From positions 1-35,308 of the IMG/VR virus record IMGVR_UViG_3300017740_000027: 35,308 nucleotides of DNA. One strand, 5' to 3'. This stretch comes from a virus. Of this stretch, positions 1 to 35,308 are shown one piece after another. The notes under the pieces were generated by a model. It saw only the letters and a program-made list of their open reading frames with translations. It did no database searches and had not been told where the DNA came from. How positions within the stretch are numbered: the first letter of the stretch is position 1; each line of letters begins with the position of its first letter. The translations under genes were made by a program, and so were the position numbers.

Positions 1-1264
1 ATGCAAATGGAGTATTTTTATATTTATCTAACTCTTCTCCAGAAGATCCATAAGTACCATTATTAAATAGTTGGAAAATACCATCGATAACAGCTTGTTT
101 TTTAACATCATCAAAAGCAAAGCCCTCATCAATTTCTTTTAACTTATTATCATAAAGTTTCCCATCTTTATCATAAAATTCAATTTCAGTTAATTTACAT
201 TCCCATTTAGCGCCATAAGTTTGAACTTCTTTCTTGATTCCCGTCCAATTTTTTAATTGATCTGAACCTACAGATACTTTAGGTGGAAGTCCTACTTTAT
301 TATAAAAATTCTCTTTAGTGCCTGTCCCTGATATAGCTCTATCCCACCATCCTGTAATTGCTTCTTTTAATCCTGGGTATAATTTATCATAAAAGGCGGA
401 TTCACCAACAGCGTCTGCTCCATTTTCTTGAAGAAGAGAAGCATAATCTTTTCCTATTTGGGAGTTTACACCATTAGATTTTAAAGTATACAAAGAAGGT
501 AAATTTACTTTAAGGGATTCAATTATATCCCCCATACTTATAATTTCTATTTTAATATCATAAGTTCCATCTTGTTGAAATGTCCATGAAAAATTAGATA
601 TTATTCCAAATGCAGCATCATAATTCCCAGCATATTTTTCTCGATATTCTTTAATCTTAGGATGAACTTTTTTATAGCTACTTTTCTTTTGTTTCCAAAA
701 CCAGTTATTTATTAATGTTTCCTGTGTATTTTGGACTTTCATATTATTATCTAAATACTTATCAAATCCCCATTCTAATAATACTGAGTATCCTAATCTC
801 ATATAGAGTACATCAATAACATCAAATTGATTTCTATTATGGGCTTTAATAGATAGTGTTGCTTTTTTAATAGAACCTCTATTTAAACATTTAAAATCCA
901 TATTAATTATTCCAGGCATTGGGGAATATCCAAACTGTTCAATTCCTCCAACCCCATAAGCTCTATTAGGACCTGATATTCCTGATCTTTGATTACCTTT
1001 ATTATCAGATAAACCATTAAATAATACATTTTGTTTAGCTAAAGTATCTCCTTCCCCCTCTTGATTTACTAAAGGATTACCTTTTAACAATTTTAATCTA
1101 TTTTCAGATAACTCTACCCCAGATGCTAATTTAACCCAAGCATTACGACCATTTAAATATTTTAATTCACTAGGACTTCTTAGGGGTTTACCATGTAATT
1201 TTTGCCTTGCAGAAACTTGTTCACTTACATAATCATCAAAGGGTTCACCTAATAAATTTGCCAT
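1..1264 (-). CDS. Putative baseplate structural protein, N-terminal 421 residues (cut by window edge)
   Basis: The reading frame is open from the ATG at 1264 to the left edge, so the C-terminus is missing. It begins MANLLGEPFDDYVSEQ. A region around residues 115-180 (GIINMDFK, then QFDVIDVLYMRLGYSVLLEW) resembles conserved stretches of large virion proteins encoded next to LysM tail proteins in marine T4-type phages; this is recalled, not searched. There is no signal peptide or membrane segment. The start lies 4 bases after the stop of the LysM-type gene, so the two are probably co-translated. The place in the gene order, after tape measure and LysM genes, points to a baseplate hub or wedge component. 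It could instead be a hub-lysozyme type protein; the missing end would decide. Confidence 0.6.
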   Translation of the reverse strand, partial: MANLLGEPFDDYVSEQVSARQKLHGKPLRSPSELKYLNGRNAWVKLASGVELSENRLKLLKGNPLVNQEGEGDTLAKQNVLFNGLSDNKGNQRSGISGPNRAYGVGGIEQFGYSPMPGIINMDFKCLNRGSIKKATLSIKAHNRNQFDVIDVLYMRLGYSVLLEWGFDKYLDNNMKVQNTQETLINNWFWKQKKSSYKKVHPKIKEYREKYAGNYDAAFGIISNFSWTFQQDGTYDIKIEIISMGDIIESLKVNLPSLYTLKSNGVNSQIGKDYASLLQENGADAVGESAFYDKLYPGLKEAITGWWDRAISGTGTKENFYNKVGLPPKVSVGSDQLKNWTGIKKEVQTYGAKWECKLTEIEFYDKDGKLYDNKLKEIDEGFAFDDVKKQAVIDGIFQLFNNGTYGSSGEELDKYKNTPFA

Positions 1265-1268
1265 AACT

Positions 1269-1568
1269 TTATTCGTTTATTTCATTATAATCTGCAATAG
1301 TATTTGTTGGATTTGCTGGGATTCTAATTTGGGATCCAATAGGAGGAGTTAATGAATCTTTTTTTAGTTTACTATTAGCATTAGCTATAACCCACCATAA
1401 TGAAGAATCACCATAATATTCTTGGGCTAAAGTATCATATCTATCTCCTATAGTTGAAAAAACATAAGTATCACTATTTAATCTTGGGATATCAGGATAT
1501 CTTACGGTTTTATATATTTGACTTCCTTTTTTTGAGGTAGTTTTATTTATATCAGCATATCTATTCAT
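1269..1568 (-). CDS. LysM-type baseplate/tail protein (99 aa)
   Basis: Small protein with one LysM-like region at about residues 35-86: a YDTLAQEYYG segment, then WWVIANAN, and the closing GSQIRIP. This is the usual layout of LysM modules in phage tail proteins, such as the T4 gp53 and P2 gpX types, which help lock the baseplate around the hub. At 99 residues it is much shorter than T4 gp53 (about 196), so strict gp53 orthology is not claimed. Its ATG overlaps the stop of the 635-residue gene as TAATG, a coupled-translation arrangement, and the next gene begins 4 bases after its stop. Role as a baseplate component is inferred from the domain and neighbours. Confidence 0.7.
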   Translation of the reverse strand: MNRYADINKTTSKKGSQIYKTVRYPDIPRLNSDTYVFSTIGDRYDTLAQEYYGDSSLWWVIANANSKLKKDSLTPPIGSQIRIPANPTNTIADYNEINE

Positions 1569-3475
1569 TATTCTAAATCTATATTTTCAGGAGCTACTTT
1601 TTCAGCTTCTTTTAATGTAGGAGTATATTGGTAATTTGAAGCTTCTGTGGATGTACTATTACTAAGAGCAATGTATTGTTGTGGTCCATATTTACTAACA
1701 CTTCCACCAGTTTTTTCATAATCATTATCTTGCAATTCTGGTCTGAATTTATGGATTGGGGTAAATGTCATACTTACATTAACTATATGAGGCATTTCTT
1801 TTACACTATTATCACCTGTTCCTTTTCCATCCGATACAGTATCATTAATAGCTATTTCCCAAGGTGATTCTGTAGGTACTGATAAGTCAAATTTACTAAT
1901 AAATCCTGGAAGTTCATAGCACCAACCTCCTAAAGTTAGTTGATGTAAAGCCCCACCCATTAAACCTGTAGTTCCATATTCAGGGGCTAAAGTTGATGCA
2001 ATAAAATTTAATTTTTTATATTGGGCCATTAATTCAGGTCTTGATTGCGCTGCTACAGTGAATGATACGCTAACTCCTCTACTAAACCCACCGTATTTGT
2101 AAAAGTCTTCACCTCTTCCCATATATTTTAAAGAATCCCATTTACTGCTATAGTTATCTGTAAAACTATTTATAAATGCTCTAAAATGGGTATATATTTT
2201 TTTACCATCTCTTAATAAAGTAGCTACTCTAAATTTAACTAAATCATTAATTCCATCTTCATCAGATCCTCTTACATTTTGAGAATTATAAATAGGTAAA
2301 AAATTAATTCTATCTGTTATATTTCTTTTACCATCTATAAGCTTTCCTCTAGTATAACTAATAATATCTCCTTTTTGACCAGGGGATGAGTAATTTATTC
2401 TTGAGGTGCTTCTACCATCTATAGTTCTGCTATTTTCTGGATTGTATGAAGGTGCTATACCTGTTACTGTGCTTGTGATAGCTTCTTTTAGTATTGGTAC
2501 TCTAAAATCTCTCTGTTGAGATTCTGCTTTATTGAAGGTAGTACTAAAATTAATAGGCTTATATTCTCTTTCAGAACCATCAACAAGTGTATAGTTAATA
2601 CCAGATTGGGTTATAGATAATAATTCATTATAAGTCCAAGATTTAGTTCCACCTGCAAAAATCATTGATTTACCTACTGAATTTTTATCTAAAATTGTTC
2701 TTGGAGTTAAATTTAACCCTATAGAATGAGAAGCTTTTCTAATACTAGTTTTACCAAAACCTAATATGGCTCCAGGTCCACCTTGATATGACATTAATTC
2801 TCCTGATTGTCCTAATGAAGGATTATAAGTTATATCTCCTATAGGATAACTTATACCTAATGAAATAGTTTCAGCTAAATTAATTAACCTATTATTAATT
2901 ATCTTAGGATTGTCTCCTAAATGTAATAGTTTTTCATTTTTAATAATTGAATCATATGTATTTAAACCTAATCCAGTATTATATAATTCTTTGCCTCCCA
3001 ATGTCATAGGAGATGTTGGATCTGTACCTAGAAAATTTACATGAGCTCCTAAAAATCCAGTTCCTGCTTGTAATAAAGTAGATAAAGGAGTATAAACTCC
3101 TTGATTAATAGGACCATTTTGTTTTGATTCTAATGGGTTAGCATCTAAAGGAATTCTGAAACCTCCATAACCACCGCCATTTGAAGCTTGTGTTTTAACT
3201 GATGTTTTTGATAGTAGATTTTGCTTTGCTATAAATAAAAAACCACTTGGAGATTTTAAATTAAAAAAGTATTTAGATAATCTACCTACATCTTCGGCAG
3301 CATCAGGGATAGCATTTAATCCTCCCCTTAGCAAAAAATCCTCTGTTGAATTATTAGTAGGTTCTTTATCTATATCTTTTTGGATAAAGGGTTGTCCACT
3401 ATAACCTAAATCAGGTCTATCTTTACTATACTTTAAAGACTTAAGGTCTGTTTTAAGATTTCTTAAATTAGACAT
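1568..3475 (-). CDS. Large putative baseplate protein (635 aa)
   Basis: No enzymatic motif is visible. The N-terminal third is rich in Gly, Asn and Pro. The C-terminal third (about residues 430-600) contains FINSFTDNYSSKWDSL, then MGRGEDFYKYGGFSRGVSVS, then an alternating hydrophobic stretch ending VSMTFTPIH. I associate this pattern with tail-tube-fold baseplate proteins encoded just before LysM proteins in large myoviruses; this is recall, not a search. It starts 3 bases after the stop of the 102-residue gene and its stop overlaps the LysM gene start. It probably belongs to the inner baseplate or the tube-baseplate junction. A weak GGAAGGA lies about 9-10 bases upstream of the ATG, inside the previous gene. 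Confidence 0.55.
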   Translation of the reverse strand: MSNLRNLKTDLKSLKYSKDRPDLGYSGQPFIQKDIDKEPTNNSTEDFLLRGGLNAIPDAAEDVGRLSKYFFNLKSPSGFLFIAKQNLLSKTSVKTQASNGGGYGGFRIPLDANPLESKQNGPINQGVYTPLSTLLQAGTGFLGAHVNFLGTDPTSPMTLGGKELYNTGLGLNTYDSIIKNEKLLHLGDNPKIINNRLINLAETISLGISYPIGDITYNPSLGQSGELMSYQGGPGAILGFGKTSIRKASHSIGLNLTPRTILDKNSVGKSMIFAGGTKSWTYNELLSITQSGINYTLVDGSEREYKPINFSTTFNKAESQQRDFRVPILKEAITSTVTGIAPSYNPENSRTIDGRSTSRINYSSPGQKGDIISYTRGKLIDGKRNITDRINFLPIYNSQNVRGSDEDGINDLVKFRVATLLRDGKKIYTHFRAFINSFTDNYSSKWDSLKYMGRGEDFYKYGGFSRGVSVSFTVAAQSRPELMAQYKKLNFIASTLAPEYGTTGLMGGALHQLTLGGWCYELPGFISKFDLSVPTESPWEIAINDTVSDGKGTGDNSVKEMPHIVNVSMTFTPIHKFRPELQDNDYEKTGGSVSKYGPQQYIALSNSTSTEASNYQYTPTLKEAEKVAPENIDLE

Positions 3476-3478
3476 CTA

Positions 3479-3787
3479 TTAAATCCTTCCTATTCCTGCA
3501 TCGGGTGCGCTATTTTTATAAGTACCTTTTTCAAAGGTATTATTTATAGGTAAGGTTTGACCATCCCTATTAGGTGCTTTAGGTTTTTTCCCATTTAAAT
3601 CCAATATTGATGGAGATGGAGCTCCTAAAATTTCAGGATTACCATTTATTGAATAATCAAAATGTAATTTTGATTGTTTCAAATCTCCTACTACTGCATC
3701 TCTTTCGGATTGTAAATTAGAAGAATTACCCCCTTGACCAGCTCCAAAAGTTGATCCTTTTTTTTCAAATTTTTCTTTTAGTCCCAT
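3479..3787 (-). CDS. Small unknown protein of the baseplate operon (102 aa)
   Basis: Not recognised. The protein is hydrophilic, with a Lys-rich start (MGLKEKFEKKGSTFGAG), many Gly/Asn/Pro residues, and no predicted membrane segment or catalytic motif. It is the first gene after a TATTTATAA motif that lies 15 bases upstream of its ATG, and the 635-residue baseplate gene follows after 3 bases. It therefore probably heads a baseplate operon (102, 635, 99, then the left-edge gene). A small structural or assembly role is the natural guess, but nothing in the sequence proves it. Confidence 0.6.
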   Translation of the reverse strand: MGLKEKFEKKGSTFGAGQGGNSSNLQSERDAVVGDLKQSKLHFDYSINGNPEILGAPSPSILDLNGKKPKAPNRDGQTLPINNTFEKGTYKNSAPDAGIGRI

Positions 3788-3802
3788 TGTGTTATTATTT
3801 TA

Positions 3803-3811
3803 TTATAAATA
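3803..3811 (-). promoter_or_regulatory. TATTTATAA motif, putative late promoter
   Basis: The coding strand reads AATATTTATAATAAAATAA; the motif ends 15 bases before the ATG of the 102-residue gene. It would start the baseplate operon. Confidence 0.5.
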
Positions 3812-3817
3812 TTAATA

Positions 3818-6220
3818 TTATTGAACTGCTCGTTCAGATGTATTAATTTCTTGTCCTACTTGATTACCATTCATTTCTATAGTTGAAGATTTAGCTAATA
3901 TTTGCCTATTTACCCCTATTAAAGTTTGGATTTCTGATATTAGAACAGCATCTCTTCTAGCTCCTCCTCCTCGTCCAGATTTTTTCTCACCCATTAAATC
4001 AGTTCCTGCAACAATCTGATCATCAGGGTGAAGTTGTACTGTTCCAAATTCTCCAGATACTACTGGTCCTTTTTTAGGATCAATAACACCATCTTTTAAT
4101 GCAGCGTACATAGCTCCTGCCGCAACTAAACCTAAAGCTAAACCAATAGTAGCACCAATAGGATTAGAAACAAAAGCTGCAGCTACCCCACCAATTCTAG
4201 CTAAGGCTTTCATTTTTTCTTCTCTGGTTTCTTTTTTCTTTATTCCAAGCCCTATTGCAGATGCAATATTAGATCCTACTATAGCAGCTTGAGTTAAAAC
4301 ATAAAGACCTGATATTATTTTTACAGTTTTTGCTAATTTTCTAGCAAATCCATCAGAAGCCATTAAACCTTGAACCATTTCTAATATTGGAACTGCCATT
4401 TCAGCAAACATTTCTTGAACTCTTTCCATAGTAGCTGCAAATTGATCAGCTACGGATGCTGATTCTAATTGAGCTTTTAAATTTTCATCACTTATACCTT
4501 TTGAGGCTTCTTCATGAGATAAACCTTTTGCTCTATCTTCATTGTATTTTTGTTGAGCAGAGTCTAAACTATCAAATCCTGCTGCTCTAACAGCTTCTAA
4601 TTGTTCCTGCTCCTTAACCATTTCAGCTAATTGCTCTCTATTCATTCCTAAGGCCTTAGCTGCTTGTTCTTGTGCTATAACATTTTTAGTTTCAAAAGCA
4701 TTCATAATTGCCTTATTCCCTAAAACTTCTTCTGCTACCTTAGCCATATCTCCTTCTAAAGCCGCTTGTCTTGCTTTTTCTAGATTAATTTCTTGCCCTA
4801 ATAATAATTCTGCTTCAAGTTCTGCTTGTATTGAACTTTCAAAATCTAATAAACTAGAAGCTATACCCTCTACTCCTGCTAGATTTGTACCTAATGCTTT
4901 AGCAGCCATTACTTGGTTAGTTAATTCATCAAGATTCCCTTTAAAGGTTAATTGGAGGGATTTAGAAGATTTACCTATAGCATCTTGAACCTTTTTTATG
5001 CTCATTGTTAAACCTTTTTCTTTGTTTAACTGTATTACTTTTAGTTTTTGAGATTTTAAAATATCTTTTGCTCCTTTGCCTGTTTTTATAGACTGCATAG
5101 CAAGTAATTCTTGTGTTTCTGCAGACATTTTAGTTCTTAAAGCTATAGAAGTCATGTCAGCAGTTAATTCATTGCTGAATTTTACATTAGAACCCATTAA
5201 TTCATTTAATCTTCCTTGAGTTTCCAATAAACCTCTAGAACTAACTAAAATATCACCTGAATTTTGAGCTACTTCTATCATTTCATCTTTAAGCTTTAAA
5301 GTTTCTTTATAGGATATTCCTTGATTTTTAGCAAAATCTCCAGCTGCTTTATCAACTGCCATCATATTTGTTACAAGAAATCCTACAGATGCTTGGAACA
5401 TATTAGCTAAAGAAAAAGCTTCACCCATATTTTTAACTAGGTTTTTTATAGTTAAACCAAGCGCAGAAGATTTATTCTCAGCAGATACAAATTCTTTTTT
5501 TGCTTTTTCTATAGCAGATGCTATTCCTAAAGAGGGAAGTCCTGCTTTTTGTAAAGCTTTATCTAACCCCGCAGCAGCTTCACCAGCAAAACCTAATCCT
5601 TTTGTAAATTTATCTTCTAATTCAATTCGTTTTATTAATTGTTTTTCAAGATTGTCAAAAACTTTAGATTGGTCTCTTCTTATACCTGCAGCTGTCTGTA
5701 AAGCATCAGCTTCTTTATTATTTCCTTCTTCTCTTAATTTATTTACTTCAGCTTGTAATCTTTTTTCTTCTATTCCTCTTTTAGATATTATGCCCTTACT
5801 ATGTAATAAAGCTTTTGCTGCGTCAGAAGCTTGTTTTCTATTTGCTTTTATCTTTTCTTGCATAGATAAAAGTTGTTTTTTATTAAAGGATGAAATATTT
5901 GATTCTTCATTAGCTAGTTTATTAGCCTGAGCAGTCATACCCTTTAAACCTTTAACCATTTGGTTTTGTTTAGAGTATTGTTTAGAAAGTTCTCCTGTAA
6001 TAGCTTTTAGCTGGTCAGCCATGTCATTAAAGCTTCTATTAGCTTTTCTGACTTCTTCATTTATGTCTTGTTGGAGTTTTTTAAAATCCTCTTCAGCAGT
6101 TATTCCTTCTCTGATGTCTTCAGCTCTTCTTCTAAACCCAGCTGCTACTTTATCATTTAGTTCAACAGAATTTTGTAAAAGTTGATTAATTTTTTCTATT
6201 TCAGCAGCATTTTTAGACAT
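3818..6220 (-). CDS. Tail tape measure protein (800 aa)
   Basis: Sets tail length and occupies the tube lumen before DNA ejection. The N-terminal 220 residues are dominated by charged, Lys/Glu/Gln-rich helix, probably coiled coil. The middle is Ala-rich helix with a further coiled-coil stretch around residues 480-600. Two hydrophobic segments follow at about 640-665 (VLTQAAIVGSNIASAIGLGI) and 675-708 (NPIGATIGLALGLVAAGAMY), typical of tape measures that insert in the host membrane. The last 40 residues contain EMNGNQVG, an ending I recall from marine phage tape measures. It directly follows the chaperone pair, which is the standard tail order. T4 gp29 has 590 residues, so this tail may be longer. 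Confidence 0.85.
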   Translation of the reverse strand: MSKNAAEIEKINQLLQNSVELNDKVAAGFRRRAEDIREGITAEEDFKKLQQDINEEVRKANRSFNDMADQLKAITGELSKQYSKQNQMVKGLKGMTAQANKLANEESNISSFNKKQLLSMQEKIKANRKQASDAAKALLHSKGIISKRGIEEKRLQAEVNKLREEGNNKEADALQTAAGIRRDQSKVFDNLEKQLIKRIELEDKFTKGLGFAGEAAAGLDKALQKAGLPSLGIASAIEKAKKEFVSAENKSSALGLTIKNLVKNMGEAFSLANMFQASVGFLVTNMMAVDKAAGDFAKNQGISYKETLKLKDEMIEVAQNSGDILVSSRGLLETQGRLNELMGSNVKFSNELTADMTSIALRTKMSAETQELLAMQSIKTGKGAKDILKSQKLKVIQLNKEKGLTMSIKKVQDAIGKSSKSLQLTFKGNLDELTNQVMAAKALGTNLAGVEGIASSLLDFESSIQAELEAELLLGQEINLEKARQAALEGDMAKVAEEVLGNKAIMNAFETKNVIAQEQAAKALGMNREQLAEMVKEQEQLEAVRAAGFDSLDSAQQKYNEDRAKGLSHEEASKGISDENLKAQLESASVADQFAATMERVQEMFAEMAVPILEMVQGLMASDGFARKLAKTVKIISGLYVLTQAAIVGSNIASAIGLGIKKKETREEKMKALARIGGVAAAFVSNPIGATIGLALGLVAAGAMYAALKDGVIDPKKGPVVSGEFGTVQLHPDDQIVAGTDLMGEKKSGRGGGARRDAVLISEIQTLIGVNRQILAKSSTIEMNGNQVGQEINTSERAVQ

Positions 6221-6232
6221 AAAGAGTGTTTA

Positions 6233-6241
6233 TTATAAATA
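6233..6241 (-). promoter_or_regulatory. TATTTATAA motif, putative late promoter
   Basis: The coding strand reads GTATTTATAATAAACACTC; the motif ends 12 bases before the tape measure ATG. The motif lies in the gap after the chaperone extension. Confidence 0.5.
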
Positions 6242-6251
6242 CTAAAAAATA

Positions 6252-6563
6252 CTATTTTTTAGCCCTTTGTGTAGTATAGCTTGATTTTTTAGATTGATCT
6301 TGAAATGCTTTTTTCATATGTTCTGGGAGAGGATCTCCCATATTTGCTGAAGTTGAATTTTGATCATTAGTAGCCTTTTTTAAAGCATCATTTTGACTTT
6401 TTAAGTCTTTACTAATTCTGTTTAAAGTAAATTTTCTTAACCATAGGGGCATATTATAAACAGTTTCATAATCAAATCCCCCATTTCCATAAAAAATTAT
6501 ATCATGGATATTTTCAAATATAGAAATTCTATATTTAGGAGTCAGGCCAAAGAAACCCGGCTG
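6252..6563 (-). CDS. Tail assembly chaperone extension, probably made by +1 frameshift from the gp26-like gene
   Basis: A conventional ATG at 6452 would give only 66 residues (MPLWLRKF...). The same frame is open upstream to a TGA at 6564-6566, and the extra stretch reads like protein: KYRISIFENIHDIIFYG, then NGGFDYETVYN, running straight into MPLWLRKF. No ATG, GTG or TTG start exists in this upstream stretch. The simplest reading is that ribosomes enter from the overlapping gp26-like gene by a +1 shift, giving a long chaperone isoform as in the G/GT pairs of many tailed phages. The C-terminus is Lys/Gln/Ser-rich. It sits between the gp26-like gene and the tape measure gene, where such chaperones belong. 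If no shift occurs, the 66-residue protein from 6452 is the alternative; T4 gp51 would be a possible counterpart. Confidence 0.65.
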   Translation of the reverse strand, partial: QPGFFGLTPKYRISIFENIHDIIFYGNGGFDYETVYNMPLWLRKFTLNRISKDLKSQNDALKKATNDQNSTSANMGDPLPEHMKKAFQDQSKKSSYTTQRAKK

Positions 6564-7272
6564 TCATAGGAACGACAGCACCCTCCTCTACACCATTTTC
6601 GCCCATATAATCAAATTTCATTTGAATATCAGGCTGATTTTCTCTAATATGTTCTCTAAGTGATCTAGAATCTCTAGCTAGCATATAGTTATCTACGAAA
6701 TCTCTAATTGTTTTATTTTCCGTTTCCCCATTAACTGACTGAATTATATATTTTAATCTAGTAGACATATCAGGAGATGATTGTTTATCTAACTTTTTAA
6801 GACCTTTAACTTCAGACTCTATATTTTTTTCATCTCTATTAGTTAATATTTTATAGGTAATAGCTGTATTAGTATGAGGTAATGTATAAGCAAATTCATT
6901 TTTTCCTTCTATCATATCGCCCTCTTTTAAAAATTTAGTTTCTAGTTCAGTTAAATCTATTGAAACATTATCTCCTTTGTATATAAAATCATAATCTTTA
7001 CCATACCCTAAAATACGTGCAGCTACTAAAATAGCATTTCTATCTCCTACTATCATGTCATCATAATTTACTTTAGAAATTACTAAGGATTTTAATAATT
7101 TATCTATTACTATTCCTTGTTTAATATAGTTTTGGTTGGTTAAAATATCTTCTTCTTTAGCAGTCATATATTTCATTTCTACTTTACCTTCAGATAAAGG
7201 ATTATCTTTAGGGTATACTAAACCTCTTGATGGTAATTCTATAGTTTCTGTTGGGAATTTAAATTCGCTCAT
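6535..7272 (-). CDS. gp26: Tail/baseplate assembly chaperone, T4 gp26 (T4_baseplate) family (245 aa)
   Basis: The N-terminus carries ETIELPSRGLVYPKDNPL, followed by MKYMTAKEEDILTNQNYIKQG and an Asp/Val-rich segment ending ILVAARILGYG. This matches what I know of the T4 gp26-like family, often found between the tube and tape measure genes and behaving like a tail assembly chaperone. It is somewhat longer than T4 gp26 (about 208). The last codons (TTT CTT TGG CCT GAC TCC TAA) overlap the +1 frame of the next gene. Upstream are a strong terminator and a TATTTATAA motif 29 bases before the ATG, so it probably heads its own transcript. Confidence 0.75.
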   Translation of the reverse strand: MSEFKFPTETIELPSRGLVYPKDNPLSEGKVEMKYMTAKEEDILTNQNYIKQGIVIDKLLKSLVISKVNYDDMIVGDRNAILVAARILGYGKDYDFIYKGDNVSIDLTELETKFLKEGDMIEGKNEFAYTLPHTNTAITYKILTNRDEKNIESEVKGLKKLDKQSSPDMSTRLKYIIQSVNGETENKTIRDFVDNYMLARDSRSLREHIRENQPDIQMKFDYMGENGVEEGAVVPMTAGFLWPDS

Positions 7273-7301
7273 AATCTTTTATTTAAAATAACTTAATTTT
7301 G

Positions 7302-7310
7302 TTATAAATA
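7302..7310 (-). promoter_or_regulatory. TATTTATAA motif, putative late promoter
   Basis: The coding strand reads GGTATTTATAACAAAATTAAG; the motif ends 29 bases before the gp26-like ATG. It lies directly downstream of the terminator at 7318-7346, which supports a fresh transcription start here. Confidence 0.55.
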
Positions 7311-7317
7311 CCAATAT

Positions 7318-7346
7318 AAAAAAGGAGCTTGACATAGCCAAGCTCC
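7318..7346 (-). terminator. Intrinsic terminator after the tail tube gene
   Basis: On the minus strand GGAGCTTG pairs perfectly with CAAGCTCC around a 7-base loop, followed by a run of six T. It begins 24 bases after the tube gene stop and would keep abundant tube mRNA from running into the chaperone genes. Confidence 0.9.
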
Positions 7347-7370
7347 CTCTAATAAAATATTTAAGTATTT

Positions 7371-7859
7371 TTAGAAATTTAATACTGCGTAGTCTATTGC
7401 TACTTCAATTGATAAGTTAATTGCTGTATCTACTGTGTCCCAATTATACTCTCCAAAGTTAGTATTTACAATAAATGCACCTTTTAATATCCATTCTGAA
7501 ACAATATCACCTACAGGTCCTAATACATTGATAGTTAAATCTTTTTTATAAAAATCAGAATAACCATCTCTACCTGTTACTGATTCATGATGTAATCTTA
7601 CCCATTCCATAGTTGCTTGTGCACCTGAAGGAGTGATTGGATCAAATAACGTCATTGTAACGTTTTGCCATATTGATTTACCTTTAACTTTTCTTTCAAC
7701 ATTAATGTGATTTAAAGTTACTACACCTTGTTGTAATGTTACAGCACTAACTTGTTTAATTAGGTAGCTAGGCATCCCATCCATGTATAGGATAAACCTA
7801 TTCGCTTGTTTGGGTTCAAACGCTGTATAAAATATTTCATTGGGATCTATTACTGCCAT
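7371..7859 (-). CDS. gp19: Tail tube protein, T4 gp19-like (162 aa)
   Basis: Forms the hexameric rings of the inner tail tube. Its length matches T4 gp19 (163). The N-terminus MAVIDPNEIFYTAFEPKQAN is followed by RFILYMDGMPSYLIKQVSAV and the VERKVKGKSIW segment, which is the usual start of the tube beta-barrel. The mid-region PITPSGAQATMEWVRLHHES and an ending of alternating hydrophobic residues (INLSIEVAIDYAVLNF) also fit the gp19 family. It follows the sheath gene and has its own upstream motif and a strong terminator, consistent with the high copy number this protein needs. Confidence 0.92.
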   Translation of the reverse strand: MAVIDPNEIFYTAFEPKQANRFILYMDGMPSYLIKQVSAVTLQQGVVTLNHINVERKVKGKSIWQNVTMTLFDPITPSGAQATMEWVRLHHESVTGRDGYSDFYKKDLTINVLGPVGDIVSEWILKGAFIVNTNFGEYNWDTVDTAINLSIEVAIDYAVLNF

Positions 7860-7879
7860 TTTTTATTGTTTATTTTCGA

Positions 7880-7888
7880 TTATAAATA
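7880..7888 (-). promoter_or_regulatory. TATTTATAA motif, putative late promoter
   Basis: The coding strand reads GATATTTATAATCGAAAATA; the motif ends 20 bases before the tail tube ATG, in the short gap after the sheath gene. Confidence 0.5.
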
Positions 7889-7904
7889 TCTAATTTTTTA
7901 ATTT

Positions 7905-9899
7905 TTATACCGGGAAAGTAGCTCCAGTTGGTAATATGTTGAAATCTAGGTATATAAATTCAGCCGTTTTAGTTGGTTGTAAATATATTTGTCCTATTAA
8001 TTGATTTCTATCTATAACATCTGGTGTGTTATTACTTTCATCCATTACAACTTTAAAAGCATATAAACCTTGTCTTTGTTGTACACTTTCTAGGTATGGG
8101 TTAACTTGTGATAAAAAATTATTTCTTGTAGCTATTGTATTTTGTTCAAATACTAAATTATCTGCTATTTGAGAAATGTAATTTTTAAGAGCAATTAATA
8201 ATCTTCTAACATTTACTCTATCTAAAGCACTAGCTTTTTTCTGTAATGTTTTCTGTCCAAATACTACTACTCCTGTGTTAGGGAATGTAGCTATTGGGTT
8301 AATATTGTCTTGATATAGATCATCTCTATTACCATTTGTTAATTTTCTTTCTGCTCTAACAACAGTTCCTAAACCACCTCTGTTTAATCCAGCAGGTGCA
8401 AACCATGCTTCTCCTGCTCTATCATTAAATGCATATACACCTGGCATCATTGTTGAAGCTGGTACCCAAACTAGGGATCCTAAATCTGGATCAATTGTTT
8501 GTAACCAAGGCCAGTATGAAGCTGCATATGAAGTATCTCTTCCTGATGCTTGTTCAATTACTGAGTTGATTCCTATTCCATATCTTACACCATCTATTAC
8601 AGCTATGTTATCTCCTCTAAATGAAGCATTATTAATCATAGTACTAATAGGACCTGCATAATCTTTGTCGTACAAACCTGGTGCTGTAATTAGATTATAT
8701 CTAAAAGCATCTCTATTTGCTAATAGTTGTAGTGGAATTGAATAATTATCTGCTACTAAACCTTGAGTATTTGTACCATTAATATTTTCATAAAAATTAG
8801 CTCCAATACCGTTAAAAGCTGTTCCTACAGCTCCTGAAAACTGACCTTGTCCTGCTAAAGGAATAGATGCAGTATAAGCAGATTTAGCAACTCCATTATT
8901 ATTAAAATAATTTAATGTTTTAGCTGCTACTGATTTTACTCTTACAAAGTTACTTTTTGTATTATATGAACCTTGATCAGCAACATAATATTCATTACTA
9001 GAAGGGTCTTCAGTAACTACTTGTTTTGAATTACCAATTATTTTTTCTATATAATTATTTGAATTTGGATCTAATGATAATCCTGTCCATGTTTCTAATA
9101 TAGTTCTAGAAGTAGTTGTATCATCACCTCTTCTGATTAATAGATTAAATGTACCAGAAGCTGTATTTGGTGAAACTATTTCCCATCTTAAATTATCTTT
9201 AGTACCATTTACTAATGTTCCATTTGAACCTGTAGCTCCTGCACTATTCATAATAGCACCCTCACTTAAAGTTTCTAATACAAATGCTGATTGGTTTACA
9301 ATGTTGCTAGCTACTAAAGTAAGTGATAAATTTGACCCACCTTCTTGATTAGCACCTAATGATTCAGATGTAAAAGATATTACATCTCCTATAGCAAATG
9401 CTCCCGCAGCAGCATCTAAAGTAATTGAAGATATACTTTCTGAGTTAGCTAGTACAAATGAAGCTGTAACATTTACATTAGATGATTTAGCTGCACTTAC
9501 ACTGCCACCTGCACTTCCAGTTGCGTTAAATACACTTTTAGTAACACCACTTAAATTTCCTAATACTCCACTTTCTACATTGTTTGAAATTGCTGTACTA
9601 GTTGCGGAAGTATAAGAACCTGATACTACCCTAGTTACTAGTAATGAATCTCCACCTTGTTGAAAATAATTGTATGCTGAGATAGAAGTAAAATAAGTGT
9701 ATTCTACACTACCACTTTCTACTTTAGCACCAAATCTATTTTGATAATCGGAATAAGAAGAAACTATTGTTGGAATTCCTACTGGTCCTTTTACGGTAGG
9801 TCCTAATATAGCTGCTCCTGCTTGTACTGGTTGACCAGAGATAAATGATGAATCGGTTTCTCTTGCTAATACACCAGGGGATAATAATACTTCTGCCAT
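7905..9899 (-). CDS. gp18: Tail sheath protein, T4 gp18-like (664 aa)
   Basis: Contractile sheath subunit around the tail tube. The N-terminus MAEVLLSPGVLARETDSSFI and the segment GAAILGPTVKGPVGIPTIV are characteristic sheath openings. The conserved C-terminal domain contains NPYLESVQQRQGLYAFKVVM and ends with GQIYLQPTKTAEFIYLDFNI, the strand exchanged between neighbouring subunits. Residues about 100-330 are Ser/Thr/Ala/Gly-rich and probably form the variable, outward-facing domains. Length is close to T4 gp18 (659). The tube gene follows, the standard order. A TATTTATAA motif lies 21 bases upstream of the ATG. Confidence 0.95.
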   Translation of the reverse strand: MAEVLLSPGVLARETDSSFISGQPVQAGAAILGPTVKGPVGIPTIVSSYSDYQNRFGAKVESGSVEYTYFTSISAYNYFQQGGDSLLVTRVVSGSYTSATSTAISNNVESGVLGNLSGVTKSVFNATGSAGGSVSAAKSSNVNVTASFVLANSESISSITLDAAAGAFAIGDVISFTSESLGANQEGGSNLSLTLVASNIVNQSAFVLETLSEGAIMNSAGATGSNGTLVNGTKDNLRWEIVSPNTASGTFNLLIRRGDDTTTSRTILETWTGLSLDPNSNNYIEKIIGNSKQVVTEDPSSNEYYVADQGSYNTKSNFVRVKSVAAKTLNYFNNNGVAKSAYTASIPLAGQGQFSGAVGTAFNGIGANFYENINGTNTQGLVADNYSIPLQLLANRDAFRYNLITAPGLYDKDYAGPISTMINNASFRGDNIAVIDGVRYGIGINSVIEQASGRDTSYAASYWPWLQTIDPDLGSLVWVPASTMMPGVYAFNDRAGEAWFAPAGLNRGGLGTVVRAERKLTNGNRDDLYQDNINPIATFPNTGVVVFGQKTLQKKASALDRVNVRRLLIALKNYISQIADNLVFEQNTIATRNNFLSQVNPYLESVQQRQGLYAFKVVMDESNNTPDVIDRNQLIGQIYLQPTKTAEFIYLDFNILPTGATFPV

Positions 9900-9920
9900 T
9901 TTATAATGAATTAATTTTGT

Positions 9921-9929
9921 TTATAAATA
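9921..9929 (-). promoter_or_regulatory. TATTTATAA motif, putative late promoter
   Basis: The coding strand reads AATATTTATAAACAAAATTA; the motif ends 21 bases before the sheath ATG. Confidence 0.5.
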
Positions 9930-9959
9930 TTACAGAAGTTCCCAAAAATGCAGTTATTT

Positions 9960-10226
9960 TTAAACTGCTTTAGATTCTTCGTTAACTTCTGTTATTTTTC
10001 CTGTTTCTAAATCTATATTAACATCACCATATTTTTCTTTTAAATCAGATACGGTTTTTTTATAGTTTTCTTCAATATTAGAAATTTCTTTTTTAAATTC
10101 CCATTTTTGTTCTTCTAAACTTAAAATTTGGAAATCAATATTCCCTAATTTTGTTAAGTTTTCTAGATTTGAATTACGTAATTCTAATAATTCTTTTAAT
10201 TCTTCTTTTGTAACTGTTTTTGCCAT
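9960..10226 (-). CDS. Small coiled-coil protein of unknown function (88 aa)
   Basis: Not recognised by family. Nearly the whole protein is charged helix with regular Leu/Ile/Phe spacing (EELKELLELRNSNLENL, then SLEEQKWEFKKEISNIEENY), so a coiled coil is likely. There is no membrane segment or catalytic motif. The short C-terminal part (DVNIDLETGKITEV) could form a beta hairpin. It sits alone between the methyltransferase gene and the sheath gene. A TATTTATAA motif lies only 2 bases before the ATG, and a second copy lies 36 bases upstream. A small assembly factor for the tail is possible. Confidence 0.65.
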   Translation of the reverse strand: MAKTVTKEELKELLELRNSNLENLTKLGNIDFQILSLEEQKWEFKKEISNIEENYKKTVSDLKEKYGDVNIDLETGKITEVNEESKAV

Positions 10227-10228
10227 GA

Positions 10229-10237
10229 TTATAAATA
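10229..10237 (-). promoter_or_regulatory. TATTTATAA motif almost touching a start codon
   Basis: The coding strand reads AATATTTATAATCATGGC, so only TC separates the motif from the ATG of the 88-residue gene. If this were a normal -10 element the transcript would start inside the gene. It may therefore be non-functional for this gene, or the motif may act in RNA. Confidence 0.4.
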
Positions 10238-10262
10238 TTAATTATTTGTTTAAAATTATATA

Positions 10263-10271
10263 GTATAAATA
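10263..10271 (-). promoter_or_regulatory. TATTTATAC motif, second copy upstream of the 88-residue gene
   Basis: The coding strand reads TTATATTTATACTATATAA; the motif ends 36 bases before the ATG. This copy is better placed than the nearer one to start a transcript that includes the 88-residue gene. Confidence 0.45.
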
Positions 10272-10297
10272 TAAAAACTTTTTCAATGTAATCCAAA

Positions 10298-10936
10298 TTA
10301 TTTTTTAAACCATATTAACTCATATGGTCTTTTTGATATTAATATATTTTTTCTGTTTGTTTGTTTTTTAATTTTAGAAAAAGGAATATATTTTACATTT
10401 TTTTCCCAATTTAAGGGTTTTAATACATCTTCAATTTTTTCAATTTTTGAAGCATTATCATTAAAATAAGAAAATATTCCTCCTTTATTTAATATTTTAT
10501 CCACTATATTACCAAACATAGCCCACTGTTTTTTATCTCTATTAAAAGTGTAAGTATCAAAATATATAGCATCAAATTTTTTATTTTTTGATATAAATTG
10601 ATTAACTATGTCTTCCCAATTTCCTAAATGTAAAAAAGATGTTTGATTAAATTTATTTTTTATTGCTAAATCATATATTTGAGGATGAATTTCAATTATA
10701 TGATGTTCTTGTGGTTTAAAATTCCTTATGTAATTATCTATTATTCCTAACCCAAATCCTATATTTAATACTGTACCTTTATTTTGGCATAGTATTTTAG
10801 CAGATTCTTTCATTATAAGATCTTCATCAGTACTCATAATATCTACTACGACATGGGGAGAAGATGAGTATAAAACTCCATCTATAATTTCAATACTATT
10901 ATTTAAAAACTCTTTTTCTAAAAAATCAGATTTCAT
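10298..10936 (-). CDS. SAM-dependent methyltransferase resembling guanidinoacetate/arginine (RMT2-type) methyltransferases (212 aa)
   Basis: Class I methyltransferase. Motif I is VLNIGFGLGI (residues 56-65). The following HHIIEIHP (78-85) ends strand 2 with the acidic residue expected to bind the SAM ribose. FLHLGNWEDI (101-110), FDAIYFDTYTF (121-131) and LNKGGIFSYFN (149-159) follow. This order closely matches guanidinoacetate N-methyltransferase as I remember it (VLEVGFGMAI, HWIIECND, GLWEDV, FDGILYDTYPL, LKPGGVLTYCN), including the Asp of the YDTY motif (here D127) that holds the guanidino group. Acidic residues at 37-39 may replace the other substrate carboxylate. The target is unknown: a guanidino compound, or an arginine in a virion protein. 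The start overlaps the end of the S74 fibre gene by 11 bases, so co-translation is likely. Confidence 0.75.
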   Translation of the reverse strand: MKSDFLEKEFLNNSIEIIDGVLYSSSPHVVVDIMSTDEDLIMKESAKILCQNKGTVLNIGFGLGIIDNYIRNFKPQEHHIIEIHPQIYDLAIKNKFNQTSFLHLGNWEDIVNQFISKNKKFDAIYFDTYTFNRDKKQWAMFGNIVDKILNKGGIFSYFNDNASKIEKIEDVLKPLNWEKNVKYIPFSKIKKQTNRKNILISKRPYELIWFKK

Positions 10937-11570
10937 AAAAATCTACATCAACTTTATTATAATCTACTAAATAATATCCTTCTTTATCTGTTATTACAGC
11001 TTCAGATTTATTTAATTTGATTAAATCTTGCGCCATAGTACCTATGTATCTTCCTTCTCCATCAGATTTATTAATATATTCAAATTCATATATTGGTATA
11101 CCTGATTTAGAATATGTTCTAAATACTATATTACGTTTCAATCTTCTGTCTGATCTACCACAGTTTGTTGGGTTTGAAGAAATTCCACTTTCTACATTTA
11201 TAGATTGACCAGAATTAATTCTGTAAAATCCATCACTTAATGCTGTTGTTCCACTTGAATCTGAATAAACATTATCATTTGCTACAGGGTAAGTTCCAGA
11301 ACCATCATGGTAACCTGTTCCTCCTGTTCCTCCTTCAGAACAAGCACTAGCTGCACTTCCTGCTGGTTCTGTAGGATCTTGCATCCCAAATGATGTTAAG
11401 GTAACTCCACTTTGACCATAAAAATCATTTGCTAGTTCTACCTCATTACCTGCTGTAATTGCTGATGATAATTTGGTACCTAAATTTGATAACGAAATAT
11501 TAGTTGAAGACACACTAAATTCAGTTGCAACTGCAGTCATTGTCATTTGTCCAGAGCTAGGTAATGCCAT
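10926..11570 (-). CDS. Short fibre/tip protein with C-terminal S74-type chaperone domain (214 aa)
   Basis: The N-terminus MALPSSGQMTMTAVATEFSV with following SLSNLG resembles a repeat unit common in marine phage and flavobacterial surface proteins. Residues about 75-120 form a Gly/Asp/Tyr-rich segment (GTGYHDGSGTYPVANDNVYS) typical of small beta modules. From residue 140 comes an S74-like intramolecular chaperone: SDRRLKRNIV with the Ser and Lys of the self-cleavage site, later GTMAQDL, and an ending YLVDYNKVDV. At about 75 residues this domain is short and lacks the usual long C-terminal helix. The ATG overlaps the stop of the 458-residue fibre as TAATG. It is probably a trimeric tip; whether it self-cleaves is not known. 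Confidence 0.75.
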   Translation of the reverse strand: MALPSSGQMTMTAVATEFSVSSTNISLSNLGTKLSSAITAGNEVELANDFYGQSGVTLTSFGMQDPTEPAGSAASACSEGGTGGTGYHDGSGTYPVANDNVYSDSSGTTALSDGFYRINSGQSINVESGISSNPTNCGRSDRRLKRNIVFRTYSKSGIPIYEFEYINKSDGEGRYIGTMAQDLIKLNKSEAVITDKEGYYLVDYNKVDVDFYEI

Positions 11571-12946
11571 TATTTAGATTTTTTTAATTCTTCTATTTCA
11601 GCCTTTAATTCTTTAATTGATTCAATCAATAATGGAACTATCTTTTCATATTTAACTGCTTTATAACCATTATCTCTCGTTTGAACTATTTCAGGAATTA
11701 TTTTTTCAACTTCTTGTGCTATTACTCCTACATCATGTCCTTCATTTTCATGTATTCCTTCTTTTGGTATCCAATCAAATTCTACCCCATTTATTTTATC
11801 TAATTTTTCTAATGGACTTTCTATAGTTTTAATATTTTCTTTTAATCTTTTATCTGAAGAGTAAAATGCTACAACATCATTAGTTGCTCTAATTAAACCT
11901 GTAGTTGATCCTGGTGCTGTACCTACTCCTAAAGATGGGGTTTGAATACCACTAGTAGAAAGTGATAATCTAGATGCACCACTAACACTAAATTCCATTA
12001 TAGCATAAGAAGCATGTTTATATATTCCTATATCATTATCATTTGTAAATCTTACAGCAGGGGAACTTGCAGTTCCATTTCCTACTTTCATAAATGTTGT
12101 AACAACAGCTCCTGAATTAGTTGAATTAGTTACATCTCCATTTACAAATAAACCAAGAGCAGTTCCCCCATATGTAAGATTACTAGAACCTTCTACAGTT
12201 GTTGAATTAGTAAATGTTGCTATTTGATTATCTGCTGGGGTACCTGTTATGTTTACATCTCCGGTACCATACCCATAACCTAATATTTTGTCTTGAACCG
12301 CAGCTGATGTCATAATATGAGAATCGTCATCTGTAAATTCACCACTATCATCTATACCAGTGATAGAATTACTATCTAAAACAATTCCAGCACCTTGTGC
12401 AAGACTTATTGATGTTCCAGCAGTTAAAGTGTTTGTAACTGTTACACTAGCTGGGAAAGTTGCTAGTTTAGTATCTCCATCAAAAGTTACAGCGGTACCA
12501 GCTTGACCAGCATTATTTCTAGTATCAATTTTTAAACCTACTTTAACATTTTCATCAGTAGCTCCTGCCTGTATATATGAAAAAGGATATGTACCATTAT
12601 ATCTTTGGATATTAAATTTATCTTGACCATTAGTTGTTCCAACAATAACACTACTACTAAATGTTTTATTCCCACCAATAGTTTGTGCTCCTGATGTTCT
12701 TACAACTGTAGAATCTACAGTTAATGTTCCCGTATTTGTTATAGGACCTCCACTTAAACCATCCCCTGAGGCTATAGAGGTTACTGTACCTCCTCCACCA
12801 CCAAAAGATCCAGTTAATTTAATATTATTATTTGTGTCTAAAGTTAAAACTTTAGTTCCAGTATTATCTTCTGTAAGACTTGTTAATTTTAATGTGGTAA
12901 GTTCTCCAGCACCACCATTAAGTATGATTTTTTTCCAGTTTGGCAT
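11570..12946 (-). CDS. Tail fibre with C-terminal S74 intramolecular chaperone (458 aa)
   Basis: The N-terminus MPNWKKIILNGGAGELTTLK is shared in pattern with the 354- and 391-residue fibres, so it probably attaches to the same virion site. The middle is a Gly/Thr/Ser-rich shaft (SIASGDGLSGGPITNTGTL). The C-terminal 96 residues are a clear S74 (endosialidase chaperone) domain: SSDKRLKENI from residue 363 with the self-cleavage Ser (364) and Lys (369), GHDVGVIAQEV, YKAVKYEKIVPLL, then a charged coiled-coil helix. Such domains help the fibre trimerise and are then released. The leader is long and structured (see the RNA feature), unlike those of other genes here. Confidence 0.88.
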   Translation of the reverse strand: MPNWKKIILNGGAGELTTLKLTSLTEDNTGTKVLTLDTNNNIKLTGSFGGGGGTVTSIASGDGLSGGPITNTGTLTVDSTVVRTSGAQTIGGNKTFSSSVIVGTTNGQDKFNIQRYNGTYPFSYIQAGATDENVKVGLKIDTRNNAGQAGTAVTFDGDTKLATFPASVTVTNTLTAGTSISLAQGAGIVLDSNSITGIDDSGEFTDDDSHIMTSAAVQDKILGYGYGTGDVNITGTPADNQIATFTNSTTVEGSSNLTYGGTALGLFVNGDVTNSTNSGAVVTTFMKVGNGTASSPAVRFTNDNDIGIYKHASYAIMEFSVSGASRLSLSTSGIQTPSLGVGTAPGSTTGLIRATNDVVAFYSSDKRLKENIKTIESPLEKLDKINGVEFDWIPKEGIHENEGHDVGVIAQEVEKIIPEIVQTRDNGYKAVKYEKIVPLLIESIKELKAEIEELKKSK

Positions 12947-12959
12947 AATTTTTTATTTT

Positions 12960-13005
12960 GCGGTTGGCTACTTTTAGTGAAGTCCACTTCCCTTTCGGGC
13001 CAACA
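12960..13005 (-). ncRNA. Structured mRNA leader of the S74 fibre gene
   Basis: This stretch is far more G+C-rich than its surroundings. On the coding strand GTTGGC (13004-12999) can pair with GCCAAC (12968-12963). Inside lie a hairpin CCC-GAAA-GGG with a GNRA-type loop and a second hairpin GAAG-TGGA-CTTC, giving a possible three-way junction; single bases at the edges are shared between alternatives. No T-run follows, so it is not an intrinsic terminator. It lies between the TATTTATAA motif and the ATG. Possible roles are mRNA stability, translation control or a processing site. It matches no riboswitch or ribozyme I recognise. Confidence 0.5.
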
Positions 13006-13015
13006 AATTAATTTA

Positions 13016-13024
13016 TTATAAATA
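13016..13024 (-). promoter_or_regulatory. TATTTATAA motif, putative late promoter of the S74 fibre gene
   Basis: The coding strand reads TATATTTATAATAAATTAA. It lies about 69 bases before the ATG, leaving room for the structured leader; this is the longest motif-to-start distance in the window. Confidence 0.5.
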
Positions 13025-13031
13025 TATTAAG

Positions 13032-13226
13032 TTATTTCCTTGCTGCTGGGTGTGTAGAATTTTCTTCTGAGATAGGAGCTTCTAACATTTCAATATTCTT
13101 TAAAGTTTTATCTTGTAAAGCTACTAATGTTCTAGCTTCTTCTCCAGTAACTTTAGCCATCATTAAAGCTGAGTAGATGTATTTTAATTCTTTGGAAGTA
13201 TATTGGTTTCCTTGTACTTGTAACAT
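13032..13226 (-). CDS. Small unknown protein (64 aa)
   Basis: Not recognised. A mostly helical, soluble protein with YTSKELKYIYSALMMAKVTG and EEARTLVALQDKTLKNIEML, no membrane segment and no cysteine motif. It begins 3 bases after the stop of the 72-residue gene, so the two small genes form a pair inside the fibre array. The pair lies between a terminator upstream and the S74 fibre gene downstream. Coding is supported by tight packing and absence of a competing frame; function is unknown. Confidence 0.6.
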   Translation of the reverse strand: MLQVQGNQYTSKELKYIYSALMMAKVTGEEARTLVALQDKTLKNIEMLEAPISEENSTHPAARK

Positions 13227-13229
13227 ATA

Positions 13230-13448
13230 TTATTTTTTATCTAAGTTTTCTAAAGTAAAATATTGATCTTGTAATTTTAAAATTAAATTATACATAGTTT
13301 CAATATCTTCACCTTTAAATGAGGTTTCTTTAATTAGATTTAATATAATACTAAGTTCTTGTTTGTCCAAACTATTTTTAGGAAGTTTAGTACTTTCTTT
13401 TTTTGGACTTGGTTTTGGTTTTTTTTTAATTTTATCTATTAGAGACAT
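13230..13448 (-). CDS. Small Lys-rich unknown protein (72 aa)
   Basis: Not recognised. The N-terminal 25 residues are very basic (IDKIKKKPKPSPKKESTK) and probably disordered. The rest is predicted helix (KQELSIILNLIKET, then IETMYNLILKLQDQYF). The end of helix 2 resembles the helical style of the next small protein, so the two may act together. The ATG lies only 13 bases after the T-run of an intrinsic terminator and has no TATTTATAA motif, so expression probably depends on read-through or an unrecognised promoter. Confidence 0.6.
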   Translation of the reverse strand: MSLIDKIKKKPKPSPKKESTKLPKNSLDKQELSIILNLIKETSFKGEDIETMYNLILKLQDQYFTLENLDKK

Positions 13449-13461
13449 AACTGTTAGTTTT

Positions 13462-13494
13462 AAAAAAAGGGCTGACTAATTAAAGACAGCCCTT
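13462..13494 (-). terminator. Intrinsic terminator after the 391-residue fibre gene
   Basis: On the minus strand AAGGGCTG pairs perfectly with CAGCCCTT around a 12-base loop, followed by a T-run of at least five. It begins 31 bases after the fibre stop. Confidence 0.88.
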
Positions 13495-13524
13495 GTATTT
13501 TGGTTATTTATATAAATTGTTTTA

Positions 13525-14700
13525 TCATGGCATATAAATATAAGCTGCACTAGCGCCTACATACATATTACCATATCCATTAGTACTTCCACCATAAGCT
13601 GGGGCAGCACTTGGAGCTTGTCCCTCAGTATCTCTTTCTACTGTTGGTATCCATGGCCTATCTACTGATCCATTTGGAGATGTAGTACCTCCTACGATAC
13701 CAGCTTCAGTTGTATCATGTGAAAATCCCCATCTACCAGTTGATCCAGTTCCATACTTAAATCCAAAGAAGTGACCTTTGATATTTCCAACTTGAGGTGC
13801 GGCATTTTCAATTAAAAGCCCACCATCAGAATTTTGAGATCCTGAAGCTAATACTGCTATTGGATCTGTTGCTGCTAAGTTAGTTGAATTAATAAATTGA
13901 GCTACACCATCAACTCTTAAATTACCAGGTATTTCTACTTCAGTATTAGAATCTGCTATACTAAGAGTGAATGCCCATGCACCACTATTTCCAATTAATC
14001 TATCAGTTGTAGCTCCTGTAAATGATATTCCTGTTACACCTGCTAGACTTGTACTTGTATCTCCTAATTGTATCTTTGTAGTCCCTAGGGTAAAGCCATT
14101 AGCAGAATTTGCCATGTTATCTTTATCTAAGTTATCAATTGAACCTCCTAAAGTAACTATTGGTGCTGCTGGGGTTCCTCCCAAAGCAAGTGTAAGAGAA
14201 TCTGGTGCTGAAGTATCAACTACTGTTACTCCTGTTACTGTACCAGTATTATTGGTATAGTTTTGACTTAAAAAATGATCAATTTGTGTTCCTGTTGCTA
14301 ATGCTCCAGTATTAAATTGAGAATTAGTAGGTGTTGAACCTCCTGCTACTGTTAACATTGATACAGTAGGTGTTGTTGTTGTATCCGCTACTTGAATCAT
14401 AGACGATTGACCCGCCACTGCAGAAGCATCTACTGAATTAATTCCTGAACCATCATCAGTTGCCCATGAAAAAACACCATTTGATTGGTTTGTTACTTTA
14501 AGTACTGTTCCTTCACCACCAATACCAAACTTCAGTAAAGAAGGAATATTGTTACTATCTATAGATCCAGTAAGTATAGAACCTACTACAAATGATTTAG
14601 TTCCTGTACCCCCATCTGATGCTGTTAATGGAGCTGTTAGTGTTAGTGAATTTAATGCTGCTCCTTGTCCATTTAAGAGCATTTCTTTCCATTGTCCCAT
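13525..14700 (-). CDS. Tail fibre protein, MxxWK family (391 aa)
   Basis: The N-terminus MGQWKEMLLNGQGAALNSLT matches the start pattern of the 354- and 458-residue fibres and is the likely anchoring part. The middle is Thr/Ser/Gly/Val-rich shaft sequence (DGGTGTKSF, VTGVTVVDTSAPDSLTLALG). The C-terminal part (about 265-391) carries FINSTNLAATDPIAVLASGS, then a DGGLLIENA segment and FGFKYGTGSTGRWGF, a module also seen at the end of the 354-residue fibre and in the middle of the 1036-residue fibre. There is no S74 domain. It is followed by a strong terminator. An adhesin or fibre role is inferred from composition and family membership. Confidence 0.75.
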   Translation of the reverse strand: MGQWKEMLLNGQGAALNSLTLTAPLTASDGGTGTKSFVVGSILTGSIDSNNIPSLLKFGIGGEGTVLKVTNQSNGVFSWATDDGSGINSVDASAVAGQSSMIQVADTTTTPTVSMLTVAGGSTPTNSQFNTGALATGTQIDHFLSQNYTNNTGTVTGVTVVDTSAPDSLTLALGGTPAAPIVTLGGSIDNLDKDNMANSANGFTLGTTKIQLGDTSTSLAGVTGISFTGATTDRLIGNSGAWAFTLSIADSNTEVEIPGNLRVDGVAQFINSTNLAATDPIAVLASGSQNSDGGLLIENAAPQVGNIKGHFFGFKYGTGSTGRWGFSHDTTEAGIVGGTTSPNGSVDRPWIPTVERDTEGQAPSAAPAYGGSTNGYGNMYVGASAAYIYMP

Positions 14701-14737
14701 AATTTTTTTATTTTAAATTGTTAATAATTTACTAAAA

Positions 14738-15802
14738 TTATGCATATATATACACTTCTTCATTTGTTGTATCTATTGCTATATTTCCTTCACCTGAAGT
14801 TCCTCCAAATGTTGGATTTCCAGTTGGTGCTGAAGAATCAATTTGTACTGTTGGGATAAATAAAGTTAATGAAGGACCAGCTGAATCTGTTGGGTTTACA
14901 GCTGATTTTAAACCAAATCTATCTGCAGTTGCATCAAATCCAAAATATTGACCTGCTCCATTGGATGCTTGTTCAATTACAAAACCACCATTAGTAGCTT
15001 GTGCTGAACCTGAAGCTAATACAATTACCTTATCAGCAATATTTAACTGAGATGTACCTGCAAAATCTGTTGTTCCATTTACTGTTAAATTACCAGGAAT
15101 TCTAACTGTTGAAGCTGAACCAGCTAATGTTAAAGTAGCTGCTCCCATTCCATTTGCTATACTAACATTTTGACTTGCAAACCCAATTCCAGTCATACCT
15201 GCTAAAGCAGTAACGGCGGTGCCTAATGCTATTGTTGAACTACCTACAGTAATTTGAGCTTGACCTGCAGCAAATGCAGCACTTGTTAAACCTGAAACAG
15301 TACCTGATAATGTTACTTCTGCAGCTCCAGTTGAAGCACCTGTTTGGGATAGTGAAATACCACTCACTGTACCTGTTGCACCAACACTAGTTACTGTACC
15401 TAAATTATTGTTATAATTTGAATCTCCATAAGCTTTAATTTGTGCTCCTGTTGCTAAAGCATCTGAACCAGCTAATGTTCCATTTGTTTGTACTGTTAAT
15501 GTTACAGCACTACCAACTGTGTTTGCTACTAATGTATTGCTATCACCTGAAGTTACTGTTGAAACTGTTCCTGCACTATCATCTTGCCATGATGGTATAC
15601 CACTATTTACTTTTAATACTTTATCAGTAGCTCCTATTGCGAGTCTTGCTAAAGATGTAGTTGTATTTGCATATAATATATCACCTTGGGCATAGGTACT
15701 TTGTCCTGTTCCACCTTGAGTAGCTGCTAAAGCTGTTGTTAATGTTAATGAAGATAAACTTGCGTCTTTTCCTGATAACACTACTTTTTTCCATGTTGCC
15801 AT
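14738..15802 (-). CDS. Tail fibre protein, MxxWK family (354 aa)
   Basis: Starts MATWKKVVLSGKDASLSSLT, then GGTGQSTYAQGDILYANTTT, a motif common in phage fibres. The shaft is Ala/Thr/Gly/Ser-rich and has no cysteine. The C-terminal module (LNIADKVIVLASGS, GGFVIEQASNGAGQYFGFD, RFGLKS) is related to those of the 391- and 1036-residue proteins. It ends IAIDTTNEEVYIYA, where the 391-residue protein has a comparable ending. A terminator lies between this gene and the one before it in transcription order, but no TATTTATAA motif precedes its ATG, so its promoter is unclear. Confidence 0.75.
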   Translation of the reverse strand: MATWKKVVLSGKDASLSSLTLTTALAATQGGTGQSTYAQGDILYANTTTSLARLAIGATDKVLKVNSGIPSWQDDSAGTVSTVTSGDSNTLVANTVGSAVTLTVQTNGTLAGSDALATGAQIKAYGDSNYNNNLGTVTSVGATGTVSGISLSQTGASTGAAEVTLSGTVSGLTSAAFAAGQAQITVGSSTIALGTAVTALAGMTGIGFASQNVSIANGMGAATLTLAGSASTVRIPGNLTVNGTTDFAGTSQLNIADKVIVLASGSAQATNGGFVIEQASNGAGQYFGFDATADRFGLKSAVNPTDSAGPSLTLFIPTVQIDSSAPTGNPTFGGTSGEGNIAIDTTNEEVYIYA

Positions 15803-15838
15803 AATTTTAAATTTTAATTGTTATTGTTTTTTAATTTT

Positions 15839-15873
15839 AAAAAAAGTGTTGTATTATCAGTTTAAATACAACA
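15839..15873 (-). terminator. Intrinsic terminator after the 304-residue fibre gene
   Basis: On the minus strand TGTTGTATT pairs perfectly with AATACAACA around a 9-base loop, followed by C and seven T. The stem is A+T-rich but the T-run is strong. Confidence 0.85.
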
Positions 15874-15912
15874 TTGTTTATTTTTGTTTATTATCCGTTA
15901 TACATATGTAAC

Positions 15913-16827
15913 TTATTCTACTCCTACATAAAATTCTGAAGCAGAGTAGTACATTCCTCCAGTTATTGCCGTAGGGGTGGCTTCCATTTCTCCTAACACA
16001 AACACACCCTCATTGTTAACTTTTGCTACTTCTATGCTTCCACTTTTTATTAGAAATATATCGTTTATAGTAGAGCTTGTAATTTGAAAGCTACCACTTA
16101 ATTTCGTTAATCCTGTATTATCAAATGTGAATCTAGGACTACCTCCTAAAGCTGACCCACCACTATTAAATTGGATTTCTGTATCTGATCCTCCAGGGGT
16201 TGCACCTCCTGCTACTGTTAAATCAAATGTAGTACCATCATTTTTTTCAAATGTTAGTGTACTACCTGCTACAGATCCAGATTTTAAAGATTCACCTATA
16301 GTTTTGCTAGATACATCTCCTATATATTGGTAAACTGTTACTTTATAGGGTTTTGAATAAGTACCTTCTCCTGAGTCTTGGATTGTCAATATACCTGTTT
16401 GGTAATCAAATTGCCAATCTATTGGATCTGTTGGTTGGATTTGGGTATTATTATTATCTTTTAATATTATATCATAACCTATTCCATATTTAGTACTAAT
16501 AAAATTTCTTTGTAATAAATTTTCATTTATTGTTGGTCTGTCAACATCATCACCTGGTGTCCATCCTGATCCACTAGCAAAGTAGAATGCTTCATTATCA
16601 TATCCTAATGCAGGGGATAAAATAAAATCTGTGTATTTTTTAGCTACACCATCTGAAATAGCAGTTGTTGGTGTTGAAGAAATAGTTTGAGACCATATTT
16701 CTGTGGTATTAGTATTAATAGTATTTGCCCCAAATTCTTCATAAAAAGTTTTAGATGTAGAAGTAAATTCCTTATTAATTAAAGCTCTAAAGGATTTATC
16801 TATTTTAGTATTATTTGACAGGGCCAT
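15913..16827 (-). CDS. Fibre-associated virion protein with the INKEFTSTSK N-terminal domain (304 aa)
   Basis: The first 170 residues (FRALINKEFTSTSKTFYEEF, YFASGSGWTPGDDVDRPTIN, LQRNFISTKYG, WQFDYQTGILTIQ) are a near copy of the N-terminus of the 1036-residue fibre. It is therefore a structural domain, perhaps the attachment to the collar, sheath or baseplate. The rest is Gly/Ser/Thr-rich (SGSVAGSTLTFEKNDGTTFD), a segment also resembling the start of the 363-residue protein. The end (MYYSASEFYVGVE) is short, and no S74 or enzymatic domain is seen. It may be an adaptor or a short version of the larger fibre. The two genes are separated by a hairpin. Confidence 0.7.
   Translation of the reverse strand: MALSNNTKIDKSFRALINKEFTSTSKTFYEEFGANTINTNTTEIWSQTISSTPTTAISDGVAKKYTDFILSPALGYDNEAFYFASGSGWTPGDDVDRPTINENLLQRNFISTKYGIGYDIILKDNNNTQIQPTDPIDWQFDYQTGILTIQDSGEGTYSKPYKVTVYQYIGDVSSKTIGESLKSGSVAGSTLTFEKNDGTTFDLTVAGGATPGGSDTEIQFNSGGSALGGSPRFTFDNTGLTKLSGSFQITSSTINDIFLIKSGSIEVAKVNNEGVFVLGEMEATPTAITGGMYYSASEFYVGVE
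16496..16581. repeat. 86-bp block identical to 19664-19749
   Basis: Within the N-terminal domain coding regions of the 304- and 1036-residue genes, 86 consecutive bases are identical, including third codon positions. Flanking sequence is diverged. This suggests recent gene conversion or strong constraint on the DNA. Confidence 0.95.
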
Positions 16828-16860
16828 TTACATTTAGTTTTTAATATGATTGTTTTTAAT

Positions 16861-16882
16861 AAGCGCTAGTTTCCTAGCGCTT
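16861..16882. other. Perfect 9-bp hairpin between the 1036- and 304-residue genes
   Basis: AAGCGCTAG and CTAGCGCTT are separated by TTTC on the plus strand, which reads as a GAAA tetraloop on the coding strand. No T-run follows on either strand, so a classical intrinsic terminator is doubtful. It could be a weak terminator, an RNA-stabilising 3' end or a processing site. Confidence 0.7.
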
Positions 16883-16890
16883 TAAAAAAT

Positions 16891-19800
16891 TTATATTACA
16901 GTCATTGTTGCTGATGATAGGTTTGCTGTAGCTGATGAAGCTATTGAAATTACCATTGCAAAGTCTCCTGTTTTTACATTAGTTCCACCATTAACAAAAG
17001 CAAGTGACCAATTTCCATTTAGGTTTCCTACAGTTCCACTGGTAATACCATACCCATTAGGAACATTATTATTTCCTGGTACTACTGCACCTGTAAAATC
17101 ATTTGATGTTCCTGCAGCTCTTCCTAAATCATATATTTGACTTGGAGATCCTCCAGCAATGAAAAAAGTATCTATTAAAAGAACTTCAAGATCTCCACCA
17201 CTACCCCATGCACTTATTGATGAGAAAGTTCCAGTTAATGAGTAAGTTCCTGATACTCTACCTGTAGGAAATCCTGTAAATTTTCTAATCCAATATTGTC
17301 TTCCTGAAAATCCTGTATATCCAGACCCATTATTAATACTTGCAGGAGAAATGTTACCTGCATTAGCAGAAAGTATTATTCCATTTCTTGTTTGAGCATT
17401 ACCATTGGTTAATACTGCACTTGGTGACCAAGCTGTAGAATAATCTTGTTCTAATCTTTGTGTTTCATCTCTAAATGTTTCATTATTACCCGATTGATCT
17501 GCTGAAAATGATTGAACTGGAGTATTAGATAAAGTAACTGATGGAGATGTTACTGTTGTATGTGCTGGTTTAAATACACTAACTGTACAAGTTGGAGCTG
17601 TTATTCCTGATATTACATTAGGTTTTAATCCAACTACTGTAGTATTACTTAAACTATCATTAAAATTAGGTTGATCTGCACCTGTAGTACCTTCAACTGG
17701 ATCACTACTAAAGAATGTTGTAGAATTGTATTTAACATTATTCTCTTGATAAACTGGAAGGAACATATTTTCTGCTGTCATTGGTATATTAAAAGTAGCA
17801 GTTTTTAAATATTCAACTCCACTCATATATCTGTAAGTAACAGATCCTGAGGTAATTTGTCCTGAAGCATTTCCTGCTATAGATGCAGGTGATACTGTTG
17901 GTGTTGGGTTAAATGTTGATCCATTAGCTCCTACAAATGCTAAATCTGTGAAATTTGTAGAACCAGCACCATTATCAGCTAGTAATTGATATTTATAAGA
18001 TCCCGTTGCATCTGCGGCAATACTTTGAACTATTCTGGCATTTGCTTTCATCCAGAAGGTTTCATATTGTGAAAGAGATGTTAATTCTATTTTTCCTGAT
18101 GGGGTTGGATTTGTACCTGCACTTAAAGCATGAGTTTCAATACTAGCAGCTGCTCCTCTAAAAGAAATACTACTACTAACACCACCTTCTAATACATTAC
18201 TTGGAGAAAAATCTGCAAATTTACCTGCTCTAAATCTAGTACCTGTTGTAGCTGTAGATAAATTATAAGTAGGATCATTTGTAAAACTTATACTACTACC
18301 ACCACTAAATCCATTATAATAACCAAATCCAGTCATATTATAAGCTAATTTACCAGTTTCATCAGTAGCATTACTTAGTACTAAATTAGTTCCACCTAAA
18401 GTTAAAGCTTTTGCTGGAGCTAGATCTAAAAATGCTTTACTAATTTCATCCATAGATTGTGCTAATGAAGTAGCACTAGTAAATGTATCAAAGAAACCAT
18501 TACCATATGCATTTGCATCTGCAGGTTGACCAATATTAATTGATTGACCACTTGCTTGAATTGGAATAGCTGTTGAACCTGATACTATTAAAGATCCTGT
18601 TATTTCAGCATCTCCAACAAATGGGAATCCTGCACTTGGAGCTGATGATTGACTTAAAGCAATGGCTAATGAAGCTGAAACATCTGAAATATTTGGTAAA
18701 CTTAATGTTCCTTGGATATCTGCACTACTTGAAACTATAATTGAACTAAATTCTGCTGCACTTCCTGATACTATAAGTTTTGACCATTTGTCTGTATAAA
18801 TCCAAGCATCATTACTTGAATCTACAAACATATTACCTTTTTGGTTATATAATGCTGGTATTTCTGAAATTGCAGATCCACTAATAACCATTGACACATA
18901 AGCATCTGGTTGAAAATCTGCTGCTGAATCTGCATCAAATGAACTTGTTATAGCCCATCTTCCTTCATTTGAATCATACCCAAATAACTTTCCTTCACCA
19001 CCAGCTGCTTGTTGTACTACTATACCACCGTCTCCTGCTGAAGTTGATCCTGAGGATAGTAAAATATATTTATCTTTAATTGCTAAGTTTGTTGCATTTG
19101 TAAATGATGCGGTTCCTGCTACACTTAAATTTCCTGATAATGTTAAATTTGTACCTGTTGCATCAGTTGCTAAAGCTGCTGCCGTTGCTGCATTTGTAGC
19201 ATTTGCTACTGCTCCATCTACATTTGCTCCTGCTACGTAAGATGCTGTTGCTACTGCTCCATCTACATTTGCTCCTGCTACGTAAGATGCTGTTGCTACT
19301 GCTCCATCTACACTTGCTCCTGCTACGTAAGATGCTGTTGCTGCAATACCTTCTAAACTTCCAGTAAGTGAACCTGTTATAGAAGTAGCATTAAATGAAC
19401 CTGTTACTTGTAAGTCATTTGTTGTAGCAAAGAATGAACCTGTTTGTTCGAATATACCACTTCCACCACCTAATGATTGACTTAAAAATTGACCTGTATA
19501 TTGATAAACAGTAATTTTATATGGAGTTGATTTTCCACCAGGATTTTCAATAGTTAATATACCTGTTTGGTAATCAAATTGCCATCCTATAGGATCCGTA
19601 GTATTAATAACAGTACCATTATTTTCTTTTAACTGTACATCATATGCACCCCCATATTTGGTGCTAATAAAATTTCTTTGTAATAAATTTTCATTTATTG
19701 TTGGTCTGTCAACATCATCACCTGGTGTCCATCCTGATCCACTAGCAAAATAAAATGCTTCTGTACCATACCCTAACATAGGGGATAAAACAAAATCAGT

Positions 19801-20001
19801 GTATAATCTAGCTACACCATCATTAACTGCTGTAGATGGAGTTGCAGAGATATCAGAAGACCAAACTTCTGAAGTATTAGTATTTAAAGTTTGTGTCCCA
19901 AATTCTTCATAAAAAGTCTTTGAGGTAGATGTAAACTCTTTATTAATTAACGCCTTAAACGAAAATGAGAGTTGTTTTTCTTCTGTAGTTGTTAGTGACA
20001 T
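16891..20001 (-). CDS. Large modular tail fibre (1036 aa)
   Basis: Modules in order: N-terminal domain (about 1-170) shared with the 304-residue protein; a linker SGIFEQTGSFFATTNDLQ near residue 180, also found in the 680- and 1064-residue fibres; a shaft with a three-fold 15-residue repeat (ATASYVAGANVDGAV); a module (NLAIKDKYILLSSGSTSAGD, LFGYDSNEGRWAI) also found in the 354- and 391-residue fibres; then a long C-terminal half related to that of the 680-residue fibre (EYLKTATFNIPMTAEN, RVSGTYSLTGTFSSISAW). There is no S74 domain or catalytic motif. The C-terminal half is probably the receptor-binding part. A TATTTATAA motif lies 25 bases before the ATG. Confidence 0.82.
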   Translation of the reverse strand: MSLTTTEEKQLSFSFKALINKEFTSTSKTFYEEFGTQTLNTNTSEVWSSDISATPSTAVNDGVARLYTDFVLSPMLGYGTEAFYFASGSGWTPGDDVDRPTINENLLQRNFISTKYGGAYDVQLKENNGTVINTTDPIGWQFDYQTGILTIENPGGKSTPYKITVYQYTGQFLSQSLGGGSGIFEQTGSFFATTNDLQVTGSFNATSITGSLTGSLEGIAATASYVAGASVDGAVATASYVAGANVDGAVATASYVAGANVDGAVANATNAATAAALATDATGTNLTLSGNLSVAGTASFTNATNLAIKDKYILLSSGSTSAGDGGIVVQQAAGGEGKLFGYDSNEGRWAITSSFDADSAADFQPDAYVSMVISGSAISEIPALYNQKGNMFVDSSNDAWIYTDKWSKLIVSGSAAEFSSIIVSSSADIQGTLSLPNISDVSASLAIALSQSSAPSAGFPFVGDAEITGSLIVSGSTAIPIQASGQSINIGQPADANAYGNGFFDTFTSATSLAQSMDEISKAFLDLAPAKALTLGGTNLVLSNATDETGKLAYNMTGFGYYNGFSGGSSISFTNDPTYNLSTATTGTRFRAGKFADFSPSNVLEGGVSSSISFRGAAASIETHALSAGTNPTPSGKIELTSLSQYETFWMKANARIVQSIAADATGSYKYQLLADNGAGSTNFTDLAFVGANGSTFNPTPTVSPASIAGNASGQITSGSVTYRYMSGVEYLKTATFNIPMTAENMFLPVYQENNVKYNSTTFFSSDPVEGTTGADQPNFNDSLSNTTVVGLKPNVISGITAPTCTVSVFKPAHTTVTSPSVTLSNTPVQSFSADQSGNNETFRDETQRLEQDYSTAWSPSAVLTNGNAQTRNGIILSANAGNISPASINNGSGYTGFSGRQYWIRKFTGFPTGRVSGTYSLTGTFSSISAWGSGGDLEVLLIDTFFIAGGSPSQIYDLGRAAGTSNDFTGAVVPGNNNVPNGYGITSGTVGNLNGNWSLAFVNGGTNVKTGDFAMVISIASSATANLSSATMTVI
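19205..19339. repeat. Three tandem copies of a 45-bp repeat in a fibre gene
   Basis: Units at 19205-19249, 19250-19294 and 19295-19339. The first two are identical and the third differs by one base. They keep the reading frame and encode a 15-residue repeat with core TASYVAGANVDGAVA. Part of the unit recurs at 30833-30864 in another fibre gene. Confidence 0.95.
19400..19464. repeat. 65-bp linker module (copy 1 of 3)
   Basis: Encodes part of the linker GIFEQTGSFFATTNDLQVTG. It aligns without gaps to 21620-21684 and 24645-24709 in two other fibre genes; it differs from the latter at 6 of 65 positions. Confidence 0.9.
19664..19749. repeat. 86-bp block identical to 16496-16581
   Basis: Second copy of the identical block, coding for the N-terminal domain core (LQRNFISTKYG reading backwards into GSGWTPGDDVDRP). 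Surrounding codons differ between the two genes. Confidence 0.95.
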
Positions 20002-20026
20002 TTTTTGTTATTTTAATTTCTGTTTA

Positions 20027-20035
20027 TTATAAATA
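20027..20035 (-). promoter_or_regulatory. TATTTATAA motif, putative late promoter of the 1036-residue fibre
   Basis: The coding strand reads GATATTTATAATAAACAGA; the motif lies right after the stop of the 680-residue gene and ends 25 bases before the ATG. Confidence 0.5.
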
Positions 20036-20037
20036 TC

Positions 20038-22080
20038 CTAAGATACTGTTAAATTTATATTTGTTAATACACTTGTTAAATTAGGGGTAGAATATTTTAT
20101 CCATAATATTAAATTTCCAGAATTTCCTACACTAGTATTTTGCCCGAATGACCAAGTCCCACTTAAAACTCCAGCAGTACCTACACCCGCCCCATAAATA
20201 TTAGATACAACAGGACCTGTTGATAAAAGTCTCCCTAAATCATAAATTTTAGTAGCTGAAATTGGTCCTGTAATGTCTTCTTGTTTTATTATAGCCACTT
20301 CTAAACCTCCTCCACTATTCCATTCACTTATTTGAACAAAATTACTACTCAAAGCAAAAGTTCCTGAAATTTTACCTGAAGAATATCCTGAAAATAGTCT
20401 ATAGTAATTTTGTACACCTGAAAATCCTGTATAATCTCCTTGATTACCACCTATTAATCTTCCATTTTGTACTTGCAAAGCTCCATTAACTAAGGGATTG
20501 CTAGAATTCCAAGCTGAATTATCTAGAGCTATATATCTTCTTGATTCTCCTAAAAATGGTTCATTTATAGCTGTAGAAGGATCAGATACATAAGAATTAA
20601 CTTTTGTTGGTGTTAAAGTATAAGAAGCATTATATGTTCCTGTTTTTCCTGGTTTAGTCACAACTGCAGTTCCTGTTGGTGAATTTTGTCCTGAACTTAA
20701 ACCTGCAGTAATTGTAGGAGCTATTTCTACTATTTTTGTATCTCCAAATTGTGGGGAATCTGATGCTTTACTTCCTGTAGTTATACTATTGGTATAAATA
20801 GAAGTAAAACTCATTTGGTTTATATTATAAACAGGGTTAAACAAATTATTTCCTGTAGCAGGTATATTAAATGTAGCTGTTTTTAAATATTCTATTCCAC
20901 TTAAAGCATTATAAGTAACAGAACCAGAAGTAATAGTTCCTACTGATATAGAAGGATCTGGGTAATCTGGGCCTCCTCCTAAGAAAAATAGTTGAGTTTC
21001 TGCAGTTTCACCAGCATCATTATCAGCCGAAAGTTTAAATTTATATGAACCTGTATCTGATACCGCGTATGTTATTTGAGCATTAGCTTTCATCCACAAG
21101 TTATTGTATACTTCTAAACTATTTACCCAAAGATTTCCTACAGTACCAGTACCAGTATTTAAAGATTTTATATCAAGGATTGGAGCCCCACTTTGTGCTG
21201 TTATACTAGAAGTTATACCTCCTTCTAAAACATTATTAGGGGTAAAATCACTTTTTTTACCTGCTCTAAAAGATGAACCTGGACTAGGGGATGTTAAAGT
21301 AATTCCTGATAATGTAATTAATCTATCAGTAACAAGTTGATTAGCTAAATATCCTAAATACCAATCTGATGAAATTAATCCTCCTGCTAAATAACCTGAA
21401 TATACTGCTGCAGGAGCTGATCTTACTAAACTAGTACTAGTTAATTCTCCTGCTTTAGGTGGTGCTAAATCTGCAAATGCTTCACTAATTTGATCTAAGG
21501 CATTTGCTAATCTTGTATTTTCATTAAATGTTGTAAAATATCCATCTGTATATGTGTTATCAGAACCTTCAGGTGTACCAATATTAATAGATGGACTTGA
21601 ACCTGTTACTGTTAATGAACCTGTTATTTGTAAATCATTTGTGGTAGCATAAAATGAACCTGTTGGTTCAAATATACCACTTCCTCCACTTCCACTACCA
21701 GCTAAACTAGATAAATCAATATTAAGAGAAGAAGTAATACTTCCAGATGTGATAGGCCCATAAAAAGTTAATATGTTATTTGAAGTATTAAAGGAAGCAC
21801 TTACAAAAGCATTATCTTCAAAAGAAAAAGGATTCCAAACTACTTCATCAAAAAATGTTGTTGGTGGGTTTGCAGGTATTATCTCAGCTTGATATAAAGA
21901 TTGACTATCTTCAAAGTAAACAATTTGTTTATCTTCCCACAATTCAACCGCTTGAGCACTTGCTGAAAAAGAAGGCATTACTTTAAAAGCACCATTAATA
22001 AATTCAATGTTAGCTAAGGGGATGGTACCTGCTGATAAAGCGGCGCTATTTAATCCTACTGATGACGGGTATACTGGCAT
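20038..22080 (-). CDS. Modular tail fibre, paralogue of the 1036-residue protein (680 aa)
   Basis: The N-terminus (MPVYPSSVGLNSAALSAG, then LWEDKQIVYFEDSQSLYQAE) is different from the other fibres, so it may attach by its own route. After a Gly/Ser-rich spacer it has the linker SGIFEPTGSFYATTNDLQ near residue 138. The rest, about 500 residues, is related throughout to the C-terminal half of the 1036-residue fibre: FRAGKKSDFTPNNVLEGG, GIEYLKTATFNIP, GDYTGFSGVQNYYRLFSG, KISGTFALSSNFVQISEW. The two have clearly diverged, as expected for receptor-binding paralogues. A TATTTATAA motif ends 12 bases before the ATG, overlapping the end of the upstream gene's stop region. Confidence 0.8.
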   Translation of the reverse strand: MPVYPSSVGLNSAALSAGTIPLANIEFINGAFKVMPSFSASAQAVELWEDKQIVYFEDSQSLYQAEIIPANPPTTFFDEVVWNPFSFEDNAFVSASFNTSNNILTFYGPITSGSITSSLNIDLSSLAGSGSGGSGIFEPTGSFYATTNDLQITGSLTVTGSSPSINIGTPEGSDNTYTDGYFTTFNENTRLANALDQISEAFADLAPPKAGELTSTSLVRSAPAAVYSGYLAGGLISSDWYLGYLANQLVTDRLITLSGITLTSPSPGSSFRAGKKSDFTPNNVLEGGITSSITAQSGAPILDIKSLNTGTGTVGNLWVNSLEVYNNLWMKANAQITYAVSDTGSYKFKLSADNDAGETAETQLFFLGGGPDYPDPSISVGTITSGSVTYNALSGIEYLKTATFNIPATGNNLFNPVYNINQMSFTSIYTNSITTGSKASDSPQFGDTKIVEIAPTITAGLSSGQNSPTGTAVVTKPGKTGTYNASYTLTPTKVNSYVSDPSTAINEPFLGESRRYIALDNSAWNSSNPLVNGALQVQNGRLIGGNQGDYTGFSGVQNYYRLFSGYSSGKISGTFALSSNFVQISEWNSGGGLEVAIIKQEDITGPISATKIYDLGRLLSTGPVVSNIYGAGVGTAGVLSGTWSFGQNTSVGNSGNLILWIKYSTPNLTSVLTNINLTVS
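21620..21684. repeat. 65-bp linker module (copy 2 of 3)
   Basis: Differs from the copy at 24645-24709 at only 2 of 65 positions, although the genes around it are otherwise different. See also 19400-19464. Confidence 0.92.
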
Positions 22081-22092
22081 ATCTTTCTTTTA

Positions 22093-22101
22093 TTATAAAT
22101 A
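22093..22101 (-). promoter_or_regulatory. TATTTATAA motif, putative late promoter of the 680-residue fibre
   Basis: The coding strand reads AATATTTATAATAAAAGAAA, beginning immediately after the stop codon of the 1064-residue gene and ending 12 bases before the ATG. Confidence 0.5.
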
Positions 22102-22102
22102 T

Positions 22103-25100
22103 TTAAACTCCTCCTGATCCATTTGCAGGGTTAAGGCCCATATTAATACTAGTTGCAGAACTAAGATTATTTTGATTTACAATCATATACCATTGACTAA
22201 ACCCATTAACCGATGGACTTACTGAAAATTGATATATGTTAGAAGGTTCTATAGTATTAATTCCGTCTATAGTAACTCCATCTGCTCCTATTTCTAGTAC
22301 TGAAATATTAGAAGCTGCACTAGCATTATAAGCATCAGTCATTACTGTTGGTACATTAGTTAAAGCTGAACCACTAGGTATTAATATTGCTATCCTATTT
22401 GCATTATTTCTTGAAATAGTTCCACTACTACCTAAAGCTCTCATCATAGTTTTTACATTAGCTCCTGAAGTTTGGGCTAATACATTTCCATTTCTTGTTC
22501 CTCCATACTGATAAGTAAAATTACTTCCTAGATTGGCCTTTAATTGTTCTAAAAATCCAAATCCTGTTGATGCTGTTGAAGTTTGAGGTGTAGTTCCTGT
22601 ATTATTAGAAGCTATTCCTAAATCATTATTTATAGTTGTAGTTCCTAACCCAACATCATATACAAAAATTTGTTCATTAACTGGAGCTGCTCCTAAAGTT
22701 AAAGTTCTAGCATATGTTCGAGTAGATCCATAACTGTCAGTAACAACTTCATTGTAACTAAATGACTTTCCTGCTGCTTCAGAATTAGCTAATTGGATTT
22801 GCCATGAGGTTCCATTACCATTTTGAGAAACTGGGTTTAGTAAAGCTGCATCTGTACCAGTTAATGTTAAAACATAAGGTATATTATTTTCAACATCTGA
22901 AATAGTAATATTACATATATTAGTACCTGCATTTTGGGGTGCATTTACACTAATAGGAGTTCTAGCTGAAATTGTAGGTGCCTGATTATCTGTTACTGTA
23001 ACTGAATATGCTTGTTTATTTACTGTTCCAAATGTATTAGAAGCTGTAATTGAAAAATCTATTGTAGCTGGTGAGAAATATGAAGCACTAATATTAGCAT
23101 TAGCTGACATTCTTTGATTACCATCTATAGCAAAAGGTGTTGATGGGTTTAATTGCCAACTTACTGTTTCATTTTGAACATTATAGTTTGATGTAAATTG
23201 AAATTGTGTTCCAACTCCATTTAGATTATTAGTTACAAACCCATTAATTTCTGCTGATTCATTTATATAAAGATTACCTGGAGCAGTTATAGCGGGTGCT
23301 GTATCATCTGCAATAGGAATTGTTATTAATGCTGATGTTGTACCTGGATCATAGTTATCTTGAACTGTTACTGTATAAACATAAGAATCTATTAGATCAG
23401 AATTAAGGACAGCACTTGCTTTTCTACTCATAAGTCCTGTAGAATTCATTTCAAAAGCATTTTCGCTTGGATCTGATTGTGATGGAGATCCTGCATCACC
23501 GTCAGCAAAGTATGTACCTAATGGAACATTTACTCCTCCTACACTTAGTGAATTTAAAGTTGCACTTGTAAAAGTTAAAGTATCTCCTGCTTCAGGGCCA
23601 GTAGCTGAAATCTGTCCTGCATTTCTATAAAAACCACTAATCTGAGGTCTTGAATTAGTAACATTTTCATTTTCGTTAACTCCTGTTAATGGTTGGTCCG
23701 ACATTACAGGTGGTAGATTATCTGTTACATTTATAGTAAATGGTAAATATGCAATAGATTCTGAATCTTGGGTTGGATAATGCTGATCACTTGCTGTTAA
23801 AGCAAAATTATATGAAGGATAAGTATCGAAATCAACATTATTAATTTGTTGTATTTGTATTCTTTTAGAAGGATAATTGACATTAATTTGAAAATCATTT
23901 TGAAATTTTGCAGATAAAGATCCTGAGTTTATAGTAACTGTATCATTTTGTCCGTCTGTAAAATATATAGTTCTTTTAACCCCATTTGTAGAGCTTTCTA
24001 ATAAAGGAATTGTTTGAGTTCCTGTTATTACATTACCCGAAATACTATTTTCTCTAAATACAGGAGCAGTATTTGGAAGGATTTGAATATAAAGAGTTTT
24101 ATCTGTAAATAACCCTAAAGTATCGGTTGCTCTAACTGGTAAAGCTGCTGCATCAAATGCCTGGGATGAATCAGTATTCATTGATTCAGATGCTTCAACA
24201 TTAAGATAAATACTATTACCTGTAATTCTAAATTGGTCTAAAGTATAAGAACTTTGTGTTTGAACTGTTACAGCTTGACTTTCAGCATCTGCTGTGTTTA
24301 TAGCACCTACTAAAGTACCACTAGGGGTAAATTCTTGTGTATTTTGATAATATAAAGAACTAATAGTAGGAGCTGTGTTAGCAAAGTATACTTTTTCTAT
24401 AAAATCAGTTACACCATTTGCTCCAAAATTTACATCTCTAATCCCTACAGGTTGATCTTGGTTTGTTACTGCTCTATTACCATCAAAAGCAACAAATGAA
24501 GCAGATTCAGCTAATGAAGCAGATTCAGCATAACTTGAAGATACTTCTTTTGTAATTTCAACTACAGCTTCTAAAGCATGTGAAGCTGTTATGGCATATG
24601 AAGCTGTTAATTCGTTTATAGTCCCAGGTGTTACTGTTAAACTACCTGTTATTTGTAAATCATTTGTAGTAGCATAAAATGAACCTGTTTGTTCAAATAT
24701 ACCACTTCCTCCTCCACTACCACTTGAATAAGATAAAACTTTAATAGAACCACTCATATTAGGATGAGAAGAACATTGATAGTAAAGTTGGTCAGGTGCA
24801 CTAAAAGGAACATTAAATAAAAGTGTTGACCCTCCTCCTGCATTATTATTAGTTACACCACTACTATAAGGTGTTCCTGATCCTCCTGAAGGTGCATTTG
24901 TTTGAATTTGTATTGGATGTTGTCCTACGGCATTGTCATTTACAAAAGCATATTCAAATCCTCTAACTAATATTAATTCTGGATCTGCAGTTGCACCTGG
25001 GAAACCATCTCCATTAAATAAATAATCTTGTGATCCTATACTGGTAATATTAAATTGAGCAGAATAAGCTGATCCTCCTCCACTACCACTAATTTCAGAC

Positions 25101-25297
25101 CAACCAGAATTTGAACCTACTGAACCTGTATTATTTAAAACATATAGTTTTTGTGTGTCTTGTTGGTATACAATAAGACCAGGGAATACGTTAAATTCAC
25201 TTAAAGCTAACCTTTCAGCCTGATTAGCTTTTGTAATCCTAGCATCAATTGGTTCTTGACTAGTTATTTGAAATCCTGATGGTAATACTATTGGCAT
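22103..25297 (-). CDS. Large fibre/adhesin with cupredoxin-like and cadherin-like domains (1064 aa)
   Basis: The N-terminus (FQITSQEPIDARITKANQAE, LIVYQQDTQKLYVL) shares the PIDAR pattern with the 478-residue protein. Residues about 80-190 resemble a cupredoxin: NDNAVGQHPIQI with His127, then LYYQCSSHPNMSGSIKV with Cys175, His178 and Met181, the spacing expected of type 1 copper ligands. Then come the linker SGIFEQTGSFYATTNDLQ, an ASYA/ASHA shaft, and from about 300 to 850 a series of cadherin-like beta domains, several ending TVTDN plus Pro (FTINVTDNLPP, YSVTVTDNQAP). The last 200 residues are unassigned. No signal peptide. It begins 2 bases after the stop of the 478-residue gene. Likely an extended adhesin; copper binding is a prediction. 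Confidence 0.78.
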   Translation of the reverse strand: MPIVLPSGFQITSQEPIDARITKANQAERLALSEFNVFPGLIVYQQDTQKLYVLNNTGSVGSNSGWSEISGSGGGSAYSAQFNITSIGSQDYLFNGDGFPGATADPELILVRGFEYAFVNDNAVGQHPIQIQTNAPSGGSGTPYSSGVTNNNAGGGSTLLFNVPFSAPDQLYYQCSSHPNMSGSIKVLSYSSGSGGGSGIFEQTGSFYATTNDLQITGSLTVTPGTINELTASYAITASHALEAVVEITKEVSSSYAESASLAESASFVAFDGNRAVTNQDQPVGIRDVNFGANGVTDFIEKVYFANTAPTISSLYYQNTQEFTPSGTLVGAINTADAESQAVTVQTQSSYTLDQFRITGNSIYLNVEASESMNTDSSQAFDAAALPVRATDTLGLFTDKTLYIQILPNTAPVFRENSISGNVITGTQTIPLLESSTNGVKRTIYFTDGQNDTVTINSGSLSAKFQNDFQINVNYPSKRIQIQQINNVDFDTYPSYNFALTASDQHYPTQDSESIAYLPFTINVTDNLPPVMSDQPLTGVNENENVTNSRPQISGFYRNAGQISATGPEAGDTLTFTSATLNSLSVGGVNVPLGTYFADGDAGSPSQSDPSENAFEMNSTGLMSRKASAVLNSDLIDSYVYTVTVQDNYDPGTTSALITIPIADDTAPAITAPGNLYINESAEINGFVTNNLNGVGTQFQFTSNYNVQNETVSWQLNPSTPFAIDGNQRMSANANISASYFSPATIDFSITASNTFGTVNKQAYSVTVTDNQAPTISARTPISVNAPQNAGTNICNITISDVENNIPYVLTLTGTDAALLNPVSQNGNGTSWQIQLANSEAAGKSFSYNEVVTDSYGSTRTYARTLTLGAAPVNEQIFVYDVGLGTTTINNDLGIASNNTGTTPQTSTASTGFGFLEQLKANLGSNFTYQYGGTRNGNVLAQTSGANVKTMMRALGSSGTISRNNANRIAILIPSGSALTNVPTVMTDAYNASAASNISVLEIGADGVTIDGINTIEPSNIYQFSVSPSVNGFSQWYMIVNQNNLSSATSINMGLNPANGSGGV
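24645..24709. repeat. 65-bp linker module (copy 3 of 3)
   Basis: Third copy, inside the 1064-residue fibre gene, encoding the end of the linker before the Gly/Ser spacer. Near-identical to 21620-21684. Confidence 0.92.
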
Positions 25298-25299
25298 AA

Positions 25300-26736
25300 T
25301 TAAGTTTTAAGTGTGTATGATTGAGCTGGATCTCCGGCTTGCATTACCTGTTTAGCTGTTGATCTGTATATTTTATAGCTTCTATTTGTAATTGGAGATG
25401 CAATTTCAGCAATAGGTCCTCCACCAAAAGCTGAAGCTAATAATCCTGTAAATGCTCCACTGTGAATATCTGAAAGTGTAACATTGTCAGGTACTATAAT
25501 CCACTGATATGCTAATCCTGCCCATTGCATTTGTAATGTAAAATTATTTATTTCTGGGGATGTATTTCTACCTCTTTCTATAGTTCCTATATTTCCTCCT
25601 AAAGACGTATCCCATGATTCTATATCTAATAATTCATTTAAAGTAAAAGCATCTTTAGGGTTATTTGGATCAGCAGGAGGACCTACTGTTACTCCATATC
25701 TTAGGCTGATTACTTTTTGGAATGTAGTAGTACTTGAAGTACGTCTAGCACCAGCTTCATTAGAAGGGGATAATGGTAGGTAATTATCAGATCCATCTAC
25801 ACCTGAGGATGAATAATCTGCAGAACATGAAATTAGTAAACTATTTCCGTCATTATCAACTACTGTTTGAGCAGAAGGTACATTAGGAATTAGTGTTCCA
25901 GGAACAAATACCCACCCATTTGCATTTCCTGCAGTTTCTGTAAATGCAATACTACCTGTTGCTCCTAATTCTACTTCATTATTACCCCCAAAAGTATTAG
26001 TAGTTCCTAATTGTACATCAGGTGTAAAAGCCATTGTAGGGTTAGTTGGAAATAATTTATTTAAATTTTCAAAATCAGTTACTGTTTTAAAATCTAATTG
26101 ATCATCAGCAGGATTACTTGAAGTTACTTCTAATCTATAACTTCTAGAGCCAGTTGTTGTAGGAGTAATAGATAAACTTGAATCAGTATCAGTTGTGGCT
26201 CTTAATCCTTCACTACCTGCTGTAGTTTCAAATAAAGAAGCACTTACTAATGTATATCCATTTAAACCTAAATTACCTGCTACTGTATAGCTATCTGTTA
26301 CTTTATTAAATCTGTTAGTAACAAATCCTGAAATATTTAATGTTGGGGAAGGTGGTTGAGGAGTACCAAATAAAAATGTTAAATCTCCTGAGTTATAGGT
26401 AACAGTAACATCTGTATCAAAATCTTTTACTATAATATTATTTATTACTTGAGAGCCAGAAGAATCAAAAGTAATATCAGTACCACCACCACCACCAGAA
26501 CCTCCTGGTTTAGGAACTAAATCACTATCTGTTACTCCATTTTGAAACCAATATTCTGTAGGAGCACTACCTGTTATGTAATTAGAACCTGTTAATAATA
26601 CTACTAAACCTCTAAATCTTTGAGTAGCTTGATCTAATGACGCTAAAGCTGTAGTAACAGAATCGTATGGACCATACCTAGCATCTATTGGCTTAGTTGC
26701 ATTTACGCTAAAATTATCTATTATGGATATTCCCAT
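25300..26736 (-). CDS. Fibre/adhesin protein of the PIDAR group (478 aa)
   Basis: Starts MGISIIDNFSVNATKPIDAR, then an LDQATQRFRGLVVLLTG segment comparable to the opening of the 1064-residue protein. A Gly-rich spacer (PGGSGGGGG) follows near residue 80. The rest is Thr/Ser/Asn-rich beta sequence. The C-terminus (ITNRSYKIYRSTAKQVMQAG) resembles that of the 363-residue protein (WSGRSYKIYKSGITSV), so the two tips may be homologous. Two cysteines at most and no enzyme motif. It is tightly packed between neighbours (11 bases after one stop, 2 before the next start), so the three genes 363, 478 and 1064 are probably one transcript. Confidence 0.75.
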   Translation of the reverse strand: MGISIIDNFSVNATKPIDARYGPYDSVTTALASLDQATQRFRGLVVLLTGSNYITGSAPTEYWFQNGVTDSDLVPKPGGSGGGGGTDITFDSSGSQVINNIIVKDFDTDVTVTYNSGDLTFLFGTPQPPSPTLNISGFVTNRFNKVTDSYTVAGNLGLNGYTLVSASLFETTAGSEGLRATTDTDSSLSITPTTTGSRSYRLEVTSSNPADDQLDFKTVTDFENLNKLFPTNPTMAFTPDVQLGTTNTFGGNNEVELGATGSIAFTETAGNANGWVFVPGTLIPNVPSAQTVVDNDGNSLLISCSADYSSSGVDGSDNYLPLSPSNEAGARRTSSTTTFQKVISLRYGVTVGPPADPNNPKDAFTLNELLDIESWDTSLGGNIGTIERGRNTSPEINNFTLQMQWAGLAYQWIIVPDNVTLSDIHSGAFTGLLASAFGGGPIAEIASPITNRSYKIYRSTAKQVMQAGDPAQSYTLKT

Positions 26737-26747
26737 CTTTCTTCTAT

Positions 26748-27839
26748 TTAAAATTTAAAAATAAATGTTTGGTTAGGTACACTTGTAATTCCTGATTTAT
26801 AAATCTTATATGATCTTCCACTCCAACCAGCAGCTGCACCATCTTGGTTTCTAGTATATTTAGTAAAGGCATCTTTTGTTTCAAACCCATTACCATCTAA
26901 TATTGATGTTAAATCTGGATATGCTGCAGGATAACAGAAATATATAAATTCTCCTGTAAAATTTAAAACTACATTCTTTTGTGAAGGTCTTTGTTGTACT
27001 GATTTTGTTAAAGTACCTTCTACATTTCCTGTTGTGGAAAAATCTGTTGTTGAATTACCATAATATAATGGGTAAACAAATGTTGCTGTATTTGTTGTTG
27101 ATAAAGCAGCACCATTTTTTGGGTTTTGAGAATTAACCCTCAATGTAGTTACTGATTTTTCAGTACTTGCTCCTAATGTTGGAGTTTCTAATGTTCTAGT
27201 ACCACCTAAATCTAAATTATTACTAGCCGCTACAGGACCATTACCTAAACTAAATGTGAAATCTCCTGTTGTTGCCCCCGAAGCAACAAAGCTTGATGTA
27301 ACTGGAAAATTACCATCTGGACTATCTGCTGTAGCTGCAAATGAAACTGTGTCAAATGTTAATGCTGTATTAACTTCTAATGTACCTAAAGTAATTGCTG
27401 AACTTCCATTTTTAATACTTAAACCTGATATAGCAGCAGGTATATCTGTTATAAGCATAGTTCTTAATAAATTTTCTATTGAAGAACCTGCATCAAAAGT
27501 TGATCCTGGAGATATTGCTCCTACGGTTTGGTTTGATACTAATTGTTGAAGTAAATCTGCACTTCCTCCACTTCCACTAATGGTAAATACATCACTGCCT
27601 ATTTGAATAGTGGTTAATGCACTTCCTGTTCCTCCAGGATTTGCTACTACATCTGTTCCCCCTCCACTTCCGCTTACTAATAAATTAAAAGTTGTACCAT
27701 CTCCTTTTGTGAATGTTAAAGTACTGCCAGAAGCAGAACCAGTTATCATAAAAGAACCAGTGTTTAAAGTTGAAGCAGGAGAACCTGCAGCATATGCACT
27801 AACAGGAACTTGATCAAGAAATCTTACATTTGAAGCCAT
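26748..27839 (-). CDS. Fibre/adhesin protein, first of the main fibre array (363 aa)
   Basis: N-terminal segment MASNVRFLDQVPVSAYAAGS then SGSTLTFTKGDGTTFNLLVS, the latter also seen in the 304-residue protein. The body is Ser/Thr/Gly-rich beta sequence. The C-terminal region contains PLYYGNSTTDF, FIYFCYPAAYPDLTSILDGN and the ending GRSYKIYKSGITSVPN, shared in style with the 478-residue protein; this type of ending is one I recall from other fibre tips. No S74 domain. A TATTTATAC motif lies 19 bases before the ATG, starting the fibre transcript just after the gp15-like gene. Confidence 0.75.
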   Translation of the reverse strand: MASNVRFLDQVPVSAYAAGSPASTLNTGSFMITGSASGSTLTFTKGDGTTFNLLVSGSGGGTDVVANPGGTGSALTTIQIGSDVFTISGSGGSADLLQQLVSNQTVGAISPGSTFDAGSSIENLLRTMLITDIPAAISGLSIKNGSSAITLGTLEVNTALTFDTVSFAATADSPDGNFPVTSSFVASGATTGDFTFSLGNGPVAASNNLDLGGTRTLETPTLGASTEKSVTTLRVNSQNPKNGAALSTTNTATFVYPLYYGNSTTDFSTTGNVEGTLTKSVQQRPSQKNVVLNFTGEFIYFCYPAAYPDLTSILDGNGFETKDAFTKYTRNQDGAAAGWSGRSYKIYKSGITSVPNQTFIFKF

Positions 27840-27858
27840 AGAATATCTTATTTACTGT

Positions 27859-27867
27859 GTATAAATA
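27859..27867 (-). promoter_or_regulatory. TATTTATAC motif, putative promoter of the fibre array
   Basis: The coding strand reads TTATATTTATACACAGTAAA, ending 19 bases before the 363-residue gene. It uses C at the ninth position rather than A. Confidence 0.45.
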
Positions 27868-27878
27868 TAAGAAACTAA

Positions 27879-28862
27879 TTAATTATTAGCATCTTTCATT
27901 TGAGAATTTAAAACTTCTCCATCTTCATTCATCCTAGTTCTACCATCAGGAGTTCTTGTAGGATTTGCTTCATATCTTTCGGGTACTGAATCTGTTTCCA
28001 TAGAAAATATTATTTTAGATTTACTATTATATTTCTTAACTGAGTTAAGATCTTTTTGTATTGTTTCGGGTATAATGTAACCATGCATTTTTAATGAAAA
28101 CGTGCCTTTTACTAGTCGTTCTTGGCTTTGTTGTAACTCAGTTACAGTAGCAAAGCTGTCTATTAGGGCTTTAAATTTAAATCTATCAGGATTTCCCCAA
28201 TATGAATCTGAAGCATAATTAATAGCCTCTATTATTTTATTAAGTTGTTCAACATAATAGGTTTGTATGATACAACTGTAAGTTAATGTAACATAATCTG
28301 GTACTACATTAGCTATATATTGTTTTGTAGGAACTCTATTATTAAGTAAATTAAAATTACTGTAGATATTTTTATTATTCCAACTTTTTTGCCATGATGT
28401 ATATAAATTAGGCATATTAGCATCTAATTTATTAGCTAATGTTCTATTTTTTTCTAAATTATCTCTTTTAAATACTATTATAGGCATCATTAAAGCACCT
28501 TTTTTATCCCTTAAATATGTATCTTTTTGAACTGATTTCCATCTTTCAGGAGAACCATATATAATAGGAACAGGTATACGTTCTCCATTTTGTATTACAG
28601 ATGGTTTAATAATATTATCAAAATAATACATTATAGATTCATCGATGTCTTTTAACCCTACTGTAAATGGTTTAGTAGTATCATCTTTAAATGACATTTG
28701 GTTAGACCTGTTAAAAGGGATATTAGCTTGATTATCTGGTGGGAATTGCTTGTTGTCTGCTGCGTCATTAGGGTTTCCCATTTTAGCATCATAAGGAGTT
28801 TGTAATCCTTCAGAAAGTTCCCTTTGGGACTTTGGTGTAGGTCTTCTATATTTTTCAGCCAT
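27879..28862 (-). CDS. gp15: Tail terminator / proximal sheath stabiliser, T4 gp15-like (327 aa)
   Basis: Caps the finished tail and joins it to the neck. The region from about residue 75 (YYFDNIIKPSVIQNGERIPV, then PIIYGSPERWKSVQKD) followed by PIIVFKRDNLE, YVTLTYSCIIQTYYVEQLNK and LVKGTFSLKMHGYIIPE reproduces the order seen in T4 gp15 (VPITYASKEHF, YELSIFTRYEDDMFQIVEQI, FEVNGWMYPP). The first 70 residues are charged and look disordered; the last 40 are also flexible. The ATG overlaps the gp14-like gene by 8 bases and has a strong Shine-Dalgarno sequence. T4 gp15 is 272 residues. Confidence 0.82.
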   Translation of the reverse strand: MAEKYRRPTPKSQRELSEGLQTPYDAKMGNPNDAADNKQFPPDNQANIPFNRSNQMSFKDDTTKPFTVGLKDIDESIMYYFDNIIKPSVIQNGERIPVPIIYGSPERWKSVQKDTYLRDKKGALMMPIIVFKRDNLEKNRTLANKLDANMPNLYTSWQKSWNNKNIYSNFNLLNNRVPTKQYIANVVPDYVTLTYSCIIQTYYVEQLNKIIEAINYASDSYWGNPDRFKFKALIDSFATVTELQQSQERLVKGTFSLKMHGYIIPETIQKDLNSVKKYNSKSKIIFSMETDSVPERYEANPTRTPDGRTRMNEDGEVLNSQMKDANN

Positions 28863-29418
28863 TTATTCCTCCTTTTTCAATTTGTAATTTATTAACTGGG
28901 CTATAGTGTGCTTTACATATTATAGATATGTTACTACCAAAACCTTCTAATCCAGGATTAATTGGATTTTTTTCATATCCATATCTAGGATCTTTACCCA
29001 TAAAGAATTGATTAGCAATAACATCATCTACCTCATAATAACCTTCATAGTACATTATTACATCACCTACTTCAGGTTCTAAATCTGCTCCAAAGTAATC
29101 TGCTTGATCATAATCTTTATTAAAATCAAGATTTCTTTGTAATAAATCATCTCTAAGAAATTTAAAATCAACATTTCTATAGTAACGGACACCATACTCA
29201 TCATCTGGGTAAGATTGTGGTTGATTATCAATTAAACAACTTAATAATACGGGTGGATAATAGTATTTAGCCCCCGAAGACTCACCATAAAGGTTTACAT
29301 TAGTTTCATCTAATTTAAATTTATAATAAGCACATTCCTGAGATATAACATTACCTATTAGTTCTCGATTCACATGCCTAAATAGGCTTATATCTCTTTG
29401 ACTCCCGTATAAAGCCAT
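28855..29418 (-). CDS. gp14: Neck protein, T4 gp14-like (187 aa)
   Basis: Assigned mainly by position between the gp13- and gp15-like genes. The features seen are an N-terminal segment MALYGSQRDISLFRHVNREL, a Tyr/Asp-rich middle (KYYYPPVLLSCLIDNQ, VRYYRNVDFKFLRDDLLQ), and GDVIMYYEGYYEVDDV, comparable to GDLIYFPMDNSLFEINWV in T4 gp14. It is shorter than T4 gp14 (256). It starts 1 base after the gp13-like stop and overlaps the next gene, consistent with a co-translated neck operon. It would close the head-tail interface together with gp13. Confidence 0.7.
   Translation of the reverse strand: MALYGSQRDISLFRHVNRELIGNVISQECAYYKFKLDETNVNLYGESSGAKYYYPPVLLSCLIDNQPQSYPDDEYGVRYYRNVDFKFLRDDLLQRNLDFNKDYDQADYFGADLEPEVGDVIMYYEGYYEVDDVIANQFFMGKDPRYGYEKNPINPGLEGFGSNISIICKAHYSPVNKLQIEKGGING
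28868..28873 (-). promoter_or_regulatory. Strong Shine-Dalgarno sequence before the gp15-like gene
   Basis: The coding strand reads AAAAAGGAGGAATAAATG, with AGGAGG five bases before the ATG. Most other starts in the window lack such a sequence. It lies within the end of the gp14-like gene (codons for EKGG), so it could be partly a coincidence of coding. Confidence 0.5.
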
Positions 29419-29419
29419 A

Positions 29420-30604
29420 TTATGCTATGTATATTGTGTAAGGAACTTTATTTAATTCCTTTTGTAAAAAATCATTCTCGTTTGCTCTTCTTTCTAGTAA
29501 TTTATCTCTAGAAGTTTCATCAAAATATGCTCTTAATCTTTCTACTAATGCATTTTTTTCTGATGTAGCTGCTGATAGTAAATCTGATTGGTTTAATGTT
29601 ACATTACCATCTGGTATAGGAACTGTGCCATATTTTCCTCTAATATATCCTAGCATTTCTTTACATAATGCTAAAGTATATTCAAATATCCATTGTCTGC
29701 CTATAGAATTTATAATATTGTAATTAGGGTTTTCAAATGGTACTTCACTTACATTTGTTACTTTATCAAATCCATCTATATAAGGATTTTGTCTTTCTGA
29801 TTTTTTAATATATTCAAATACTAAATTACCACAATGAGCTCCTGTAAAATTATTTCCATAAACATCATTTCCAGATGATGGTATAGGAAATACTCTTAAT
29901 CTATTATTTACTAATTCAAATGTATAATTTGATCTTCTAATGGTGTCATTTAATTCAATAGCCTGTATTACTTGTAAATCATAATTTAAGGGCATCATTA
30001 AAAAATTAATAGCTGGTGAGTAACTTCCCCAACCAAATGAATCCATTAAATCAATCATACCAGTACCTGTACCTGCATAAGGGTCAAAATATCTTGTTAT
30101 TGCAGGGGGTGCTTCGTAAAATATTCTTTTGAGTTCTATTGAATCTCCATTTTCTAAACTTGCACTTGCTTGAGCCCAAGCATTCATATCATAATCTTGT
30201 TGACCACCTTTTAAAGGTAAAAATCCTTTATACCATGTTACATTACCACCTACACCTGCTTCTTCACCATATTGTTCAGCTATTCTAACAATACCTGCCA
30301 TATTAGGTTTAATAATTTTTTCATTTGATGTTGTATTAGAAGTAGAACCTTCTAAAGATAAATAATTTTCTCTTACTTTATAAGCATATAACTCATTTCC
30401 GTATGTAGTAACTGCTTCTTCAAATGCTGTAAAGAAAGAACCTGATTGTAATTCTACTTCAGCTAATGGATAACCCAGTCTTTGAGCACAAAAATTAGCT
30501 ACTTTATTAGCATCAGTTTTAAAGTCTTGTTGATTATCATAAAATCCAAAAGGTGTTTGACCTGGTGCAAATGTTGATACGCCTGTCCAAATTGGTATAT
30601 TCAT
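29420..30604 (-). CDS. gp13: Neck protein, T4 gp13-like (394 aa)
   Basis: Part of the head-tail connector ring. The assignment rests on place in the gene order, on length, and on segments I recall from marine gp13-like proteins: FAPGQTPFGFYDNQQDFKTD, ANFCAQRLGYPLAEVEL with SFFTAFEEAVTTYGNELYAY, WGSYSPAINFLMMPLNYDLQ and NIINSIGRQWIFEYTLALCK. The C-terminal third is helical, ending KELNKVPYTIYIA. It is longer than T4 gp13 (309). A terminator and a TATTTATAA motif (9 bases before the ATG) precede it, so it begins the neck transcript 13-14-15. Confidence 0.75.
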   Translation of the reverse strand: MNIPIWTGVSTFAPGQTPFGFYDNQQDFKTDANKVANFCAQRLGYPLAEVELQSGSFFTAFEEAVTTYGNELYAYKVRENYLSLEGSTSNTTSNEKIIKPNMAGIVRIAEQYGEEAGVGGNVTWYKGFLPLKGGQQDYDMNAWAQASASLENGDSIELKRIFYEAPPAITRYFDPYAGTGTGMIDLMDSFGWGSYSPAINFLMMPLNYDLQVIQAIELNDTIRRSNYTFELVNNRLRVFPIPSSGNDVYGNNFTGAHCGNLVFEYIKKSERQNPYIDGFDKVTNVSEVPFENPNYNIINSIGRQWIFEYTLALCKEMLGYIRGKYGTVPIPDGNVTLNQSDLLSAATSEKNALVERLRAYFDETSRDKLLERRANENDFLQKELNKVPYTIYIA

Positions 30605-30613
30605 AGCATTTTG

Positions 30614-30622
30614 TTATAAATA
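30614..30622 (-). promoter_or_regulatory. TATTTATAA motif, putative late promoter of the neck operon
   Basis: The coding strand reads AATATTTATAACAAAATGC; the motif ends 9 bases before the gp13-like ATG, so a transcript from here would have almost no leader. The terminator at 30625-30653 is immediately upstream. Confidence 0.55.
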
Positions 30623-30624
30623 TT

Positions 30625-30653
30625 AAAAAAGGGATTCCCAGTTAGAGAATCCC
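30625..30653 (-). terminator. Intrinsic terminator after the 171-residue fibre gene
   Basis: On the minus strand GGGATTC pairs with GAATCCC, extended by a G-U and a C-G pair, with a 5-base loop and six T after it. Confidence 0.9.
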
Positions 30654-30675
30654 AATGTTAAAATTTTTAAATTAG

Positions 30676-31191
30676 TTATACTGCACTCCCTGTAAGTAGT
30701 AAATGTCCTGAATCGTTAACAGTAAATGCATATCTTGTACCATTAGGAGATAACATTTCAAAACTAGAACTAACAAATGATGCTGTTAAAGCTGTAATTG
30801 CTGTTGTAGTTGAAATAGCTGATGATACAATCCCATCTACATTTGCTCCTGCTACATAAGATGCAGTTTGAGCAGTTATTACATAAGATGCTGATTGAGC
30901 TTGTTCTACATATGAAGCTGTAGCTACAGACATAGAAGCTGTAATTGAACTACTAATAAATCCTAAAGCATCTATTTGAGCTGAGCTTGAAATTACACCT
31001 GCAGGTAAAGTAGCTGTTACACCTGTTATATTTGAACCATCACCCTCAAATGAACCACTAAATGATCCAGAAAATGAATCTGCTATAATAGACCCTGTTA
31101 TAGCTTGAGACCCTGTGAAGTGTCTAAAATTGTCGTCTAGTTCTTTTATTGTTAATGCTGAACCTTTTACTGATCTGTAAGTTAATGCCAT
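30676..31191 (-). CDS. Short fibre-like protein upstream of the neck genes (171 aa)
   Basis: The N-terminus MALTYRSVKGSALTIKELDD with NFRHFTGSQ is a fibre opening I recall from many marine phages. A short shaft follows (ITGSIIADSFSGSFSGSFEG, then repeats of the type ATASYVEQAQSASYV and TASYVAGANVDG). Part of the shaft DNA nearly matches the tandem repeat of the 1036-residue fibre (30833-30864, 31 of 32 bases). The end (NGTRYAFTVNDSGHLLLTGS) is a compact beta tail. Placed next to the neck genes, it may be a collar fibre or head fibre. A TATTTATAA motif ends 10 bases before the ATG and a terminator follows. Confidence 0.7.
   Translation of the reverse strand: MALTYRSVKGSALTIKELDDNFRHFTGSQAITGSIIADSFSGSFSGSFEGDGSNITGVTATLPAGVISSSAQIDALGFISSSITASMSVATASYVEQAQSASYVITAQTASYVAGANVDGIVSSAISTTTAITALTASFVSSSFEMLSPNGTRYAFTVNDSGHLLLTGSAV
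30833..30864. repeat. 32-bp relative of the fibre tandem repeat
   Basis: Matches the 45-bp repeat unit at 19205-19249 over 32 bases with one mismatch (ACATAAG for ACGTAAG), more than 11 kb away in a separate transcript. Confidence 0.85.
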
Positions 31192-31201
31192 TGTATTTTA
31201 T

Positions 31202-31210
31202 TTATAAATA
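31202..31210 (-). promoter_or_regulatory. TATTTATAA motif, putative late promoter
   Basis: The coding strand reads AATATTTATAAATAAAATA; it overlaps the end of the 161-residue gene region and ends 10 bases before the ATG of the 171-residue gene. Confidence 0.5.
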
Positions 31211-31696
31211 TTATGAAGAAGCAACAAAATACTCAAGTTGAGCATTTGATCCTGATGCTTTTGCTTTTATTGTGTCAAAGTTAATAAATGATGAATAATA
31301 TGTTTCATCTACGTAACCATCGTCTACATAATCTCCTGCTTGTGAAGCATTAAATTCTGCATTTCCCAACATAAATGTTTTTTTAGGCTCTAATTCAAAT
31401 AAAACACTTTCTTCATTTGTTTTTTGAATATATAATTTAACTGGATGTGAACCTGATATGTGTGTTATTCTAATATACTTTGTATCTTGTTTAACAAATG
31501 AACCTGCTACTTGTTGAGGTTCAGAATCTACAAATTTAAGAATTTCTACACCAGAACCACTAAATGTAGTAGCAATAGTATCTATTCTTCTAACTACTTG
31601 ATTAACTCCTTCAATAATAGATATATTATTTGTAGATTGAAAATTATTATTAGGTAATAAAATTTCTTCTTTTACAGTTACAGTAAGGTTAGCCAT
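31211..31696 (-). CDS. Unknown protein next to the major capsid gene (161 aa)
   Basis: Not recognised. The sequence is mostly alternating beta strand (MANLTVTVKEEILLPNNN, TKYIRITHISGSHPVKLYI, VLFELEPKKTFMLGNAEF), ending QLEYFVASS, with no membrane segment, cysteine or catalytic motif. It follows the capsid gene after a terminator and its own TATTTATAA motif, 12 bases before the ATG. A virion protein such as a head decoration or a fibre attachment factor would fit composition and place, but this is a guess. Confidence 0.65.
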   Translation of the reverse strand: MANLTVTVKEEILLPNNNFQSTNNISIIEGVNQVVRRIDTIATTFSGSGVEILKFVDSEPQQVAGSFVKQDTKYIRITHISGSHPVKLYIQKTNEESVLFELEPKKTFMLGNAEFNASQAGDYVDDGYVDETYYSSFINFDTIKAKASGSNAQLEYFVASS

Positions 31697-31708
31697 TGTT
31701 GGATTTTG

Positions 31709-31717
31709 TTATAAATA
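31709..31717 (-). promoter_or_regulatory. TATTTATAA motif, putative late promoter
   Basis: The coding strand reads AATATTTATAACAAAATCC; the motif ends 12 bases before the ATG of the 161-residue gene and lies just downstream of the capsid terminator. Confidence 0.55.
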
Positions 31718-31736
31718 TTAGAAAATAAAGTAAGAT

Positions 31737-31766
31737 AAAAAAAGACCTGACTAAAAAGCCAGGTCT
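31737..31766 (-). terminator. Strong intrinsic terminator after the major capsid gene
   Basis: On the minus strand AGACCTGGCT pairs with AGTCAGGTCT (one G-U pair) around a TTTT loop, followed by a run of T. It begins 26 bases after the capsid stop and is the strongest hairpin in the window. Confidence 0.93.
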
Positions 31767-31792
31767 AATTTTGAATTTATGTTAAGTGTTTA

Positions 31793-33493
31793 TTAAACAG
31801 ACGCTAAGTCGTTAACAAATACTCTTCCGTAGAATTCTGGTCTGATCATTTTCTTAGCATATCTCGTTAATAGACCTTTTCTTGGTGTGAAAGTGTCTCG
31901 ATCGTATACTATTGGAGTCATGATCAATGGAATATAAGGGGCAAATACAGCACCAGTTTCTAAGAACTGAGAACCTCTATATCCCATTAATATTACATTT
32001 TCAGTCATGTATGGATTTTTGTAAACCTCATATCTGCTGTTCATTTGACCCATTTTCTGGATACCAAAAGCGAACTTTTGTTTAGAAGCATCACCATCTG
32101 CACTTGAAGCAAATCCTGGGATTGATTCAATGATTGTAGCAACTGAAGGAGAAATAATCATAAAGTTTGCACCACCTCTAAGAGTTTTCTGGTGAATCTT
32201 GTTAGATACTTTCTGTAGTTTAGTTCCTAATGTTTGGAACCATTGTCCTTGTGTGTTGTAGAAACCACCTGCACCTGCAGCTGATTCAACCCATGCAGTT
32301 TTTCCAGCATTTAGATTTTTATTAGATACTGCACTCCAGTACTCATCAGCAGCTGATGCATCTGAAATTAACATATCTAAAATCTCTAAATCGATTTCTA
32401 ATGAAATGTACTCACTCATGATAGATGTTAATTCTGCTTCAGCATCTAGTGCTTGATATGCATTTAAATCTTGAGCGAATTCAGGAGTCCATTGTGCTTT
32501 TAACTTTCTAGTTTTAGCAACAATTGCTTCTGATTTCATTTTTACATCGATAGATGGAATTGCTAATGCGTCAGCAGCAGTAGAATGATCATTTGGTCTA
32601 CCTGCACCTGCAGCATCTTCGAAATCACCTCTTTCATTATCAACTGGTTGTACGTTGTATCTTAATACTACGTCATCAGCACTAGCAATAATACCTGGGT
32701 CACCTACATTACCTGCTTGTACAAAAAATACTCTTTTTTGACCTTCATCATACTCAGTATACTGAGGTAAGATTAAAGAACCAGAAACAGCATTAAAAGA
32801 TGTACCTTTAGATAAACCAAAGGCTCTAACACCTTTTGTATCTACTCTAAGACCATCTACATTAACAGATATGGTTTGGTAAGCATTACCAGCTGCTATT
32901 GAAGCAGATAATTCTGGAGCATAGTGAACTGATTCCCATGAAGTAGCAGAATGTACTACATCTGCACCAGTTTTAGAAGCTGAAAATTGGTTAACAGAGT
33001 AACCGAATCTTCCAGCACCATATAAACCATCAGATGGGTTAGCACCTGGGCCTGGGTTAGTATTACCATACATAGAAGCTGGGCTTGAATATGCATCGCC
33101 TGGTCCACCAAATTTATTTGATTTTTCTTGACCGTATTGGAAATCTAGGAAAAATACTAGACCTGAAGGTAAGTTCATTGGTTGAACAGAAACAAATTCC
33201 TTTGCTGCTATTTGTCCAAATACTTTTCTTACTAATGGTAAAGCTACACCTGCCCATTGAGCACCTTGACCTGGAGTGAAGCTTGCTCCACCTTGGTTTG
33301 TTTGTGATTGCTCAACAACAAGTTGCTTAGCTTGGTTTTCAAGAATCATACTCATGTTGTTCTTGTTAACTTCGCTACCCATTCCTTCTAATAGTCCTGT
33401 TTTTTCCCACTTGTCTGCTAATCTAGCAGCGTCGCTCTGAACACTTTTCCAGTTGTTCGCTGAGCTTTCTAAAAGTGAATTTAATTGTGACAT
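31793..33493 (-). CDS. gp23: Major capsid protein, T4 gp23-like (566 aa)
   Basis: HK97-fold shell protein. Family-typical stretches are WEKTGLLEGMG (29-39), NMSMILENQ (46-54), ALPLVRKVFGQIAAKEFVSV (84-103) and QPMNLPSGLVFFLDF (104-118), which line up with T4 gp23 (LPLVRRVF, VGVQPM, PTGLIF). Further on are KLKAQWTPEFAQDLNAYQAL, GGANFMIISPSVA and the ending GRVFVNDL. The N-terminal 60-65 residues are probably removed by the prohead protease; LLE-G and VVE-Q are possible cut sites, not decided. It is slightly longer than T4 gp23 (521). The scaffold gene lies 28 bases upstream without an obvious own promoter motif, so the two are probably one transcript. Confidence 0.95.
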   Translation of the reverse strand: MSQLNSLLESSANNWKSVQSDAARLADKWEKTGLLEGMGSEVNKNNMSMILENQAKQLVVEQSQTNQGGASFTPGQGAQWAGVALPLVRKVFGQIAAKEFVSVQPMNLPSGLVFFLDFQYGQEKSNKFGGPGDAYSSPASMYGNTNPGPGANPSDGLYGAGRFGYSVNQFSASKTGADVVHSATSWESVHYAPELSASIAAGNAYQTISVNVDGLRVDTKGVRAFGLSKGTSFNAVSGSLILPQYTEYDEGQKRVFFVQAGNVGDPGIIASADDVVLRYNVQPVDNERGDFEDAAGAGRPNDHSTAADALAIPSIDVKMKSEAIVAKTRKLKAQWTPEFAQDLNAYQALDAEAELTSIMSEYISLEIDLEILDMLISDASAADEYWSAVSNKNLNAGKTAWVESAAGAGGFYNTQGQWFQTLGTKLQKVSNKIHQKTLRGGANFMIISPSVATIIESIPGFASSADGDASKQKFAFGIQKMGQMNSRYEVYKNPYMTENVILMGYRGSQFLETGAVFAPYIPLIMTPIVYDRDTFTPRKGLLTRYAKKMIRPEFYGRVFVNDLASV

Positions 33494-33521
33494 TTTTAGT
33501 TGTTTTTTTATTATTATTAAT

Positions 33522-34790
33522 TTATTTTAAACCAGCCAATTTCTTGAATCTTTCCACCATTGGATCGGTTTCAATAATTGGTTTTTTAGCGTTAACTGAT
33601 CTTGATACTCTTGATGCTGATCCTAAAGATTCTTTAATTGGAGATTTTTTCTTAGTCTTTAAACCTTCGTTTAAAGTTTCAAATACCAATTTAGTTTCTT
33701 TTACAGTACCTGCTTTATCAAAAGCACCTAATACTTTAACTTTTTGACTTTCTGTCAAAGTTTTTGCTTTGAAAATCTTGTTAGTATATAACAATTTTGC
33801 ATTAAGCAAATTAACTTCGTTTAAGTCAGACTTTAAAGATTCGATTGTATTGTAAGCTTCATCAAGTTCTTCTTCTTTTAAACCTACTTTACTCATAAGT
33901 TTAGCAAGATCATCTTTTACAGCTTTCATAAAATCTTCGTCATACTTGTTACCTTTACTATATGATGTGCTTGTAGGCGTACCTGAAGCAGCTTCATCAA
34001 TTTCATCTTCCTCTTTTAAACCTACTTTTTTCATTAAGTTTGCAAGATCGTCCTTTACGGCTTTCATGAAATCTTCGTCATATTTGTTTTTGGAACCAGA
34101 TTTAACTGAAGTGCTAATAGGGTTACCTACAGCTTCTTCCATTTTATCTTTATCGTCTTCTTTGTCTTTTTTCTTGGCTTCAGAAATTTCAACGTCTACG
34201 TCGTCTTCAACGTCTACATCTACTTCTTCTTCTTCGCCTTCTTCTTCGAAATTCTCGCCTGCTTCTAACTCGCCTGAAGCAACCATATCTGCAATTACGT
34301 CTTCAATGAAGTCTTTAAGGTCGTCATCTGACATATCATCCAAGTCGAGTTCTTCTTCGTCCTTGTCATCCATGTCTTCTTTTTCGTCTTCCATACCATC
34401 TTCATAGCCTTCTTCTTCGGCGTCTGTTCTGGCATCTTCGTCGATGTCCTTTTTATCCATTTCTTCGATTTCTGCTAAGATTTCGTCTAGATCAATTTCT
34501 TCATCCATATCTTCTTTTTCTTCATCAAGATCTTTCTTTTTGTTGTATCTTGGTTCTGAATCTAAAGATTTTCTTTCAGCTCCTCGGTCTGGACCTTTGT
34601 CATCTTTGTGACGCATGTCTTCAGCTTCATCCATATCCTCTTTATCCATTTCTTCTAACTTTGTAGCTAGCATAGATTTAAGTTGTGGAGTAAAAGCTTC
34701 TTCAAGTGCTGCCTTAGCATTTGCGATAGCGGTTTCTTTTACGGTTTTGGCGTCAGCGATAGCTTCTTTGAGAATGTCTCTTTTTGCCAT
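33522..34790 (-). CDS. gp22: Prohead core scaffold, T4 gp22-like, with an acidic N-terminal half (422 aa)
   Basis: Internal scaffold for head assembly, later digested. The N-terminus (ILKEAIADAKTVKETAIANA, KSMLATKLEEM) is helical. Residues about 45-225 are extremely acidic (DDMSDDDLKDFIEDVI, EEEGEEEEVDVDVEDDVDVE) and probably disordered. An internal duplication follows (KYDEDFMKAVKDDLANLMKK and KYDEDFMKAVKDDLAKLMSK), then a helical C-terminal part (NLLNAKLLYTNKIFKAKTL, VKETKLVFETLNE) that I recall from gp22-like proteins of marine T4-type phages. Several L-x-E sites (ILKE-A, ALEE-A) fit prohead protease cutting. It sits immediately before the capsid gene, as in T4. The end (DPMVERFKKLAGLK) resembles other scaffold ends. 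Confidence 0.85.
   Translation of the reverse strand: MAKRDILKEAIADAKTVKETAIANAKAALEEAFTPQLKSMLATKLEEMDKEDMDEAEDMRHKDDKGPDRGAERKSLDSEPRYNKKKDLDEEKEDMDEEIDLDEILAEIEEMDKKDIDEDARTDAEEEGYEDGMEDEKEDMDDKDEEELDLDDMSDDDLKDFIEDVIADMVASGELEAGENFEEEGEEEEVDVDVEDDVDVEISEAKKKDKEDDKDKMEEAVGNPISTSVKSGSKNKYDEDFMKAVKDDLANLMKKVGLKEEDEIDEAASGTPTSTSYSKGNKYDEDFMKAVKDDLAKLMSKVGLKEEELDEAYNTIESLKSDLNEVNLLNAKLLYTNKIFKAKTLTESQKVKVLGAFDKAGTVKETKLVFETLNEGLKTKKKSPIKESLGSASRVSRSVNAKKPIIETDPMVERFKKLAGLK
33856..33974. repeat. Duplicated segment in the scaffold gene (copy A)
   Basis: About 120 bp coding for STSYSKGNKYDEDFMKAV and the following DDLAKLMSKVGLKEEELDEA. It is related to copy B at 33991-34115 with many silent differences, so the duplication is old and kept at protein level. 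Confidence 0.9.
33991..34115. repeat. Duplicated segment in the scaffold gene (copy B)
   Basis: Partner of copy A, coding for STSVKSGSKNKYDEDFMKAV and DDLANLMKKVGLKEEDEIDE. Confidence 0.9.
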
Positions 34791-34817
34791 TATCCTAAAA
34801 TTTAATTGTTTGGGAAA

Positions 34818-34837
34818 TACGTTTATTTGGAAACGTA
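34818..34837. other. 7-bp hairpin in the scaffold gene leader
   Basis: TACGTTT and AAACGTA flank a 6-base loop (ATTTGG on the plus strand). No T-run follows. It is the nearer of two hairpins in the 130-base gap before the scaffold gene. Confidence 0.55.
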
Positions 34838-34857
34838 ATAGATTTTATATTATGTCA

Positions 34858-34876
34858 ATGCTATATGGGATAGCAT
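34858..34876. other. 7-bp hairpin between the 101-residue gene and the scaffold gene
   Basis: ATGCTAT and ATAGCAT flank a 5-base loop (ATGGG). On the coding strand it is followed by TTGACATAATATAAAATC rather than a T-run. The gap has no TATTTATAA motif; the TTGACA and AATATAAAAT elements downstream could be promoter parts, but their spacing is poor. Confidence 0.5.
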
Positions 34877-34920
34877 ATTTTACGGTTATACGTATATTGG
34901 GAGTCTTGAAGGTCGCAGTT

Positions 34921-35226
34921 TTAAGCTATAAGTCTTTCTAATTCAGACTGCATTTCATCTACTGTATAGTCAAATTCTTCACCTGTGTATGGGTTTAAAC
35001 CATCAGCAACAGCTTGTATTGCGCTGTATACATCATCATTTGATGGGATTCTTTCTAGATAATCCATTGATTTATTTAAATATTGAATTAAATCTTCACT
35101 TTCAGCATATACACGAAATTCATCTAATATATCAGTAGCTAGTTTTGCTAGTAAATCTGCATCTTGCATATTTTCTTTTAATAGCTTGTTTTCAGCTAAA
35201 TATTTTCTTAAATCGAAATTATCCAT
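34921..35226 (-). CDS. Small putative prohead core / internal head protein (101 aa)
   Basis: Family not known to me. The N-terminus MDNFDLRKYLAENKLLKEN is amphipathic and holds two L-x-E sites (YLAE-N and LLKE-N), the kind cut by the T4-type prohead protease, and is comparable in style to the capsid-targeting sequences of T4 internal proteins (for example MKTYQEFIAEA). The rest is acidic helix (ADLLAKLATDILDEF, EDLIQYLNKSMDYLERI) ending in DEMQSELERLIA. It sits just before the scaffold and capsid genes. A head-internal or core role is inferred. The stop of the preceding gene lies one base before its ATG. Confidence 0.6.
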   Translation of the reverse strand: MDNFDLRKYLAENKLLKENMQDADLLAKLATDILDEFRVYAESEDLIQYLNKSMDYLERIPSNDDVYSAIQAVADGLNPYTGEEFDYTVDEMQSELERLIA

Positions 35227-35227
35227 T

Positions 35228-35308
35228 TTATTTTAATTTTGATGAATCACCGTTATGATTAATTAAGTATACTTTACTATATTTTGACATAAAACTGTTT
35301 AATTCATC
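35228..35308 (-). CDS. C-terminal end of an upstream gene (27 codons, cut by window edge)
   Basis: One minus-strand frame is open from the right edge to a TAA at 35230-35228 and would encode the ending SKYSKVYLINHNGDSSKLK. The stop is one base before the next ATG, the spacing used elsewhere in this genome. Too little is visible to name it. From T4 gene order the prohead protease gp21 or another core protein would be expected here. Confidence 0.5.
   Translation of the reverse strand, partial: DELNSFMSKYSKVYLINHNGDSSKLK

Follow-up and report, generated by a model that had tools for sequence, protein, structure and literature searches.

In phage lambda, the tail assembly proteins gpG and gpGT share their N-terminus, and the long form arises by a -1 frameshift close to where G ends (3'), with both genes located between those of the major tail protein and the tape measure. 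A review (PMC5009743) describes this G/GT pair and regards the frameshifting as a conserved trait of long-tailed phages, T4 being the exception. According to the same source, the myovirus HSTV-2 very likely uses a +1 shift. For T4, gp26 and gp51 both appear in a list of hub assembly chaperones, while the function of gp51 is called unknown in the same work (PMC3004832). According to PMC3037559, the gp51 of cyanophages and of marine vibriophage comes without its first ~200 residues. The record of Acinetobacter phage Stupor (MN662249) labels both gp26 and gp51 as 'tape measure protein assembly chaperone', i.e., the chaperone idea already exists. In searches of an open-access library, no paper turned up that reports a frameshift in the T4 gp26 family.

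Here, we study a gp26-like gene and its overlapping +1 frame in a virus record from IMG/VR with 35308 bases (the window). The kind of system is already known, while the direction, the site and the family of the frameshift are novel.

Results

The features of the locus are collected in Table 1. The gene order of the window is tail tube, G, T, tape measure, i.e., G and T are flanked by the major tail tube gene and the tape measure gene, as is typical for frameshifted chaperone pairs. The tail tube assignment is based on the profile phrog_4542 (E=2.7e-17) and on 56% identity to the counterpart in Flavobacterium phage immuto; the tape measure assignment relies on the annotated immuto tape measure protein (28% identity over 618 columns, E=6e-52). 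G itself is matched by the 'baseplate hub' profile phrog_150 (E=2e-9, residues 4-224) and is 61% identical to the 'baseplate hub subunit' of immuto. A relation to the T4 gp26 family had been proposed in a preliminary description of this DNA, which the phrog_150 match corroborates and the relations reported below extend. The Pfam family PF12322 (T4_baseplate) covers T4 gp26 and gp51 as well as LIS04, Sag, RM378 and RAS14; window G is not listed there at the gathering score, the window type being divergent.

Table 1. Positions of the frameshift features and their neighbouring genes within the window.
Feature	Position	Strand	Remarks
gp19-like tail tube gene, next upstream of G	7371..7859	-	phrog_4542 and immuto matches
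G, gp26-like upstream gene	6535..7272	-	245 aa, stop codon included; phrog_150 and immuto matches
+1-frame ORF, T domain	6252..6563	-	103 open codons, stop included; homologues in relatives
Conserved shift region TTT-CTT-TGG-CCT-GAC	6541..6555	-	codon conservation in 77/77 unbiased window-type loci
TAA ending the short form (0-frame)	6535..6537	-	distance and identity vary among relatives
First ATG of the +1 frame	6450..6452	-	upstream coding sequence conserved; Phe here in immuto
Tape-measure-like gene, downstream neighbour	3818..6220	-	800 aa; homology to immuto tape measure protein

From 6563 to 6255, the +1 frame stays open, and its stop follows at 6254-6252. The preliminary description had reported an overlap of both frames from 6563 to 6535 as well as 37 codons without any start before the ATG at 6452; we find both at these coordinates, with neither ATG, GTG nor TTG in the 37 codons preceding the ATG (6452-6450). 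Elsewhere in the window, inspection by eye showed stretches of the type SDRRLK/SDKRLKENI, as typically seen in S74 intramolecular chaperone domains, in both of two adjoining structural ORFs (10926-12946), and a methyltransferase-like ORF within the tail genes (10298-10936).

We studied whether the overlap is found in relatives. Searching IMG/VR with the +1 peptide, we obtained 248 relatives and kept the best 80; all of these 80, selected via the +1 peptide, show the same +1 overlap with a gp26-like ORF. Because of this selection, we sampled a second time based on the upstream protein alone, using two scans (window G and the G of LR756508) that provided 76 distinct usable genes. Here, 74/76 distinct loci carry T in the overlapping +1 frame together with the site YTT-TGG-CCT. 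As in known chaperone pairs, the second frame overlaps G without a start of its own, and a conserved shift site lies towards the 3' end of G. In the two other loci (L309, L314), T is a separate ORF in another frame with its own ATG and the site is lost. Both keep F-L-W/Y-P-D in the 0-frame, but the codons have drifted (TTC-CTT-TGG-CCA-GAT and TTC-TTG-TAT-CCT-GAC). Since they branch beside immuto and within the +1 group in the tree of G domains, we consider their separate T genes to be secondary losses. Judged by their sequences, they form a natural control: with a separate start, the site and the wobble constraint are gone.

To characterize the site, we used the 77 unbiased window-type loci in which it is defined. 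The loci are kin, such that their counts are not independent trials, yet they cover many lineages: the first codon is TTY (TTT 65, TTC 12), the second YTT (TTT 73, CTT 4), the third TGG (73) or TTC (4) and the fourth CCT in all 77 loci. Elsewhere in the same genes, CCT provides only 32% of the Pro codons. Likewise, 66 of 67 Asp codons within the overlap are GAC compared to 19% elsewhere in these genes, and the Gly codon of the +1 frame is GGC in all 73 TGG loci, while GGC accounts for 4% of the Gly codons in T. These bases are fixed exactly as demanded by FF-G-L-T in the +1 frame, i.e., the +1 frame is read from TGG onwards.

The one position that allows the P-site tRNA to re-pair throughout the 77 loci is YTT, the A site being occupied by TGG (or TTC). 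While a slip at the first Phe codon is impossible in loci with TTC-TTT-TGG, those with TTT-CTT-TGG, among them the window, would allow it at either codon. The comparison of relatives thus points to TTT-CTT-TGG-CCT (6555-6544) as the location of the shift. The preliminary description had listed three candidates, namely TTT-C (6555), CTT-TGG-C (6552) and TCC-TAA-A (6540). All three are present in the window's overlap; the comparison favors CTT-TGG-C, while TTT-C is available in a subset of the relatives only. A stop-dependent shift at TCC-TAA-A is excluded since both the kind of stop (TAG 39, TAA 24, TGA 14) and its distance (4-7 codons) vary over the 77 loci; furthermore, constraint on the +1 frame sets in before the stop.

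The +1 site of prfB, CUU_UGA_C, lets a P-site CTT slip to TTT and features a GGG three bases before the CTT. The window and immuto would similarly re-pair a P-site CTT on TTT, and their A-site codon also begins with TG. In contrast to prfB, the A-site codon is TGG (Trp) or TTC among the relatives and not a stop, and the P-site codon is TTT in most of them. No Shine-Dalgarno-like stimulator was found within 20 nt in any of the 77 loci; a GGG three bases before CTT is present in the window and is not kept by its relatives. The window site therefore shows neither the A-site stop nor the conserved stimulator of prfB-type +1 sites. With regard to downstream RNA structure, the folding signal is weak and inconsistent (mean z of -1.1 over 16 clusters), predicted structures differ between loci, and the window's hairpin AAATATAGA-ATT-TCTATATTT is not seen in the more distant relatives that were folded.

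We also compared substitutions in the stretch from the 0-frame stop to the position of the window's ATG for 1213 closer pairs. Differences at +1 codon positions 3, 1 and 2 relate as 13273:5162:3298, and 56% of the codon differences are synonymous compared to 19% expected. Together with the conserved peptide FFGLTPEYR...GGYDWETVYN, this substitution pattern indicates that purifying selection acts on the +1 frame before its first ATG. The coding character of this stretch had been claimed before, with an alignment of relatives and a selection analysis suggested as checks; in both the claim holds, as the upstream peptide and one slippery site are conserved.

These data also bear on alternative explanations of the overlap. 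If T were a separate downstream gene that is started at ATG 6452 via reinitiation or coupling, no frameshift would be needed. Such a start has its precedents: the window does have the ATG, 76/77 loci encode Met at this position, L309 and L314 really use an ATG-initiated T, and TAATG stop-start overlaps or close starts precede T in Vibrio D531, phiA8-29 and Cygsa01. It does not account for the selection on the peptide upstream of the ATG, however, nor for the 57/77 loci that offer neither ATG, GTG nor TTG between site and ATG position, nor for immuto, where Phe replaces Met; and loci with a truly separate start have lost the site and the wobble constraint. We rate a separate T gene as highly improbable, and the ATG at 6452-6450 is probably an internal codon (VYN-MPLWLRKF) rather than a start. 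Transcriptional slippage, which would delete one U from the T run and thereby produce a continuous GT message, fits the seven-T runs of 57/77 loci and the eight-T runs of 4/77. Yet, the runs of 16/77 unbiased loci are just 3-4 T long (TTTCTTTGG, TTCTTTTGG) with an unchanged overlap, and these include the window's own type and immuto. Slippage cannot explain such loci, whereas one ribosomal mechanism covers all of them; conservation also extends to the TGG-CCT codons beyond the run, and we find slippage very unlikely. For a gene split by a sequencing error or a recent frameshift mutation, nothing speaks except the overlap itself. A single-base error had been named as a possible refutation, but contigs from other samples (L001, L002, L004) carry an overlap identical to that of the window, which excludes it. 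The arrangement is furthermore shared by about 195 distinct +1 genes, a total that includes the motif-selected loci L081-L200, which entered the tree and were left out of the site statistics due to circularity. We thus consider a split gene to be refuted.

A further alternative accepts the frameshift and questions the role of its products, which would be parts of the baseplate hub or hub-assembly factors instead of tape-measure chaperones. Some studies assign T4 gp26 to the hub, it is reviewed as a hub assembly chaperone (PMC3004832), and the family is annotated as 'baseplate hub' in the records. Against this, a frameshifted short/long pair directly before the tape measure is the hallmark of tail assembly chaperones, T4 gp51 is required yet absent from the particle (PMC3004832), and the chaperone label of the Stupor record applies to both proteins. 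A hub role hence appears unlikely to us, and tape-measure chaperones remain our preferred reading of the pair.

Next to the window type, we investigated the wider T4 gp26 family. Both T4 gp26 (E=7e-71) and T4 gp51 (E=3e-84) belong to phrog_150, and gp51 consists of a gp26-like domain with a C-terminal extension. At the T4 locus (L208, 5803-7229), the two are seen as paralogues, with the extra C-terminal domain on gp51. A T-rich Phe codon site, at which gp26 is overlapped by a following -1-frame ORF, is found in P-SSM5 (cyanophage), phiAS5 (Aeromonas), VmeM-32 and phi-Grn1 (both Vibrio), LG08 and RL38J1 (both Rhizobium), Melnitz-3 (Methylophilales), 7757 (Desulfovibrio) and the jumbo phages RAS14 and XacN1; an example of the cyanophage gp26/gp51 overlap is found in L209 (5660-5866). 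The heptamer T_TTT_TTC is invariant among 63/63 distinct P-SSM5-type loci, with TTT making up 86% of the Phe codons elsewhere. These loci conserve the -1 peptide FFR(I/V)SM and have an ATG close by, where reinitiation may be an alternative to a -1 shift. In P-SSM5, the short ORF is annotated as 'base plate hub assembly catalyst' (gp51).

The cyanophage pair has G and T domains homologous to those of the window and overlaps at the equivalent Phe-Phe codons where G ends, but in the -1 frame at the invariant heptamer instead of +1 at YTT-TGG-CCT. In profile comparisons, cyanophage T and the C-termini of T-even gp51 match with 98%. Fused alignments provide 99.1% for window type vs. cyanophage type (279 columns, through T) and 99.8% for cyanophage type vs. 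T-even gp51. Window-type T alone reaches a probability of 61% against cyanophage T and, with 13.7%, only a weak direct match to the gp51 C-terminus, such that the link from the window to gp51 rests on the cyanophage intermediate. By homology, the 'gp51' of T4-like cyanophages thus reads as the C-terminal T domain of a homologous fusion made by a -1 shift at U_UUU_UUC.

Overlaps in the +1 frame also occur at other sites, namely in Rhodothermus RM378 (TTT-TTT-TGG-AAT), Streptococcus SagM-GXN1 (TTC-TTT-CGT), Listeria LIS04 (TTT-TTT-AGT) and Bacillus SP-15-type phages (TTT-TTT-CAC). In L205 (3983-4732) and L298, such overlaps come with TTT-CGT. Influenza PA-X has this codon pair at its +1 site (UUU_CGU), as named in the title of a reference of PMC5009743. 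A slippery heptamer before T is absent from Vibrio D531 (L321), phiA8-29 (L322) and Cygsa01 (L326); D531 and Cygsa01 show the TAATG overlap, while phiA8-29 is among the coupled or close-start loci.

The tree set spans 81 G clusters at about 62% identity. Its 81 G domains separate into two sides (100/100 support), one with the -1, coupled and duplicated forms and one with the +1 forms and RAS14/XacN1. Within the -1 side, gp26 and gp51 of T4 type form one clade (100/97), for which duplication is the simplest origin. The AU test does not reject that the +1 direction arose once (p-AU 0.44), and several branches of this tree are long; since a single switch fits, we do not claim repeated direction switching within the +1 side.

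Finally, we predicted the structure of the window fusion with AlphaFold (P0001, 339 aa). An alignment that mixed rows of G with those of T put the latter in the wrong place and was replaced by alignment A2. The resulting model has a mean pLDDT of 81, with high values for G and low values for the junction and the T part. Foldseek matches in BFVD are T4-like baseplate hub proteins (SP-15 5.8e-17). The PDB search with the predicted fusion (Foldseek, E<=0.001) matched no chain, known chaperones included, and a phmmer search for a solved chaperone gave no relevant match; we thus do not file window G as a homologue of lambda G.

Discussion

The marine window phage very probably makes two protein forms from one gene, with some of its ribosomes skipping a base at a conserved spot. 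That this deeply conserved +1 programmed frameshift is real in the window group, we consider very probable. With strong confidence, we read the locus as a G/GT-type tail assembly chaperone pair made by a +1 slip at CTT/TGG, which is in accordance with the long chaperone proposed in the preliminary description and is the reading best supported by peptide, site and gene position. That the product of the frameshifted gene is a chaperone of tail assembly and belongs to the T4 gp26 family, we consider very likely. Comparing the sequences demonstrates the conserved overlap, the dual coding, the site, the gene order and the homology.

The mechanism we infer is ribosomal. Most ribosomes would terminate at the stop of the gp26-like gene and yield the short form G of 245 aa. 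A presumed minority would slip by +1 while CTT (6552-6550) occupies the P site and TGG (6549-6547) the A site; the tRNA on CTT, our candidate for the slipping one, would re-pair on TTT, and reading would resume at GGC and continue into the T domain. The product would be a fusion GT of about 339 aa. For immuto, a junction with GVSFLGLTPEYR is predicted for a slip on CTT and one with GVSFFGLTPEYR for a slip on TTT. By analogy to lambda, G would act as a chaperone that coats the tape measure protein, while GT would recruit tail tube subunits; these putative binding partners are suggested by the gene position.

The pair resembles lambda gpG/gpGT in its shared N-terminus, in a frameshift shortly before the 3' end of G and in its genomic location. 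It differs in direction (+1 vs. -1), in belonging to the T4 gp26 family without a structural match to a solved chain, and in a T that follows a YTT-TGG site. With HSTV-2 (PMC5009743), it shares the very likely +1 direction, the tail chaperone and the contractile-tailed virus, but the host domain is different. Compared to T4, window G is likewise part of phrog_150 and T corresponds to the gp51 extension via the cyanophage proteins; T4, however, has two genes on opposite strands and no frameshift where the window has one gene and a +1 shift. We regard it as likely that T4 has a G/GT pair as well, with gp26 as G and gp51 as GT, in which duplication probably replaced an ancestral -1 frameshift. 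In this joint reading, the family would make the fusion in four ways: by a -1 shift in cyanophages, schizoT-evens, Rhizobium and some jumbo phages (sites like U_UUU_UUC), by a +1 shift at YUU_UGG (window group, with several distant phages at related sites), by stop-start coupling or a separate ATG, and by duplication.

The finding implies that the T4 gp26 family carries a deeply conserved frameshift, against the 'except T4' of the review (PMC5009743), with a +1 site that relies on a sense codon, that of Trp. It would explain the missing first ~200 residues of cyanophage gp51, noted unexplained in the accessible part of PMC3037559. In the inspected isolate records, the T domain is mis-annotated or truncated, i.e., it appears either as a short ORF of no relation or under the name 'baseplate hub assembly catalyst'. 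Natural series of this kind are rare: within the family, the same two proteins would have switched between a -1 shift, a +1 shift, a separate start and a duplicated gene. For T4 gp26 and gp51, the locus offers a concrete role that can be tested, namely as tape-measure chaperones, and the window's arrangement, kept in hundreds of relatives, suggests how T4 fits the same scheme with two genes.
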